Part shown: positions 1 to 64,000 of the stretch, in pieces
How positions within the stretch are numbered: position 1 is the stretch's first letter
How the letters are laid out: the number at the start of each line of letters is the position of its first letter
Assembly (NCBI RefSeq): GCF_026130545.1
Contig: NZ_JAMOIM010000007.1
Location: 124,001-188,000 of the forward strand
Reading direction: 5' to 3'
Length of the DNA stretch: 64,000 nucleotides
Source: Lichenifustis flavocetrariae
GTDB taxonomy: Bacteria > Pseudomonadota > Alphaproteobacteria > Rhizobiales > Beijerinckiaceae
The notes under the pieces: model-generated
Database searches by the model: none
The model's input: only the letters and a program-made list of their open reading frames with translations
What the model was told of the DNA's origin: nothing
Made by a program: the position numbers and the translations under genes

Positions 1-167
1 TCCGACGGCATGAGACCGCCCGGACCAACGTCGCCGCTGGTGATCATATGCTTCAGCCGATCGAAGACCTCATCGGACAATTTGCGGCGGGTGATGGGTT
101 CGATGGCGGGAAGCACGCGGGGCCAAACCTCAGCCTGGATCGGAGATGATACCAGCATCTCTCCCAT
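1..167 (-). CDS. GntR-family transcriptional regulator, N-terminal fragment at window edge
   Basis: Only the first 55 codons are in the window; the frame runs off at base 1. The protein starts MGEMLVSSPIQAEVW and then shows RRKLSDEVFDRLKHMI followed by a G..GP.G..MPSE pattern, which is the first helix and turn of the GntR winged-helix DNA-binding domain. An alternative ATG lies three codons downstream (base 158). It is on the same strand as the complete GntR/FCD regulator that starts further right, so two regulators of one family are adjacent. Effector domain and target are unknown because the C-terminal part is missing. Confidence 0.72.
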   Translation of the reverse strand, partial: MGEMLVSSPIQAEVWPRVLPAIEPITRRKLSDEVFDRLKHMITSGDVGPGGLMPS

Positions 168-262
168 ACTCCCCCAAACGTGGTCTCGCGAAGCGATTTC
201 ATCTTGGCGACCGACCTGCCCGGTGCTTCACGCTTCAAACCGACGCTCTCCGTCGTGGCGGG

Positions 263-958
263 TCAGAGCTCGATGCCATAACGTCGCGCGGCCGCCCGGA
301 TGTGGTTTCGCATGGAGGTTTCTGCGCCCAAGCTGTCCCGTGCGGCGATGCGGTCGCACACCTCTTCATGCTCGCGCAATGTGTCGCCCAAGCGGATGCG
401 GAGCGTCATGGGCAGTCTCTGTGTCTCCACCATCATGTCACGCACTGGTCGATACATGCCGGCCAGGACGGGATTTGCCGCCAGGTCGAAGATACTATCG
501 TGGAAGACGGCATCCGCAGCCGCCATGGCCGGGATGTCATCCGCCGCGAGCGCATTGCGCATGGCCTCTGTCGCGGCTTTAAGTCGTGCGGCTCCGGGCT
601 CGTCACAACGCAGGGCGGCAAGGCGGGCCGCGTGGCTCTCGAGCCCCTCGCGCGCCTCGTAGACATCTCGTGGCGAGCAGCGTTCTGAGAACCGCCACAA
701 AGGGGCGCGGTCCGTGACCTGGTTGACGTAGACGCCGCTGCCGATACGAACTTTGACCAGTCCCATCACTTCGAGAACGGAGATCGCCTCGCGGAGTGAC
801 GGCCGACTCACACCGAGTTTTTCGGCGAGGTCGCGCTGGGAGGGCAGCTTGTCCCCGGGTCTCAGTCCGCCCCTCAGGATCAGGGCTTGCAGATGGTCGG
901 ACACAGCGCGTGAGACGAGTGGCCGCTCGCCCTGAAACGGCTCAACCACGGGATCCAT
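263..958 (-). CDS. FadR/FCD-subfamily GntR transcriptional regulator
   Basis: About 231 residues, normal for the FCD group of GntR repressors. Residues 17-82 form the winged helix (VSRAVSDHLQALILRGGLRPG, then LPSQRDLAEKLGVSRPSLRE and a wing GSGVYV). The rest is the all-helical FCD ligand domain, with the usual His/Asp/Arg metal-site pattern suggested by FHDSIFDLAANP and the REHEEVCDRI segment. I chose ATG 958 because AAGGG stands upstream of it; an upstream ATG at 991 has no ribosome site. It is divergent from the amino-acid-type ABC transporter operon, which it probably represses until a small carboxylate effector binds. Confidence 0.85.
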   Translation of the reverse strand: MDPVVEPFQGERPLVSRAVSDHLQALILRGGLRPGDKLPSQRDLAEKLGVSRPSLREAISVLEVMGLVKVRIGSGVYVNQVTDRAPLWRFSERCSPRDVYEAREGLESHAARLAALRCDEPGAARLKAATEAMRNALAADDIPAMAAADAVFHDSIFDLAANPVLAGMYRPVRDMMVETQRLPMTLRIRLGDTLREHEEVCDRIAARDSLGAETSMRNHIRAAARRYGIEL

Positions 959-1110
959 CTTGAACCCTTTTGGGGGCAAATCGAAGGTCATTTGGGGAAG
1001 TTGCTTGGATGTTGAGCGTTGTGCACGCTTTTTCCGCCTCGCATCACAGTTGCGGTCAAGATCGCACCCGTTGCGCGCTTGCGCGATTCAGATCGATCCG
1101 TCACCTTAGA

Positions 1111-1123
1111 TTGGTCAAACCGG
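1111..1123. promoter_or_regulatory. Candidate FadR-type operator in divergent GntR/ABC-transporter region
   Basis: TTGGTCAAACCGG matches the TTGGT-N3-ACC half of the consensus known for several FCD-type GntR regulators (PdhR/LldR-like TTGGTnnnACCAA). It is followed directly by a looser partner TCTGGCCAG, so 1111-1132 is an imperfect palindrome centred on ACCGGT. It lies about 40 bp before the start of the binding-protein gene, where a repressor would block transcription. Assignment to the neighbouring regulator is inferred from position. Confidence 0.45.
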
Positions 1124-1163
1124 TCTGGCCAGATGTGAGACGGCCTTCAAGCAGGAGTGCTGC

Positions 1164-1976
1164 ATGTTCCGAGTGAATGTTTCAGAATGGTTGCGGCGGC
1201 GAGTTGTCGGAGTCGCCGCGCTGTCGCTCGGCCTTGGCGTTTCGGTCACTGCCCATGCGGCGGACATGAAGGTCGGGGCCAATATCGGAAACGTGCCGTG
1301 GGAGTTCCAGGACGCCAAGGGTGAAACGGTCGGTTTTGAGGTCGACCTCGTCAAGGAGATCGGCAAGCGTCTCGGAATGGACGTGACCTTCGTCAACATT
1401 CCCTTCACGGGCCTGTTCGCCGCCGTGCAGTCCGGCCAGATCGACGCTGCGGTATCGTCCATCACCATCACCAAGAAGCGGCTCGAGAGCGTCGCCTTCG
1501 CCCAGCCCTATTATGACAGCGACCAGTCGCTGACCGTGAAAGCCGACTCGGGGATCACGAGCCTCAAGGGCATGAGCGGCAAGGTCGCAGGCGTCGACAC
1601 CGGATCGACCGGTGACATGTGGGCCACCAAGCACATGGACGAGACGAAGATCAGCGACATCCGCAAATACGAGGGGCTTTCGCCCGCGATGCTCGACCTC
1701 GCGGCCGGCCGCATCGACGGCTACATCAGCGACATCCCGGCGCTGCAATATTACGTCAAGGACAAGCCGACCTACAAAGTGGTCGAGCGCATTCCAACAG
1801 GCGAGCAATATTCGATCATGATGGCGAAGGGCAGCCCGCTGCTGCCGAAGGTCAATGACGAGATCACCAAGCTCAAGGACGAAGGCTTCATCGCCAAGCT
1901 CCACGAGAAGTGGTTCGGCGCCAAGCCGGAAGCCACGACCTCGACGGTGATGAAGGCGGAGATGCCGAAGCTCTGA
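1164..1976 (+). CDS. Amino-acid-type ABC transporter substrate-binding protein
   Basis: 270 residues, family SBP_bac_3 (periplasmic binding protein of the polar amino acid uptake family). A Sec signal peptide covers residues 1-32 (Arg-rich n-region, hydrophobic core, cleavage after AHA). The mature part shows the family blocks GFEVDLVKEIGKRLGM, FTGLFAAVQSGQIDAAVSSI and ITKKRLESVAFAQPYY. GGAG stands 8 bases before the ATG. It is the first gene of an operon with a permease and ATPase, and a stable hairpin follows its stop codon. The ligand cannot be told from sequence; neighbours suggest a nitrogenous compound. Confidence 0.93.
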   Translation: MFRVNVSEWLRRRVVGVAALSLGLGVSVTAHAADMKVGANIGNVPWEFQDAKGETVGFEVDLVKEIGKRLGMDVTFVNIPFTGLFAAVQSGQIDAAVSSITITKKRLESVAFAQPYYDSDQSLTVKADSGITSLKGMSGKVAGVDTGSTGDMWATKHMDETKISDIRKYEGLSPAMLDLAAGRIDGYISDIPALQYYVKDKPTYKVVERIPTGEQYSIMMAKGSPLLPKVNDEITKLKDEGFIAKLHEKWFGAKPEATTSTVMKAEMPKL

Positions 1977-1986
1977 GGCTTTGAGC

Positions 1987-2016
1987 CTCCCTTCTTCCAC
2001 CTGTGGGAGAAGGGAG
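1987..2016 (+). other. Intercistronic hairpin between binding-protein and permease genes
   Basis: A 14-bp inverted repeat (CTCCCTTCTTCCAC and GTGGGAGAAGGGAG, 2-base loop, one wobble) lies 10 bases after the binding-protein stop and 35 bases before the permease start. Such REP-like hairpins commonly protect the upstream message so that the periplasmic protein is made in excess over the membrane subunits. Its sequence resembles one hairpin of the larger mosaic repeats at 35713, 39622 and 61936. Confidence 0.6.
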
Positions 2017-2050
2017 CACCGGCAACGCCTCGTTCGAAACAATTGCCCTC

Positions 2051-2722
2051 ATGTCGATCTTTGACACATTCCTGAACTGGTCCGTCTTCGTCGAATCGCT
2101 GCCGGCCCTGCTGCGCGGTCTCTGGATCACGGTCGGCCTCGGGCTGACCTCCATCGTCCTCGGGCTCGCGGGCGGTCTCCTGCTCGTGATGCTGCGGCTC
2201 TACGGGGGGCTGCCGATGTCGCCGCTCGCCATCGGGTATATCGACGTGTTCCGCTCGGTGCCGGTTCTGGTGCTGCTCATCGTCATCTATTACGCCCTGC
2301 CCTTCGTCGGCATCCGGCTGTCGCCATTCTGGGCCGCCACGACGGCATTGAGCCTGGTTTCCGCCGCCTATTCGGCCGAAATCCTGCGGGCCGGCATCGA
2401 GGGCGTGCCGAAAGGGCAGTTCGAAGCGGCGCGCGCCATCGGCCTGAGCTCGATTCGCCAGATGACCGACATCGTTCTGCCCCAGGCCGTCAAGCTCGTG
2501 ATCCCGCCGCTGACGTCGAACTCCATCAATGTCATGAAGGACACGGCGCTGGCCTCCGTGGTGGCGATGCCGGACCTGCTGAAACAGGCCACCCAGGCCC
2601 AGGCGCTGGCCGCCAATCCGACACCGCTGATCGGCGCCGCCGTGATCTACGTCATCTTGCTTCTCCCGTTCGTGCGCTCGGTCGGGCTCCTCGAAAACCG
2701 CCTCAACCGGCGGGCGCGATGA
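2051..2722 (+). CDS. Amino-acid-type ABC transporter permease
   Basis: 223 residues, HisM/GlnP-type inner-membrane permease. Hydrophobic segments run from about residue 20 ([20 protein letters not shown]) to the C-terminus. The EAA cytoplasmic loop for the ATPase is visible as [17 protein letters not shown] start at ATG 2051 ([10 protein letters not shown]) rather than an in-frame start at 2003 because the latter would begin inside the intercistronic hairpin. Its stop overlaps the start of the ATPase gene by 4 bases, indicating translational coupling. Confidence 0.92.
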
Positions 2723-3456
2723 TGGCGTCGATCATCAGCCTGCGCGGCGTGAGCAAATATTTCGGCCACTTCCGGGCGCTCGACGATGTGACACTGGATG
2801 TCATGGCGGGCGAGACCCTTGTGGTGATCGGCCCCTCGGGATCGGGCAAGTCCACGCTGATCCGCTGCATCAACCGCCTGGAAACGCACGACGCCGGCGA
2901 CATCGTGGTCGACGGCTTCACGGTCGGCGACACCCGCCAACTCGCGACGATCCGCGCCGAAACCGGCATGGTATTCCAGAACTTCAACCTGTTCCCGCAC
3001 ATGAGCGTGTTGCGTAATGTGGCGCTCGGACCCGTGCGGGTGCGCGGGCTTTCCTGGGTGGAGGCAGAGGCGCGCGCCCGCAAGCTGCTGGTCCGCGTCG
3101 GTCTCGAGGCTCACGTCGCGAAATACCCGACCCAGCTCTCGGGAGGGCAGCAACAGCGCGTCGGCATCGCCCGCGCGCTCGCCATGGAACCCAAGGTCCT
3201 GCTGTTCGACGAACCCACGTCGGCGCTCGATCCCGAAATGGTCGGTGAGGTCCTGGACGTGATGCAGGGGCTCGCCCGCACCGGCGTCACCATGGTGGTG
3301 GTAACCCATGAGATGGGTTTCGCGCGCCGCGTCGCCGACCGTATCCTGTTTATGTGCGAAGGCCGGATCGTCGAACAGGGACCGCCGACCACGCTCTTCG
3401 ACACGCCGCAGGACCCGCGCTTACGGGGCTTCCTGCAGGCCGTGCTGTCACACTAG
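2719..3456 (+). CDS. Amino-acid-type ABC transporter ATP-binding protein
   Basis: 245 residues, GlnQ/HisP family. Walker A is GPSGSGKST near residue 40, the Q-loop follows at [12 protein letters not shown], the signature is [16 protein letters not shown], and Walker B plus the D-loop is [14 protein letters not shown]; the switch His is in [15 protein letters not shown] start overlaps the permease stop. It energises uptake of the ligand bound by the upstream binding protein. Confidence 0.95.
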
Positions 3457-3463
3457 GCGCGCC

Positions 3464-3994
3464 ATGATCGCTCTGACGTCCCGGCCGCTCGAAGCGGACG
3501 CGTTTGCGCCGTTCGGTACGGTCATTGCCTTCGAGTCGGCGGCAGCTCGCCTGGTCAATGAAGGCACGGCGCTGCGGGCCGACGCGTGCGCCCTGTTCGA
3601 ATACGCCTCCGGGACCGAGCCCGTGCTGGCGCTCTACCGCGCCACCCCGAAGACCCTGCCCCTGCGGTTGACGCTGTTCGAGCGACATCCCTTGTCGGCG
3701 CAAACCTTCGTGTCGCTCAGCGTGCCGCGCTTTCTCGTGGTTGTGGCGCCGCGCGGCGCCGACGGTCTCCCGGTGGCCGCCGCCGCGCAAGTCTTTGTGG
3801 GCTTGGCCGGCATGGGCGTGAGCTACCGCTCGAACCAGTGGCACATGCCGATTATGGCGCTCGGGACCGGCGGCGACCTTCTCATGTTGATGGCCGAGCA
3901 CGGCACCACCGAGGATTGCATCGAACACCGGCTCGCCGTGCCGCTGCTCATCCAAGACGACGTCTCTTCCGAAAGAACACCCTATGGCGCTTGA
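3464..3994 (+). CDS. Ureidoglycolate-lyase-family protein (AllA-like)
   Basis: 176 residues, the usual length of the AllA family (ureidoglycolate amidohydrolase/lyase, cupin-like fold). Typical blocks are LEADAFAPFGTVI at the N-terminus and, near the C-terminus, WHMPIMALGTGGDLLMLM followed by GTTEDCIEHRL. In the classical pathway this enzyme releases urea and glyoxylate from ureidoglycolate, but no other allantoin gene is nearby, so the true substrate may be a related ureido or carbamoyl compound. It starts 7 bases after the ATPase stop, in the same operon, and overlaps the following gene by 11 bases. Confidence 0.8.
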   Translation: MIALTSRPLEADAFAPFGTVIAFESAAARLVNEGTALRADACALFEYASGTEPVLALYRATPKTLPLRLTLFERHPLSAQTFVSLSVPRFLVVVAPRGADGLPVAAAAQVFVGLAGMGVSYRSNQWHMPIMALGTGGDLLMLMAEHGTTEDCIEHRLAVPLLIQDDVSSERTPYGA

Positions 3995-5198
3995 TCTCGA
4001 CTATGTCCGAAGCCAGTTTCCAGCGCTCGCTGACGGCTTCGCGTATTTCGACAATGCCGGTGGCTCGCTCGTGCTCGGCACAGTGGCCGACCGGGTGCGC
4101 GACTATCTGCTCACCACGAGCGTGCAGACCGGCGCGAGCTATCCGCAATCGCAGCGCGCCGTGGAGCGGCTCCGCGAGGCCCGACAACGTATCGCGCTGC
4201 TCCTCAACGCGGCCCAGCCCGAGGAGATCGTGCTTGGCCCCTCGACCACCGTGCTGTGCCAGTTCCTGGCCCGTGCCATGGAAGGGCGGCTTCAGCCGGG
4301 CGACGAGGTCGTGGTCACGGACTTCGACCATGAATCGAACATCGGTCCCTGGCGGCGCCTGGAAGAGCGCGGGATCGTCATCAAGACCTGGAGCCTCGAC
4401 CCGGAGACGCTGACGATCGATCTCGACGCGCTCGATGCGTTGATGAGCGAGCGCACCCGGCTCGTCGCCGTGACCCACACGTCGAACATCCTCGGCACCA
4501 TTCATCCGGTGGCCGAAATCGCCCGCAGGGTTCACGCGCGCGGCGCCGAGATCGTGGTCGATGCCGTCGCCTACGCGCCGCATCGCGCGGTCGATGTGCA
4601 GGCCTGGGACGTCGATTACTACGTGTTCAGCTTCTACAAGACCTATGGGCCGCATTTCGCGGTGCTGTACGGCAAATATGACAAGCTGCTGGAGCTCGAC
4701 GGCCTGTACCATTACTTCTACGGCCGCGACAAAGTCCCGGCGAAGCTCGAACCCGGCAACACCAATTACGAACTCGCCTGGGGCGCGGCCGGCATCGTCG
4801 ATTATCTCGACACGCTTGGAGGCACGACCGGTGATCGGGCCGCCCTCACTCGCGCCTTCGAGGCCATTGCGGTTCATGAGGCGACGCTTGCGGAGCGGCT
4901 TCTCGGCTATCTGCGCAGCCGCAATGACACGCGTATCATCGGGCTGCGCACCAGCGATGCGGCCCAACGCGTGCCGACGATCGCCTTCAAGATCGAGGGA
5001 CGCGACTCGGCCGCGATCGTGCGCGAGACAGACCGCCATGCCGTCGGGATCCGCTTCGGCGACTTCCATTCACGACGGCTGATCGAACATCTTGGCCTTG
5101 CCGAGAACAACGGCGTCGTGCGGGTGTCGATGGTCCATTACAACACGCTCGATGAAGTCGATCGGTTGATCGGCGGCCTCGATCGCGCGCTGCAGTAA
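3984..5198 (+). CDS. PLP-dependent class V aminotransferase / cysteine-desulfurase-like protein
   Basis: 404 residues, fold type I PLP enzyme of the cysteine-desulfurase-like subgroup. Visible features: YFDNAGGSL at residues 20-28, phosphate-binding and PLP-stacking region DHESNIGPWR, the PLP aspartate in VDAVAYAPHRAVDV, and the Schiff-base lysine in FSFYKTYGPH. The mobile loop cysteine of SufS/IscS-type desulfurases is not evident, so a desulfurase role is not supported; lyase or aminotransferase chemistry on an amino acid is more likely. It is the last gene of the transporter operon, translationally coupled to the AllA-like gene. Confidence 0.85.
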   Translation: MALDLDYVRSQFPALADGFAYFDNAGGSLVLGTVADRVRDYLLTTSVQTGASYPQSQRAVERLREARQRIALLLNAAQPEEIVLGPSTTVLCQFLARAMEGRLQPGDEVVVTDFDHESNIGPWRRLEERGIVIKTWSLDPETLTIDLDALDALMSERTRLVAVTHTSNILGTIHPVAEIARRVHARGAEIVVDAVAYAPHRAVDVQAWDVDYYVFSFYKTYGPHFAVLYGKYDKLLELDGLYHYFYGRDKVPAKLEPGNTNYELAWGAAGIVDYLDTLGGTTGDRAALTRAFEAIAVHEATLAERLLGYLRSRNDTRIIGLRTSDAAQRVPTIAFKIEGRDSAAIVRETDRHAVGIRFGDFHSRRLIEHLGLAENNGVVRVSMVHYNTLDEVDRLIGGLDRALQ

Positions 5199-5222
5199 GC
5201 ACCCGAGTTTCTCCGAGATCGA

Positions 5223-5243
5223 AGCGGGTTTTGGCGACCCGCT
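5223..5243. terminator. Hairpin between convergent genes, possible bidirectional terminator
   Basis: AGCGGG and CCCGCT flank a 9-base loop in the 54-base gap between the stop of the PLP-enzyme gene (plus) and the stop of the chaperonin gene (minus). There is no clear U-tract on either strand, so intrinsic termination is only suggested by position. Confidence 0.35.
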
Positions 5244-5252
5244 CCGCTTCCG

Positions 5253-6881
5253 TCACAGCAGTTCCGCGCCGCCGCCCAGCGCCGGACCGGAGGTGGGGTC
5301 GTAATTGTCGGGCTTCTTGGCGATCAGGGTTTGCGTCGTCAGAATCAGGCCTGCGACTGATGCGGCGTTCCGGATCGCGCTATAGGTGACTTTCACGGGA
5401 TCGATGATGCCGGCGCTCATCATGTCGACCGAGCCGCCCGTCCGGGCGTCGAGACCGTGGCCATTGTGGCTCTTGGCCACTTTCGTGACCTCGCTCTCGC
5501 CGTTCAAGCCGCAATTCGCGGCGATGTAGAACAGCGGGCGGCTGAGCGAGCGCTGCAGCAACTCGGCGCCCTGCCGGGTGCTGCCGTCGAGCGTGCCGAT
5601 CAGCGCGTCGAGATGCGGCGCGATCTTCAGCATGGCGACGCCCCCACCCGCTACGATCCCTTCCTCGATGGCGGCACGGGTCGCATTGATCGAATCCTCG
5701 ATCAGCTGCGTGCGGCGCTTCTGCTCGACCGGCGTCGCGCCGCCCGCCATGATGATCGCGGTGCCGCCCGACAGCTTGGCGATGCGCTCCTGGAACTTGT
5801 CGCGCTCGATGTTCTCCGGCGCGGCATCGTATTGGCGCATCACCTGTTCGCGGCGCGCCGCGACCGTCTTGGGCTTACCGTTGCCGGCCGTGATCAGTGT
5901 CTTCGACGAGGAGATCCGTACCTGCCGGGCGCTGCCGAGATCGGCCAGTTCGGCCTTTTCGATCTTGCCGCCGAGGTCACGCGAGATCACCCGGCCACCC
6001 GTCGTGATCGCGATATCCTCCAGCATGGCCTTGCGCCAATGGCCATATTCCGGCGGATGGATCGCCGCGACCGGAATGCCGGTCTTCTCGCGCCGGGCGA
6101 GCAGCTGCATGATGACCGGCGGGGCGATCTCCTCGGCGATGAGGAGCAACGGGCGGCCGCTCTTCTCGATGAGGGAGAAGACGCCCGCGAGTTCCTCCAT
6201 GCTCTGGATCTTGTGGTCCGTCATCAGAATGTAGGGTGCGTCCAGCACCGCCTGCATGCGTTCGACGTCGGTCACCATGTGGTGGGACAGGTAGCCCCGC
6301 TCGAAGGCCATTCCTTCAACGACTTCAAGCGTCGTCTCGACCGTATTGCCGAACTCGACCGCCACGATACCTTGATTGCCGGCGCGCTCGAAGGCCTCGG
6401 CCACCAGGGCGCCCAGCTTGGCATCATTCGCCGCGATGCTGGCAATGGCACGCAGTCCCTTGGCTCCGTCGAGGCTTTTGGCGGATTGTTTCAAAGCCGC
6501 GATGATTTCGGTGACGGCGCGATCGAGCCCTTCGACGAGTTCGACCGGGTTGGCGCCGGCGGCGAGGCATTGCAGGCCGCCTTGCACCAGCACATCGGCC
6601 AGCACCGTGGCCGTGGTGGTGCCGTCGCCCGCGACCTCGTTGGTCTGTTTGGAAACCTCGCGCAGCACCTGGGCGCCCATATTCTCGAACGGGCATTCGA
6701 GCTCGATCTCGCTCGCGATGCTGACGCCATCGCGGGACACGATCGGCGTGCCGATCGGCCGATCGATGATGGCGTTCATGCCGCGCGGCCCGAGCGTGCC
6801 CCGGACCGCGCGGGCCATCTTGGCGACACCGCGGCCGAGCGCCTTGCGGGCCTCATCATCGTGCAACATGATATTGGGCAT
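5253..6881 (-). CDS. mimG: GroEL-like chaperonin of the monooxygenase cluster (MimG/PrmG-type)
   Basis: 542 residues, a divergent 60-kDa chaperonin. The nucleotide site is conserved (GDGTTTATVLA at 85-95; IEDSINATRAAIEEG; GIVAGGG). Unlike housekeeping GroEL it lacks the Gly-Gly-Met tail and ends PALGGGAELL. In mycobacterial mimABCD and rhodococcal/Gordonia prm clusters, a specific GroEL-like protein at this position is needed for folding of the hydroxylase large subunit; I infer the same role. It is the last gene of the minus-strand operon, 11 bases after the DUF59 gene. No groES homologue is next to it, so the co-chaperonin must come from elsewhere. Confidence 0.9.
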   Translation of the reverse strand: MPNIMLHDDEARKALGRGVAKMARAVRGTLGPRGMNAIIDRPIGTPIVSRDGVSIASEIELECPFENMGAQVLREVSKQTNEVAGDGTTTATVLADVLVQGGLQCLAAGANPVELVEGLDRAVTEIIAALKQSAKSLDGAKGLRAIASIAANDAKLGALVAEAFERAGNQGIVAVEFGNTVETTLEVVEGMAFERGYLSHHMVTDVERMQAVLDAPYILMTDHKIQSMEELAGVFSLIEKSGRPLLLIAEEIAPPVIMQLLARREKTGIPVAAIHPPEYGHWRKAMLEDIAITTGGRVISRDLGGKIEKAELADLGSARQVRISSSKTLITAGNGKPKTVAARREQVMRQYDAAPENIERDKFQERIAKLSGGTAIIMAGGATPVEQKRRTQLIEDSINATRAAIEEGIVAGGGVAMLKIAPHLDALIGTLDGSTRQGAELLQRSLSRPLFYIAANCGLNGESEVTKVAKSHNGHGLDARTGGSVDMMSAGIIDPVKVTYSAIRNAASVAGLILTTQTLIAKKPDNYDPTSGPALGGGAELL

Positions 6882-6892
6882 GGACCTGCTCC

Positions 6893-7666
6893 CTAATGAC
6901 AGCCCGTCGCGGAGGACACCGTCGCGGGCGTTCTTTGTCTAGGTGGAACGAAGGGGGTGTCGGTGTCGAAGCGCGCGGCCAGCAACCCTTTGCAGAGGGC
7001 GCTGTTGAATTCCGCATTGATGCCGACCCGGCGCAGATTGCGGAGATAGACGAGCAGCGTCTCCGGTTGCAGGCGGGCCCCATCGACATCGATGAACGCG
7101 AAGGCCTCGTCACGCATGGGGCCGACGACGGCACGGCGCTCGAAGTAACGCCGCACCAGCTTGGACGCCTCCGGCTCGAACGTGATTGCCTTCAGGCCGG
7201 CGATCGTCACCACGGCGATCCAGGACAGCGCAAAGCCGGCTTTCACCAGATGATCGATGAGCGCCGCCTGCCGGCGCTGGAACGCCTTGCGCAGGAACGT
7301 CCGACGGATGTCGTCGAGGTTGCCGTCGGCCTCGGCCCCGAAGGTGTCCTCGAACGATAGGCCCTTGGCGAGGCCCGCATTGATCGTGTCGGCATACATG
7401 TGTTCGCCGAGACGGACTTCGACGGACCGGACCCACGGCAGCGCCACCACGGCCGCCCGCATGTCGTCGGCCATCAGGAACGAGAAATTCGCGGCGCACC
7501 AGTAGGTCGGCAACCGGAACGCGACGGCGACGCGGTTCTCCGCGTCGACGGTGACGGAAGTCACGAACTGGAGATCCGTGACCGGCTCGTCGAGTTCCGG
7601 GTCGCTCACGCCATCGAGCTGTGCCCAGACCTCGGCTTCGCGCGCTGTGCGTTGGTGGCCCGGCAT
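6893..7666 (-). CDS. DUF59/MIP18-family protein of the monooxygenase cluster
   Basis: About 257 residues. The N-terminal 100 residues are a DUF59 (MIP18, iron-sulfur or metallocentre assembly) domain: VWAQLDGVSDPELDEPVTDL, then a V.V.FRLPTYWCAANF segment with the single conserved Cys of this group. The remainder is a domain known only from monooxygenase clusters. ATG 7666 has GGAG upstream; a GTG at 7675 overlaps the preceding stop as GTGA and is also possible. Probably helps install the di-iron or Fe-S centres, which is inference from the domain and its fixed place between amidohydrolase and chaperonin. Confidence 0.82.
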   Translation of the reverse strand: MPGHQRTAREAEVWAQLDGVSDPELDEPVTDLQFVTSVTVDAENRVAVAFRLPTYWCAANFSFLMADDMRAAVVALPWVRSVEVRLGEHMYADTINAGLAKGLSFEDTFGAEADGNLDDIRRTFLRKAFQRRQAALIDHLVKAGFALSWIAVVTIAGLKAITFEPEASKLVRRYFERRAVVGPMRDEAFAFIDVDGARLQPETLLVYLRNLRRVGINAEFNSALCKGLLAARFDTDTPFVPPRQRTPATVSSATGCH

Positions 7667-7671
7667 GGCGC

Positions 7672-8715
7672 TCACTCCGCCGCTTGCGCGGCCGCGGCCA
7701 GATGGGCGTAGCCCCCGCTCGCCGCAATTCTGTTCTTTTGGGCCACGACATCGATATTGTAGAGACGCGCGGCGTTGAGGCCGAGGATCTTCTTCTTGGT
7801 CTCCAAGGTAAGCACGGAGCCCGTCTCCTTGGAGACGTCCTCGGGGATCTCGAAGGCCATGAACTTGTCAATCAGCCACTTGGGCGTCCAGATCCCGTAA
7901 TCGCTGCCATACAGGATCTTGTCAGGACCGACCCAAAACAACAGTTCCGACATGACGTGACCAAAATAGGCTGGCCGCGTGTGGATGAACGGCAGCGCGA
8001 CCGCGATGCCGGCATAGACATTGGTCTCCTGGGTGGCGATCCAGCAGAAGTCGTCGAGGCGCGGCAACCCGCAATGCTCCACGATGAAGTTCAGATCCTG
8101 GAACGAGGTCGCGACATCGTCGATGTCGGCGACATCGAAGGCATCCCGGTTGAGCGGCAGAATCGTCGGGCCCTTGTGGACATGGATATTCTTTATGCCA
8201 AGTTTCTGAGCTGCTTCCAGGTACTGATAGCTCGCCTTGTCGGACAGCTTGTAACCTTTGGAGTCGCCCTGCCACTCGGCCGTGTAGAGCTTCACGCCTT
8301 GCAGCTTGTGCTGTTCGGCAAGGCGGTGCAAGTCTTCGAGCCCTTTGCTGCCGTGGCGCGGATCGAAGGCACCGTTGAGGATGAAGCGGTCCGGATGCTT
8401 CTTCTTCATCGCCGAATTGCGCTCGGTCGTGTTGAAGCCATTCGTGTAGAAATCATACAGATAGGTCGGCTGCATGATGGCCATGTCGTCATAGCCACGG
8501 ACGAACAGGTCGTCGTACATGGTCTGGCCGTCGTATTTCGAGAATTTCTCCAAAGACCAGCGCTCTTCCGGCGGGCTCAGATTAGAGTGATAGGCATAGA
8601 AGCATTCGATGAACTGCTTGCCATGCACGTTCTTCTGGTTCGCCGGGCTGGCATCCCAGAAATGCGTGTGACCATCGATCACGAAGATCTCTTCACCGGT
8701 GGATGTTCGATACAT
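7672..8715 (-). CDS. Amidohydrolase-2-family metal-dependent hydrolase of the monooxygenase cluster
   Basis: 347 residues with the TIM-barrel amidohydrolase-2 pattern: IDGHTHFW at residues 14-20 gives the two strand-1 metal histidines, then GVKLYTAEWQG, IHVHKGPT, FIVEHCGLPRL and the terminal Asp in LYGSDYGIWTP. GGGAG precedes the ATG. Homologues accompany mimABCD/prmABCD in actinobacteria. Its reaction is not established; it may hydrolyse a product or be an accessory factor. It is separated from the coupling-protein gene by 367 bases holding a large inverted repeat, but no promoter is obvious there. Confidence 0.88.
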   Translation of the reverse strand: MYRTSTGEEIFVIDGHTHFWDASPANQKNVHGKQFIECFYAYHSNLSPPEERWSLEKFSKYDGQTMYDDLFVRGYDDMAIMQPTYLYDFYTNGFNTTERNSAMKKKHPDRFILNGAFDPRHGSKGLEDLHRLAEQHKLQGVKLYTAEWQGDSKGYKLSDKASYQYLEAAQKLGIKNIHVHKGPTILPLNRDAFDVADIDDVATSFQDLNFIVEHCGLPRLDDFCWIATQETNVYAGIAVALPFIHTRPAYFGHVMSELLFWVGPDKILYGSDYGIWTPKWLIDKFMAFEIPEDVSKETGSVLTLETKKKILGLNAARLYNIDVVAQKNRIAASGGYAHLAAAAQAAE

Positions 8716-8856
8716 CTGCGTCTCCCTTTGCTTGAATGACGGCGGCCTTCTTGGCCTGCCCTTGTTGTTCTGATGCGACGATCAAGGTCTACCCTTTCGC
8801 CCCCACAGACCGCCACGGCACTCGCACGTTTCGGAAATACGCCCCGTATTCCCCTG

Positions 8857-8968
8857 TCCCTTGTGGAGAGGGATTGGGGGTGAGGGTTGGACAGCCTGGA
8901 ACTCGACCGATGAGGCACCGGCTAGACTGTTGCAACCCTCACCCCCTGCCCCTCTCCACAAGGGAGAG
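8857..8968. repeat. Large imperfect inverted repeat inside the monooxygenase operon
   Basis: The arms 8857-8889 and 8933-8968 are complementary over about 33 bp with three mismatches (left arm begins TCCCTTGTGGAGAGGG; right arm ends CTCTCCACAAGGGA), each arm being itself able to fold. This is the look of a dispersed palindromic element found between genes in many proteobacteria. It sits between the coupling-protein and amidohydrolase genes, so in the message it would form a very stable stem separating the monooxygenase genes from the downstream maturation genes. Confidence 0.75.
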
Positions 8969-9082
8969 GGGAGAAGGCGTCATCACCACCGTTGTACGAA
9001 TCCAATAGTCGCTTGTGGGGAGAAGGAGAACCGGTTTGGACTTTCTCAGAAATCAACCGGCTTGCCTAAATGTACTTTTGTC

Positions 9083-9439
9083 TTAGACGATGTAGGACAT
9101 CATTTCGTTCATATCTCCAAACAACATCACAGTCTTGTCGTCGACCATGACCATTCGGCCATAGTGTGTTGAGGTCGAAATCTCGAAAAGATGCGGTGTC
9201 ATTTCTCTTCCGAGTTCCTCGGAGATTTCATCCATCTTGAATTCCATCTTCCCGTCACCGTCGATGCGGATCATGGCCGGCATGAACGTCACCGTGACAT
9301 TGTCACGGCGCCCCATCACCTCGGCGATGGCGCGGGCCTCGACGCTGTCGTTCATCGTCACCCCGCATTGATGCGAGACCGTATCCTTGAATTCGATCTC
9401 ACTCATCGGCTTGAAGATATTGGCATGGGCTTCGGACAT
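9083..9439 (-). CDS. mimD: Monooxygenase coupling (regulatory) protein, MimD/PrmD/MmoB type
   Basis: 118 residues, the length and make-up of cofactor-free coupling proteins of soluble di-iron monooxygenases. Recognisable blocks are VTMNDSVEARAIAEVMGRRD and VTVTFMPAMIRIDGDGKMEF near residues 30-75. These proteins bind the hydroxylase and tune electron transfer and substrate access. ATG 9439 is chosen because GGAG stands 8 bases upstream, giving MSEAHANIF. It follows the hydroxylase small-subunit gene by 36 bases. Confidence 0.9.
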   Translation of the reverse strand: MSEAHANIFKPMSEIEFKDTVSHQCGVTMNDSVEARAIAEVMGRRDNVTVTFMPAMIRIDGDGKMEFKMDEISEELGREMTPHLFEISTSTHYGRMVMVDDKTVMLFGDMNEMMSYIV

Positions 9440-9475
9440 CGATGTCTCCGGTCTGTATGAGGACGGGCGCACAAA

Positions 9476-10573
9476 TCAAACGGCCAGTGAGGCCGGAACC
9501 GTCAGCTGGATCTCGGTCGCGATGCCCCTGATGCGATTCTTGGCCTGCGCGAGAGCATCGGCGAAGCTCGCGATCTTCACGCGCGGCTGCGACCAGATCG
9601 GCTGCAGATGATGGGCGGCATCAAGTGCGAGATCCGCGTGCTTGTGCAGCCACGAATTGAACAGGCCGATATTGTGGGTGCCGTATTGCTCGTCTTCGGC
9701 CAACAGATGGAAAAGCTCGACCGTATTGGCGAGGTTTCGCTCATAATCGGCCTCGGCGGCCGAGACGACAGCAGGCGTGATGAAGTCATTTTGAGAGGCC
9801 GCCACCTGCATGATGAAGCCGGAGCGGAACAATTCTCCGACCAGCGGCTCAAAGACCACGTTCGTTGCGAAATACTGCTCCAGATAATCGTTCGAGCCCA
9901 TGATCGATTCGACCGAGCGCCGTGTCGGTTGCCAGATCGGGTCTTCGAGCCAGTGTTTCTTGCCGGCTTCGTTGTTGAATCCTTCGATGTCGAGGCCGAT
10001 CTCGCTCAAGTAAAGTGTCAGATCCTGGGCGAAGCGCAGCTTGTAGGAGGCGTTGGTCAGGATGGCGTTGTTGACCATTTGCGTATAGCCGTAACGCTGG
10101 GCCTGCATGGTCGAAGTCCCGAGTCCGAATTCGGCGTGCTTATAGGCGCCGAGATGGTCTTCGAGGATCTTGATCCAGGCGCGGTCGAAGCGCTTCGAAG
10201 CACCCGATTTGCGGCCGTTCTCGATCGTGTTCTGCACCATGCCGCAGATTGTCGATTGGCGCTGGTAATGGGTGCGTTCCCATTCCTGGTCGACGGCGCG
10301 GAACTTGTGCCAGTTGGAGCTTTTCGCGGCGGTCCAGTCCTTCGAATAGGTCGGCGTACCGTCGGGGAACGAGATGATCCAATCCTGCAGCAGATAGCGC
10401 TCCGGGTCGGGTTGGACGTCCACCGTCATGTCTTCGTAATGCGAGGCCTTGCGGCCCTTCGGCTCGAAGTAATTATATTTGCGGCTCTCCGAGCCAGGGA
10501 ATTTCGCCGAACCCGCGGCACCTGATTTGACTGGCGTTGGGCTTACGGACTCAATCGTGGATGACGGCATCAT
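9476..10573 (-). CDS. mimC: Di-iron monooxygenase hydroxylase small (beta) subunit
   Basis: 365 residues, a ferritin-like R2 fold without the iron ligands, as normal for the beta subunit. Features include SRKYNYFEPKGRKASHYED near residue 30, SNWHKFRAVDQEWERTHYQR around 86-105, and DDL-type helices with LTLYLSEIGLD. The start at 10573 (MMPSST) is preceded by GGGAGAGG. A much longer open frame upstream is not coding, because it would run through the reductase gene on another frame. Pairs with the large subunit to form the hydroxylase. Confidence 0.92.
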   Translation of the reverse strand: MMPSSTIESVSPTPVKSGAAGSAKFPGSESRKYNYFEPKGRKASHYEDMTVDVQPDPERYLLQDWIISFPDGTPTYSKDWTAAKSSNWHKFRAVDQEWERTHYQRQSTICGMVQNTIENGRKSGASKRFDRAWIKILEDHLGAYKHAEFGLGTSTMQAQRYGYTQMVNNAILTNASYKLRFAQDLTLYLSEIGLDIEGFNNEAGKKHWLEDPIWQPTRRSVESIMGSNDYLEQYFATNVVFEPLVGELFRSGFIMQVAASQNDFITPAVVSAAEADYERNLANTVELFHLLAEDEQYGTHNIGLFNSWLHKHADLALDAAHHLQPIWSQPRVKIASFADALAQAKNRIRGIATEIQLTVPASLAV

Positions 10574-10614
10574 GACCTCTCCCTGAATGATGGTGTGTTC
10601 TAGCCGTGCGCTCT

Positions 10615-11679
10615 CTAGCGGAGCGCTGGTGTGAACTTGTCGAAATAGACGTGCTCCGGCTCGACCCCGTTGCGCAGCAGGATCGGGATCGTTGCATCGA
10701 TCATCGGCGTCGGCCCGCACGTATAGGCGTCGACTTCGCCGCTGAATTTTTCGGTCTGCAGGTGACGCAGCACGACCTCGTGCACGAAACCGGTCTCGCC
10801 CGTCCATCCATCGCCTTGTTGCGAATGCGACAGGGCGGGGATGAACGTGAAGTTCGGGAGCTTCGCCGCAATGGCGGCGAGTTCCTCGCGGTAGAACAGG
10901 TCGGCTTCCGTCCGGGCACCGTAGAAAAAACGGATGGGACGCTGTTCGCCGCTCGCGAGATGATCCTGCAAGATCGACCACAATGGCGACATGCCGGAGC
11001 CACCGCCGATCAGGAGCATGGCGCCCGTGCGCCTCTCGCGACGGAAGCAAGTGCCGTAGGGCCCTTTGACCAGCAGCGCGTCGCCGACCTTCAACTCCCC
11101 GTCCAGCAGTGCCGAAAAGGCGCCGTCAGGGTATTTCTTGATGATGAAGCGAAGCCGTGTGGCGTCGCCCGGCGGGCTCGCCATCGAATAGGCCCGCACG
11201 ATGCCCCGACCCGCAATCGTCAGATCGACATATTGGCCGGCCCAGAACTTGAGGGGCGCGTCGATCTCCATTTCGAGAAGACGGATGTCATGCGTCAGCG
11301 GCTCGATGCGCGTGAGGTGCCCGGTGTATGACTTCACCACGATAGCCCGGCCAAGCAATTCCGCATCGAAATTCAAGAGGTCGACCGTAATGTCGCCGAA
11401 GACATGGGTGCGGCACAGCAGGACAGCACCGTCCTCGCTCTCGTAATCAGGCAGCGCGAAGGTCGAATATTTCAAAAGCTCGAAATCGCCTTCGGAGATC
11501 TTGGCTTTACAACTGCCGCATTGGCCTTCCTTGCAACCATGCGGCAGAGAGATACCCTGACGAAAGGCAGCGTCGAGAACGGTTTCACCCTCCTCGACTT
11601 CCATTTCAAGGCCGACCGGCTCGAACCTGACCATATGGACCGCGGGAGCGGGCATCTTGCGGATCGCGGCTTCGGACAT
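10615..11679 (-). CDS. mimB: Monooxygenase reductase component (2Fe-2S/FAD/NADH)
   Basis: 354 residues in three domains: an N-terminal plant-type 2Fe-2S ferredoxin with Cys49, Cys54, Cys57 (CKEGQCGSC) and Cys89; an FAD domain with RAYSMASPP near 170; and an NAD(P) domain with LLIGGGSGMSP near 220 and YTCGPTPMI near the C-terminus. It moves electrons from NADH to the di-iron centre. The gene order hydroxylase-large, reductase, hydroxylase-small, coupling protein is that of mimABCD and prmABCD, not of methane monooxygenase. Confidence 0.93.
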   Translation of the reverse strand: MSEAAIRKMPAPAVHMVRFEPVGLEMEVEEGETVLDAAFRQGISLPHGCKEGQCGSCKAKISEGDFELLKYSTFALPDYESEDGAVLLCRTHVFGDITVDLLNFDAELLGRAIVVKSYTGHLTRIEPLTHDIRLLEMEIDAPLKFWAGQYVDLTIAGRGIVRAYSMASPPGDATRLRFIIKKYPDGAFSALLDGELKVGDALLVKGPYGTCFRRERRTGAMLLIGGGSGMSPLWSILQDHLASGEQRPIRFFYGARTEADLFYREELAAIAAKLPNFTFIPALSHSQQGDGWTGETGFVHEVVLRHLQTEKFSGEVDAYTCGPTPMIDATIPILLRNGVEPEHVYFDKFTPALR

Positions 11680-11780
11680 CGCGGATACTTTCCAAAGGGG
11701 AATGCCACTTTGATCTTCCTCCAGAGAAGCGGCAGCGGGCCGTGTCTCGAAACATGCACAATGCTGGTGCCTGCTTCGAC

Positions 11781-11867
11781 CCGGGCGCTACGCACCCGGC
11801 TTAGGATGAAGACGTTGAGGCTGAAATTTTGTCTCGACAGGGTGAGGGGCGCTTCCGCGTCCCCCAC
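11781..11867 (-). other. Two hairpins between hydroxylase large-subunit and reductase genes
   Basis: Within the 201-base gap, read on the minus strand, GTGGGGGACGC pairs with GCGCCCCTCAC across a GGAA loop (11842-11867), and CCGGG/CCCGG flank a 9-base loop (11781-11799). There is no U-tract, so these look like message-stabilising or processing structures that could raise large-subunit expression, rather than a terminator. Confidence 0.45.
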
Positions 11868-11880
11868 TGAAATGTGCGAC

Positions 11881-13548
11881 TCAGTTGCAGGGATTGATGG
11901 TGAATCCCTTGCGGTATTCGGCCACCGCGACGTCGCGTTCCGCCGGGCTGAGCGCCCGGAAGCTGCGCAACGGGCTCCCGAGAACGTGCCCGCGCACGTC
12001 GTCAAGCGTCCACATGTCCTTCTCCTCGAAGCGCAGATGCGGCTGCGGCGTCAGGGTCTTGCCATCGGGACGGACGAAGCCGAGGTCCTTGATGGCGTCG
12101 GCGATATCCCAGCCGTGGTAGCATTCCTCCCACTCGCGGCGTCCGCTGAAGCGGCCCATCGCAGGCGTGGCCCGACCCTCGTACTCCGCCGCGAACGCGA
12201 CCTTATGGGTCCAGCGGCATTGCTCCGAACAGTAGGTGTACATCTTGCCGTCGACTTCGTCGCAACAGAATTCCTCGCGGATCAGGCAAGGCACCATGCA
12301 GCTCCAGCAGCGGTGCGGATAGACGTAGCCCACGTCGGCATTGAACACGATGTTGGTTTCGCCCGGCTTCGAAAGCTTGGCGTACCACTTCCAATAGTCA
12401 CCGAATTCCGAATACCAGCCCGGATATTTGTGCTCGAACCATTCGAAGTCCTTTTCGGTCTGGGCCTCGATACGCCAGAAGTTCAGCGACCAGCCGACCG
12501 AGAAGAATTGCGCGGTCTTGTGAACGTAGTTCTTCTTGACGATCCGGTCCCAGGCTGCCGCGACATCGTCGTGGTGGATCTTGATGCCGTATTTCTCGAG
12601 CGGCAGCATGTAGGTGCGGTAGTAATCCTCGTAGATCCAGCGATGCCAGAGCTCCGCATAGGATTCCTTGTTCTTGTCGCGATTGGTCGTGCCGTATTCG
12701 ATGAAGGTTCCGATGGCGGCATCGACGATCGCGTGATTCTGCCAGAAGGCATATTTCAGATCGCGTTCGAGGAGCTGGTGGTTCGACGGATCGTTGATCA
12801 TCGCCATCAGCATGGAGTGACCATTGCCGATGTGACGCGACTCGTCGGATTGCACCGAGAGGAACACCGTTGGCAGCGCGTAGTCGCCGTTGCGGGCGGC
12901 TTCGGACGGCATGGCGACGAACAGCGTGTTGGTGAAGGCTGTTTCAGCCACGACCGTCAGGTAGACGTTGGCGGCCGTGATTGCGTCGCCGGTCAAGAAG
13001 CCTTCGGCGAACTGGCGGCCGATGGTCGTGGCATAGCAACGCCCAAAGGCAGCTTCGGTAATATCGAACCCCGCGGGATCGATGTAGTTTTCCATATACC
13101 ACTTCTTGAGGTTCATCTGGATCGTCGAGTGCCTGAACTCGTCGACCATCTGCATGGTCATGCCGGTACGGAGTTCCTCGCCGGGCGCCAGGCGCGCCAC
13201 CATGGCCATCGAGCGCGCCGCCGAGATCTCCGGGAACGGGATGATGGCCAAAAACAGCTTCATCCATTCGACCCAGCGCGGTTCCACATTGCGGAACATG
13301 TCGCCGCGCAACGCCGCATCGAGTGCGCCGTAGACCCGGTTGTCCTTTTCTTCCTGCATCGGGAAGTAGGACCGCAAGACCTGTTTCATCGGGTCGCGTG
13401 GAGTCTTCGAAATCTTGTAGTCGGTCGGGAAGGTCATGGCCTCCTGAACGTAGCTGGGCGTCCACCCAAGATCCGCGACACGACTGGCGGCTTCCGCAAT
13501 CGTGATGCCCTTCTGCGCGGTAATCTTGTTCAGTGTCAAAGCTGACAT
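11881..13548 (-). CDS. mimA: Di-iron monooxygenase hydroxylase large (alpha) subunit
   Basis: 555 residues. All six di-iron ligands are present with the same spacing as soluble methane monooxygenase: Glu107 (FPEIS), Glu137 and His140 (DEFRH), Glu202 (VVAETAF), Glu236 and His239 (DESRH). A C-terminal Cys-rich region (HRCWSCMVPC and FCCDEVDG, then YCSEQC) is typical of the propane/phenol monooxygenase group. With NADH and O2 the complex hydroxylates a small hydrophobic substrate; the mycobacterial relatives act on propane, acetone and phenol. Start ATG has AAGGAGAG 6 bases upstream. A 157-base gap separates it from the small gene before it. Confidence 0.95.
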   Translation of the reverse strand: MSALTLNKITAQKGITIAEAASRVADLGWTPSYVQEAMTFPTDYKISKTPRDPMKQVLRSYFPMQEEKDNRVYGALDAALRGDMFRNVEPRWVEWMKLFLAIIPFPEISAARSMAMVARLAPGEELRTGMTMQMVDEFRHSTIQMNLKKWYMENYIDPAGFDITEAAFGRCYATTIGRQFAEGFLTGDAITAANVYLTVVAETAFTNTLFVAMPSEAARNGDYALPTVFLSVQSDESRHIGNGHSMLMAMINDPSNHQLLERDLKYAFWQNHAIVDAAIGTFIEYGTTNRDKNKESYAELWHRWIYEDYYRTYMLPLEKYGIKIHHDDVAAAWDRIVKKNYVHKTAQFFSVGWSLNFWRIEAQTEKDFEWFEHKYPGWYSEFGDYWKWYAKLSKPGETNIVFNADVGYVYPHRCWSCMVPCLIREEFCCDEVDGKMYTYCSEQCRWTHKVAFAAEYEGRATPAMGRFSGRREWEECYHGWDIADAIKDLGFVRPDGKTLTPQPHLRFEEKDMWTLDDVRGHVLGSPLRSFRALSPAERDVAVAEYRKGFTINPCN

Positions 13549-13705
13549 ACATCTCTCCTTAAGCTGATTTCAAGTACTTCGGCACATCTTGCACCAAAAA
13601 TTAGAGCAAGGTTGCCGTACAAGCGAACAACAAGGTGAATGGAAATCGATCTCAATAATGTACTTTAGTCGGGAATGAAGTGTCTCAAGCCGCCAGAATA
13701 TAGAC

Positions 13706-13945
13706 CTAGGGTCCGGGCGCCTTGCTGCGCCGGATCAGCGGCCTGTTTTCAGCGATAAATCGCGCTGAAAGCAGCAGCGTCCCCATGGCGAAGTCCTTGC
13801 CGTGTCGGGCGATCATCGCCTCGGCCAGTTCGCCGAGCTGCACGAAGAACGCATCCTTCGACTGGTCCTCCTCGCTCAGTGGCTGAGGTTCGACTGGCGC
13901 GGCCGCGGCGGGCTTGGCCGCGTTCGATGGCTGATACGTCATCAT
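13706..13945 (-). CDS. Uncharacterised 79-residue protein in the monooxygenase operon
   Basis: Starts MMTYQPSNAAKPAAAA (a low-complexity Ala/Pro tail) and then has one predicted helical segment, QSKDAFFVQLGELAEAMIARHGKDFAMGTLLLSARF. No cysteine, signal peptide or membrane span is seen. Its ATG overlaps the stop of the preceding 122-residue gene (ATGA), so the two are translationally coupled. I do not recognise the family. Its place between alcohol dehydrogenase and hydroxylase genes makes it a candidate accessory subunit or regulator of the monooxygenase. Confidence 0.7.
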   Translation of the reverse strand: MMTYQPSNAAKPAAAAPVEPQPLSEEDQSKDAFFVQLGELAEAMIARHGKDFAMGTLLLSARFIAENRPLIRRSKAPGP

Positions 13946-14310
13946 GCGTGGCCTGCCTCGTCATGCCTGTTGGCCAAAGGGTCTTGTTCGAACTCGAGCA
14001 GCGAGGCGTTGAGCCATTCCCGCTCGCTCACCAGCCGAAGATGCTCGCTGGCGAGCGCGTTGAGACGAAGATCGAGCTTTTCAACTTCGGCCTGGGCCAC
14101 CAAGTCGGTCGCCGCCGTTCGCAGAGCGGAGGCGCGTTCGATTTCAGCGCCGCCACGGGCGCTCTCGTTCTTCAACTGCAACTCGTTGTTGCGGATCATG
14201 TCTTCGATCAGCTTATGGCGGGCCAGCATCCGATCGTGCGCGCTCATGAGCGTGTCCGCGTCGTCTGCGGTGATCTGCGGCCCCTTGGCGCTGGCAGTGG
14301 TGATCGGCAT
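13942..14310 (-). CDS. Uncharacterised 122-residue helical protein in the monooxygenase operon
   Basis: Almost entirely helix-forming: blocks LMSAHDRMLARHKLIEDMI, NNELQLKNESARGG and VEKLDLRLNALASEHLRLV have heptad-like leucine spacing, suggesting a coiled coil. No Cys, no membrane span, no known motif. It follows the alcohol dehydrogenase gene by 34 bases and overlaps the 79-residue gene. Neither small gene belongs to the core mimABCD set known from mycobacteria, so they are likely lineage-specific accessories. Confidence 0.72.
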   Translation of the reverse strand: MPITTASAKGPQITADDADTLMSAHDRMLARHKLIEDMIRNNELQLKNESARGGAEIERASALRTAATDLVAQAEVEKLDLRLNALASEHLRLVSEREWLNASLLEFEQDPLANRHDEAGHA

Positions 14311-14344
14311 CGTCCTCGCCTCCCGGCTCGGTTCGCGTAAAGTG

Positions 14345-15388
14345 TCAGGGGATCAGCACGGCGCGTCCGTGAATGCGTCCGGCATGCAGGTCATGCAGCG
14401 CGTCGTTAGCGTCCCGCAGGCTATATTCGCGAGTATGCAAATTGACGAGACCGCGGTCGGCCAGCGCCATGAGTTCAACGAGCTCCGCATAGGTGCCGAC
14501 GAGGTTGCCCACGATGGTCTTTTCCGTCGTGATCATGTCGATGGTCGGAATGTCGATCTTTCCGCCATAGCCAACCACATAGTAAAAGCCGCCGTTGCCC
14601 GTCATGGCCAGGCCGCGCGCCACGGCATCCCCTTCGCCCACGAAGTCGATCACCGCCTCGGCACCGCGCCCGTTGGTCTTGGCCAGCACGGCCTCGACTT
14701 CGTGCCCATCCGCCTTGACGAGATGATGGGCCCCACAGGTCTTGGCGAGTTCCAGCGATTGTTCCGACCGATCGACCACGATGATCTCGGCCGCACAAAG
14801 CGCGGCCAGCACCTGAATGCCGATATGACCGAGGCCGCCCGCGCCGAGCACCACGGCAAATTGTCCGGGCAGCAAATGGCGCGAGGCCTTTTTGGCGGCC
14901 CGATACGCCGTGAGGCCGGCATCAGTATACGGCGCCACATCCTTGGGCGCGAGGGTTTTCGGAAGCTTGATCAGGGCCCGCGTGCCGGTCAGCAGGTATT
15001 CGGCATAGCCGCCGTTGGCATTGATGCCGGGAAACGAGCTGTCGGTCGCGTGCATGTCGTCGCCCCGTCGGCAGGCCAGACAGTGGCCGCTCGTCACCAG
15101 CGGATGGCAGATGACGGGTTCACCGACCCTGAAACCCTCGACCGCGGGGCCGACGGCTTCGATCCAGCCCGCATTCTCGTGCCCCATAATATAGGGCAGC
15201 TTGACGTCGACCTTCGAGCGCCAAATGCCCTCGACAATGTGCAGATCGGTCCGGCAGACGCCAGCGCCGCCAATCCGGACGATGACATCCGTCGGCCGGC
15301 TGATCTTGGGATCAGGCACATTTTCGTAGCGAACGAACTCGTCGGATGTCAATGATTCATCGAACGTGTGGAGCACTGCCGCTTTCAT
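14345..15388 (-). CDS. Zinc-type NAD(P)-dependent alcohol dehydrogenase
   Basis: 347 residues, medium-chain dehydrogenase. The catalytic-zinc motif is GHENAGWIEAVG near 68 with an upstream Cys in GVCRTDLH, and the nucleotide fold is GAGGLGHIGIQVLA near 175. The structural-zinc loop is degenerate: GHCLACRRGDDMHATDS keeps only two cysteines, where related propane-cluster enzymes have a third in MHC. First gene of the sigma-54 operon; it should oxidise the alcohol made by the monooxygenase to the ketone or aldehyde. Distance from the -12 element to the ATG leaves a leader of about 50 bases. Confidence 0.9.
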   Translation of the reverse strand: MKAAVLHTFDESLTSDEFVRYENVPDPKISRPTDVIVRIGGAGVCRTDLHIVEGIWRSKVDVKLPYIMGHENAGWIEAVGPAVEGFRVGEPVICHPLVTSGHCLACRRGDDMHATDSSFPGINANGGYAEYLLTGTRALIKLPKTLAPKDVAPYTDAGLTAYRAAKKASRHLLPGQFAVVLGAGGLGHIGIQVLAALCAAEIIVVDRSEQSLELAKTCGAHHLVKADGHEVEAVLAKTNGRGAEAVIDFVGEGDAVARGLAMTGNGGFYYVVGYGGKIDIPTIDMITTEKTIVGNLVGTYAELVELMALADRGLVNLHTREYSLRDANDALHDLHAGRIHGRAVLIP

Positions 15389-15448
15389 CGTTCCGTCCCA
15401 TTCTATTTTTTAGCGCTTCTCTGTTCGGTGCGCATTGATTATTCGGTC

Positions 15449-15463
15449 GCAAGCGCTGTGCCA
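15449..15463 (-). promoter_or_regulatory. Sigma-54 (-24/-12) promoter of the monooxygenase operon
   Basis: On the minus strand the sequence reads TGGCACAGCGCTTGC, an exact match to the conserved TGGCAC-N5-TTGC core of RpoN promoters. It points at the alcohol dehydrogenase gene, with an expected transcription start near 15438. The divergent gene encodes a sigma-54 enhancer-binding protein, so the pair forms a classical activator-promoter unit. Confidence 0.88.
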
Positions 15464-15529
15464 TTTCATTAAGTCTTTGATCTATATATTTATTTTACAT
15501 TTGACATGGAATAAACATGATCCGTCACT

Positions 15530-15555
15530 GAACAGCGGCTTTGGTACGATTGTTC
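15530..15555. promoter_or_regulatory. Possible upstream activator site (GAACA-N16-TGTTC dyad)
   Basis: GAACA at 15530-15534 and TGTTC at 15551-15555 form an inverted repeat 70-90 bases upstream of the sigma-54 promoter, the distance at which enhancer-binding proteins usually sit. Similar TGTTC/GAACA arms are known for some AcoR-type activators. The arms are short, so chance is not excluded. Confidence 0.3.
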
Positions 15556-15667
15556 CGCCTATGATCAATTCAGAATAAAGAATCGAATTGCTTGCCATTC
15601 TGCCTTAGAGCGATAAGGTCTGCTCCTATGTGCCGGATTGTCGCACTGGGCCAATCACAGGCATCGA

Positions 15668-15686
15668 GCCGACGTCAAACGTCGGC
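15668..15686. other. Perfect palindrome in the leader of the sigma-54 activator gene
   Basis: GCCGACGTCAAACGTCGGC is an 8-bp perfect inverted repeat with a 3-base spacer, ending 5 bases before the Shine-Dalgarno GGGAGG of the activator gene. It could be a protein-binding operator for autoregulation or an RNA hairpin that sets translation level. Confidence 0.55.
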
Positions 15687-15699
15687 CTTGGGAGGATCA

Positions 15700-17592
15700 A
15701 TGGCCGACTCCGCGCCTGAGCGGATGGAATCCGCGCATCTCATTCTCGAACGGCGAGGCACGGTTCCGGCCGGCCTTCTCGCGCCCGACATCTATGACAG
15801 TTGGATGCGCTGCATTGCGCTCGGCCTGAACACCCAGCGCCCGCCGCCGATTCACAGGGTTAGCGCGAGCACGCTGCGCCAGGAACAGCAACGGCATGCG
15901 CTCATCCGCGGGCTGGCCTTGGCGGAAATGCACACGCTGCATCAGCAGATCGCCGGTTCGAACTATATGATCGCCTTCGCGACCCCGGGCGGCACGCTCC
16001 TCGACATCGTGTCGGACCAGAGCTTCGACGACACGGCGGATGCCGCGGCCATCCGGCCCGGCTGCGTCTGGACCGAAGATCTCTGCGGCACGAACGGACT
16101 TGGCACAGCGGCTTTTCTAAAGCGACCCATCACGGTCGAAGGCGGGGAACATTTCTTTTCCCGCTACAGATCGCTGACCTGCACGGCGTCTCCTGTCTTC
16201 GGGCCAGACGGCAAGCTTGCTGGCGTCCTCGACGCCTCGTCGGATTGCCTGTCGCGCCAGACCCATACCCAGGCGCTGGTCGCGATGGCGGCCACGCAGA
16301 TCGAAAACGGCCTCTTTCGCGAACAGCATCGCGCCGACGTGATCATCGCATTCCACAATCGCGGTGAATACCTGCACACTTTGAGCGCCGGCCTCTTGGC
16401 CGTCGACCCTGCCGGACGCGTGCTCGCCGTGAACCGGGCGGCCAACATGCTGCTGCTCGGCCTGCCGGCCATGCCCGGACGCAATTTCAGCGACATTTTC
16501 CGAACCCGATTCGATGATTTTCTTGACGATGGTCGCCGCCAGGAGCGCCAGCGCTTGCAAGACGAAGTGGGCAGTAGCTTCGTCGCGACAATCGGCCACT
16601 CGCGTCCGGTTGCCATGGCGCAGGCGGCCGGCAAGCTCCGGGTGGCCACGAACGCGCCCGATCTGAAGCGCGCCGCACCAACCGGGTTCGTCTCCGCCGA
16701 CCGTGGCGTCGCGGCCTTGGTGCATCAGGCGGAACTCGCAGCCCTGCGCAAGATGCCGATCCTGATCCGGGGCGAGACCGGCACCGGAAAGGAACAACTG
16801 GCCCGATATGCCCATGCGGCCAGCCGCCGTCCGGGCGCCTTCGTCCCCGTCAATTGCGCGGCACTGCCCGAGACGCTGATCGAAGCCGAATTGTTCGGCT
16901 ATGCCGACGGCTCTTTCACAGGCGCCCGCAAAGGCGGTTCGGCCGGCCTCTTCCGCGAAGCCGACGGCGGCACATTGTTCCTCGACGAGATCGGCGACAT
17001 GCCGGTCACCCTGCAAGCCGTCCTGCTGCGCTTCCTCGACGACTGGACCGTGCGCCCCATAGGCGGCACGAAGCGGGTCATCGACATCCTTCTGGTTTCA
17101 GCCACAAACGCCAATCTCGACGAATCGATCGCGCGCGGACGGTTCCGATCCGATCTCCTGTTCCGGCTCAATACCTTGGAAGTTACGCTGCCGCCCCTGC
17201 GGGATCGCGCCGATTTCGGGGCGGTGGCCCGGCACCTGCTGGCTCTGATCGATCCCAACAGACAACTCAGTGATCGGGCCGTCGCGCGGCTGGCGGCTTT
17301 CGACTGGCCCGGCAACATCCGGGAACTGCGCAACGTGCTCTCGCGGCTGACGCTCGACCTCGGCGATGACATGATCGACGAGGACGCGATCGAAGCCATC
17401 TCGACCATGCCGTGCCGACAGAGGGTCGCGGGCACGTTGCACGACTTCCAACGCGCCAGAATCGCCGCCACTTACAGCGAGACGGGCGACAACGTGAGCG
17501 AGACGGCCCGTCGTCTCGGTATTTCCCGCAACACGGTCTATCGCGCTCTCGGGCTCGGCAAAGCCGCGACCAAAGACGACCTTCATTCCTGA
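15700..17592 (+). CDS. Sigma-54-dependent enhancer-binding activator (AcoR/MimR/PrmR-type)
   Basis: 630 residues. An N-terminal GAF-like sensor (about 60-200, with TEDLCGTNGLGTAAFL) and a PAS-like part precede the AAA+ domain: Walker A GETGTGKE near 358, the sigma-54 loop as GSFTGA near 404 (usually GAFTGA), Walker B LFLDEIGDM, and an arginine-finger region. A Fis-type HTH closes the protein (NVSETARRLGISRNTVYRAL). GGGAGG precedes ATG 15700, so upstream in-frame starts are not needed. Divergent from the operon with the RpoN promoter; it presumably senses the monooxygenase substrate or its oxidation product. Confidence 0.92.
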   Translation: MADSAPERMESAHLILERRGTVPAGLLAPDIYDSWMRCIALGLNTQRPPPIHRVSASTLRQEQQRHALIRGLALAEMHTLHQQIAGSNYMIAFATPGGTLLDIVSDQSFDDTADAAAIRPGCVWTEDLCGTNGLGTAAFLKRPITVEGGEHFFSRYRSLTCTASPVFGPDGKLAGVLDASSDCLSRQTHTQALVAMAATQIENGLFREQHRADVIIAFHNRGEYLHTLSAGLLAVDPAGRVLAVNRAANMLLLGLPAMPGRNFSDIFRTRFDDFLDDGRRQERQRLQDEVGSSFVATIGHSRPVAMAQAAGKLRVATNAPDLKRAAPTGFVSADRGVAALVHQAELAALRKMPILIRGETGTGKEQLARYAHAASRRPGAFVPVNCAALPETLIEAELFGYADGSFTGARKGGSAGLFREADGGTLFLDEIGDMPVTLQAVLLRFLDDWTVRPIGGTKRVIDILLVSATNANLDESIARGRFRSDLLFRLNTLEVTLPPLRDRADFGAVARHLLALIDPNRQLSDRAVARLAAFDWPGNIRELRNVLSRLTLDLGDDMIDEDAIEAISTMPCRQRVAGTLHDFQRARIAATYSETGDNVSETARRLGISRNTVYRALGLGKAATKDDLHS

Positions 17593-17631
17593 CCAATCGC
17601 GATCGGCCCTCCAGTGCTTGGAACCAACCCC

Positions 17632-18051
17632 ATGTTTACCCCGGAAAACGACCTCGAACGGGCCATGCAGCAGGCCGTGCGGGACACGACCAAAATCGCC
17701 GATTTTTACCGGACGCTTCTTGAATCCGAAATTTATATCCTGACCCCCGAGGCCAAGATGGAACCGGGCCGACGCCGCTCTCTCAAATATCTGGAGCCTC
17801 TTCACGTCGCGACCGTCGAGTTCCAGGGGCTCCGCTGGCATCCGGCCTTCACATCGAAGAAGCGGATCTCGGCCTATGTCAAGGAACCCGAAACCTGCTT
17901 CGGCGCGGTCGCCAAGAACATGTTGCCGATGCTGGCCGGCTCGAACTTCTGGTTCAACCCGCTTTCCGAATGTCAAAAGCCCATGCCGGCCAGTGAGGTG
18001 GCTCTGCTCTTGTCCGGCGAAATCTTTGATGCACTGAACAAGGCCACGTAA
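17632..18051 (+). CDS. SseB-like protein
   Basis: 139 residues from ATG 17632; an in-frame GTG at 17614 is an alternative start. It resembles the N-terminal domain of SseB (enhanced serine sensitivity B): LERAMQQAVRDTTKIADFYRTLLES near the start and the block GAVAKNMLPMLAGSNFWFNPLS near the end. Soluble, no signal peptide. Follows the sigma-54 activator by 39 bases and could be co-transcribed, but no functional link to the monooxygenase is evident. Confidence 0.7.
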   Translation: MFTPENDLERAMQQAVRDTTKIADFYRTLLESEIYILTPEAKMEPGRRRSLKYLEPLHVATVEFQGLRWHPAFTSKKRISAYVKEPETCFGAVAKNMLPMLAGSNFWFNPLSECQKPMPASEVALLLSGEIFDALNKAT

Positions 18052-18236
18052 GGACAGGTTTCGTGGCTACCGATGAAAGGCCATACACAATCCAAATTGA
18101 CGGAGACTGGTGCGCCTGACACTCGGCCTTTGGAACGATCAATCGGGGTTGCGCCCGCAAGCCGCCGCTCCGGGAACGCTTTCGCTCGCATCCCGTTCGA
18201 TCCAAACCTTGTGATATCGACGCGGATCGGCTCGCC

Positions 18237-18962
18237 ATGTCCATTCGAAGCTTTGTGCGAGACTATCTCTCCGCGACGAACCTGCTGCGGTTGGTGCCGA
18301 TCAGCATCGTGCTCGTCACGGGTGTGGTGCTCACCACCTGGACGCACCGGTTGTTGAGCGATCATCGCGATCTCGTTGTGCACACGCACGAGGTCATCGA
18401 AATGGCGAAGGACGTCCTCATCGGTCTCGACGATGCCGAGACCGGGCAGCGGGGTTACCTGCTAAGTGGCGAACGTCGAGACCTCGAGCCTTACGGGCAT
18501 GCCCGCGAGCGCCTTGGGTGGATGAGCGCCACCCTCAAAGAGCAACTCGCCGACAATTCGCAACAGACGGCCCATTTCGCCGCTTTGTCGACGCTGATGC
18601 AAACGAAGCTCGGCGAATTGCAGGCCGCGATCGATGTTCGTGACAAAGCGGGTTTCAAGGCGGCCCTCGCGACGGAGCGCGCCAGCACCGAGCGGGCGAC
18701 CATGGATGCCATCCGGCATGAAATCGGTCAGATCACCGAAGGCGAGAAGGCGCTTCTGAGCGCCAGGGACGCCGAGGTGCAGAAGGACGAGCGACGGGTG
18801 CAACTCGTCGCGATCCTGGTCGGCTTGGCGTCCCTGCTGACGCGCGCCGGCGTCGAGCTCTACATCACGCGAAAGCAACTCGCGCAGGACCGCGTGACAT
18901 CGGGCGTCGCGGTGTCACGGACATCGAGCGTGGCAAACAATCCCTCCGCGCCACTGGCATAG
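18237..18962 (+). CDS. Stand-alone CHASE3-domain membrane protein
   Basis: 241 residues. A first membrane helix (about 19-36, VPISIVLVTGVVLTTW) is followed by an extracytoplasmic four-helix CHASE3 sensor with the hallmark LIGLDDAETGQRGYLLSG near residue 63, and a second membrane helix near 198-212. CHASE3 domains normally sit in front of histidine kinase, GGDEF or methyl-accepting modules; here the protein stops about 25 residues after the second helix, so no output domain is present. It may act with a separate partner or be a remnant. Confidence 0.8.
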   Translation: MSIRSFVRDYLSATNLLRLVPISIVLVTGVVLTTWTHRLLSDHRDLVVHTHEVIEMAKDVLIGLDDAETGQRGYLLSGERRDLEPYGHARERLGWMSATLKEQLADNSQQTAHFAALSTLMQTKLGELQAAIDVRDKAGFKAALATERASTERATMDAIRHEIGQITEGEKALLSARDAEVQKDERRVQLVAILVGLASLLTRAGVELYITRKQLAQDRVTSGVAVSRTSSVANNPSAPLA

Positions 18963-19207
18963 AAGGCCAGACAGTTCGCCACTATCATGTGTGTCCAGGA
19001 TCGCCCCGGCAAATCTCAGATGCAGGCAGATGCAGTGTGAAGAGAATGGGTTGGCTCTCTTCGGCCAGACCGTTTCGCCCACGGGAGTCACTTACGATCC
19101 CGGTCTGCACACTGCGGCGAGAGAGCCGGCGTAGAAAGCTTTCGCATGATCGGCACGCGACGTAACGCTCACGCCGATCATTGTCCTCGGGGTCCTAAGG
19201 ATCAACG

Positions 19208-19234
19208 GGAGCGGGCTCCTCAAAAACCCGCTCC
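19208..19234 (-). terminator. Hairpin just downstream of katG
   Basis: GGAGCGGG and CCCGCTCC (8 bp, 11-base loop) begin 6 bases after the katG stop codon. The T-rich stretch is in the loop rather than after the stem, so it may be a weak terminator or a 3-prime stabiliser. The rest of the gap 18963-19240 shows nothing else I can name. Confidence 0.4.
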
Positions 19235-19240
19235 GTCAGC

Positions 19241-21677
<2,437 letters not shown>

Positions 21678-22586
21678 TTGAGCAAATCGATTATCCAGCG
21701 GCTCACTCTCCGGCAGCTGACCTATCTTCTCGCGTTGCAGGAGCATCAGCATTTCGGGCGTGCGGCGGCTGCTTGCGCGGTGACGCAATCGACCCTGTCT
21801 TCGGCGCTTGCCGAGCTGGAATTGATCCTGGAGACGCAGCTCGTCGAGCGCTCCAAGCGCAGCCTGCGCTTCACGGCCGTCGGGTTGGTGGTCGCGGCCC
21901 ATGCGCGCGACGTGATCCGCTCGGTGGAAGACCTGTGCGAGGGCCTGCAGAGCGAGCGCGAAGCCCTGGTGGGCACGCTGCGGATGGCCGCCATTCCCAC
22001 CATCGCGCCGTTCCTGCTACCCCGCATCGTCACGGCCGTGGGCGCGCGATGGCCGCGCCTTCGGCTGTTCGTCCGAGAAATGCTGACGAGCGGCGCCTGC
22101 GAGGCGCTGCAGAGGAACACCGTCGATTGTGTGCTTCTCGCCCTGCCGGCCGAGTGCGGCGACGTGGCGATCTGCGAGATCATGGCCGACCAGCTCCTGG
22201 TTGCGGCACGGCCGCGCGAGGGCGCGGCCCTCGGCGAGGTCTCGGAGCTGACCGCCGATCCGTCGCGGCTGCTCTTGCTCGATGAGGGTCACTGCCTACG
22301 CGATCAGGCGCTCGCCGCTTGCAATCTTTCCAATGCCTCGTCCGAGTCGCCGCTGATCGCATCGACACTGCAGACCTTGGTGCAGATGGTCGATGCGGGC
22401 CTCGGCGTGACTTTCGTTCCGCAGATGGCCGTTGCGGCCGGTATCCTGCACGGCACGCGTGTGACCAGTCGAGCCATCAGGCCCGGGGTCGAGCGTCGCA
22501 TCGCTTTGGTCTGGCGGAAGCGGTCTCCCCGGGCGTCCGACCTGCAACTTCTCGGGGCGACCATCCGGGCCGCGGTGATCACATGA
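21678..22586 (+). CDS. oxyR: LysR-family hydrogen-peroxide-responsive regulator OxyR
   Basis: 302 residues. N-terminal HTH: LTYLLALQEHQHFGRAAAA and VTQSTLSSALAELE; C-terminal LysR effector domain. The two redox cysteines of OxyR are present with canonical 9-residue spacing in LLDEGHCLRDQALAAC, where Cys oxidation switches the protein on. The start is TTG at 21678 (MSKSIIQRLT) with no strong ribosome site, so the exact start is less certain. Divergent from katG, its classical target. Confidence 0.92.
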   Translation: MSKSIIQRLTLRQLTYLLALQEHQHFGRAAAACAVTQSTLSSALAELELILETQLVERSKRSLRFTAVGLVVAAHARDVIRSVEDLCEGLQSEREALVGTLRMAAIPTIAPFLLPRIVTAVGARWPRLRLFVREMLTSGACEALQRNTVDCVLLALPAECGDVAICEIMADQLLVAARPREGAALGEVSELTADPSRLLLLDEGHCLRDQALAACNLSNASSESPLIASTLQTLVQMVDAGLGVTFVPQMAVAAGILHGTRVTSRAIRPGVERRIALVWRKRSPRASDLQLLGATIRAAVIT

Positions 22587-22680
22587 CGCGTCGCGACAGA
22601 CCGACACCTCGCAAGAGCGTTGCAAGATGTGCGAACGAAACGACGGCATGCGTCGCGACCAGGAAGGCCCGTCCAGCGTC

Positions 22681-23730
22681 ATGAAGGTGATCCACATCAG
22701 GGCTCCCCGCGATCGGCGCCATCTGCGATCCACATTGGCATCATTGGCGCTCGCTCTCTGCTGTTGTGCCGGCTTGACCAGTTCCACCCGCGCCGCCTGT
22801 CATGGGCACGACGTTCTGCGCGCCATCATGGAGCGCAACCCGGATGCCTATGCCGAGATCGCCACGGCCGCTCAGGCGATGCCGTTCAACACGGGCACGC
22901 TGTTTCGCGTGAGCCGGGACGGCATCTCACCCTCCTTTCTGTTCGGAACCCTGCACGTCGCCGATCCGCGGCTCGCGTCCCTGCCCGCGCAGGCAAAAGA
23001 GGGGCTGGACGCCTCGAAGGCCGTGGTGCTCGAAACCCTCGATCTCGACGGGCGGAGTCTCGTGGGCGGCGGCCCGGATGGAACGGGGCTGTCGACCGCC
23101 CTCACGGCGACGCCCCAGGAGAAGTCGAAACATCTCTTGGGCGGGGTCGATTTCGCTCGGCTCAAAGCTCTGACGGCATTGCGGGGCCTTCCCGAAACAG
23201 TGGTGGAAACCGCCAAACCTTCGGCTTTGGCCCTGATGCTCGATCTTCCCACCTGCGCGGTCCACAAGGCCGGCGATCCACCCTTTGTCGACGAACAAGT
23301 GCTGGGGAGGGCGAAAGCCAAAGGGTTGAAGACGATCGGTCTCGAATCGGCCCTCGAGCAATTCACGGTCGCGGATGGGCTGTCACCCGAGACCCAGGCG
23401 ACCCTCCTGAAAGCCGTGCTGACCCAGTCTCGGGAAGCCCAGAACATCATTGAATCCTCGATCCTTCTTTATCAGCAGGGTCGAACAGGCTTGCTGCTGG
23501 CCTGGACGAGCGCCCTCGACCCCTTTCCCGGAAAGGCCGCGGCCGCCATTCCGCTCGCTTTCGTGGATCGCACGATTCGCGTGAGGAACCTCAGGATGCG
23601 CGATCGCCTGCTTCCCATCCTTAGCAAGGGGGGTGCCTTCATCGCCGTGGGCGCTCTGCACCTTCCTGGCCAGGACGGACTGGCCGCGCTTTGCGAAAGG
23701 GCGGGCTACCGAGTCGAACGGCTCCTCTAG
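22681..23730 (+). CDS. TraB/GumN-family exported protein
   Basis: About 349 residues from ATG 22681; an in-frame ATG at 22627 lies upstream. A signal peptide with hydrophobic LASLALALCCCAGL precedes the mature part, and the Cys run could serve as a lipobox. Family features: FLFGTLHVADPRL near the N-terminus, VVLETLDLDG, ALMLDLPTC, GLESALEQF, and IAVGALHLPGQDGL at the end with the conserved GxxH pattern. TraB/GumN proteins are thought to be metal-dependent peptidase-like proteins; substrate unknown. Confidence 0.83.
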   Translation: MKVIHIRAPRDRRHLRSTLASLALALCCCAGLTSSTRAACHGHDVLRAIMERNPDAYAEIATAAQAMPFNTGTLFRVSRDGISPSFLFGTLHVADPRLASLPAQAKEGLDASKAVVLETLDLDGRSLVGGGPDGTGLSTALTATPQEKSKHLLGGVDFARLKALTALRGLPETVVETAKPSALALMLDLPTCAVHKAGDPPFVDEQVLGRAKAKGLKTIGLESALEQFTVADGLSPETQATLLKAVLTQSREAQNIIESSILLYQQGRTGLLLAWTSALDPFPGKAAAAIPLAFVDRTIRVRNLRMRDRLLPILSKGGAFIAVGALHLPGQDGLAALCERAGYRVERLL

Positions 23731-23904
23731 CCTCGGGGCAAGCTGCCCCACGAAGATGCCGGCCAAAACGCCACCTACCAAGACCAGACACAAGGTGAAG
23801 AACGCCGTAGGGTCGTTCCTCGTTGTCTCCCAGAAGGCTTCTGGCTTGTGACTCTTGGTACTTACCTGGACGGCCTCGGCTTTGCTATTGGGGGGTGTTG
23901 GTTG

Positions 23905-24042
23905 CTACTGAAGCAGAGAAAAGGCAAACACAAAAGCCACGGCCGCGATGACCAGCCTGAAGACCGATCCCCGCTGGTAGTCTCTCAGCCGCACTTTCCG
24001 CCCTCCGTTGACGACGTTTAGCCCACCACGTCGTTCATGCAA
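23905..24042 (-). CDS. Possible small membrane peptide (29-45 residues)
   Basis: An open frame on the minus strand ends at TAG 23905 and encodes RLRDYQRGSVFRLV followed by IAAVAFVFAFSLLQ, one membrane helix. A GTG at 23994 has GGAGGG 7 bases upstream (29 residues); a TTG at 24042 would give 45. No family recognised. The remainder of 23731-24089 shows nothing else I can support. Confidence 0.25.
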   Translation of the reverse strand: MHERRGGLNVVNGGRKVRLRDYQRGSVFRLVIAAVAFVFAFSLLQ

Positions 24043-24089
24043 GGAAGGTCCGAGTTAAACCGATGTGGGCTCGTGCGCTCGCTGGAGCG

Positions 24090-25062
24090 CTAGCTACTCT
24101 CAGTGTAAGCTTTGGGTGCGTCTCCATCCCACCAGCTATAGACGTTGTCCATATGCGGGGAGGGCGCAAAGCGCTTACAGAAGCGTGCGACGTGCAGTTG
24201 TCCCAAGAAGTTACGGTATGTAACTATGCCGTATACCCAGAGGGGTAATTTTGTCTTCCATAATGCCAGCCACCTCGTCATTAGAGAGGCCAAGCGTCGC
24301 GTACCTTGCGGCGTCCAGTTCATGCGTTTCGCCACCATCAACAACTGCATTGAACGGTAGGGTAAGGACGTTCTGATAATCTGGCTCGTCTGGGAGCTTG
24401 CCTCCCAAGAAGATGTCACAAGAGGATTGAGCGAGGAAAGCTGGAGATCTTCCATAATTTCGGATTTCACAAATAGCCGTTGGGTTTTGCAACCCCAAAC
24501 GGATACTGCTTGTTCCAGTCTTGTCATAGATCGCGTGGATGCGAATGCTGCTCAGAACAAGCTTTGGAGTTTCTACTGCGACTACAGCGTCTGCAGATCG
24601 TTTTGCAGCAAAAGCCGCGTCCCGAGCAGCTTCTATCGAGCTTCGCATATCTCGGGACTGCCCAGCAGCGATGCTAAGATTGTCTTTCCGCTGCAACCGA
24701 CTCGCTTCCCACAAATCTCGCGTGGATTTGTCGAGCCCAGCGGTCTTCCAAGCCAAAACAGCAGTGAAGGCGACAAGGAGCAAGTCGCTCAGCTTCACAT
24801 CGAGCAGCCAATCAGTCAGCGCGTCAAACGAGCCTATCCCGGCTGTGGAACGATGATCTTGATCGCCATCGCATTCCTGCTTCGTCAATCCCGCTTTGCG
24901 CGCCTGACCGACTACTTGCCCGTAGCGGCTCCGATCCTCCTGCTTCTGCTCCTGGGTCTTATGTGAGGCGAAAGCGAGCGCAGAAGCCAGCAAAACAAAC
25001 GTGAAGAGTGCGCCCAGGAGAAAGTCAGGAACGACGGAGTTGCGCTTTGGATCGCCGGACAT
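24090..25062 (-). pseudogene. Two-helix membrane protein of unknown function, apparently frameshifted near its C-terminus
   Basis: From ATG 25062 the frame gives 283 residues: a membrane helix (residues 13-33), a second at about 90-106 (DLLLVAFTAVLAWKT), a helical/coiled part with QSRDMRSSIEAARDAAFAAKR, then a beta-type domain with LGLQNPTAICEIRNYGRSPA. The frame ends at 24211 after EDKITPLGIRH. The overlapping frame instead gives LPLWVYGIVTYRNFLGQL, HVARFCKRF and ends at 24090, which looks like the genuine tail of this common rhizobial family. Removing one G from the GGGG run at 24242-24245 joins the two. Real mutation or sequencing error cannot be told. Confidence 0.6.
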
Positions 25063-25397
25063 TGGCTCATTTGGGCAAGAATAAAAGATTTTCCAATCGT
25101 ACTCCTTCCATCTCCAAAGCCGCTAGAGCCAGGCGGGAATGTCGCCGCTCATGCCCTAAAATGTGGTGCGAACCGCTATAGAGTGCTTGTGCCGTTTGCG
25201 CCATGATACTGCGTCCGTGCAGGGTTTCCCTTTCCCTTCGGCATCCTCTCATCAAAATCCGCTGAGCGATGAGGCCGGATTCCGGACCTTTGTCACACAG
25301 GACCGGCGCCCGGATCGCCTCCGCATTGCGTGTAGACGCAGAGCGTGCTGATGTGGGGCTCTTTGAACCTACTGGCATTGGCTAGACGCAAATACGT
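25063..25397. other. Intergenic region without recognised gene
   Basis: 335 bases between two divergent genes (membrane protein, minus; caspase-like protein, plus). I see no RNA gene, repeat or strong palindrome. It must contain the promoters of both neighbours, but none could be assigned with confidence. Confidence 0.5.
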
Positions 25398-27761
25398 ATG
25401 AGCGTCCTATTCGCGGGAATTCACGTGTTATACGACGTCTTTACTGGCACGAGCATTCGAAAGCAGGCTTTACGGGCCGGCGTGGCGGTCTGGCTCGGCG
25501 CCTTGCTTGTCCCGGCGCGGGCGGACGATCATCATCTCTGCGACGCCGCCACCACGCCGCCGGTCGAAGCCATCCGGGCTTGTACGGCGCTCCTCGACGG
25601 AGGGATCGATGCGTCGAGCGCGCCCGATGTCTACCTCAATCGTGGCAATGCCCATGCGCGAATGGGGGATATGACGAGCGCGGCGTCCGATTACGACGCC
25701 GCGATCAACCGGCGCCCCGATTTCGTGGCGGCCTACAAGAACCGCGGCATCACGCGTCTCGTCTCCGGCAACCTGGAAGGCGCGCTGTCGGATTTCGGTC
25801 AGGGCCTCAAGCTGAGCAAGAATGCGCCGGAATTCTACGATCTCAGGGGTCAGTCGCTGAACACGATGGGCGAGTTCGAGCGCGCGGTGCAGGATTTCAA
25901 CAAGGCGCTGGCGGCCGATCCGACCCTCGTCAACGCCCATCAGAATCGCGCCTATGCGTTCCTCCACATGCGGCAAACCGACAAGGCCCTGGCGGATTAC
26001 AGCGCGGTGATCCGCTCGGCGCCGCAGGATCCCAAGGGATATCTCGGCCGCGCGACCGTCTTCATGGACAGCGCCGCCTTCGACTCGGCCATCCGCGATC
26101 TCGACAAGGCGCGGAGCCTGGATCCCAAAAACGCCGCCACGCTCAGCATCCGCGGCGAAGCCAAGCGCTTGAAGGGCGACCTCACGGGGGCGCTCGCCGA
26201 CCATACCGAGGCGATCCGCCTCGCGCCCGATCAGGACAGCGTCTACATCAACCGCTCCCTCGTCTACCGGGACAAGCGGGACTACGAGAAGGCACAGGCC
26301 GATCTCGCCGAAGCCATTCTGCGCAATCCGAAGAGCGACCTTGCCTATGCGGACCGGGGTGAGATCTGGCAGCTGAAGGGTGACTACGACCGCTCGATGA
26401 GCGATCTCGAGAAAGCGACAGCCCTCAATCCCAAGTCGCCCGTCGCGCTGACGCTGCTCGGCGACACACTCCGCTACAAGGGCGAGCTCGATCATGCGCT
26501 CGACGCCTATAATGCGGCGACACGCGCGGTTTCGGATTATGTCGCCGCCTATACGGGCCGCGGTCTCGTCTATGAGAAGAAGCAGGATTTCGCCGCGGCC
26601 CGCGCCGAATTCGAGAAGGCCCTGAAGCTGCCGTCCGACGCCGATGCCGAAAAGGCGAAGCCCGCACAGGCGCTCGCCCGCGATGGCCTTGCGAACATCA
26701 CCCAGGAGTTGGCCCGCATCGAGAACGAGAAGGCGGTCGAAGCGCAGGCGGCGGCGGCCGAGGCGGCGGGACGGACCAAGTCCGAGCAAGGCGCGGTGCT
26801 GGCGGAGGCCAAGGCACGCGACGCCGAAGCCAAGGCGCGTGACGCGGAAGCCAAGCTGCGCGAGGCTGAACTCCAGCAGGCCGCCGCACAGACGGGCGCC
26901 ATGAAGGCGGAAGCGCGGGCCAAGGCTCTGGAGGCGACCGTCAAGGCCCAAGAGGCGGAAGCGGAAGAGCGCATCAGCCAGGCGGAAAAACGCGCCAAGC
27001 AACTGGAAGCGCAGATCGCGGCGGCAAACGCGCCGGCTCCCCTGCCCGACCAGGGGCGGCGAGTGGCCCTGGTGATCGGCAATTCGACCTATCAATCCGT
27101 TCCGCTGCTGCCGAACCCGCAGAAAGACGCCGAGGCGGTCGCCCAGAGCCTCCGCGACGCCGGCTTCAATTCCGTTTCACTGGTGGAGAATGCCACTCTG
27201 AGCCAGATGAAGAAGGCCCTTCGCGCCTTCCAGGAGATTGCCGACGATGCGGACTGGGCGATGGTTTATTACGCGGGCCACGGGATCGAAATCTCAGGCC
27301 AGAATTATCTCATCCCCACGGACGCGCGCCTGCAATCCGACCGCGATGCGGATGATGAGAGCGTCTCCCTGCGTTACGTGCTCGACCGCATCCACAATGC
27401 GCGCAAACTCCGCATGGTGATCCTCGATGCGTGCCGAGAGAACCCGTTCCAAGGCATGATGAAACGCGAGATCGCTTCGCGTGCCGTAGCGCGCGGTCTC
27501 GCACCCTATGAACCCCGGGTCGCGAACGAAATGGTTGTCTATGCGGCCAAGGATGGCGAACAGGCGGCCGATGGAAATTCATCGGGGCACAGTCCCTTCG
27601 CCGAAGCCCTGATCAGTCGGATGACGACGCCGCGGGTCGAGATCAACAAGGTGTTCCGGCTGGTGACCTCGGACGTCCTCACGGCAACCGGCAACCGGCA
27701 GCAGCCTTTCGTCTATGGATCGACGCCCGGCGAGGAGGATTTTTATTTCAAGACCAAGTGA
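25398..27761 (+). CDS. TPR / coiled-coil / caspase-like (peptidase C14) protein
   Basis: 787 residues. After an N-terminal export-type hydrophobic segment (about 25-42, ending VPARADD) come around ten TPR repeats (75-430; e.g. YLNRGNAHARMGDMTSAASD, YINRSLVYRDKRDYEKA). Then an Ala/Glu/Lys-rich coiled coil (about 440-545, with AKARDAEAKARDAEAKL) leads to a caspase p20 domain from about 555 (RRVALVIGNSTYQ). The catalytic dyad is His628 (YYAGHGIEI) and Cys679 (ILDACRENPF). A secreted or periplasmic arginine/lysine-type protease with a protein-interaction arm is expected; TPRs probably select partners. Stands alone, convergent with an outer-membrane protein gene. Confidence 0.88.
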   Translation: MSVLFAGIHVLYDVFTGTSIRKQALRAGVAVWLGALLVPARADDHHLCDAATTPPVEAIRACTALLDGGIDASSAPDVYLNRGNAHARMGDMTSAASDYDAAINRRPDFVAAYKNRGITRLVSGNLEGALSDFGQGLKLSKNAPEFYDLRGQSLNTMGEFERAVQDFNKALAADPTLVNAHQNRAYAFLHMRQTDKALADYSAVIRSAPQDPKGYLGRATVFMDSAAFDSAIRDLDKARSLDPKNAATLSIRGEAKRLKGDLTGALADHTEAIRLAPDQDSVYINRSLVYRDKRDYEKAQADLAEAILRNPKSDLAYADRGEIWQLKGDYDRSMSDLEKATALNPKSPVALTLLGDTLRYKGELDHALDAYNAATRAVSDYVAAYTGRGLVYEKKQDFAAARAEFEKALKLPSDADAEKAKPAQALARDGLANITQELARIENEKAVEAQAAAAEAAGRTKSEQGAVLAEAKARDAEAKARDAEAKLREAELQQAAAQTGAMKAEARAKALEATVKAQEAEAEERISQAEKRAKQLEAQIAAANAPAPLPDQGRRVALVIGNSTYQSVPLLPNPQKDAEAVAQSLRDAGFNSVSLVENATLSQMKKALRAFQEIADDADWAMVYYAGHGIEISGQNYLIPTDARLQSDRDADDESVSLRYVLDRIHNARKLRMVILDACRENPFQGMMKREIASRAVARGLAPYEPRVANEMVVYAAKDGEQAADGNSSGHSPFAEALISRMTTPRVEINKVFRLVTSDVLTATGNRQQPFVYGSTPGEEDFYFKTK

Positions 27762-27877
27762 TCGTGAGGGGCGTCATTGCCCGGCAGCGAAACGACAAGC
27801 CGGTCGAATCGCGGTGACGTGCCCCTGCCGATCGTCCCGCCTCGCGCACCCGGAGGACAGGGCGCCCGAGTAGCGGG

Positions 27878-29377
27878 TTACCACTGGACCCGAAGGCCGC
27901 CCTTGCCGCCGGCACCGAATAGCCGGTCGCCGCCATAAACGTCGCCCTGTGCGAACAGGTTGACGCCGTTGCCGACGTCGTAATTGACGGCCAGGATCCC
28001 GCGACCTCGCACCTTGCCCTCGTCGGACTTCGCCAAGAGGTTGGTGCCGAAGAAGCCGCCCTGAATGAACCCGCCGTCGACGATGACGTCGCTGAAGACC
28101 AAGCCGGTCAAAGAGGTGCTCAGCCGACTCTGGTTGGCGAGGATCGTGTCCGTGCCAACCCGGGCACCGCCCTGCACCATCAGCAGGTCGCCATTGTCGA
28201 GGCCCAGTTCACGCTTGGCGCGGCCATCGAAGAGCGACGCCGTATACTGGAACCCGACAGTAGGTTCGATCCATATCGGCCCGAAGGCGTCGAGGCGGTA
28301 GCTGAGATTTCCGAAGGTCGAAAGATTGGTGAGGCCGCCGGAGCCCGTGCCCGAGAAGGCGTTGACCCCAGGCGCCACGAGGTTTCCGGCATTGTCGACG
28401 TTGACCGTGAAGGCCAGCTGATCGGCAAAGCTCTCGTTGAGATCGAAAATGTCAGCCTTGAAGGTGAGATCTGCCGTGAACGGCCCGGAGAAATAGGTCG
28501 CGTAAGCACCGGTCGATGCTCCGGACAAATTGGCAAGAACCGTACCCGCACCATTGCCCACGTTCGCGACAAGGCTCGAAGTGGTTGATGATTTGATGCG
28601 GAAATCGGATTCGGTGTAGCCGACCAGCACGCCAAGGATGAGGCCATCGCCGGGCCGGGCAAGGCTTCGAGCGGTGTAATCAATCCCGCCGAGGAAGCCA
28701 TAGGTATCAGCATGGCTCTTCTCAGTGATCGTCAGTCCGATCGGGATACCAGCGGCGAATCCTGGAAGCGCGGTGCAGCAGTTGATCGACGTGCGGCCGA
28801 CGGCGCTTCGGTCCTCGACGTTGCCGAAGCCCTGAGCCCAGGCACCGTACCGGCTCTCGTAAATTGGCACAGGGTAGATCCCGGGCGCCGGGAGCGCGAC
28901 CTGCGGCGGGGCGGGCGGCGCGGAACGGCGCGCCGCAATCCGTCGATCGCGCACATTTGCTCTCCTGAGAGGCCTGAGCGAGGCCTTCGGGGGCGCTGCC
29001 TGCGCCGCGACAGGAGTCGATGGTACCCGTGTCACTCGCTCGCAAGTATCGCCGACCCGTGTAAGACCGGCCGGACAACGTTGCGCTTCTTGCTCGCGTC
29101 GCGTCGCAATGGCAGAGGTCGTGTTCCGGACCGTTTCCTGCGTCGCCGACTGCGAAAGATTGCTCAGGGCCTGCGTCGCCAAGGCGGCGCCCGAAAACGC
29201 CCCTGTCGAACCGTTCGTGCAAGTGCCGCTCGAAAGAGCGAAGCCGGTCTCTCCAGCAATTGTGGCGGGACAAAGCGCAGATTGGGCTCGCGCGGGATTT
29301 GCGCAAAGATATAAGAGCCCAAGAGCCATCGTCGCCGAAAGCAACATCATCTGAATTCGGTGAACGAATGGGCGCAT
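27878..29377 (-). CDS. Autotransporter-beta-domain-like outer-membrane protein
   Basis: 499 residues. Signal peptide 1-31 (cleavage after ARA). A short N-terminal part (32-115) with Cys pairs and FSGAALATQALSNLSQSATQE is followed by a basic and Pro-rich linker (120-170). From about 175 (YGAWAQGFGNVEDRS) a beta-barrel of alternating strands runs to the C-terminus, which ends GGLRVQW, the Trp/aromatic signature for outer-membrane insertion. The passenger is much smaller than in classic autotransporters, so it may act as a surface porin-like or adhesin protein. Confidence 0.78.
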   Translation of the reverse strand: MRPFVHRIQMMLLSATMALGLLYLCANPARAQSALCPATIAGETGFALSSGTCTNGSTGAFSGAALATQALSNLSQSATQETVRNTTSAIATRREQEAQRCPAGLTRVGDTCERVTRVPSTPVAAQAAPPKASLRPLRRANVRDRRIAARRSAPPAPPQVALPAPGIYPVPIYESRYGAWAQGFGNVEDRSAVGRTSINCCTALPGFAAGIPIGLTITEKSHADTYGFLGGIDYTARSLARPGDGLILGVLVGYTESDFRIKSSTTSSLVANVGNGAGTVLANLSGASTGAYATYFSGPFTADLTFKADIFDLNESFADQLAFTVNVDNAGNLVAPGVNAFSGTGSGGLTNLSTFGNLSYRLDAFGPIWIEPTVGFQYTASLFDGRAKRELGLDNGDLLMVQGGARVGTDTILANQSRLSTSLTGLVFSDVIVDGGFIQGGFFGTNLLAKSDEGKVRGRGILAVNYDVGNGVNLFAQGDVYGGDRLFGAGGKGGLRVQW

Positions 29378-29768
29378 GAAATGATGGCAGCCAGTTAAAA
29401 GAACGGATCGATTCTAACCCAAACCTCGCTCGAATGATGTGATAATTCCGCCACCTTTTGAGCAAAATGGCCTGATCGAGCACCAACAACCGAACGGATA
29501 AATATAGCTAAATATTTGGAATATTTTATTTATTTACCATAAAATACAGCCATGCACCAACCCTCGGGCGGCGGAACAATTCAATGTCTGCGACCAGAGG
29601 CCGATCGGGATCGCCGGCAGGAATGCTAAATCGGTCTCGAATCTGGTTCTGGTGACGACATCATCCGCCAGCCCTATGGGCGCGTCGTCTATGCCGTGCC
29701 GTGAAATGTTCGTACCGGCAGGATCGACGATCTCACCAGCGACCGGCGGACAGTGACGGCTTCTCTGC
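29378..29768. other. Intergenic region, AT-rich in the middle
   Basis: 391 bases. 29480-29550 is markedly AT-rich (ATTTATTTACCATAAAATAC) compared with its surroundings and may hold the promoter of the outer-membrane protein gene. 29560-29768 could be decayed coding sequence, but I recognise nothing in it. Confidence 0.4.
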
Positions 29769-30662
29769 TCATCTCGCACCAGCTCGGAGTTGCTTGACCC
29801 GCGCGACAATCGCGGCAAGCTGAAGGTGTGGAGTGTCGCGCCTGTATCCAAGCGTGACGTCGATCAAGGGCGGTTCCCCTTCCAGAGGGCGGCTGACCAC
29901 TGTCGGCGGAAGCAGATTGCGCGCGTACAGCGGCATCAGTGCGATCCCGCCGGTCGACACGACAAGCGAGATCGCCATCGAGAGATTGTCGACCTCGTAG
30001 TCGGGCGCGAGGTCGACCCCGACCTTCTTGGCATAACCGTCCGTCACGGCGCGCAGCACGGGGGATCTGGCAGCCGGAACGCCGATGCGCCGTTCCGCGC
30101 CAAGGTCACGCGGGCGGACCGTGGGTCGGATCGCGAGACGATGGTCCGCAGGCATCAGCACCACCAGCGGTTCGGAGTTAAGGGTTTCGAAAACGACGCC
30201 TGGCGTGTTCGGCTCTGGCCGCAGAAGCGCGAGGTCGATCTTGCCGCGCATCAGGCCGGCCGCGAGATCGGGGGACGAACGGCTCAGGACGGTGACCTCC
30301 GCCTCCGGGATCTCCTCACGCAGGATCGTCATGACGCCGGGCAGCCAATCGAACTCGTGGCCGGTGAGGAACCCCAGGACAAACTCTGCTCGTGGCGGCG
30401 CCGCGGCGCGGCGCGCGGCTTCGCCCGCGGCATCGACCTGGGCCAGGATGACGCGCGCATGGTCGAGGAACACGCGGCCGGCGGTCGTCAGTTCGATTCC
30501 GCGGGACGAGCGGGTCATCAGGCTGCACCCCAATTCGGCCTCAAGGTCCCGCATCTGGCGGCTGAGCGACGGCTGAGCCGTGTTCAGGCGCTTCTCCGCA
30601 GCCACATGCAGGCTGCCGACCTCGGCCACGGCGATGAAATAACGCAAGTGTCGAAGGTCCAA
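29769..30662 (-). CDS. LysR-family transcriptional regulator
   Basis: 297 residues. HTH at 1-60 (MDLRHLRYFIAVAEVGSLHVAA and LNTAQPSLSRQMRDLE) and a LysR substrate domain with FVLGFLTGHEFDWLPGV, VLSRSSPDLAAGL and VVSTGGIALMPLY. It resembles regulators of aromatic or carboxylic acid catabolism (CatR/HcaR-like). Divergent from the SDR gene with a 106-base gap, so it likely controls the SDR/DUF427/ene-reductase group. Confidence 0.9.
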   Translation of the reverse strand: MDLRHLRYFIAVAEVGSLHVAAEKRLNTAQPSLSRQMRDLEAELGCSLMTRSSRGIELTTAGRVFLDHARVILAQVDAAGEAARRAAAPPRAEFVLGFLTGHEFDWLPGVMTILREEIPEAEVTVLSRSSPDLAAGLMRGKIDLALLRPEPNTPGVVFETLNSEPLVVLMPADHRLAIRPTVRPRDLGAERRIGVPAARSPVLRAVTDGYAKKVGVDLAPDYEVDNLSMAISLVVSTGGIALMPLYARNLLPPTVVSRPLEGEPPLIDVTLGYRRDTPHLQLAAIVARVKQLRAGAR

Positions 30663-30768
30663 AGTGATGCCTCGAAAGTATCGGAGCGGGCGAAGGAAGT
30701 CTTACCCGGCTCGATCGGCACGGCCTACATCATCTCCGATGGCCAAACTGGCCCGGAGGAGAAATTTC

Positions 30769-31515
30769 ATGAACCATCCAGTCGTTCTCATCACCGGTGC
30801 CCTGACCGGCATCGCCCGCGCCACAGCCGTCGCTTATGCCCAAAAAGGCGCCCGGCTCGTCGTCTCAGGCCGCCGCGAACAGGCTGGCGCCGAACTCGCC
30901 GCCGAACTGCGTGCCGCCGGGGCCGAGGCCGAGTTCATCCGCGCCGATGTCCGTCACGAGGACGACGTTCGCGCCCTGGTCGATCAAACGGTCGCCCGGT
31001 TCGGACGCCTCGACATCGCGGTCAACTCGGCCGGCACGGAAGGACGGCCCGGCCCCGCGACGGAGCAGACCCCGGAGAGCTACGCGGCAACATTCGACAC
31101 CAATGTGCTGGGCACGGTACTCAGCATGAAGCACGAGCTGCGCGTGATGCAGGGCCAGCGGAGCGGCAGCATCGTCAACATCTCGTCGACCTTCGGGCAC
31201 GAGGGCGGCGCCGGCGCTTCGATCTATGTGGCGAGCAAGCACGCGGTCGAAGGCCTGACGAAGTCGGTTGCGCTCGAAGCGGGCGCCTATGGCGTGCGGG
31301 TGAACGCGGTCGCGCCCGGACCGATCGACACCGGCATGCTCGACCGATTTGCCGGCGGGCAGGATGGCAAAGCCTATCTCGCCACGCTCAACCCGCAGAA
31401 GCGGATCGGCCACCCCGACGAGGTGGCACGCGCCATCCTGTTCATCGCGTCGGAGGAAGCGTCGTTCATCACCGGACATATCTTGGGCGTCGACGGCGGC
31501 AAGTCGGCCGGCTGA
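30769..31515 (+). CDS. Short-chain dehydrogenase/reductase
   Basis: 248 residues, classical SDR. The cofactor motif TGALTGIARATA is at 10-21 (the usual third Gly is Ala), NSAG at about 84, the catalytic Ser in IVNISSTFG, Tyr and Lys in YVASKHAV, and the C-terminal FITGHILGVDGG. Start ATG 30769 has GGAGG upstream; the frame is open further left but not coding. Likely NADPH-dependent reduction or oxidation of a small carbonyl/alcohol. First gene after the divergent LysR regulator. Confidence 0.92.
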   Translation: MNHPVVLITGALTGIARATAVAYAQKGARLVVSGRREQAGAELAAELRAAGAEAEFIRADVRHEDDVRALVDQTVARFGRLDIAVNSAGTEGRPGPATEQTPESYAATFDTNVLGTVLSMKHELRVMQGQRSGSIVNISSTFGHEGGAGASIYVASKHAVEGLTKSVALEAGAYGVRVNAVAPGPIDTGMLDRFAGGQDGKAYLATLNPQKRIGHPDEVARAILFIASEEASFITGHILGVDGGKSAG

Positions 31516-31575
31516 GCCAGCACGTAGCTCCGGCTCGTGGTTCAGGTCTATACTTGCAAGAAGGAGGATCAACTC

Positions 31576-31986
31576 ATGAACAAGCTCATCAAAGTCCCGG
31601 GGCCCGATCATCCGATCACCATCGAACCCACACCCGAACGCGTTCGCATCAGCTGGCGCGGGCAGGTCCTCGCGGATACGGGCGATGCCCTGACCTTGCG
31701 CGAGGCGCGGTATCCGGTGGTCTATTACCTCCCGCGTAAGGACGTCGATATGGCGCGGCTGACACGGAGCGCGCACCAGACCTATTGTCCGTTCAAGGGA
31801 GACTGCTCCTACTTCGACCTGCCGGCCAATGATGGGAGCGGCGCCAACGCAGTCTGGTCCTACGAGGCGCCCTTCGATGCGGTCGCCGCCATCAAGGACC
31901 ATCTCGCCTTCTATTCCGACCGGGTGGAGATCGAGTTGGCGTCGCAGGAGCAACCCGGCCGTTCCACGGCAGGCAACTCGCAATGA
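31576..31986 (+). CDS. DUF427-family protein
   Basis: 136 residues with the DUF427 (nucleotidyltransferase-like small beta barrel) pattern: VRISWRGQVLADTGDALTL, YPVVYYLPRKDVDM and TYCPFKGDCSYFDL. AAGGAGG precedes ATG 31576. Function of the family is not established. Its stop overlaps the start of the next gene (ATGA), so it is co-expressed with the ene-reductase. Confidence 0.87.
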   Translation: MNKLIKVPGPDHPITIEPTPERVRISWRGQVLADTGDALTLREARYPVVYYLPRKDVDMARLTRSAHQTYCPFKGDCSYFDLPANDGSGANAVWSYEAPFDAVAAIKDHLAFYSDRVEIELASQEQPGRSTAGNSQ

Positions 31987-33113
31987 CCAGGAGTTCGTCC
32001 ATGTCGCAGGTGCTCAGTTTGCATGATCCGGTCCGGATCGGCGGTCTCGATCTTCCCAACCGCGTGATCATGGCACCGCTCACGCGGTCGCGCGCCGGCG
32101 CCGCTGGCGTGCCCGGCGCGCTCAATGTCGAATATTACGTTCAGCGGGCTTCGGCCGGGTTGATCATCACGGAGGCGACGAACGTTGGCCCGCTGTCTTG
32201 TGCCTTCGAGTACGCGCCCGGCATCTGGCGGCCCGACCAAGTCGCGGGATGGCACGCGGTGGCGGAAGCCGTCCATAGCAACGGTGGTCACATGTTCCTT
32301 CAACTCTGGCACGGTGGCCGTGTAAGCGCCAAAGGTCTGCTCGACGGACGCGAGCCGGTCTCGCCTTCCGGGGTCAACGACGATCTCGATGCGCTCGAAG
32401 TCTGGGCGCAGCTCGCCAACGGCCATTACGTGAACATCAAGGCAACCCCTTCGCGTGCGCTTTCGACCGGTGAAGTCGAAGCCGTGATCGAGGAATATCG
32501 CGTGGCCGCCGTGAACGCGAAAGCCGCCGGATTCGACGGCATCGAGATCCACGCCGCGAACGGGTACCTTCCGCATCAGTTCCTGTCGTCCGCGACAAAC
32601 CAGCGGACCGATCGGTACGGCGGTTCGGTCGAGAACCGGGTGCGCTTCCTGCACGATATCGTGGATGCGGCGATCTCGGCGTTTCCGCCGGACCGGGTCG
32701 GTGTCCGTCTGTCTCCCTACGCGCCGTACAATCACGCGTTGGACGATAATCCGCCGGCAACCTACAGCCATGCTGCCGCGATGCTCCAAGCGAAGGGGCT
32801 GGGCTATATTCACCTTGCCGACACAGCCGCTTTCGCCACCGGCAAGCCCGCCATGCCGCAGATCCTGCGAGACGTGAAGCCGCATTTCAAAGGATCGATC
32901 ATCGTCAACGGTGGGATTAGCCCGGCTGTCGCGGCACGGATGATCGCCGATGGTTCCGCGGACGCCATCGCGTTCGGCCGGCTCTTCATCGCCAACCCGG
33001 ACCTTCCGGAGCGCATACGGATCGGTGCGGATTTGAATGAATTTGCCTACGACACCGCCTACGGCGGCGGCGCGCATGGCTACACCGACTATGCAAAGCT
33101 AAATGGTCGCTAA
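31983..33113 (+). CDS. Old-yellow-enzyme-family ene reductase (NemA-like)
   Basis: 376 residues, FMN-dependent TIM barrel. Visible: VIMAPLTRSRA near 28, LQLWHGGRVS with the FMN-contacting Gln/His, GIEIHAANGYLPHQFL with the substrate-binding His/Asn pair, then SATNQRTDRYGGSVENR and IAFGRLFIANPDL. Reduces activated C=C bonds of unsaturated aldehydes, ketones, maleimides or nitro-esters with NADPH. ATG 31983 is coupled to the DUF427 gene; ATG 32001 is an alternative. Confidence 0.93.
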   Translation: MTRSSSMSQVLSLHDPVRIGGLDLPNRVIMAPLTRSRAGAAGVPGALNVEYYVQRASAGLIITEATNVGPLSCAFEYAPGIWRPDQVAGWHAVAEAVHSNGGHMFLQLWHGGRVSAKGLLDGREPVSPSGVNDDLDALEVWAQLANGHYVNIKATPSRALSTGEVEAVIEEYRVAAVNAKAAGFDGIEIHAANGYLPHQFLSSATNQRTDRYGGSVENRVRFLHDIVDAAISAFPPDRVGVRLSPYAPYNHALDDNPPATYSHAAAMLQAKGLGYIHLADTAAFATGKPAMPQILRDVKPHFKGSIIVNGGISPAVAARMIADGSADAIAFGRLFIANPDLPERIRIGADLNEFAYDTAYGGGAHGYTDYAKLNGR

Positions 33114-33201
33114 GTCCTGCCCGCGTCATCCGGAGCACATCCGCTGCCGCACGCTTATCGGTGCTCGCTCTACCACGTGAGTTGACACGTCACTGGCCGC
33201 C

Positions 33202-34182
33202 TCACGTTTCGCCCAGCAGAAACGCGGCTGTGCCTTCGTCGGTCACGAGCACGTTCATGTAACCGGCTCGCAGCGCCGCCCGGACTGCGGCATGTTTCGA
33301 GGCGCCTGCCGCGACCGCGATGGCATAGGGCTTGTCGCGGCAGGCGGCTGGGGCGAGGCCGATCGTGCGGGCGTCGAGCGCGGGATCGACGATGACGCCG
33401 TGCGGGTCGATGAAGCGACCCAGAACGTCACCGACGGCACCCTTGCGACGCAGCGTGGCGAGGTCCCGTTCCGTGATGAATCCCGACTGGACCAGGACCG
33501 AGCCGGGCTCGACCGAGCCGATGCCGAAGATCACCGTCTTGGCCGCGACCCCGAGCGCGAGCACGTCGGCGATGGTCGGGTCCTGTTCGAGCGCGTCGCG
33601 GGTCGCGGCCTTGCCCACAATGGCCGGGACCGGCAGCAACGTGGCCGCGCCGGCGCCGGCTTGCGCGAACAATTCGGCGACATTGTTGGTGCGGGACGCC
33701 GACGAGCGGATGTTCATGGCGCCGTTCAGCAGCACCACTTCGATCCCGCTGGCCCAGAAGGGTGGCAGCCGATGCGCCACCGCCGCCATTGTTCGCCCCC
33801 AGGAGACGCCGATCAGCGACTGCGGAGCGAGGCCGGCGATGAAGCGCCCGGCGGCCTGCGCCACAGCGTCGAGCGTCATGGCATCGTCGATCGCGTTCGG
33901 GACCACGACCGCGTCCTTGAGCCCGAAGCGGCGCTGCAATCCGGCTTCGAGATCCGGGCGACGCGGCGTGCGCGGTACGATCTCGATGCGGACGATGCCG
34001 GTTTCGCGCGCGTCCTTGAGCAGTCGGCTGACCTGGAAGCGGGTAAGGCCGAGCTCACGCGCAAGATCCGCCATCGTCATTTCAAGGTCGTAATAGCCTT
34101 TGGCGGCGCGGAGCATCAGATGCTCGCGCTGATCCGGCGACAAGCCCCGGAACTGAATCTCCCGATCGGCCTCAGCCAACAT
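33202..34182 (-). CDS. SorC/DeoR-type sugar-binding transcriptional regulator
   Basis: 326 residues. An N-terminal HTH (LEMTMADLARELGLTRFQVSRLL) is followed by the SorC sugar-phosphate-binding domain with IGVSWGRTMAAVA, FGIGSVEPGSVLVQSGF and RFIDPHGVIVD. Its start overlaps the stop of the FGGY kinase gene by 11 bases, so it is the last gene of the sugar operon and likely regulates it in response to the phosphorylated sugar made by that kinase. Confidence 0.9.
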   Translation of the reverse strand: MLAEADREIQFRGLSPDQREHLMLRAAKGYYDLEMTMADLARELGLTRFQVSRLLKDARETGIVRIEIVPRTPRRPDLEAGLQRRFGLKDAVVVPNAIDDAMTLDAVAQAAGRFIAGLAPQSLIGVSWGRTMAAVAHRLPPFWASGIEVVLLNGAMNIRSSASRTNNVAELFAQAGAGAATLLPVPAIVGKAATRDALEQDPTIADVLALGVAAKTVIFGIGSVEPGSVLVQSGFITERDLATLRRKGAVGDVLGRFIDPHGVIVDPALDARTIGLAPAACRDKPYAIAVAAGASKHAAVRAALRAGYMNVLVTDEGTAAFLLGET

Positions 34183-35692
34183 CTTTATGCAGTTCGGGAT
34201 GAGACGCGAGGCGGCGCAGCGTGGGCGCCAGGAGGGTGGTCGTGTCGTGATACTCTTTCATGAGCTCACGATACCGGGAATGGTGGCGAAGGTCAGGGTC
34301 CACGGTCCGGCCGATGCGGGCGACCCCATCGGAGGCGGCCGTCAGATTGGGGAAAAGACCGGCGCCGGTCGCGGCCGCGGCGGCCGTGCCGACGATGGTG
34401 AGATTGCTGTCTTCGGGCAGGGCCACCGGCATGCCAATGGCATCGACGGTCGCCTTGAACCAGAGCGGGTTCTTGGTGAAGCCGCCCGAGCTGACGATGC
34501 GTTTGCAAGGAATGCCCAGCGCCTTGATGCGCTCGACGATATGGGCTGAGGCGACCGCCACCGATTCGGTCGCCGAGCGATACAGCGATGCCCGGTCGTG
34601 GCCGACCGTCAGCCCCAGGATACCGCCGCGCAGGTGCGGATCGCGATAGGGTGTCCGGTTCCCCATGAAATGGTCGAGCAGCAGTAGCCCCGTGCTGCCG
34701 ACGGGCCGCTTGGCAGCCTCGTCCCACAGCGCCGGGAGTTGCTCGGAGGTGAGGCCGAACATGTCCCGGCTCAACCAGGAAAGGATGGAGCCGGCCGACA
34801 CCTGCCCGCCTTCGACCAGCCAGAGATCGTCGACCAGCGCATGCGGATAGGGTCCCCAGAAGCCCGGGACGGGTTTTTCGGTTTCCATATGGAGCAGGAA
34901 CACAACCGAGGTGCCGCAGATCATCAGCAGTTCCCCCGGCCGCACGGTGCCGGCCCCCAGAATGCCGATGTGGGCGTCGATGCCGCCCTGGGCCAGCACG
35001 GGACAATGGTCGAGGCCCAGATGGGCCGCCGCGGCGCGGGACAAGCGTTCGACAGGCTCACCGACCGGGATCACCGTCTGGGGCAGCTTGTCCTCGAGCC
35101 CGGGGACACCGAACTCCCGGTAAAGCTCGCCCGGCAGACGCCGGGCGATGGAATCGTAGTTCCACTTGCAGGTCGCGTTCATGCGCGACGCAACCCAGCG
35201 GCCGGTCAGCCAGAAGTTGATGACGTCGAGGCACTCGCACACCACCTCGGCCTCGGAGAAGTCGGGGTCATGCGCGGCCATCCACATGGCCTTCGGCACC
35301 AGCCACTCGGCGGCATCGCTGCCGCCGCTATAGGCCATCACCGGATGGCGACTGAGCGCAGTGCGCTCGGCCTCGGCGGCGGCCCGGCAATCCATCCAGA
35401 GGAGAGCCGGGCGGAGCGGTTGGCCGTCGCGGCGGCAGGCCACGACGGTCGATGCCGTGGTCGCGACCGCGATGCCCTCGACCTTCACGGCTCCGAAACT
35501 CCGCATGACGGCACGCGCGGCCCTGCCCAGCGCCTCCCACCAGTCGAGCGGCGACTGTTCGGCCCAACCGAGCTTCGGGTAGGCGGTCGCGTAGGGCGCC
35601 TCGCGCTCGCACACGATGGCGCGCGTCTCAAGGTCGAACAAGCCGACCCGGACGCTCCCCGTCCCGAAATCCAGTCCCATCACGAAGGGCAT
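34172..35692 (-). CDS. FGGY-family carbohydrate kinase (ribulokinase-like)
   Basis: 506 residues, actin-like ATPase fold. N-terminal phosphate-1 loop MGLDFGTGSVRVGLFD, the WAEQSPLDWWEAL block common to pentulose kinases, LLWMDCRAAAEA, the sugar-binding GGIDAHIGILGAG, and the C-terminal VSSGGFTKNPLWFKATVDA. Phosphorylates a keto-sugar or polyol imported by the adjacent ribose-type transporter; the precise sugar is unknown. A mosaic palindromic repeat lies just upstream of its start. Confidence 0.9.
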   Translation of the reverse strand: MPFVMGLDFGTGSVRVGLFDLETRAIVCEREAPYATAYPKLGWAEQSPLDWWEALGRAARAVMRSFGAVKVEGIAVATTASTVVACRRDGQPLRPALLWMDCRAAAEAERTALSRHPVMAYSGGSDAAEWLVPKAMWMAAHDPDFSEAEVVCECLDVINFWLTGRWVASRMNATCKWNYDSIARRLPGELYREFGVPGLEDKLPQTVIPVGEPVERLSRAAAAHLGLDHCPVLAQGGIDAHIGILGAGTVRPGELLMICGTSVVFLLHMETEKPVPGFWGPYPHALVDDLWLVEGGQVSAGSILSWLSRDMFGLTSEQLPALWDEAAKRPVGSTGLLLLDHFMGNRTPYRDPHLRGGILGLTVGHDRASLYRSATESVAVASAHIVERIKALGIPCKRIVSSGGFTKNPLWFKATVDAIGMPVALPEDSNLTIVGTAAAAATGAGLFPNLTAASDGVARIGRTVDPDLRHHSRYRELMKEYHDTTTLLAPTLRRLASHPELHKDVG

Positions 35693-35712
35693 GAGCGCTC
35701 ACACAATCTTGT

Positions 35713-35838
35713 TCCCTTCTCCCGCGAGAGCGGGAGAAGGTGGCCTTGCGAAGCAAGGTCGGATGAGGGAATCGCGATGCCGGGGATCCCCTCATCCGAC
35801 CTGCCGGGCCCCTTCTCCCGTTTACACGGGAGAAGGGG
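35713..35838. repeat. RIME-like mosaic palindromic element, copy 1
   Basis: Two outer hairpins of CCCTTCTCCCG/CGGGAGAAGG type flank inner arms GGATGAGGG and CCCTCATCCGAC, giving a four-hairpin mosaic. Related copies are at 39622-39754 and 61936-62070. It fills the gap between the Zn-dehydrogenase and FGGY kinase genes, as is usual for rhizobial intergenic mosaic elements. Confidence 0.85.
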
Positions 35839-35843
35839 AATCC

Positions 35844-36860
35844 TCACGGCCGGAACATCACTTTCGAGAAGAACTCGTTGCGGGTCTTGAACATCTTGAA
35901 GGTCTCGGGCAGCGCCTCCAGCCCGAGTTCATGTGTGATCATGAACTCCCATTTCAGCTCGCCTGTGCCAAGGCGCTTCAGCGTCTCGGTCCATTGCCGT
36001 CCCGGAAACGGCGCGGCAAAGGAATTCCAGGCCCCGTGCAGGGTAATTTCCTGCCGCAGCAGATGCGCGAAAGTCTTGTTCTCCAACGCCACGTCGCCGA
36101 TCGGGATGCCGATGAACACGACATGGCCACCCGGCGCAGCGAGCCGAACCGCCGCGTTGATCGAGGAGGGGTGGCCGGCCGCCTCCACGATGATGTCGCA
36201 GCCGAGGTCGGCGGGAAGCGTGGCCGTCGACAGGAAGGTCTGCGTGGCGCCCGCCTCGCGCGCCATGTCGAGCTTCTGTTCGGAAATATCGATCGCCACG
36301 ATCTCGGCGGCGCCCATCAGGCGCATCCATTGGATGGCGAAGAGCCCGATGGGGCCACAGCCGATGACGCCGCCTCGCGACCCGACCGTGATCGGAGCTT
36401 TCCAGACGGCATGTAGCGCGATCGAGGCCGGGTCGGTCATGGCGACGGCGCGCGGATCGATCCCTTCCGGGGTCTTCAAGAGATTGCCGATCGGGGCGGC
36501 GACGAATTCGGCGTAGGCGCCATCACGGCGGCTGCCAAAATAATCATAGTCCTTGCAGCGCGAGAAATTGCCAGTGAGGCACTGGTCGCACACGCGACAG
36601 GGGATCAGCGGGGCGACACCGACGAGTTCGCCCGTCGCGAACCCCTCGACGCCTTCGCCGAGCGCCGCGATCTCGCCCGAAAACTCATGGCCGCAGATGA
36701 TCGGCATCCGGTGTGCGCCCTTGGTGAGCATGCGCGGGATGTCCGACCCACAAACGCCGACCGCCGCCACTTTGAGCAGCACTTCTCCGGGGCCGGCCTG
36801 CGGCTTCGGCCGATCCTCCAGGCGGATATCGCCGGGGGAATGCATGACGGCGGCGCGCAT
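35844..36860 (-). CDS. Zinc-dependent sugar/polyol dehydrogenase (galactitol-phosphate-dehydrogenase-like)
   Basis: 338 residues, medium-chain dehydrogenase. Catalytic zinc: GVCGSDIPR and GHEFSGEIAALGEG; structural zinc cysteines: CRVCDQC and a following FSRC; nucleotide-binding VIGCGPIGLFAIQ near 165. GGAGAG precedes ATG 36860. Oxidises a polyol or reduces a keto-sugar in the same operon as the ribose-type transporter and an FGGY kinase. Confidence 0.9.
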   Translation of the reverse strand: MRAAVMHSPGDIRLEDRPKPQAGPGEVLLKVAAVGVCGSDIPRMLTKGAHRMPIICGHEFSGEIAALGEGVEGFATGELVGVAPLIPCRVCDQCLTGNFSRCKDYDYFGSRRDGAYAEFVAAPIGNLLKTPEGIDPRAVAMTDPASIALHAVWKAPITVGSRGGVIGCGPIGLFAIQWMRLMGAAEIVAIDISEQKLDMAREAGATQTFLSTATLPADLGCDIIVEAAGHPSSINAAVRLAAPGGHVVFIGIPIGDVALENKTFAHLLRQEITLHGAWNSFAAPFPGRQWTETLKRLGTGELKWEFMITHELGLEALPETFKMFKTRNEFFSKVMFRP

Positions 36861-36984
36861 AAAACTCTCCAGTTCAGTGGATCCGATATCGTCTTCAAGC
36901 CGTCCAATCGGCGGCTCCCGCCGCTTCCCTTCCGGGCACGGCGAATGCATGTGCAGCGGACCGCTTCGCGATCGGTCACCAGCC

Positions 36985-37070
36985 CGTCATCGCGACCGGA
37001 GCGAGGCGATCCATATCTCCGGCGCTGCATGGATTGCCACGGCGGCTTCGCCGCCTCGCGCTGACATGGC
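36985..37070. repeat. Dispersed GTCATyGCGA-type palindromic repeat
   Basis: The stretch starts CCGTCATCGCGACCGGAGCG and ends CTCGCGCTGACATGGC, with an inner hairpin GGCGGCTTCGCCGCC. It matches the layout of the common Bradyrhizobium-type intergenic repeat (GTCATTGCGAGCGAAGCGAAGCAATCC ends, split here). It lies in the 223-base gap between permease and Zn-dehydrogenase genes. Confidence 0.6.
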
Positions 37071-37083
37071 GGCCGTGCGGGCA

Positions 37084-38082
37084 CTACCGCCCGAAGCGGA
37101 ATCCTTGCGTGCCCTGCTGCACCAGCACCGCCACCATGATGATGACACCCATGAAGACCTGCTGGCTGTAGCCCGGCACGTTGGCAAGGTTCATGATATT
37201 GGCGATGACCCCGAGGATGAGCGCGCCAAGCAGCGTGTTGAAGACACCGCCGCGCCCGCCCATCAGACTTGCGCCGCCGATCACCACGGCCGCGATCACC
37301 TGCAGTTCCGCGCCCGTGCTCACAGTGGGGGCGCCGACACCCGTGCGACCGGTGGCGATGACGCCGGACAATGCCGCGAGCGCTCCGGAAATGACATAGA
37401 CGGCCAGCACGTAGCGCGGCACGGCGACGCCCGACAGGCGCACCGCCTCCTCGTTCGAGCCGATCGCCTTCACGAGACGGCCGAATTTGGTGAAATTCAG
37501 CACGATGCCGGCCACCGCGAAGACGACGAGCATCAGGATCACGGGATCGGGCACGCCGAAATGGTAGCCGTTGGCGAAGGTCATCAGCACCTGGCCGTTG
37601 TCGCCGGCCATGATGGGTTGTCCCTTGGAGATGATGAACGCGAAGCCGCGCGCCATGGTCATCACCGCCAGCGTCATCACGAAGGCCGGAAGCCGGAGAT
37701 AGGCGACCGTGACGCCGGCCACGAGCCCGCAGGCCGCGCCTGCGAGCAGCACGAGCCCGATCGAGGCCTCCGGCGCATATTGCTGGATGTAATAGGCCAC
37801 CAGCACGCTGCCGAGCGCCGAGACCGAACCGACGGAAAGGTCGATGCCGCGCGTCAGGATCACGAACAGCATGCCGACCGACATGATGCCGACGCCCGAG
37901 GTCTGCCGCAGCACATTGGTGATGTTGCGCTCGGTGAAGAAATCCGCCGACTGGTAACTGGCGAGTACCAGGATGATCACGAAGATCACGAAGGTGCCAT
38001 AGCGGTGGAACGCCGCCGCGAAATCGATCCGTTTGCGCGGAACGTCCAGGCCGCGCGATGTGGTGAGAGTGTCGGCCATCAA
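37084..38082 (-). CDS. Ribose-type ABC transporter permease
   Basis: 332 residues, RbsC family. Eight or more hydrophobic segments; family blocks are MLFVILTRGIDLSVGSVSALG near 80, VTVAYLRLPAFVMTLAVMTM and GASLMGGRGGVFNTLLGALI. Start overlaps the stop of the ATPase gene by 4 bases. Forms the membrane channel for the sugar bound by the periplasmic protein encoded two genes upstream. Confidence 0.94.
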   Translation of the reverse strand: MMADTLTTSRGLDVPRKRIDFAAAFHRYGTFVIFVIILVLASYQSADFFTERNITNVLRQTSGVGIMSVGMLFVILTRGIDLSVGSVSALGSVLVAYYIQQYAPEASIGLVLLAGAACGLVAGVTVAYLRLPAFVMTLAVMTMARGFAFIISKGQPIMAGDNGQVLMTFANGYHFGVPDPVILMLVVFAVAGIVLNFTKFGRLVKAIGSNEEAVRLSGVAVPRYVLAVYVISGALAALSGVIATGRTGVGAPTVSTGAELQVIAAVVIGGASLMGGRGGVFNTLLGALILGVIANIMNLANVPGYSQQVFMGVIIMVAVLVQQGTQGFRFGR

Positions 38083-39596
38083 TGCACCGTCGCCTCTTGC
38101 GCCTTGTCGCTCGGGGCGGGTTTGCCGCCGATGGCGAGCGAAAGCAGGTTTTCTTCGGAATAGAGGTCGGGCGTGAGTTCACCCCGCAGGCGCCCCTCGC
38201 CCATGACCAGCACGCGGTCGCAGAGGGCGAAGAGTTCCTGGTGTTCGGACGAGATCACGATGACGGCCCGCCCCTCCGCCGCAAGCCGGTGGATGATCGT
38301 ATAGATCTCGGCCTTGGCGCCAACGTCAACGCCGCGGGTTGGCTCGTCGAGGATCATCACCGGGCCGTCGACATGCAGCCATTTCGCCAGCACGACCTTC
38401 TGCTGATTGCCGCCCGAGAGGCTGGAGGCGGGCGCCTCCGGCCCGGCCATCTTGAGGCGCAGGCTCTCGGCAAGTTTCATCACGGTCGCGCGTTCCTTGG
38501 CCCAGCGAATAAAGCCGCCGCTGGTCACCGGCGCCATCCTGGCCATCGTCGTATTGACCCGGATCGACATGTCCAGCACCACGCCCTGGCGCTTGCGGTC
38601 TTCCGGCACGAGCCCGATCCCTGCCTTCACGGCTTGCCCGGGGTGCCGCAGGGCGGCTTCCTTGCCGTTGAGCAGGATGCGGCCCGCATCGCGCTTGTCG
38701 GCACCGAAGATGAGACGGGCGACCTCCGTGCGGCCGGAACCCACGAGGCCGCCGAGCCCCAAAATTTCGCCGGCACGAAGCGTGAAGCTGACGTCCTTCA
38801 CACGCAGCCCGGCGCTGAGATGCTCGACGCGGAGCACCTCCGCGCCAAGGTCGTGGGCGATGCGAGTGCCATAGAGGGCCGAGAGCGGACGGCCGACCAT
38901 CATGCGAATGAGATCGTTGACGCCCGTGTCCTTCGGCGTGACCGTGCCGACAAAGCCGCCGTCCTTCATCACGGTCATGCGGTCGGAGATCCGCAGCACC
39001 TCGTCGAGACGGTGAGAAATATAGACAACGCCGACCCCGGAGGCGCTCAGCTCGCGGATGATACGCAGCAGTTGCTCGGCATCGCGGGCGGCCAGCACCG
39101 CGGTCGGTTCGTCGAAGATGATGACCTTGGCGTCCCGCGACAGCGCCTTGGCGATCTCGACCACCTGCTGGTGCGCCACCGTGAGGTCGCCGACACGGGC
39201 CGCTGGGTCGATCGCGAAACCGAGCCTCTCGATCAGCACCCGCGCCTTCCGGCGCAGCGCGAACCAGGAAATCATCGGCGGCAGGGAGCCAAGGAAAATG
39301 TTTTCCGCGACACTGAGGTCGGGTGCGAGCGCCATCTCCTGATGGATCATCTCGATGCCGACATCGATGGCATCGCGGGGCGAGCCGAATCGGACCGGCT
39401 TGTCGGCGAACATGATCGTACCGCCGTCCGGGGCCAGCTTGCCGGACAGCACGCCCATCATGGTCGACTTGCCGGCGCCGTTCTCACCCAGCAACGCATG
39501 CACCTCGCCGGCCCGTAGGCTGAAGTCGACGCCCTTCAGAGCCGCAAGGCCGCCGAAGCGCTTCTGAATGCCGGTCATCGCGACGAGGTCGGGCAT
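38079..39596 (-). CDS. Ribose-type ABC transporter ATPase with two ATP-binding halves
   Basis: 505 residues, RbsA/MglA family. N-terminal half: Walker A LLGENGAGKSTMMG near 40 and Walker B VIIFDEPTAVLAARD. C-terminal half: degenerate Walker A GLVGSGRTEVARL, signature LSGGNQQKVVLAKWL and Walker B MILDEPTRGVDVGAK. I start at ATG 39596 (MPDLVAMTGIQ); the frame stays open upstream only because it reads into the palindromic repeat at 39622. Confidence 0.94.
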   Translation of the reverse strand: MPDLVAMTGIQKRFGGLAALKGVDFSLRAGEVHALLGENGAGKSTMMGVLSGKLAPDGGTIMFADKPVRFGSPRDAIDVGIEMIHQEMALAPDLSVAENIFLGSLPPMISWFALRRKARVLIERLGFAIDPAARVGDLTVAHQQVVEIAKALSRDAKVIIFDEPTAVLAARDAEQLLRIIRELSASGVGVVYISHRLDEVLRISDRMTVMKDGGFVGTVTPKDTGVNDLIRMMVGRPLSALYGTRIAHDLGAEVLRVEHLSAGLRVKDVSFTLRAGEILGLGGLVGSGRTEVARLIFGADKRDAGRILLNGKEAALRHPGQAVKAGIGLVPEDRKRQGVVLDMSIRVNTTMARMAPVTSGGFIRWAKERATVMKLAESLRLKMAGPEAPASSLSGGNQQKVVLAKWLHVDGPVMILDEPTRGVDVGAKAEIYTIIHRLAAEGRAVIVISSEHQELFALCDRVLVMGEGRLRGELTPDLYSEENLLSLAIGGKPAPSDKAQEATVH

Positions 39597-39621
39597 GGGG
39601 ATTGCCAAAACGCTGGGGAAA

Positions 39622-39754
39622 CCCTTCTCCCGTGCGAACGGGAGAAGGTGGCGCGGCGAAGCCGTGACGGATGAGGGGAATTCCGGCCCTGCGTTCCCCC
39701 TCATCCGACCTCGCGTTCCGCGAGGCCACCTTCTCCCGCTCACGCGGGAGAAGG
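39622..39754. repeat. RIME-like mosaic palindromic element, copy 2
   Basis: Same architecture as the copy at 35713: outer hairpins CCCTTCTCCCG/CGGGAGAAGG on both sides and inner arms GGATGAGGGGAA and CCCCTCATCCGACC. It sits between the sugar-binding-protein gene and the ATPase gene of one operon and could stabilise the binding-protein message. Confidence 0.85.
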
Positions 39755-39765
39755 AAAGATGTGGT

Positions 39766-40746
39766 TCAGAACACCGCGTCGGGACGGTAGAACTTGTCGA
39801 CGTTGGTCTGATCGATCACGGCCGGCGTCGTGTAATATGCTTTGGGGAAATTGGCCCCGAGCGTGCCTTTCAGAGCCTTGACGCCGATGTCGACGGCAGT
39901 ATTGGCGACCAACGCCGGGTCGTTCAAGCCGGTCGCGCCATAGCCGCCGTCCTTGATCATCTTGAGGGCTTCCTTCTGGCCATCCGCGGCAGCCACGAGG
40001 AGAACCTGGTCGAGACGACCGGCCGCCTGAAGCGCGAGCCTGGCACCGAGCACCATCGAGTCGTTCTCGCCGAGCACGACATTGATGTCCTTGTGGGCTG
40101 TCAGAAGGTCTTCCATGGCCTTTTGACCACCCTCCTGCGCCCAGGCACCCCAGCCCTGGCCGACGACATCGAAGCTCACGGTGTTGGACTGGCGCAGCTG
40201 CTGCTCGGCGATGCCCCGCAAGACGCCTTCGCGGCGATCAAGCCCGGCGAGGTTGCCCTGCTGGCCCGATAGAAGTGCGATCTTCATCGGCTTGCCGGCC
40301 ATCTTCTTGGCGAGCCACTCGCCCACGAGTTCGCCGTTCTGCTGGTTGGAGCTCTGCACCTCGGTGATGAAATTGGCGCTCGGGTCGAGCGTCGAATCCA
40401 TCGCGATCACTTTCACGCCAGCCGCGGTGGCCGCATTGGCGGCCGGGATCAGCCCTTTGGGATCGCGCGGGTTGAGGATCAGGACGTTGATGCCCTTCGA
40501 CACCATGTCCTCGACGTCCGAGATCTGCTTCAGCATATCGTTTTGGGCGTCGCTCGACGTTACCGTGCAGCCGAGCTCCTTGGCCTTCTTCTCGGCCGCA
40601 TCCTGCTGCGCCGCGAAGTAAGGCGCCGACAGCGTGTACATGGAAATGCCGACCTTGCAGTCAGCCGCCTGCGCTGGCGCGAGGGCGCCCGAAACCGCAC
40701 AGGCAATGGTCGCGCTCGCGACGGATGTCAGAAGTGTCTTGATCAT
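39766..40746 (-). CDS. Ribose-type ABC transporter periplasmic sugar-binding protein
   Basis: 326 residues from ATG 40746, which has GGGAGG upstream. Signal peptide about 1-27 (MIKTLLTSVASATIACAV ... PAQA). Peripla_BP_4 pattern: VGISMYTLSAPYFAAQQDAA, VLILNPRDPKGLIPAANAA, VIAMDSTLDPSANFITE and GENDSMVLGARLAL. First gene of the minus-strand transporter operon; ligand probably a pentose, polyol or cyclitol. Confidence 0.93.
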   Translation of the reverse strand: MIKTLLTSVASATIACAVSGALAPAQAADCKVGISMYTLSAPYFAAQQDAAEKKAKELGCTVTSSDAQNDMLKQISDVEDMVSKGINVLILNPRDPKGLIPAANAATAAGVKVIAMDSTLDPSANFITEVQSSNQQNGELVGEWLAKKMAGKPMKIALLSGQQGNLAGLDRREGVLRGIAEQQLRQSNTVSFDVVGQGWGAWAQEGGQKAMEDLLTAHKDINVVLGENDSMVLGARLALQAAGRLDQVLLVAAADGQKEALKMIKDGGYGATGLNDPALVANTAVDIGVKALKGTLGANFPKAYYTTPAVIDQTNVDKFYRPDAVF

Positions 40747-40798
40747 TGAGGTCCTCCCACAGGTCCAAATCTTTGGCGGCTTGACTGCGAACCGCTCT

Positions 40799-40815
40799 TC
40801 AATTTTGTGAATTGA
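40799..40815. promoter_or_regulatory. Candidate operator upstream of the sugar transporter operon
   Basis: TCAATTTTGTGAATTGA is a perfect 6-bp inverted repeat (TCAATT/AATTGA, 5-base spacer) 53 bases before the binding-protein ATG. Position fits repression or activation by the SorC regulator at the end of the same operon. No second copy was found, so the link is tentative. Confidence 0.35.
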
Positions 40816-40999
40816 GATCACTTTTGTTCCGATCAGCTAGCCATGATGGCCAGCCGCTGTCAATTGGTGATCTTCAAATACGTCCAGACACCCGATGGCA
40901 TCTTCCGTAATCTGAATACGAATGTGAGAGGCTGTCAACGCTTCATGGCGGTCTTTCGCTGACCGAAGAGCATATCTTGCCAGATTTTCCGCCCGGTTT

Positions 41000-41014
41000 T
41001 GTAGTTATACTACA
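41000..41014. promoter_or_regulatory. HexR/RpiR-like operator, site 1
   Basis: TGTAGTTATACTACA is a perfect inverted repeat and matches every position of the published HexR (RpiR-family) consensus TGTARTWWWAYTACA. It lies between the xylulokinase-like gene and the transporter operon. An RpiR-family regulator is encoded 3.4 kb away (44420). Confidence 0.65.
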
Positions 41015-41056
41015 TATCGGTCATGGAGATGCCGGCAGTCCCACCGCGCCGCCGGC

Positions 41057-42580
41057 TCATAGGATCAAGTCGTCCAGGTCGTCATAGAAGACCTGGCTAT
41101 GCGCATAGAGCTTGTCGAAGACGGGCTGCATCCGGGCGTAGGTGGCAGCCCAGGCCGGATCGGGCTCCACCACCTCGGCGATGCGGACGAGAGCGTCGGC
41201 CGCGTCGGGCAAAGAGCGATGTTGCCCGAGCGCGGTCTGAGCCAAGGCCGCGCAGCCGATCAGGCCGCATTCCGGCTCGGCCGGCACGACGATCGGCACA
41301 CCGTAAACGCTGGCCTTGATCTTCACCCAGAGTGGCGTTTTGGCCCCGCCGCCCGAGGCGATCACGCGTTCGATCCGTCGCCCGGTCGCCTGTTCCATGA
41401 TCCGCATGTGCCGCGCCGCCGCGAAAGCGACGCCCTCCAGGAGCGCGCGCTGCAACTCGGGCATGCCATGCGCCGCGCCGAGCCCGAAGAATTGGGCGCG
41501 CGCATTGCGGTGGCGCCCCAGTCGCTCGCCTGCGAGGTAAGGCAGGAAGAACAGCGCTTCCGCTCCGGGATTCGCTTTGGCGGCCTCGGCCGTCAGGTGG
41601 TCGTAGCCGACATCGTTGCCGAAGAAGGCGCGACGCGCCCAACGCATGGCGTCGCCGCCGGTCTCCAGCAGGACGAACGGTCCCCAGCGTCCCTCGATCG
41701 TCGCGACATTGCAGATCTCGGGATCGAGCAGCGGCTTGTCGGCGATGGCCGTGATGATGCACGACGTGCCGGTCACGTCCGAGGCAAGACCGGGACGGCA
41801 GGCGCCCGATCCGAACAGCGCCATCGGGTAGTCCGCCCCACCCACCAGAACCGGCGTACCCTCCCGCAGGCCCATCTCGGCCGCCGCCTTCCGGGTCACG
41901 CTGCCGAGGACTTCGCCGCAAGGACGGATCGGCGGCAGTTTCGCGAGGTCGAGGCCCAGCGCCGCGATCATGGCGGACGACCAAGCCTGCGTGGCCGGAT
42001 CCATGAGAAAACTGCAGGAGGCGTCGCCCGGGTCCCAGGCAAGCGCACCGGTGAGGCGGAAGTTCACATAATCCTTGGGCATGAGCACGTGCTTCGTGCG
42101 GGCATAGGCCTCCGGATCGTTGTCGCGGATCCAGGCGAGCTTGAAGCCGGGCCAGGCTGGCGTGGCCGGATTGCCGGCCGCTCGAAGCGTGGCGGCCGCG
42201 TCATGCGCGGCTTCGAACGAAGCCACGAGGCCTGCCGTTCGCTTGTCGTTCCACAACGGCGCGGTCGGACGGGTCAGCGCGCCATCGTCGTCGATGAGAA
42301 CCGTCCCGTGCATCTGTCCGCAGGCACATACGGCAGCGATCCGGCGCGCCGCTTCGGGAACCGCCGTCAGAACGTCACGGATGGCCGCGATCGCTCCCTC
42401 CCACCAATCAAGCGGTCGCTGCTCCGCCCAGCCGAAGGCCGGAACGATCTGCTGCTGCTCTTTGGCTGCGAGCGCGACGATCATGCCTGTCTGGTCCACC
42501 AGCGCGGCTCGGACACTGCCGGTGCCGACATCGATCGCCAGCGTGAAATCCTGGGTCAAGACCGAACCTCCCGACGACAT
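41057..42580 (-). CDS. FGGY-family kinase, xylulokinase-like
   Basis: 507 residues from ATG 42580 (MSSGGSVLTQDF). A TTG nine codons later has GGGAGG 8 bases upstream and is a serious alternative start. Features: IDVGTGSVRAALVD, FGWAEQRPLDWWEGAI, the xylulokinase signature CGQMHGTVLID, LWNDKRTAGL, catalytic Asp in GGADYPMALFGSG and VIASGGGAKTPLW. Phosphorylates a ketopentose or cyclitol-derived sugar. Divergent from the cupin phosphoglucose isomerase gene, with two HexR-like sites between them. Confidence 0.9.
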   Translation of the reverse strand: MSSGGSVLTQDFTLAIDVGTGSVRAALVDQTGMIVALAAKEQQQIVPAFGWAEQRPLDWWEGAIAAIRDVLTAVPEAARRIAAVCACGQMHGTVLIDDDGALTRPTAPLWNDKRTAGLVASFEAAHDAAATLRAAGNPATPAWPGFKLAWIRDNDPEAYARTKHVLMPKDYVNFRLTGALAWDPGDASCSFLMDPATQAWSSAMIAALGLDLAKLPPIRPCGEVLGSVTRKAAAEMGLREGTPVLVGGADYPMALFGSGACRPGLASDVTGTSCIITAIADKPLLDPEICNVATIEGRWGPFVLLETGGDAMRWARRAFFGNDVGYDHLTAEAAKANPGAEALFFLPYLAGERLGRHRNARAQFFGLGAAHGMPELQRALLEGVAFAAARHMRIMEQATGRRIERVIASGGGAKTPLWVKIKASVYGVPIVVPAEPECGLIGCAALAQTALGQHRSLPDAADALVRIAEVVEPDPAWAATYARMQPVFDKLYAHSQVFYDDLDDLIL

Positions 42581-42595
42581 GATGACTTTTTGAGT

Positions 42596-42610
42596 TGTAG
42601 CTTTAGTACG
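42596..42610. promoter_or_regulatory. HexR/RpiR-like operator, site 2
   Basis: TGTAGCTTTAGTACG agrees with TGTARTWWWAYTACA at 12 of 15 positions. It is 16 bases upstream of the kinase ATG on the minus strand, a position suited to repression. Confidence 0.45.
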
Positions 42611-42668
42611 AGAAGAGGCGACGTCAATCACTCACATCGCTGACCAGCTTGAGCTTCTTGGCGCAGTG

Positions 42669-42683
42669 TGTAACAAAACTACC
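42669..42683. promoter_or_regulatory. HexR/RpiR-like operator, site 3
   Basis: TGTAACAAAACTACC agrees with TGTARTWWWAYTACA at 13 of 15 positions. It lies just before the ribosome site of the cupin isomerase gene. Together with site 2 it brackets the divergent promoter region. Confidence 0.5.
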
Positions 42684-42698
42684 AAAAAGGAGAGCCTC

Positions 42699-43322
42699 GT
42701 GGAGCTAATGGAACCCCTGTGCCTGCAGGTCGATGTTGCAAAAGGCACGCTCGCCGGCGGTTCGGGCCGGTATGAGAAGCGTCTCTCCGATCTGGGTGGG
42801 ATCTATGCCGATCGACAGGCCTTCGAGGCGATGCTGGCTGAAGGCGATCCGGTCGTCTACGCGGTCGAGGATCTGAAGCCGAACACCCATCCGGGCGACA
42901 TGATCTTTGGCGTCACCCGCATGCGCCCTGGAAAGATCGGCGCCGAGTTTTTCGTGACGCGCGGCCACATCCACGCCACAGGCAACCGGCCGGAGATCTA
43001 TTACGGCGAGAGCGGCACCGGGCTGATGCAACTGGAATCGCCCGCGGGCGAGAGCCGGCTCATCGAAATCCGGCCGCGTAGCGTCTGCTACGTGCCGCCC
43101 TTCTGGATCCATCGCTCGATCAATATCGGCCACGACGATCTCGTCATGACCTTCGCGTACCCGGCCGATTCCGGCCAAGACTATGACATCATCGCCAGAG
43201 CCGGCGGCATGAAACAGCGCGTCATCGACAATGGCCAGGGCGGCTGGACCGCCATCGACAACCCGACCTATCGCCCACGCACAGCCGCCGAGATCGAGCG
43301 GGTCTGGTCGACGGCCGCCTGA
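42699..43322 (+). CDS. Cupin-type glucose-6-phosphate isomerase-family protein
   Basis: About 207 residues. PF06560-type cupin: LGGIYADRQAFEAML, MRPGKIGAEFFVTRGHIHA (metal-binding His pair), EIYYGESGTGLMQL and YVPPFWIHRSIN. Archaeal relatives interconvert glucose- and fructose-6-phosphate; here it may isomerise another sugar phosphate. GTG 42699 is chosen because AAGGAG stands 6 bases upstream; an ATG follows three codons later (42708). Confidence 0.85.
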   Translation: MELMEPLCLQVDVAKGTLAGGSGRYEKRLSDLGGIYADRQAFEAMLAEGDPVVYAVEDLKPNTHPGDMIFGVTRMRPGKIGAEFFVTRGHIHATGNRPEIYYGESGTGLMQLESPAGESRLIEIRPRSVCYVPPFWIHRSINIGHDDLVMTFAYPADSGQDYDIIARAGGMKQRVIDNGQGGWTAIDNPTYRPRTAAEIERVWSTAA

Positions 43323-43340
43323 GGCAGGATCGCTTTTCCC

Positions 43341-44291
43341 ATGCTCTATCAGCCCGCCACACAGCCGACGCTCTATTTCATCGGCGTCACCACTGGCCAG
43401 AGTTCGATCATGCGGGTGTTTCCCGCCTGGGCCCGCCATCTCGGGCTCAAGGATGCGATCATCAAGGGCATCGATTTTCCGCTGCATGCGGAGCCTGGGG
43501 CCTATCGGGCGGCGGTCGCATTCATCAAAGCGGATCCACTCTCGCTTGGCGCGCTCGTCACCACCCACAAGATCGATCTCTTCAAAGCCTGCCGGGATCT
43601 CTTCGATAGCGTTGACCCGCACGCGGACCTGATGGACGAGACGAGCTGCCTTTCGAAGCATGACGGCAAGCTCGTCTGCCATGCCAAGGACCCGATCTCC
43701 TCGGGGTTGGCGCTCGACGGCTTTCTGCCGCCCGATCATTTCGCCATCACCGGCGCCGAGGCCTTTTTAATCGGCGCCGGCGGTTCGGCCATTGCGCTGA
43801 CCTGGCACCTGATGCGGCGCGAGCGCGGCCCCAACGCGCCGTCGCGCATCATCGTCTCGGACCGGAGCCAGTCGCGCCTCGACGAGATCCGGCGCATCCA
43901 CGGCTCGATCGCGTCGGATGTTCCAGTCGACTACCTGCGCGTCGGGACGCCGTCCGACAATGACGCGGTCTTGAACACCCTGCGGCCGGGCGCCCTGATC
44001 ATCAACGCCACCGGTCTCGGCAAGGATGCGCCCGGTTCGCCGCTGGCCAGCCTCGTCAAGTTTCCCCGCAACGGCATCGTGTGGGACCTCAACTATCGCG
44101 GCGAGTTGATCTTTCTTCGGCAGGCCCGTGCGCAGAAGGATGCCCAGACCCTGCAGATCGAAGACGGCTGGACCTATTTCATCCACGGCTGGACGCAGGT
44201 GATCGCCGAGGTGTTCCACATCGCAATCCCCACAACGGGCCCGGGTTTCGAAGCTCTGTCGCAGATCGCCATCGAGGCGTCGAAACCGTAA
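43341..44291 (+). CDS. Shikimate/quinate-dehydrogenase-like protein
   Basis: 316 residues. Substrate half has LGALVTTHKIDLF, where the Lys matches the catalytic Lys of shikimate dehydrogenase; nucleotide half has FLIGAGGSAIALTWHL near 142, VSDRSQSRLDEI and ALIINATGLGKDAPGSPL. It is longer than AroE (about 270) and the TTHKID motif differs from the usual VTxPxK, so the substrate is probably another cyclitol or keto-acid. Follows the cupin isomerase by 18 bases, same operon. Confidence 0.85.
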   Translation: MLYQPATQPTLYFIGVTTGQSSIMRVFPAWARHLGLKDAIIKGIDFPLHAEPGAYRAAVAFIKADPLSLGALVTTHKIDLFKACRDLFDSVDPHADLMDETSCLSKHDGKLVCHAKDPISSGLALDGFLPPDHFAITGAEAFLIGAGGSAIALTWHLMRRERGPNAPSRIIVSDRSQSRLDEIRRIHGSIASDVPVDYLRVGTPSDNDAVLNTLRPGALIINATGLGKDAPGSPLASLVKFPRNGIVWDLNYRGELIFLRQARAQKDAQTLQIEDGWTYFIHGWTQVIAEVFHIAIPTTGPGFEALSQIAIEASKP

Positions 44292-44419
44292 ATCGAATCA
44301 AATGCGGATCGCTTGACTATCGGCCTTTCGTCGTCGCCAAGAGACGAGAAGACCTAGCTTATCCGCGTATAAGCCTTGCTAAGCTTCGCGGCCGCGTCGC
44401 TCTCAGGTGAAAGCACAGG

Positions 44420-45322
44420 ATGACACGCGTCGAAGACTTGGCCGAACCACGGCGCCCAACACAAAATGTCCTGGAGTTGGTGCGCGCGGCCTTGCCGGAT
44501 CTGCGGAAGTCGGACGCGAAGGTTGCGGCCGTCGTGCTGGCAGAGCCTTTCGGGGTTTTGGAATCGACGATTTCCGAGATGGCCGAGCGTGCCGGCGTCA
44601 GCCAGCCCACGGTCATCCGATTCTGTGTCGCCATCGGGTTCTCGGGATTTCAGGAATTCAAGCTCCGGCTCGCCCATAGTCTCGCGCTCGGCCGGCCCGC
44701 GACCCACTCGGTCATTCTGGATTCCGACAACCCCGGGGCCGTGGCCGACAAGATCTTCGACTACACGCTCACGAGTCTCGATTGGGCGCGACAACACCTC
44801 GACCGCCAGGCGCTGAACCGTGCCGTCGCGGTGCTGGCCGGGGCGCAATCGATCGAGTTCTTCGGCTATGGCGCCTCGGGGATCGTGGCCATGGACGGCC
44901 AGCAGAAATTTCCCTTGTTCGGCGTGCCCTGCCGCGCCCAATCCGACTCGCACCAGCAGATCATGACGGCCTCCATGATGAAGCCGGGCGACGTGGCCGT
45001 GGTCATTTCCAACACAGGCTCAAACCGGCAACTCGCGGAGGCAGCACAGGTCGTGCGTGACAGTGGCGCGCAATTGATCGGCATCGTGGGCGCGGAAGGG
45101 ATTGTCAGCGCGCTGTGCGACGTGACGCTGATCGTTGAAACCTTGGACAATACCAGCGTCTACACGCCGACCATCTCCCGCATCGCGGCTCTGGTGGTCA
45201 TCGACATCCTGTCGACCGCCGTGGCGATGCGGCGGGGTGAAGACCACATCGCCAGGCTCAGCGGGATGAAGCGGCGGCTCAACACCTTCCGGTCGGGTGA
45301 GACGGAGGGCAACGAGGACTGA
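44420..45322 (+). CDS. RpiR/HexR-family transcriptional regulator
   Basis: 300 residues. N-terminal RpiR HTH with KVAAVVLAEPFGVLESTISE and AERAGVSQPTVIRFCVAIG; C-terminal SIS sugar-phosphate domain with IEFFGYGASGIVAMDGQ and GDVAVVISNTGSNRQLAEA. It is likely the protein that binds the HexR-like sites at 41000, 42596 and 42669, with a sugar phosphate as effector. Convergent with the inositol-type operon on its right. Confidence 0.92.
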   Translation: MTRVEDLAEPRRPTQNVLELVRAALPDLRKSDAKVAAVVLAEPFGVLESTISEMAERAGVSQPTVIRFCVAIGFSGFQEFKLRLAHSLALGRPATHSVILDSDNPGAVADKIFDYTLTSLDWARQHLDRQALNRAVAVLAGAQSIEFFGYGASGIVAMDGQQKFPLFGVPCRAQSDSHQQIMTASMMKPGDVAVVISNTGSNRQLAEAAQVVRDSGAQLIGIVGAEGIVSALCDVTLIVETLDNTSVYTPTISRIAALVVIDILSTAVAMRRGEDHIARLSGMKRRLNTFRSGETEGNED

Positions 45323-45403
45323 GCGGCGCTCTCCGCGCCTCAGCCGCACCGAGGGCGCCCAATCTTGGGTTCAGGCCGTGGTCCTGGGTGTCATCGAACG
45401 GAC

Positions 45404-46429
45404 TCAGATCGCAACCACGCGATCCTCCGCCGCACTGAGGCGCGCGGCATCGAGCACCGCGAGGGTTTGGATGGCCTCTTCCGCGGTCACAGGGGGCGCA
45501 GTGCCGTCGCGCACCGCCTTGGCGAAAGCCGTGTAATAGTCGTGGTAGCGACCCTGTTCGGACGGCACCGGCTCTACGCCCTCCGCTGTCCGTAAGGTAC
45601 CCCAGCGCTCCGGGGTCTCGTAGCCCCAACCCGCGAGATCCGCGGCTGGCCGCAAGCCCGCGAAGATCGCCTGCGCCTGCACGTCAGTGCCGGACGAGAC
45701 GTAACTGCCGCCCTCGCCATAGGCGCGCCATTCGCGCACCGCGAGGTGGTTCAGCTTGCTGGCGGAGAGATGGGAATGGACGCCGCTCGCATGCCGCAGT
45801 GTCAGCACGAAGCTTGCATCCGTCGCGCCTTGCGGGCGCTCGATGAGATCCAGTTGAGCATGGACCGAGACCGCGAGGCCGAGCAGCCAGAGGGCCTGGT
45901 CGACGAGATGACTGCCGAGATCGCGCAGGAGGCCGCCGGTCGGGCCGGCATCGAGCGTGTGCGGGTCATCGAGATCCATGCGTGAGTGCAGCCGCCAGAG
46001 TCGGCCCAGGCGACCGCCTTGAAGAACCTTGCGAAGCGTCAGTATATCGGCGTCGAAGCGTCGGTTATGAAACACACCCAGGGTCACGCCCTTGGCCTTC
46101 GCGGCGCGGTCGAGATCCCGTCCGGCGGAGGCGCTCGGCGCGAACGGCTTGTCGGCGATGACCGGCACGCCCGCCGCAATGGCCTCAAGCACGAGCTCAC
46201 GGCGCGTGTTGGGGGGCGTGGTGATCGTCACGGCATCCACGCCACCCGCGAGCATCGCGGTGAGGCTCGGGTAGATCGGGGTGCCTGGCAGATCGGCCTC
46301 GACCTGAGCGATCGTCTTGGGCGCCCGCGCCACGACGCCGGCCAAGCTCACGCCTTCGGCCGCCGCGATGAAGGGCGCATGGAAATGCCGCCCGCCCGTG
46401 CCATAGCCCACAAGTCCGATGCGCATCAT
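45404..46429 (-). CDS. Gfo/Idh/MocA-family oxidoreductase
   Basis: 341 residues from ATG 46429 with GGAG upstream. N-terminal Rossmann fold (MMRIGLVGYGTGGRHFHAPF), the family Lys-Pro in VIADKPFAPSA, then the substrate half with GGLLRDLGSHLVDQALWLLG. Acts on a cyclic polyol or sugar with NAD(P). Last gene of the minus-strand iol-type group. Confidence 0.9.
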   Translation of the reverse strand: MMRIGLVGYGTGGRHFHAPFIAAAEGVSLAGVVARAPKTIAQVEADLPGTPIYPSLTAMLAGGVDAVTITTPPNTRRELVLEAIAAGVPVIADKPFAPSASAGRDLDRAAKAKGVTLGVFHNRRFDADILTLRKVLQGGRLGRLWRLHSRMDLDDPHTLDAGPTGGLLRDLGSHLVDQALWLLGLAVSVHAQLDLIERPQGATDASFVLTLRHASGVHSHLSASKLNHLAVREWRAYGEGGSYVSSGTDVQAQAIFAGLRPAADLAGWGYETPERWGTLRTAEGVEPVPSEQGRYHDYYTAFAKAVRDGTAPPVTAEEAIQTLAVLDAARLSAAEDRVVAI

Positions 46430-46471
46430 GTCGATCTCCTGCAGTCGCGATGGTGTCATCGCCCGATCCGC

Positions 46472-47485
46472 CTAACGCGCATAAAAGCTCGGCCGGTCGC
46501 GAACGCTGATCGGGACGAGCTTGCCGGAACGCTTGGCTTCCACGCAGGCGTCGGACGTGACGGCCGTGAAGTAACCGTCCCAGGCCGAGGGACCATGCAC
46601 CTCACCGCGCTTCGTCGTGTCGATCCATTCTTGCAATTCGACATCGTAGGCCTCGATGAAGCGCAATTTCCAATCGTTCAGGATCGCGTTGCCGAGGCGC
46701 TCCTCCTTGCGCAGCTGAATGCTCATCGGCTCCGGCAGGCGGGCGATGCCGTCCTCACCGACGACTTCGCATTGGATGTCATAGCCATAGGCACAGTTGA
46801 CGAAGACCTCGACGTCGATGCGGATGCCGGACCGGGTTTCGAGAAGGATGATGTGAGGATCGTCGAGGTCGGGCCGCGAGCGGCGGGTGCGTCGTGGGAT
46901 GATGACCTGGGTCGAGACGTAATCGTCGTCGATCAGCCAGCGCAGCACGTCGATCTCGTGCACGAAGGAATCGGTGATCGCCATGTCGCCCTTGTAGAAG
47001 TCCGGCACGCTGGGATTGCGATGGGCGCAATGGACCATCAGGGCTTCGCCGATGGTGCCGGCCTTCAGGGTCTCCTTCAGCATGCGGTAGCCACGATCGT
47101 AGCGGCGCATGAAACCCACTTGAACAAGGTGGCGACCGCTGGCGATCTCGGCCTCGACGATGCGAAGGGCTGCCGCAGCCGTGGTGGCGAGCGGCTTTTC
47201 GCAGAAGACGGGCTTGCCGGCCGCGATGGAAGCCAGCACGAATTCCTCGTGGCTCGGTCCCCAGGAGGTCACGACGACGGCATCGACCTTTGGATCGTCG
47301 ATCAGCGCCTGCCCGCTGCCGTGGACGGCCACATCGCCGCCGATCGTCGCGGCGGTCGCCTGAGCGCTGTCGCGGTTGATATCGTTCACGGCCACGACGG
47401 CCGCGCCGGTGAGCTTGTGCGCGAGGCGTTTGATGTGATCCTGGCCGATTGCGCCGGTGCCGATCACGCCGACATTGAGTGTCAT
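46472..47485 (-). CDS. Inositol 2-dehydrogenase-like oxidoreductase
   Basis: 337 residues, Gfo/Idh/MocA family, closest in pattern to IdhA/Iol[35 protein letters not shown] (catalytic Lys-Pro), [13 protein letters not shown], and [17 protein letters not shown] with the catalytic Asp/His. Oxidises myo- or another inositol to the keto-inositol using NAD. It lies with iolD and an IolE-like gene, which supports inositol catabolism. Confidence 0.88.
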
Positions 47486-47532
47486 GACAATGCTGCCTTC
47501 AGTGGGGGTTCGAACGAGGTCATCCGGGACGA

Positions 47533-48444
47533 TCAGGTCGTCGCCTTCGCGAAGTATTTGTCGACGTAGCGCTGGATTTCGGCCCGCATAAAGCGTGACG
47601 ACTCCTCCGCCTTTTCTTCCCAGGCGAAGACGCAGGAGGTCACGATGCCGTCGAAGCCGGTCTTGGCGAGACTTTCGAAGAAGATGTCCCAGGGCACCTC
47701 CCCCTGACCGATGTTCAGGTGCTGGTGAACGCGCGCCTGGCTGCCGGGCGGGTTGACGATGTAGCGCAGGCCCGACGAGGCCTTGTGGTTGAACGTATCG
47801 GCCACGTGGATATGGGCCAGCACGGGACCGGCTTCCGCCACCATCTTGGCCACGTCGTCACCGAAGTAGAACGTGTGCGGGGTACAGTAGAGGAAGCGCA
47901 CGTTCTTGGAATTGATCGAGCGGATCATGTCGACGGCCGGCTGCAGCGTCTCGACGAAATCTTCCGGATGCGGCTCGATATTGAGCTGGATGCCTTCCCG
48001 CTCGAAGATCGGCACGAGTTCGTCCATCGAGTCCCAGAAGGCCGCCTCGCAGCTCTCCGTCGTGCCACCGGCGCAGCAGGATTGCAGGGAGCCCACCGCG
48101 GGCGACGGGCCGCGGCCGAATTCGGAATTCATCGTGTCGACTTCCATCTCGACCGCGACGTTGATGGCGTTCTTCCAATACCGCATGGCGGCGAGCCGCT
48201 CGACCGGATGGGGGCTCGCCCAGCGGTACATCGGCAGCAGCTAGGCGATCTTCACATCGGCCTCGCGCAAGGCTCGCTTGAAGTCCCGCAAACGCTCGGG
48301 GTAGACGCGCGGGTTGACCCACCAGTCGAGGAAGTCGGCCCGAGGCGACAGTTCGATCCAATCGTAACCGAGTTTCTTCACGAAGCGCGGCAGTTCGAGC
48401 AGCGGCACATGCCGATGCATGTAGGGATCGAGCGCGATTCTCAT
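47533..48444 (-). pseudogene. IolE/IolI-like sugar-phosphate isomerase/epimerase gene interrupted by an in-frame TAG
   Basis: One AP-endonuclease-2-fold TIM barrel is encoded in a single frame broken by TAG at 48241-48243. The first 67 codons give MRIALDPYMHRHVPL ... WIELSPRADFLDWW ... READVKIA; after the stop the same frame continues LLPMYRWASPHPVERLAAMR and runs to FAKATT at 47533, with metal-site residues in LNIEPHPEDFVETL and [12 protein letters not shown]. Homologues usually have a Ser at the stop (KIASLLPMYRW), so TCG to TAG is the likely change. An ATG four codons after the stop could re-start a 232-residue product lacking the first barrel strands. Confidence 0.85.
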
Positions 48445-48550
48445 GGGCGTTCCTCAGCGTTTTCTTGTATGATTGCGGCCGATGCGGCTTCGACGTGCGG
48501 CTCAATAGGCCGGCATGACGAACCCGAGGCGCGACCTCGATAAACGACCT

Positions 48551-50398
48551 TCAGTTCACCGCGCGCTGCTTCTTGCGCTTGGTCTCGTAACCCGCATGGG
48601 CGTCCTGCACTTGCGGCCGCACCGACACTTCCGGCACCGCCACATCCCACCAGAAGCCGCCCGCATCCGTCGACGGACCGGGATCGGTGTCGATCAGGAT
48701 CACCTGCGTGACCGTCGCGGCGCGCGACTTCTCAAACGCGGCTTCGAGTTCGCTCACGCTCGCCACTTTCTGGGCCTCCGCCCCGAGGCTGCGGGCATGT
48801 GCCACGAAGTCGATCTTCGGCAGGGTGACGTGGTGCGTGTCGACCAGCAGATTGTTGAACGGCGCGCCGCCGCATTCCTGTTGCAGGCGGTTGATGCACC
48901 CATAGCCGCCATTGTCGAGCAGCACGATGGTCAGCTTGAGCCCGAGCATCACCGAGGTGGCGATCTCGGAATTCAGCATCAGGTAGGAGCCGTCCCCCAC
49001 CATCACGATCACTTCTCGATTGGGCAACGCCATCTTCACGCCAAGGCCACCGGCAATCTCGTAGCCCATGCAGGAATAGCCATATTCCAGATGGTAGCCG
49101 AGCGCGTCCCCGGCCTTCCATAGCTTGTGCAATTCGCCCGGCAGGCCCCCGGCCGCGCAGACCACCACGTCGGAGGAACGACCCGCGCGCTGCACGGCAC
49201 CGATCACCTGGGCATCGGTCGGCAATGCGGCATTGGTCGGCGCCGTATAGGTTGCGGCCGTTTCCTTCCAACGTGCCTTCTCGGCGCTCATCCGCTCGGT
49301 CCAGGCAGCGGGCGCGCAATAGGCGCCGAGTCCGACCGTCAGTTTCTCCAGACCGGCGGCGGCATCGGCGACGAGCGGCAGCGCGCCATATTTGCCGGCG
49401 TCGAAGGGCTGTACGTTGAGCATCACGATCTTGGCCGCGCGACCGCCCAGCAGCGCCGCAGAACCGGTGGTGAAATCCGCGAGGCGGGTGCCGACCGCGA
49501 GCAGCACGTCGGCCTCGGCCGCAAGCGCATTCGAAGCGCCCGTGCCGGTGACGCCCACCGCCCCCATGGCGTGGCTGTGGCTGTCGGGCAGGGACGATTT
49601 GCCGGCCTGGGTTTCCACGACCGGAATGCCATGCCGTTCGGCGAAGGCCGCGAGTTGCGTCTCCGCCGAGGCATAGAGCACCCCGCCGCCCGCCACGATG
49701 ACCGGCCTCTTGGCGGCGCGGAGAACGTTGATCGCCTCGGTCAGTTCGACCTCGTCCGGCTGCGGCCGACGAATGCGGCGGAGGCGCGTTTCGAAGAAGC
49801 TTTCGGGATAGTCGTAGGCCTCGGCCTGCACATCCTGGCAGAAGCCGAGCGTGGCCGGGCCGCACTCGGCCGGGTCGGTCAGCACCGCGAGGGCACGTTC
49901 GAGCGCCGGCATGATCTGTTCGGGTCGAGTGATCCGGTCGAAATAGCGGGAGACGGGCCGGAAGCAATCATTGGCCGAGACCGTGCCGTCGTTGAAATCT
50001 TCGACCTGCTGCAGCACCGGGTCCGGGCGGCGATGGGCGAAGACGTCGCCGGGCAACAGCAGCACCGGCAAGCGATTGACGTGCGCCAGCGCGCAGGCCG
50101 TAACGAGGTTCGTGGCCCCTGGCCCGATCGAGGTCGTACAGGCCATCATGCGGCGGCGGCGCATCGCCTTCGCGTAAGCGATGGCGCTATGCGCCATGGC
50201 TTGCTCGTTGTGTGCGCGAAAGGTTGGAAACACGTCACGCGCGGCATGCAGCGCCTCGCCCATCCCTGAGACGTTGCCGTGACCGAAAATGGCCCACATG
50301 CCGGCAAACAGCGGCACACGGTCGCCATCGACCTCCGTGATCTGAGCTCCAAGATACCGCACCATGGCCTGAGCGGCCGTCAATCTGATCGTCGCCAT
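48551..50398 (-). CDS. iolD: Trihydroxycyclohexane-1,2-dione hydrolase (IolD)
   Basis: 615 residues, thiamine-diphosphate enzyme. N-terminal ATIRLTAAQAMVRYLGAQ, catalytic Glu region FRAHNEQAMAHSAIAYAK, central nucleotide-like domain, and C-terminal ThDP motif MVGDGSYLMLNSEIATS with LLDNGGYGCINRLQ. Hydrolytically opens the ring of the diketo-inositol in inositol breakdown. I use ATG 50398 because upstream codons of the open frame give a non-protein-like sequence. First gene of the minus-strand inositol-type operon. Confidence 0.93.
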   Translation of the reverse strand: MATIRLTAAQAMVRYLGAQITEVDGDRVPLFAGMWAIFGHGNVSGMGEALHAARDVFPTFRAHNEQAMAHSAIAYAKAMRRRRMMACTTSIGPGATNLVTACALAHVNRLPVLLLPGDVFAHRRPDPVLQQVEDFNDGTVSANDCFRPVSRYFDRITRPEQIMPALERALAVLTDPAECGPATLGFCQDVQAEAYDYPESFFETRLRRIRRPQPDEVELTEAINVLRAAKRPVIVAGGGVLYASAETQLAAFAERHGIPVVETQAGKSSLPDSHSHAMGAVGVTGTGASNALAAEADVLLAVGTRLADFTTGSAALLGGRAAKIVMLNVQPFDAGKYGALPLVADAAAGLEKLTVGLGAYCAPAAWTERMSAEKARWKETAATYTAPTNAALPTDAQVIGAVQRAGRSSDVVVCAAGGLPGELHKLWKAGDALGYHLEYGYSCMGYEIAGGLGVKMALPNREVIVMVGDGSYLMLNSEIATSVMLGLKLTIVLLDNGGYGCINRLQQECGGAPFNNLLVDTHHVTLPKIDFVAHARSLGAEAQKVASVSELEAAFEKSRAATVTQVILIDTDPGPSTDAGGFWWDVAVPEVSVRPQVQDAHAGYETKRKKQRAVN

Positions 50399-50869
50399 CC
50401 CGTTCGTCCCGTTTCCTCTTGATTTTTCGCGCCCTGAACGACTGGACCACCATGCCGAATATCCAGCCACGGCATTGCTCGGCCTGGAGGATACAGAGCC
50501 GCCGCCTGTCACGTTCGCGAGATCTCAGCTCATGGCGCGGACGTGAAACAGGCTGACCGCCTCGTGCTCGGCCTCCCGCATCGACAATGTGCTCAGCCTA
50601 TTCGGTCCAAGCCCAGGAGAAATGACCGAAGCTCCGGCGCGCATGCGCATGAAGCGTGATTCCTTCGAACATCCAACGTTGCGCAAGTAGTAGAACACGA
50701 GTTCTATTGACAGGTCAATCTGCAATGAAAATTCTACGATTGGAGACCTAATGGCAGACTGCATGATCTGAGATCCCCTTGCCATAAAGAAACTCCTTCT
50801 CGCGCCGTCTTCGAAAACTTGGGCTGCCGCGGGGATGTCGCCGCCCTTAAACCGTCCCATATTGGCGGG
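50399..50869. other. Divergent intergenic region between iolD and the DCC-family gene
   Basis: 471 bases with no gene I can support. It includes two adjacent palindromes at 50691-50719 and must carry the iolD promoter. No repeat or RNA gene is visible. Confidence 0.5.
50691..50719. promoter_or_regulatory. Tandem palindromes, candidate operator/promoter of the iol-type operon
   Basis: TAGAACACGAGTTCTA (50691-50706, perfect 6-bp arms) abuts ATTGACAGGTCAAT (50706-50719, perfect 6-bp arms). Read on the minus strand, TTGACC within the second palindrome is followed 17 bases later by TTCTAC, a plausible -35/-10 pair pointing at iolD with the first palindrome between the boxes, as expected for a repressor site. 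Confidence 0.45.
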
Positions 50870-51241
50870 ATGAAACACGTGACGGTCTGGTACGATGGCT
50901 CCTGCCCGCTCTGCGCGCGCGAGATCGCCGTCATGAAACGTTTGAATCGCCGCGGGGCGGTCGATTTCGTGAATGTCGGGGACCAAGAAAGCGCAAGCTG
51001 TCCGATCGACCGCCGGGCCCTTCTGGAGCGTCTGCATGCCCGCGAGGGCGAGGGCCCGATCCTGTCGGGAGCGCCCGCTTTTGCGGCGATGTGGCGGGCC
51101 CTCCCCTTGTTACGCCCGCTGGGACTCGCGGCCCGAAGCCCCTTCGTGCTGCGTGTTCTCGAAGCGCTCTATTTGAGGTTTCTCCGCTTGCGCCCCCCGT
51201 CCATGGCGCTGTTGAAGGCCCGCGCCATCACGCCGGGATGA
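50870..51241 (+). CDS. DCC-family (DUF393) thiol-disulfide oxidoreductase-like protein
   Basis: 123 residues from ATG 50870 (MKHVTVWYDGSCPLC). The DGSCPLC motif, with the two cysteines of a thioredoxin-like redox site, and the DCC-type VNVGDQES follow the family pattern, and LLERLHAREGEGPILSGAPAF matches the central block. Cellular partner unknown. It starts a plus-strand unit alone; mepA on the other strand ends 17 bases after it. Confidence 0.85.
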   Translation: MKHVTVWYDGSCPLCAREIAVMKRLNRRGAVDFVNVGDQESASCPIDRRALLERLHAREGEGPILSGAPAFAAMWRALPLLRPLGLAARSPFVLRVLEALYLRFLRLRPPSMALLKARAITPG

Positions 51242-51257
51242 GAACGCTTGTGCATCT

Positions 51258-52181
51258 TCAAGGGGCCGTGAGGACCTGCCGGCATGCACTGGGCAGCCTT
51301 GCCATCGTCAGGGGCGGCGCCGGCCGGGCATTCGGGTTGGGTCGGGGATGCAGCACATTCGGCCGGAACCACGCCGCGAGCGAGGCATCGCAGCCTTCGC
51401 CGGGCGGCACGGGCGCCTGGGACTCGCAGCTCGCCTCACCGTTCGGGCATTTGATCCGGATGTGGAAATGGTAGTCGTGCCCATACATCGGGCGCACCTT
51501 GGTGAGCCAGGAGCGGTCGCCCCGCGCGTCACGGCAGATCGCCTTCTTGATGGCCGGATTGACGAAGATGCGCTCGACCTCCGGCTGCTCGGCCGCCGTT
51601 TCGATCAGCGCCATATGGGCCGGCGTCCATTTGCCCGGATCGATGTCGAGCCGGTCGGACCTCACCACATTGACGGACGACATGAACTCGCGCTCGCTCC
51701 GGGACAGTGCGTGGTCCGGCATAGGAGCCAGCCACACATCCGCATCGAGCCCGACCTGGTGCGAGGCATGTCCGTTCAGCATGGGGCCGCCGCGCGGCTG
51801 CGACATATCGCCGACGAGGATTCCCGGCCATCCCGTCGCGGGCGGAACCGCCCTGGCGAAACGTTCGAGAAAGCCGATCAGCGCAGGATTGCCCCAATTG
51901 CGGTTGCGTGACGGGCGCATCACTTGCCAGGCGTCGCCATCCATCGGCAACGGCTCGGCGCCAGCGAGACAGCCGTGCGCATAGAAGCCGATAGAACTCG
52001 GCTGGAGATTGGCCGGCTCTGTCGCACGGCCGAACAATTGTTTGGCGGCCAGCTTGGGGTCGCTGGGATTGGCGAGCGGCGGCAGCGGCCTCACCTCCAG
52101 CGTGCCCCTGTCCTGGGCCGACGCGGCCATCGCGGATCCGATGACCAAGCCCGCGACCATCAATGCTTCAATGAACCGCAC
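51258..52181 (-). CDS. mepA: Penicillin-insensitive murein endopeptidase
   Basis: 307 residues with a signal peptide (1-22, cleavage after ASA). The LAS-type zinc peptidase motifs are seen: HASHQVGLDADVWL (metal His and Asp) and GHDYHFHIRIKCP near 245 (metal and catalytic His). Cys residues in HGCLAGAEPLP, CRDARGDRSW and CPNGEASCESQ fit the disulfides of MepA. Cuts D-Ala-meso-DAP cross-links in the periplasm during cell-wall remodelling. Confidence 0.93.
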   Translation of the reverse strand: MRFIEALMVAGLVIGSAMAASAQDRGTLEVRPLPPLANPSDPKLAAKQLFGRATEPANLQPSSIGFYAHGCLAGAEPLPMDGDAWQVMRPSRNRNWGNPALIGFLERFARAVPPATGWPGILVGDMSQPRGGPMLNGHASHQVGLDADVWLAPMPDHALSRSEREFMSSVNVVRSDRLDIDPGKWTPAHMALIETAAEQPEVERIFVNPAIKKAICRDARGDRSWLTKVRPMYGHDYHFHIRIKCPNGEASCESQAPVPPGEGCDASLAAWFRPNVLHPRPNPNARPAPPLTMARLPSACRQVLTAP

Positions 52182-52235
52182 GGAGACCTCGCACTCGTGG
52201 CATCGGCTTCACGGGCCGGCGCACGTCAGGTTTCG

Positions 52236-52745
52236 CTAATCGGCCGCAATGTCGGCAAAATGGCGAAAGCCCGCCACCACGGTCTCGTAGACCTCCCGTT
52301 TGAACGGGATGATCAGGACCGGGAGCCGGTCGAGGCTCTCCCAGCGCCAAGCATCAAATTCGGGTTTATGGCCGCCGCCGGGCGTGTGGATGTCGATCTC
52401 GGACTCATCACCCTCGAATCGAAACGCGAACCATTTCTGGGTCTGCCCCTTGTAGCGTCCCTTCCAGCTGCGCTTCGAAAGGTCGACCGGCAGGTCATAG
52501 GTCAGCCAGTTGGGCGCCTCAGCCAGCAATGACACAGAGGATACGTTCGTTTCTTCTCTGAGTTCGCGCAAGGCGGCGGCATGGGGCTCCTCGCCGGGAT
52601 CGATCCCGCCTTGTGGCATCTGCCATTCGTGGCCGGCAAGCGCGGGATCGAGCACACGCTTGCTCCGTCGACGCCCGATGAAGACGCGGCCCCGCCGGTT
52701 GAACAGCGCGATGCCGACGCAGGGACGATAGGTATGTTGATGCAT
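52236..52745 (-). CDS. rppH: RNA pyrophosphohydrolase RppH (Nudix)
   Basis: 169 residues. The Nudix box is [20 protein letters not shown] (residues about 46-65) following WQMPQ, which is the RppH-type start of the box. N-terminal [19 protein letters not shown] and C-terminal [14 protein letters not shown] are as in alphaproteobacterial RppH (invasion-associated IalA). Removes pyrophosphate from the 5-prime end of mRNA to start decay. Own transcription unit. Confidence 0.94.
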
Positions 52746-52942
52746 CGAGAAATCCGGTCATATTTGCCGGCATTGTCTACGCAATGCCGCCGGCCCCCAA
52801 GCGCAAACTTTGTCAGCGCCCGCCCCCGCAGGCGACGCACGCCAAGCGTTCGTGCCGTTCCTTCAAAGAAACTTAACCAATCCGCAAGCATGATTCGCGA
52901 ATTGCGGCAGGCGCGTGCGGTCCGCAACACGGAGGACGGACC

Positions 52943-53344
52943 ATGAAGAAGGTGTGGGTAGGCGTGATGTTGGCCGCCCTGGTGTCAGGCAGCGCCGCGG
53001 AGGCGCGGGACAACACGGCGGCCATTCTGGGCGGCGTGGCGGCCGGGGCGCTCGGTGGGGCGGTTCTTGGGACCGTCCTCAGCAACCGCGCGCAGGCGCA
53101 GCCAGCGCCCGTCTACGTGCAGCCGGCCCCGCCGCCGACCATCGTCGAGGTCGAACGGCCGCGTCCCATGGTGCGCACTGTCGTAGCGTCGCCCTACGAC
53201 GACCAGGCCTTCGACCTGAAAGATGCTTGCGATCACGGCAACCGCCACGCTTGCATTCGTTTCGGCATCATGATCGGCAAGCACCAGGAGCGGGTGGCGA
53301 CGTGGCGGCGGACGCATCCGGACTTCTTCTCCTACGAGGATTAG
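52943..53344 (+). CDS. Exported glycine-zipper protein of unknown function
   Basis: 133 residues. Signal peptide about 1-22 (MKKVWVGVMLAALVSGSAAEA). A glycine-zipper helix follows (AAILGGVAAGALGGAVLGTVL, split as 27-47), then a Pro/Val-rich stretch (PVYVQPAPPPT) and a Cys-containing tail (DLKDACDHGNRHACIRFG). Probably an envelope protein. GGAGGAC precedes the start codon closely. Confidence 0.72.
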   Translation: MKKVWVGVMLAALVSGSAAEARDNTAAILGGVAAGALGGAVLGTVLSNRAQAQPAPVYVQPAPPPTIVEVERPRPMVRTVVASPYDDQAFDLKDACDHGNRHACIRFGIMIGKHQERVATWRRTHPDFFSYED

Positions 53345-53438
53345 GCTCCGGCTGGCGCACCCGACGCCGCTCTTGCGGCCCGGTGCGCTCTTGTGGAACA
53401 CGTGCGGCCGCCGGACCTTTCGCGGCGGAGCACACATC

Positions 53439-54131
53439 ATGCGATGCAACATCTGCGGCGGCACGGCCTTTGTGGACATGCCGAAGCGGCCGAATGTCCG
53501 TTGCAGCACCTGCGGCTCACTCGAACGCACGCGGGTGGCGGCCCTCTACCTCAACGGGCAGGACCGCCCGACGCAGGGCGCCCGGATTTTGCATTTCGCC
53601 CCCGAACGGGGCTTGTCGCGGTTGCTGCGCGAAACAGCCGGCACGGGCTATCGCGCGGTGGACATCGATCCCGGGCTCTATCCGCACACATCGGTCGAGC
53701 GCTTCGATCTCTGTCGCGACATCGGCTCACTCGACGTGGGCAGCCTCGACCTCATCGTGCACAACCATGTGCTGGAACACATCGAGTGCAATTACTCAGT
53801 TGTTCTCACGCGCCTCATGCGGGCGCTCAAGCCCGAAGGTGTCATGCTGTTCAGCGTGCCGATCCTGCCGGGCGCATTTACGGATGAGCTGATTGCGGGT
53901 GACAGGGCGACAAAGCTCGCGCATTTCGGCCCTTCGCTTCACGTGCGCCGGTTCGGACGCGACCATCTGCAAGAGACGCTCGGCATGGTGGTCCGCATTC
54001 CCGAGCGGTACGACCTCACGGAGCGGTTCGCGGAAGATCAACTCGTGGAAGCCAATATTCCGCAGCATCATTGGCGCACCTTCACGGGTGCCAGTATCTT
54101 CCGCGTGACGCGGCAGGACCTGCTGGCGTGA
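53439..54131 (+). CDS. Zinc-ribbon class I SAM-dependent methyltransferase
   Basis: 230 residues from ATG 53439. It opens with a zinc ribbon MRCNICGG and RCSTCGSLERTRV, followed by a Rossmann methyltransferase: ILHFAPERGLSRLLRE as a variant motif I, YRAVDIDPGLY, then LIVHNHVLEHI and LMRALKPEGVMLFSVP. The FAPE start and EH motif resemble methyltransferases of polysaccharide or glycolipid modification. Upstream in-frame codons are not protein-like. Confidence 0.82.
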   Translation: MRCNICGGTAFVDMPKRPNVRCSTCGSLERTRVAALYLNGQDRPTQGARILHFAPERGLSRLLRETAGTGYRAVDIDPGLYPHTSVERFDLCRDIGSLDVGSLDLIVHNHVLEHIECNYSVVLTRLMRALKPEGVMLFSVPILPGAFTDELIAGDRATKLAHFGPSLHVRRFGRDHLQETLGMVVRIPERYDLTERFAEDQLVEANIPQHHWRTFTGASIFRVTRQDLLA

Positions 54132-54244
54132 GGTGATCGAACCCACCCCGTAAGATTGGGTCGGCGTCCACATTAAGTTTCACCGGCTCATGCATATCTG
54201 CCTTGCACATGGCAGTCTGCTATGCTTTAACGCTGCCACTGGAC

Positions 54245-54317
54245 AAAAAAGAGCCGCCCGAAGGCGGCCCAAGTCTAGGGAGGAAACGCCCAAGAAGGGC
54301 ATGCGACCAAAGTCGCA
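54245..54317 (-). ncRNA. Small RNA of the suhB/MmgR type (CCUCCCU motif, UUCG terminator)
   Basis: Read on the minus strand: hairpin TGCGACTTTGGTCGCA, hairpin GCCCTTCTTGGGC, an unpaired stretch GTTTCCTCCCTAGAC exposing an anti-Shine-Dalgarno CCTCCCT, and a strong intrinsic terminator GGGCCGCCTTCGGGCGGC ending in TTTTTT at 54245. This layout matches the alphaproteobacterial suhB RNA family (MmgR in Sinorhizobium), which acts by pairing with ribosome-binding sites of target mRNAs. The family name is from memory of the motif, the structure is seen directly. The 5-prime end is placed at the first hairpin and may be a few bases off. Confidence 0.75.
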
Positions 54318-54350
54318 GTCAAATGTTAGTCGTGAAGCGCAAGAATGTCT

Positions 54351-54370
54351 AGCCCCTGTCGGGGCTTTTT
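54351..54370 (+). terminator. Intrinsic terminator on the plus strand
   Basis: AGCCCCTGTCGGGGCTTTTT is a 6-bp stem with a 4-base loop and a U-tract. It could end transcription coming from the methyltransferase gene, which would pass antisense through the sRNA, or end an independent plus-strand RNA; TTGCAC and TTTAAC spaced by 17 bases near 54205-54235 could be a promoter for the latter. Confidence 0.75.
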
Positions 54371-54708
54371 GCGTTTATTTGTATACAAACAAGTTTGGCC
54401 TCGCCCCGGCCTTCGGCCGAGAGCGCTGACGATGAGAGCCTTGCGCCGATCAAGCCACCGTTGATTTCCTTCTGTCACAAACCCAATGCTGCTGGCTGTT
54501 CTAAGAGTAACAAGATTTGAAAAATCTGTTTCGCGTAAGGTTCCAGAGGCAGGCGAGCAACGACCGCATCTGTGCTCCTGGAGGCGCGATAGTTTCTTCC
54601 TGGTTCGAGAGAGCGGACCGGCGCATAAGTGAGCGATCGTCGACAGAGAGCAGGTCCTCACGTTCACTTGCCACGCCACTCGACGACGGCGTTGGGTGGA
54701 GCCATACG

Positions 54709-54918
54709 ATGCGTCGACCCCACGTTTTTGAACGCTCCGTCCCGCGCCGCGGAAGAGAGCCCTATGTCGAAGCCAATCGACAATCGGTTGCAGCGAGGGT
54801 CATGGCCGCTCAGCTCGGCAACATGATAGAGCAGGCGGAGCAGGCGGGCCTCGATACACTGATTGACTTGCTTGAGCAGGCGCGCGCCGAAGCGGAGCGG
54901 CAAGCTCAGCCTGCGTAA
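54709..54918 (+). CDS. Small uncharacterised protein (69 residues)
   Basis: From ATG 54709, preceded by GGTGGAG. An Arg-rich start (MRRPHVFERSVPRRGREPYV) is followed by a helical part AARVMAAQLGNMIEQAEQAG and LDTLIDLLEQARAEAERQA, which looks like a real amphipathic helix pair. The frame is open further left but with a non-protein-like composition. Family not recognised. Confidence 0.5.
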   Translation: MRRPHVFERSVPRRGREPYVEANRQSVAARVMAAQLGNMIEQAEQAGLDTLIDLLEQARAEAERQAQPA

Positions 54919-55052
54919 GGAAGGACAGACGGCGGCAACTTCGGGTGTCGGCGGCAGATCTGCCAGATCAAGGCGGCGGGTTGGTGCATCGAAGGAGACA
55001 TGATCCGAATTGTCTCCGGCATTTGCAGCATTGATTTTGCTTAAAAAAAGAA

Positions 55053-55076
55053 GGATGCAGTCGGGATTGAACCGCA
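55053..55076 (-). other. tRNA 3-prime-end-like fragment
   Basis: On the minus strand GCGGTTCAATCCCGACTGCA followed by TCC and a T-rich run looks like the T-arm and acceptor 3-prime half of a tRNA, but the stem is imperfect, there is no CCA, and no 5-prime half is seen to the right. It may be a remnant left by an integration event at a tRNA gene. Confidence 0.25.
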
Positions 55077-55134
55077 TGCACCAAAGATATTTTGGCCGCT
55101 AACCCTCGGACGAGGTCTATGTACCGCACTGAAC

Positions 55135-55611
55135 ATGAGCAAGACCATGACCACTGATGATAAGCTCAAAATCCTGCGTGACCGTATGATTGAGGAACAG
55201 CGCGCCTTGCTGATGCAGGCGGCCGAGGCCGAGGTGCTGCCGAGCTCGGGAGCTCTCCGGCGCATTGCCGACATCGAGAACAGCCTCGCGGCCATCGAGG
55301 CTTTGGCAGACGAGGAGATCACTCAGCAATCCGCCGCCAAGAAGGGGCCGGCGCAGGCCCAAGAGAGGCCTACGCCCCCGTCCGAGGACGACGTGGTCAA
55401 GGCCGTCGGGACAGTCAAATGGTTCAGTGCCATCAAGGGCTATGGATTTATCGCTCCCGATGACGGCGGCCCGGATATGTTCGTGCACATCAGCGCTGTG
55501 CAAAGGGCAGGACTTGAAGATTTGCGCGAGGGCGAGAACGTGAGTTTTGAGGTGGCCGTTGATCAACGGAGCGGAAAGACGACCGCGGATCGGATCGAAG
55601 TCAGGGGGTAG
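55135..55611 (+). CDS. Cold-shock-domain protein with N-terminal helical extension
   Basis: 158 residues. The C-terminal 70 residues are a cold-shock domain with RNP-1 KGYGFIAPDD and RNP-2 MFVHISAV after GTVKWFSAIKG. The N-terminal 85 residues are helical (DKLKILRDRMIEEQRALLMQ, DIENSLAAIEALADEEI) with a Pro-rich linker, unlike the usual 70-residue CspA. It should bind single-stranded RNA or DNA; the extension may mediate oligomerisation. Confidence 0.88.
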   Translation: MSKTMTTDDKLKILRDRMIEEQRALLMQAAEAEVLPSSGALRRIADIENSLAAIEALADEEITQQSAAKKGPAQAQERPTPPSEDDVVKAVGTVKWFSAIKGYGFIAPDDGGPDMFVHISAVQRAGLEDLREGENVSFEVAVDQRSGKTTADRIEVRG

Positions 55612-55665
55612 CTGTAAATTGGCATCGATAGGCCTTCCAGCTCCAACATCTGCACGGACCGCCTC

Positions 55666-55917
55666 ATGAGCCTCCACATCAAGCCCCTGCACGACGGCGG
55701 CTTTCAGGTCGAGAACGATACGGGCCACTGGGTCGTTTTCAGCCTGGACGAGCTCCGGTCGCATGCGCTTCAACTTCGGGCCGACATGGTGGAAGGGTCG
55801 CCCAAAATGCCGGAGGACAAGGCCGATCTGTTCATCTGGGCCGCCTTCGCGGCGGCGCGCGGCTATGCGATCGAGCACGGCCTGATCGATGACGACCGCC
55901 CCCCGTCGCGAACATAG
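55666..55917 (+). CDS. Small uncharacterised protein (83 residues)
   Basis: Compact soluble protein: LHIKPLHDGGFQVENDTGHW, FSLDELRSHALQLRADM and ADLFIWAAFAAARGYAIEHG. It has a plausible beta-then-helix make-up and codon use like its neighbours. No family recognised. Lies 54 bases after the cold-shock gene and may share its transcript. Confidence 0.6.
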   Translation: MSLHIKPLHDGGFQVENDTGHWVVFSLDELRSHALQLRADMVEGSPKMPEDKADLFIWAAFAAARGYAIEHGLIDDDRPPSRT

Positions 55918-56052
55918 GTCCGGCCCGGACCACAAGGCTTCGAGCGATTCCGCGCCCGCCCGCCGTGAAGTAGCCCGCTAAATTTCCGTCGTCTCTATCG
56001 AGCGAAGCGCGCGGCTCTATAATGAGGGTCACACTCGAAGGAGCACGTTCAG

Positions 56053-56679
56053 ATGGTGACACCGGCTACGTTGTCGTCTCCGCAGATGACCCCGGACCAA
56101 GCGCTCGCCCTGCTCAAGGAAGGCAACAAGCGCTTCGTCGAAGGGAACCCCATCCAGTCCCACATGACGGGGCGCGAGCTTCGAACGTCCTTGGCGCACG
56201 AGCAGCGCCCCTTCTGCGTCCTTGTCGGCTGTTCGGACAGTCGCGTGTCGCCCGAACTTCTCTTTGGGCGTGGTCTCGGAGATCTGTTCATCGTCCGCAA
56301 TGCGGGCAACGTCGTGGATCTGGCCGCGATGGGCAGCATCGAATATGGCGTCGCGGTTCTGGGCGCGCCGCTTGTCCTGGTGCTGGGTCACGAGCGTTGC
56401 GGCGCGGTTCATGCCGCGCTCAATGTCGTCGAGAACGACACCGTCTACCCGGGCAGCATCGGCCAGATGATCGAGCCCATCATTCCAGCCGTCCTCCGGG
56501 CGCGGCGCGAGGGTGGGGCAGATCTGCTCGATCGTTCCGTCAGGGCCAATGTGCACCGGGTCGTCGAGCGCCTTCGCACGACCGAGCAGATGCTCCTCCA
56601 GCCGCAGCGCGACGGGAAGCTGAAAATCATCGGGGCCCGTTATGACCTCGATGACGGGCACGTCGATTTTTTCGAGTAA
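56053..56679 (+). CDS. Beta-class carbonic anhydrase
   Basis: 208 residues. Zinc ligands Cys, His, Cys are in VGCSDSRVSPE and LGHERCGAV, with the Asp/Arg dyad in CSDSR; FIVRNAGNVV is the conserved strand. Interconverts CO2 and bicarbonate. AAGGAG lies upstream of ATG 56053; an internal ATG at codon 12 is possible. Confidence 0.94.
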   Translation: MVTPATLSSPQMTPDQALALLKEGNKRFVEGNPIQSHMTGRELRTSLAHEQRPFCVLVGCSDSRVSPELLFGRGLGDLFIVRNAGNVVDLAAMGSIEYGVAVLGAPLVLVLGHERCGAVHAALNVVENDTVYPGSIGQMIEPIIPAVLRARREGGADLLDRSVRANVHRVVERLRTTEQMLLQPQRDGKLKIIGARYDLDDGHVDFFE

Positions 56680-56716
56680 CGATGTCGCGTCTGGTGTGCA
56701 GGCCGGATAACGAACG

Positions 56717-57034
56717 ATGATCGTCAGTCGCAGACACCTGGTGGTTTCGATGATACTGGCGGCGCCGGTCGTGCCAGCACTTGCGGCGAATTCGGGCAGC
56801 CAGCCGCCCATCGCCGGAGATTATCTCTGCGCGTCCGGGTGCCGTTTGACCGATGCGCCGCCGAGTGTGGAGATCATCGGCCAGGATGCGCATTGCATGA
56901 GCGAATTGGGCGGCATCTATTACGGCCGGCTGCTGACGGACCGATCCGTTTATTGCTTCAACAAGACGGGCGTTCTCTCGGACGATGGGACGCGCATCTT
57001 GTGGAGCGATGGGGCCATCTGGCGGCGCAGGTAG
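56717..57034 (+). CDS. Small exported protein of unknown function
   Basis: 105 residues with a signal peptide (1-23, RRHLVVSMILAAPVVPALA). The mature part PIAGDYLCASGCRLTDAPP, IIGQDAHCMSELGGIYYG and ILWSDGAIWRR has three Cys and a repeated W/Y beta pattern, similar to small periplasmic lipocalin-like proteins of rhizobia. Convergent with the mannitol-dehydrogenase-family gene. Confidence 0.65.
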   Translation: MIVSRRHLVVSMILAAPVVPALAANSGSQPPIAGDYLCASGCRLTDAPPSVEIIGQDAHCMSELGGIYYGRLLTDRSVYCFNKTGVLSDDGTRILWSDGAIWRRR

Positions 57035-57129
57035 CGAAGCAGTTCGAGGCTGCGCGGACGGCTCCACCGACCGAATCTTGCCGATGGAGCGGGAGAAGGA
57101 CGCCGTCGTCGGCCGGTGAGGCTTGAGCC

Positions 57130-58599
57130 TCAGCCGATCTCCTTCAGCAATGCAGCGAGCGTCTTGCCCGCACCCTCCGTCTGGATCTGCGTCCGCAGCC
57201 GCGCATAGTCCTTCACGAAAGCCGGCGACGTCTCGACACCCCAGCCCTTGAAGACGCTGAGATGGATCCCCTTGGCCGGATCGGGATCCTTGACCAGCGT
57301 GAAATCCGCGGGCGTCACATTCGGCTCGACCACCGGGAAACTCACGCCCTTGTCGTCGACGCCCTTCAGATATTCGGTGAAGGCGGCGAGCAGAAAGGCA
57401 ACCCGGCGGTGGTCCTTCCCGTCGCGCACGAGCGCCCGCGCCGTGTCCTGCACGAAGACCGGGAGTTTCGCGGCGCCGTCCGAGGCGATGCGCAGGAGCT
57501 GGTCGCCGATCGCCGGGTTGCGGTAGCGGCGGAGCAGCATGTCGCCATACTGGTCGGTCGACATGCCGGGGGGCGCATTGAGGAACGGCCCTGCGTCGCG
57601 CTGCAGGAACTGGTCGAGGAGCGCGCTGACATTCGGGTCGCGCATCGCGAGATGCACGATGCGGTGGCCGATCAGCGTGCCCGGAAAGGCCAGCATGGAA
57701 TGCGACGCGTTCAGCATGCGGAGCTTGACCTGCTCGAACGGGTCGACGTCATCGGTGAATTGCGCGCCCACCTTCTCCCAGGCCGGGCGTCCGGCGCAGA
57801 ATTTGTCCTCGATCACCCACTGGATGAAGTCTTCGGCAAACACCGGCGCCTTGTCGTCGAGGCCGCTCTCCGTGTTGAGCCGCGCCGCATCGGCGGGCCC
57901 CACAGCCGGGGTGATGCGGTCGACCATGCAGGACGGAAAGGTGACGTTCGTCTCGATCCATTCCGCCAGCGCCGCATCCTTGGCACGCGCGAAGGACAGG
58001 AGCGCGGTTTTCATCACATGGCCGTTATGGCGCAGATTGTCGCAGGACATGACCGTGAAGGGTCCGGCTCCGCTGTCGCGCCGACGCCGAAGCGCTTCCG
58101 TAATATAGCCGAACGAGGTGCTCGGGACGGCGTTTTGCAGGTCCTTCGCCACATGGGGCTCTTCCAGCTTGAAGCGGCCTTTCTCATCCGTGTTGTAGCC
58201 CCCCTCCGTCACGGTCAGGGTGACGATCTTGATGGCGGGGTCGCTCATGCGTGTCAGCACGGCTTCTGGATCATCGGGCGCATGCATGTAGTCGACGATC
58301 GAGCCGATCACCGACACGCTCGACGCGCCCTCGGGGGGATAGACCGTGAGCGAATAGAGCCCCTTCTGGCTCTGCAGGGCCTTGGCCTTGGCGCGCTCGC
58401 TCTCGACATCCATGAGCCCGATGCCCAGGATGCCCCACCCCTCCTGCCCGGGCAGCGCCAGGCACTGGTCCACATAGACGGCCTGATGGGCGCGATGAAA
58501 ATTGCCGACGCTCAGATGCGCGATGCCGGCCGTCACCTTGGTGCGGTCATAGGCTTGCGGCGCCCGTAGCGCCTGCATGGATGGGGATGTGTCGGACAT
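57130..58599 (-). CDS. Mannitol-dehydrogenase-family oxidoreductase (polyol/hexuronate)
   Basis: 489 residues, long-chain polyol dehydrogenase. N-terminal IAHLSVGNFHRAHQAVYVDQ, cofactor strand GWGILGIGLMD, family signature VMSCDNLRHNG, DRITPAVGP, and the catalytic Lys-Asn-His in VKLRMLNASHSML. Oxidises mannitol, arabinitol, sorbitol or a hexuronate with NAD. Single gene; the substrate cannot be narrowed from sequence. Confidence 0.93.
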   Translation of the reverse strand: MSDTSPSMQALRAPQAYDRTKVTAGIAHLSVGNFHRAHQAVYVDQCLALPGQEGWGILGIGLMDVESERAKAKALQSQKGLYSLTVYPPEGASSVSVIGSIVDYMHAPDDPEAVLTRMSDPAIKIVTLTVTEGGYNTDEKGRFKLEEPHVAKDLQNAVPSTSFGYITEALRRRRDSGAGPFTVMSCDNLRHNGHVMKTALLSFARAKDAALAEWIETNVTFPSCMVDRITPAVGPADAARLNTESGLDDKAPVFAEDFIQWVIEDKFCAGRPAWEKVGAQFTDDVDPFEQVKLRMLNASHSMLAFPGTLIGHRIVHLAMRDPNVSALLDQFLQRDAGPFLNAPPGMSTDQYGDMLLRRYRNPAIGDQLLRIASDGAAKLPVFVQDTARALVRDGKDHRRVAFLLAAFTEYLKGVDDKGVSFPVVEPNVTPADFTLVKDPDPAKGIHLSVFKGWGVETSPAFVKDYARLRTQIQTEGAGKTLAALLKEIG

Positions 58600-58692
58600 G
58601 CACGGGCCTCCCTGATGTTTTGGCCGATCTTAGCCAAAGCGGAGGCGCGAGCCAGTCAAAACTTCACCCCTTGAGCAATTGCGCATTGCACA

Positions 58693-58872
58693 TCAGGGGG
58701 CGCGAGCGCCGGCATCGACCGGCAGGCAATCGCGGCGCCCGGAATCCAGGCAATTCTGCAGCTTGTTATGCGCCATGATGGACTGCGCGACCCAAAGCAG
58801 AAGCGCAGCCAGGATCACGACCGCGATCAAGGCGGCGATATTGGCGCGGTTGGGCGAGCTTTTGTCGGTCAC
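58693..58872 (-). CDS. Small single-pass membrane protein (59 residues)
   Basis: From GTG 58872: MTDKSSPNRANIA, one membrane helix (ALIAVVILAALLLWVAQSI) and a tail NKLQNCLDSGRRDCLPVD with two Cys. This layout (cytosolic start, helix, QxCLxSGRxxC tail) is common in small proteins of the order; function unknown. Upstream codons of the open frame are not protein-like. Confidence 0.65.
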   Translation of the reverse strand: MTDKSSPNRANIAALIAVVILAALLLWVAQSIMAHNKLQNCLDSGRRDCLPVDAGARAP

Positions 58873-59035
58873 GCATCTATCCCGATGGCTGGGTTCGGCA
58901 CCGATATGGAACGCGATCGTCGTGATGCGACAGTCGAGTGTCCGATAGAGCACCTGCGGGTCAGTCCGACGTGAACTGAAACACGGAGGCCGCGAAGCCG
59001 CCTTGACTCTTCGTTCATGACTCGGAATCTATTAA

Positions 59036-59050
59036 GAACAAATCATGAAC
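59036..59050. promoter_or_regulatory. LexA box upstream of the imuA-imuB-dnaE2 cassette
   Basis: GAACAAATCATGAAC is an exact GAAC-N7-GAAC direct repeat, the complement of the alphaproteobacterial LexA consensus GTTC-N7-GTTC. It overlaps the region just downstream of a likely promoter (TTGACT at 59003, ATCTAT about 18 bases later) and ends 15 bases before the imuA ATG, so LexA would block transcription until DNA damage. Confidence 0.85.
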
Positions 59051-59064
59051 AACGGACTGCCACG

Positions 59065-59925
59065 ATGCCATCACCCTATCCGGATCTGTGCAGTCTCCGC
59101 AACGCCATGCGGCGGATCGAGGGCTTTAGTCTGACGCGGGGAACGGCGTCGGGGGGCGACGCTGAGGTGCAAAGCCTCCAGGGGGGTCACACGACGCAGC
59201 GCGTGCCGCTCGGGGCGGCCCCGCTCGACGGCATCCTGGGCGGCGGTCTCAGGCCCGGCAGCCTGCATGAGGTCGTGGCCGAGACGGCGCGGGACGAGGC
59301 CGCGGCCTCCGGCTTTGCGGTTGCGCTGGCAGGCCTCGTGGCGCGCGGCCGGACCCTGGTCTGGATTCTCGACGACAGGACCGCCTGGGAAATCGGTCTT
59401 CCCTACCGGCCCGGCCTCGCGGCGCACGGGATCGAGGCCGACAAGCTGATCCTGGTCAAGACCAAGGACACGGCCACGACGCTCTGGGCCACCGAGGAGG
59501 CATTGCGGGCCGGCGCTCCCGTGGTCCTGACGGAATTGTGGCGTGCCCGGTCCTACGATCTCGCCGTGTCGCGTCGGCTTCTCCTCGCGGCCCGGCGCCG
59601 GGGCGCCACGAATCTGGTGGTGCATGTCGGGCTGCGCCAGCACGAGGTGTCGAGCGGCGCGGAGACGCGCTTTGCGGTCGCGGCCGCGCCGAGCGAGCGC
59701 CTCCCTTCGGCCGGTGCCGCAACGCCCATTCCCGGACCCGCGGGTTTCGCGGTGCGGCTCGTGAAATGGCGCGGCGACCCGGACAGCCGCTTCGGCTTCG
59801 ACCGCGACCAGATCCATCACCTGTCCTGGGACCGCTCGGGCCGTCGTTTCAGCCGGCCCAATGACCTCTCGCGCCTGAGTGGTCGTCACCGCACCGAGGC
59901 GTCGCCGCGCGGCGACGCGGCCTGA
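59065..59925 (+). CDS. imuA: ImuA, SOS mutasome RecA-like protein
   Basis: 286 residues from ATG 59065. RecA-fold remnant: PLGAAPLDGILGGGLRPGS near 50-70, VARGRTLVWILDDR and GLAAHGIEADKLILV, with the characteristic C-terminal VRLVKWRGDPDSRFGFD. The Walker A is degenerate. With ImuB and DnaE2 it performs translesion synthesis and damage-induced mutagenesis. Start chosen downstream of the LexA box. Confidence 0.9.
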   Translation: MPSPYPDLCSLRNAMRRIEGFSLTRGTASGGDAEVQSLQGGHTTQRVPLGAAPLDGILGGGLRPGSLHEVVAETARDEAAASGFAVALAGLVARGRTLVWILDDRTAWEIGLPYRPGLAAHGIEADKLILVKTKDTATTLWATEEALRAGAPVVLTELWRARSYDLAVSRRLLLAARRRGATNLVVHVGLRQHEVSSGAETRFAVAAAPSERLPSAGAATPIPGPAGFAVRLVKWRGDPDSRFGFDRDQIHHLSWDRSGRRFSRPNDLSRLSGRHRTEASPRGDAA

Positions 59926-59930
59926 AGGCC

Positions 59931-61451
59931 ATGGCCCGCCTGCTCAGCCTTTGGCTGCCGACGCTGCCGACCGATCGTCTCCGACGGCACGGCGCGCCGG
60001 AGGGACCGCTCGCGACGATCGAGCCCCTCAAGGGCGCGCAACGCATCGCCGCGGTCGATACGGCCGCCGCCGCGGCCGCGATCCGGCCCGGCATGACGCT
60101 CGCCGATGCCCGCGCGATCTGCCCGGCGCTCGCAACGGTGACGGCTGACCCGGACCAGGAGGCGAAGGCCTTGCGGGCCATCGGCGATTGGGGGCTCCGC
60201 TTCACGCCCATCACGGCGCTCGACCCACCCGACGGCGTGCTGCTCGACATCACGGGCGTGACGCATCTCTTCGGCGGCGAAGCGGCGCTCCTCGACACGC
60301 TGACCGCGGATCTGGCGGCACGCGGTTTCGCCGGGCGGGCCGCGATCGGTGACACGATCGAAGCCGCCTGGGCGCTCGCGCGCTTCGGCACCATCCGGAT
60401 CGCCCCGCCGGGTCGGGCCGCCATAACGGCGCTGAGCCGCAGCCTGCCTTTGGCTGCCCTCAGGCTGCCCTCCCCGGTTCTGCAGGCCCTGGCGCAAGCG
60501 GGACTGCGGGAGATCGGCGACCTCCTGACCCGTCCCCGCGCGCCGCTCGCGGCCCGCTTCGGGGCGACGCTCCTCGAGCGGCTCGACGGGCTCATCGGCC
60601 TGCACAAGAGCCCGCTCACACCCTCGACCCCGGTGCCTCTGTTCCTGGCCGAGCGCCGCTTCGCTCATCCGATCGCCACGGTGGAGGCCATCGAGGCTTC
60701 GCTTCTGTCGCTCGCGCGTCATCTCGCGGCGCAACTCGAACGGCAGGCGCAGGGCGCCCGGCGGGTCGAGGCGGTGTTCTTCCGGGTGGACGGGGTGGTG
60801 AAGCGGCTCGCCTTGGGAACGAGCCGTCCGTTGCGCGACCCCGTCGCCCTGGTGCGGCTCTTTCATGAGAAGCTCGAAAGTCTCGGCGAGGAGGGGCTCG
60901 ACACCGGCTACGGCTTCGACGTGATCCGGCTCGGAGCCAGCGTTGCCGAACCTCTGACGAGCGCGCAGGCCGAACTTGCGGCGGCGGCCGAGCAGGCCGC
61001 GGAAGCCGACTTGGCGCTGCTGATCGATCGCCTGGGCGCGCGGCTCGGCGCAACCCGTGTGGTGCGTCTGCGCAACGCCGACCATCACCGGCCGGAAGAG
61101 GCCGCGATCGCCTGGCCGGCGCATCGCCTCAGCACAGGCCCGTCCATGCCCGACGAGCCCGGTCGGCTGCGTCCCTTGAAAATGTTCGACCGGCCCGAGC
61201 CGATCGATGCCACGGCCGGCGTGCCGGACGGACCACCTCTCTATTTCCGCTGGCGCCGCACCCTGCATCTGATCGCCGCCGTCGAAGGGCCGGAACGCAT
61301 TGCGGCCCCCTGGTGGACGACGGCCGCCCCGACGCGTGATTATTTCCAGGCCGAAGATGTCGCCGGGCACCGCTTCTGGCTGTTCCGGGAGGGTTTGTAC
61401 GGCATCGAAGCCGCCCGCCCGCGCTGGTTTCTGCATGGGCTGTTCGGGTGA
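59931..61451 (+). CDS. imuB: ImuB, Y-family polymerase-like mutasome protein
   Basis: 506 residues. Begins MARLLSLWLPTLPTDRLRR as ImuB proteins do. The Y-family palm is recognisable but the acidic catalytic triad is missing (LDITGVTHLFGGE where active polymerases have SIDE), as expected; ImuB acts as a hub that links DnaE2 to the beta clamp rather than as a polymerase. C-terminal FRWRRTLHLIAAVEGPERIA and YFQAEDVAGHRFWLFREG are typical. Starts 5 bases after imuA. Confidence 0.93.
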   Translation: MARLLSLWLPTLPTDRLRRHGAPEGPLATIEPLKGAQRIAAVDTAAAAAAIRPGMTLADARAICPALATVTADPDQEAKALRAIGDWGLRFTPITALDPPDGVLLDITGVTHLFGGEAALLDTLTADLAARGFAGRAAIGDTIEAAWALARFGTIRIAPPGRAAITALSRSLPLAALRLPSPVLQALAQAGLREIGDLLTRPRAPLAARFGATLLERLDGLIGLHKSPLTPSTPVPLFLAERRFAHPIATVEAIEASLLSLARHLAAQLERQAQGARRVEAVFFRVDGVVKRLALGTSRPLRDPVALVRLFHEKLESLGEEGLDTGYGFDVIRLGASVAEPLTSAQAELAAAAEQAAEADLALLIDRLGARLGATRVVRLRNADHHRPEEAAIAWPAHRLSTGPSMPDEPGRLRPLKMFDRPEPIDATAGVPDGPPLYFRWRRTLHLIAAVEGPERIAAPWWTTAAPTRDYFQAEDVAGHRFWLFREGLYGIEAARPRWFLHGLFG

Positions 61452-61460
61452 ACGTGGCCC

Positions 61461-64000
61461 ATGTTCGTGGAATTCGGCACGACCACCAATTTCTCGTTCC
61501 TGCGCGGGGCTTCGCATCCGGAGGAACTCGTCGCCATGGCGAGCGGCTTCGCGTTGCCGGCCCTGGGCATCGCGGACCGCAATTCGCTGGCCGGTGTGGT
61601 GCGGGCCTACATCCAGGCCCGCAAGCCCATGGACCATCCGGTGCGGCTCGTGGCCGGTGCCCGCCTCGTCTTCGCCGACGGCACGCCCGACATCCTGGCC
61701 TACCCGGTCGATCGCGATGCCTATGGCCGCCTGACGCGGCTGCTGACGATCGGCAATCGCCGGGCCGAAAAGGGGGCCTGCGTGCTCACCCTCGCCGATC
61801 TCCTCGATTGGATCGAAGGACTGCAGTTGATCGTGATGGACCGGTCGAGCGCCACGGACGAGGAGACGGTGCTTCACCCGGCTCCGCCCGTGGGAGAGGA
61901 GGGAAACAGGGATCGAACGGGGTCGCCCAAAGACTCCCCTTCTCCCGCAAACGGGAGAAAGTGGCCCTTGCGTCAGCAAGGGTCGGATGAGGGGAAACTC
62001 AGCGACCCGGATCCCCCTCATCCGATCCGGCTTTGCCGGGCCACCTTCTCCCGTGGAACGGGAGAAGGGAAGCACTGGGCCTCCCTTCACTTCACCCCGC
62101 CGCTCCCCCCCGCCAACGACAACCCTCCCCCACAGCCCGATCAGGCCTCCCTCCTGCGCCGCCTCGCCTGTGCCGCGCCGGGCCGTGTCTGGATCGCGGC
62201 CACCATGACCTATGGGCCTGCCATGCGGGCTGGGCTCGCGGCGCGGCGGGCGCTGGCCCGTGCCACAGGCCTCCCGCTGCTCGCCACGAACGACGTGCTG
62301 ATGCACGCGCCCGAACGGCGCCAACTCGCCGATGTCCTGGTCTGTATCCGGACGGGCATTCCGATCGATCGGGCCGGGCGGCGGCTCGAAGCCAATGCCG
62401 AGCGGCATCTGAAGTCCGGCCCGGAGATGGCGCGCCTGTTCACCGAAGCGCCGGAAGCCGTGCCTGAAACCTTGCGGTTCCTCGAAGGCATCCGGTTTTC
62501 GCTCGATGAACTCAAGTACAATTATCCCGACGAGCTGCGGGCCGGCTACGACACCGAACAGGAGGCCCTCCGGGCCTTTGCCGAAGCCGGTACGCGCTGG
62601 CGCTACCCCACAGGTGTCCCGGACGAGGTGCAACGGCAGTTGAACCACGAGCTCGCACTCGTCGCCGAGCTCGACTATGCGGCCTATTTCCTGACCGTCT
62701 ACGATGTCGTCCAGTTCGCCCGTCGCGAAGGCATTCTGTGCCAGGGACGCGGCTCGGCCGCGAATTCGACGCTCTGCTACTGCCTCGGCATCACGGAAAT
62801 CGACCCCGTGCATCACGCCATGCTGTTCGAGCGCTTCATCTCGAAGAACCGCAACGAGCCGCCCGATATCGACGTCGATTTCGAGCACGAGCGGCGTGAA
62901 GCCGTGATGCAATATATCTACGAACATTACGGCCGCGCCCATGCCGGGCTGGTCGCCACCGTGATCACTTACCGGACGCGCTCCGCCCTGCGCGATGTCG
63001 GCAAGGCTTTCGGCCTGTCCGACGACACGGTGTCGGCGCTCAGCGGCACCGTCTGGGGCTATTGGTCGAGCGGCATCGATCCCAAGGAAGCGCGGCGCAT
63101 CGGGCTCGACCCGGACGAGCATCGTCTCAAGCTGATGCTGACGCTGGCCGATGAGCTCGCCGGCTTCCCGCGCCATCTGTCCCAACATACGGGCGGCTTC
63201 GTGATCACGCGCACGCGGCTCGACGAGGTGGTGCCGATCAGCAATGCCGCCATGGACGACCGCACCGTCGTCGAATGGGACAAGGACGACCTCGACGCGC
63301 TCGGCATGATCAAGATCGACGTGTTGGCGCTCGGGATGCTGACTTGCCTCAAGAAGGGCTTCGACCTCCTGGAACAGCATTACGGCCAGACGCTGACCCT
63401 CGACGACGTGCTGAAACGGGATCAGGTCGAATCCTGTGTCTACGACATGATCTGCCGGGCCGACACGATCGGCGTGTTCCAGATCGAGAGCCGGGCTCAG
63501 ATGACGATGCTGCCGCGCCTCAAGCCGCGGGAATTCTACGATCTCGTGATCGAGGTCGCCATCGTGCGCCCGGGGCCGATCCAGGGTGACATGGTGCATC
63601 CCTACCTGCGCCGCCGGCAGGGACTGGAGCCTGTCATCTACCCTTCGGATGAATTGCGCGAGGTGCTGCAACGGACGCTGGGCGTGCCGCTGTTCCAGGA
63701 ACACGCCATGAAGATCGCCATCGTGGCGGCCGGTTTCACGCCTGACGAGGCGGATCAGCTCCGTCGCGCCATGGCGACCTTCAAGAAGGTCGGAACCATC
63801 GGCACGTTCCGGGATAAGATGGTCAACGGCATGGTGGCGAAAGGCTATCCGGCCGATTTCGCGGAACGCTGCTTCAAGCAGATCGAAGGCTTCGGCACCT
63901 ATGGCTTTCCCGAGAGCCATGCGGCGTCCTTCGCGCTGCTCGTCTATACCTCGGCCTGGCTCAAGTGCCGCTACCCGGACGTCTTCGCCTGCGCGCTGCT
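61461..64000 (+). CDS. dnaE2: Error-prone DNA polymerase DnaE2, truncated by window end
   Basis: 846 codons are present and the frame is open to base 64000. PHP domain at the start ([20 protein letters not shown]; here ASHPEELV), then [20 protein letters not shown], the palm with [19 protein letters not shown] and [13 protein letters not shown] (catalytic Asp residues), and [15 protein letters not shown]. Residues about 128-225 are an unusually long linker; residues 159-203 of it are the translation of a mosaic palindromic repeat. It starts 9 bases after imuB and does translesion synthesis with ImuA/ImuB. Confidence 0.93.
61936..62070. repeat. RIME-like mosaic palindromic element, copy 3, inside the dnaE2 coding region
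   Basis: Outer hairpins CCCTTCTCCCG/CGGGAGAA and CCACCTTCTCCCG/CGGGAGAAGG with inner arms GGATGAGGGGAA and CCCCTCATCCGATC, the same mosaic as at 35713 and 39622. At 135 bases it is an exact multiple of three and has no stop in the dnaE2 frame. Confidence 0.9.

Follow-up and report, generated by a model that had tools for sequence, protein, structure and literature searches.

How does a palindromic repeat that normally lies between genes come to sit, in frame, inside the gene of an error-prone DNA polymerase? The locus raising this question lies at the end of the window analysed here, a 64,000-nucleotide stretch of the Lichenifustis flavocetrariae genome located in contig C158 of a 7.5-Mb draft assembly with 180 contigs. 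The polymerase gene, dnaE2, extends 1213 bases beyond the window end (64000). In window numbering, the relevant features are as follows.

59931-61451, + strand: imuB-like gene directly upstream of dnaE2, Y-family polymerase-like, with Pfam IMS and IMS_C
61461-65213, + strand: dnaE2 (error-prone DNA polymerase III alpha-type), an open frame of 1250 codons
61887-62126, + strand: codons of low-confidence loop 1 (residues 143-222), comprising the repeat and Pro-rich flanks
61938-62068 (~131 bp), + strand: palindromic mosaic repeat, site 1, in frame in dnaE2 at residues about 160-203
61938-61961, + strand: left outer hairpin of the site-1 repeat; both outer hairpins have arms CCTTCTCCCG/CGGGAGAAGG, with the pattern CCTTCTCCCG/CGGGAGAA(A/G)G
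61984-61993 and 62015-62024, + strand: inner inverted arms of the site-1 repeat, GGATGAGG ... CCTCATCC
62044-62068, + strand: right outer hairpin of the site-1 repeat
64121-64254 (L030:5121-5254), past the window edge: second in-frame repeat copy, site 2, in dnaE2 at residues about 887-932
35712-35842, strand unassigned: intergenic repeat copy, genome match
39622-39758, strand unassigned: intergenic repeat copy, genome match

The host gene was assigned to DnaE2 by its C-family polymerase domains (Pfam DNA_pol3_alpha, finger, HHH_6 and OB-fold, with TIGR00594 above cut-off), its catalytic-type aspartates and the adjoining imuB-like gene, with which it forms what we take to be an imuB-dnaE2 cassette. 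More specifically, D469, D471 and D620 (in PDIDVDF and KIDVLALG), the presumed catalytic-type residues of DnaE, are invariant across 60 aligned sequences including the source DnaE2. An antisense open frame of 1344 codons (59886-63920, - strand) overlaps both imuB and dnaE2 and is most likely a by-product of high G+C.

The original prediction, which had described a palindromic repeat with two intergenic copies and an in-frame insert of about 45 residues in an expanded loop, was borne out on all three points: the outer hairpins and inner arms are present, both intergenic copies were recovered, and the dnaE2 frame stays open through the repeat. With at most one mismatch allowed, the window contains 24 matches to the 10-base outer arm, against a mean of 6.9 in 100 shuffles (sd 2.4, largest 13). 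The 10-base inner arm is not above chance at the same tolerance (12 against 9.7 expected; 26 of 100 shuffles reach 12), and its six exact matches in the window all fall within the three repeat copies. The site-2 copy was located through a BLAST match at C158:188121-188236, extended by eye to about 188254. It matches site 1 on the opposite strand and less closely (78%, 78 bits) than the best intergenic copy matches it (80%, 109 bits), so the two dnaE2 copies look like separate insertions.

Across the whole genome, BLAST with the repeat returned 73 matches at E<=0.001, many places being matched on both strands, and the repeat half-pattern gave 62 exact matches, against none for the reversed control. 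From both searches, 47 repeat places were listed by hand, with some nearby half repeats counted separately. A place was scored as in frame when the same codon-usage frame was best on both flanks and remained open across the repeat. The same frame was best on both sides at 11 of the 47 places, of which seven had an in-frame stop and four were open. Two candidates, L020 and L021, were dropped on account of a stop codon beside the repeat, which makes both intergenic. This count of copies in reading frames, proposed with the original prediction, left 2 of 47 places in frame inside a gene, both of them in dnaE2, while the other 45 are not in frame in a gene. All 25 of the copies of 120-150 bases tested are stop-free in one to four of the six frames, which means that a copy can readily land in an open frame.

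In a count across genomes that gave 61 for the source, the half-pattern is also frequent in G001 (65), Methylocapsa S129 (79), Mesorhizobium sp. NFR06 (56), S. meliloti 4H41 (29) and G004 (28), occurs 13 times in Rhizobium lusitanum P1-7, and is rare or absent in G002 (1) and G003 (0); none was found in the Methylocella tundrae, Methylobacterium, Xanthobacter, Caulobacter and Sphingomonas records examined. G001 thus holds about as many copies as the source genome, none of them in dnaE2. One copy (G001:C1:4752674-4752806) lies just upstream of the start of the G001 dnaE2, which has no inserts. A search for a transposase linked to the repeat found none. The single match to PF01797 (tyrosine transposase, Y1_Tnp) in the source genome is an open frame of 142 aa whose locus (3354 bases) contains none of four exact 8-base repeat motifs, and the repeat was not classed as a RAYT-mobilised REP. 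PF01797 had no match in G180, G115 or the Bosea MAG; matches are present in G031, G139, G107 and G176.

We compared the source DnaE2 with those of its genus, which comprises six genomes. Both repeat copies are absent from dnaE2 of the four genus-mates G001-G004. Between flanking anchors, linker 1 measures 128 aa in the source and 41 aa in G001, G002 and G004, and linker 2 measures 82 aa in the source compared with 43-46 aa in G001-G004. In G003, linker 1 reaches 109 aa of unrelated sequence without the repeat, indicating that loop 1 is tolerant of length in any case. The orthologue comparison suggested earlier therefore cuts both ways, with the absence of the insert from G001-G004 in its favour and the long unrelated linker of G003 against it. 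The DnaE2 of G005 (L125) was placed in another DnaE2 clade of the tree and is not a fair orthologue for this comparison; its position implies either a genus with two DnaE2 lineages or a transfer. Branch lengths are similar for the source (0.225), G003 (0.209) and G001 (0.206).

To locate the inserts on the protein, an AlphaFold2 model of source DnaE2 residues 1-1190 was built from 60 aligned sequences (mean pLDDT 82.9, pTM 0.83); the PDB structures that it matches best are bacterial DNA polymerase III alpha subunits. Stretches with pLDDT <50 comprise residues 143-222, 704-709, 774-776, 893-931, 1024-1030 and 1037-1041. The only ones longer than seven residues, 143-222 and 893-931, correspond to the two inserts and their flanks, both of which are thus predicted to be disordered. 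When the G002 protein, which has no insert, was used as query, loop 1 aligned with about residues 129-165 of E. coli DnaE, which we take to lie within the PHP domain, and loop 2 with about residues 818-830. The original prediction had placed the site-1 insert between the PHP region and the rest of the polymerase; both the E. coli alignment and the model correct this position to within the PHP domain. Site 2 most likely lies in a surface loop at the border of the helix-hairpin-helix region or immediately ahead of it.

The question then becomes whether this gene is exceptional. A search with the G002 DnaE2 gave a match in 196 of 199 family genomes among the matches listed, some of them no stronger than a DnaE1 would be expected to give. 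From these, 40 family loci were taken, most for a broken loop alignment or a long frame and about a dozen as unbroken comparisons; adding the six genes of the genus and a further 78 named loci brought the total to 124 dnaE2 genes. As open frames alone were collected, insertions that break the frame could have escaped notice. A search for hairpins with exact stems of at least 11 found 6, compared with 5.7 expected from codon-shuffled genes, and was replaced by minimum-free-energy windows and shuffled linkers. Among 13465 windows of 120 bases, 30 fell below z -4, in 14 genes, and merged into 19 hairpin peaks. Fifteen of the 19 lie in loops 1-3 (reference positions 131-145, 808-819 and 969-977), which make up about 10% of dnaE2 codons; of the other four, three are in L055 (166, 559 and 855) and one precedes the start codon of L147. 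In L055, which belongs to the Rhizobium sp. Q54 MAG, palindrome-like inserts lie near 559 and 855, close to insert positions in the order's other families.

Long linkers were further scored against dinucleotide shuffles, and 20 of 57 gave z<-3; the remaining 37, the source's own site 2 among them, gave z -3 or above. Genes were called insert-bearing partly by eye, 8 at loop 1, 10 at loop 2 and 3 at loop 3. These 21 gene-loop cases include four with z -3 or above or off the z list, for example site 2 of the source, L157 and L167 (loop 1), and exclude L155 and L085 despite z<-3, where no repeat was seen or the call was unsure (the L155 linker has z -3.8 and no recognisable repeat). Loop 1 is also long without a strong palindrome in G003 (109 aa), G023 (102) and G062 (101), so not all of its length need come from repeats. 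On a 952-column tree, Fitch parsimony set a minimum of 6 changes for loop 1, 7 for loop 2 and 3 for loop 3, each a gain or a loss, which makes a total of at least 16, mostly in Hyphomicrobiales. Since the loops were defined after viewing the linkers, calls were made by eye and genes with broken alignments were preferred, these counts show recurrence and not frequency. L095, which groups with sphingomonad DnaE2, lies outside Hyphomicrobiales. The idea that such inserts are unique to the source strain was dropped: its own insertion is absent in genus-mates, and similar insertions occur in other lineages.

Several of these inserts are themselves repeats of the genomes that carry them. Counted as matches and not as places, inserts matched their own genome 87 times in G180 and 81 times in the Bosea MAG, and the G115 insert had 37 matches in G115, 66 in G150 and 57 in G176. 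The in-frame test was applied to the matches listed, in which some places appear twice. Among those matches, 2 of 22 scored in G180 were in frame, both in dnaE2 (8 of 30 were dropped at contig edges); in the g17 set, 3 of 30 were in frame, one in dnaE2, one in LigD and one rejected; in the Bosea MAG, 2 of 30, in dnaE2 and CobN. The source genome gave 2 of 29 among the matches listed in the same test, both in dnaE2. The rejected g17 case, L225, has flanks that are both non-coding by score, and its sole Pfam match is below cut-off. One repeat family occupies loops 1 and 3 in G180, and two families adjoin at loop 2 in the Bosea MAG.

Three further observations concern individual repeats. The loop-1 and loop-3 copies of L148 (G180) are 95% alike over 170 bases, compared with 85% for the next listed match, which suggests copying within the gene. 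In L244 of G176 (frame 808-3051, +), LigD contains an in-frame palindromic repeat at residues about 205-250, where a linker joins the 3'-phosphoesterase domain to the ligase domain. L247 of the Bosea MAG (frame 3-3062, -) is a CobN/Mg-chelatase gene with an in-frame copy of a repeat of that genome's dnaE2.

At the level of the order, 123 of 150 evenly drawn genomes had a DnaE2 match at E<=1e-100, and 20 loci with a broken or shortened alignment, a subset of such loci, were taken. Nine of the 20 genes contain windows that fall below z -4; these map to reference positions 136-142, 807, 851-855 and 1017, the last in a gene truncated at the end of its contig or frame. The other 11 have no such window; nine of them carry inserts of at least 29 aa at about 563, 807 or 851, some of which resemble translated repeats by eye. 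The loops near 563 and 851-855 were added to the list on this basis, with weaker support at 563.

DnaE1, the paralogue, served as a control. In 19 genomes, 17 DnaE1 proteins gave one unbroken match over the 1022-position model, and those of G192 and G153 were split. None of 1774 windows from 18 DnaE1 genes fell below z -4 (two below -3), compared with 15 of 2043 windows, in 9 of 18 genes, for DnaE2 of the same genomes, including L147 with a window only before its start codon; as the genomes were picked knowing their DnaE2, this shows that DnaE1 is spared and not how often DnaE2 is hit. A second DnaE-type homologue, in several separate pieces, lies at G129:C52:11237-14140. Strong hairpins also occur in the dnaE2 flanks, with 19 of 4200 windows below z -4 in the 1300 bases upstream, on the imuB side (105 loci; 12 of the 19 have their centres no more than about 130 bases from the dnaE2 start), and 4 of 2280 in the 700 bases downstream (114 loci). 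They are therefore not confined to dnaE2; the difference that counts is from DnaE1 and from the remainder of dnaE2.

These results are very probably explained by the tolerated in-frame insertion of non-autonomous RIME/REP-like repeats into surface loops of DnaE2, where they would be translated as disordered peptide. A normally intergenic palindromic repeat would have inserted twice, in frame, into the source dnaE2, each insert most likely adding about 45 residues of disordered peptide to a surface loop. Because these loops are not part of the folded core, the polymerase would tolerate the additions, which would be nearly neutral. Selection would retain only insertions that keep the frame, contain no stop and fall in loops outside the fold. 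Elsewhere, mostly in Hyphomicrobiales, different repeats recur in the same few loops. As an insert ages, its hairpin would decay and leave a longer, ordinary-looking linker.

Alternatively, the inserts could have been selected, with repeat-derived loops altering how the polymerase behaves, perhaps where it touches ImuB or the clamp, and so tuning mutagenesis. Such a role has been speculated for REP-tagged repair proteins in the sections of Di Nocera et al. 2013 (PMC3733652) considered here, which find it hard to call intragenic REP insertions fortuitous. Recurrence in one mutagenesis polymerase, the LigD linker of G176 and the lack of strong hairpins in the 18 DnaE1 genes fit this idea. We nevertheless regard it as unlikely: the inserts differ in family, sequence and loop and the CobN of the Bosea MAG was hit too, a variety that fits tolerance better than a common function. 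Furthermore, the loop-2 insert common to the closely related pair G150 and G176 has 4 non-synonymous to 3 synonymous changes, compared with 16 to 77 in the rest of the gene (Fisher p 0.03), so the host gene is constrained and the insert, on these small numbers, looks relaxed. Similarly doubtful is the proposal that DnaE2 of Hyphomicrobiales is a preferred sink for repeats, in which disordered loops at fixed positions would be useful, e.g. by loosening PHP or HhH/OB contacts and tuning error-prone synthesis; if it were true, selfish repeats would time and again supply a mutagenesis enzyme with new linkers.

The original prediction also allowed for action at the RNA level, and a hairpin in the dnaE2 message might indeed slow ribosomes or change mRNA decay and thereby limit DnaE2 output. 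The part of this that stands is the fold itself, which is very stable (61925-62080, + strand: -101.8 kcal/mol, z -10.4 against 200 shuffles); nothing further was found in its favour. Repeats of other families occur at other loops, the site-2 linker folds weakly (z -2.3), and Rfam returned 12 matches, all to miRNA-precursor models (best E 1.8e-5), with none of the 12 at gathering score, making such a device quite improbable. Two inserts in one gene could also mark a dnaE2 that is dying, which is very unlikely given 1250 open codons, invariant catalytic-type aspartates, a branch length like those of G003 and G001 and a confidently predicted fold. Least credible of all is an assembly error joining a repeat from elsewhere into dnaE2. 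A 180-contig draft with many repeat copies invites such errors, but there are two separate copies, both frame-keeping and both flanked by dnaE2 on one contig, and the same kind of insert is found in other genomes, including those of G115 (4 contigs) and G176 (7 contigs).

With tolerated insertion as the preferred explanation, DnaE2 offers a replicated natural experiment, in which independent in-frame insertions at the same few loops can be compared with insert-free relatives and with the paralogue DnaE1. Chance versus selection of repeat insertions in repair proteins thereby becomes directly testable. The inserts would also show how intergenic repeats can seed disordered protein linkers, leaving a record of selfish repeats turning into protein.

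Among known systems, RIMEs (Osteras et al. 1995) are reportedly Rhizobium-specific intergenic mosaic elements of palindromic structure. The repeat described here is likewise mosaic, with at least two palindromes, and intergenic, the two dnaE2 copies being the exceptions; its half-pattern is common in the S. meliloti, Mesorhizobium and Rhizobium lusitanum records. It is RIME-like in arrangement and could be related in sequence to RIME1 or RIME2. RIMEs reportedly lie between genes, whereas this repeat also lies within dnaE2.

The RPEs of Rickettsia, with which the original prediction compared the element, are comparable in kind. According to the portion of the literature consulted (Ogata et al. 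2000, via PMC10969869), they are palindromes of about 150 bp lying in frame in genes, and the repeat here is similarly multi-copy, mostly intergenic, in frame and stop-free in a conserved gene, and absent from the genus-mate orthologues. The likeness is one of function and arrangement. RPEs hit many genes, with 44 insertions in R. conorii in the same excerpts (PMC10969869), whereas here dnaE2 alone is hit, twice, among 47 places.

That such an insertion would be notable for a rhizobial RIME-like element, as the same prediction held, is tempered by the extracts of Di Nocera et al. 2013 (PMC3733652) available for comparison, which report REPs within genes of several species, many for replication or repair and including DnaE2, and speculate on mutator effects. 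On that account, the kind is already known. The GTAG/CGTC REPs of those extracts (PMC3733652) resemble the present repeats in being palindromic, mostly intergenic, found inside genes and encoding peptide; two inserts in one gene (uvrA, uvrB) are described there as well, and a DNA ligase is named. Some of the DnaE2 inserts here may themselves be GTAG or CGTC REPs. The REPs are units of 20-40 bp; over half of the inserts found within genes consist of dimers or groups that contribute 20-30 aa, and in two species clusters specify 43-82 aa (PMC3733652, same extracts), whereas we find a ~131-bp mosaic repeat and several repeat families. In the extracts, genes of the same category are hit at different sites except recB of two Xanthomonas (PMC3733652); here, the same few DnaE2 loops are hit in several lineages. 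No description of recurrent same-loop DnaE2 insertions was found in the literature searched, most subscription journals lying outside its reach. As far as that literature goes, three things are new compared with these systems: DnaE2 carries a mosaic RIME-like repeat, the same few loops are used again and again by independent lineages, and DnaE1 stands in contrast.
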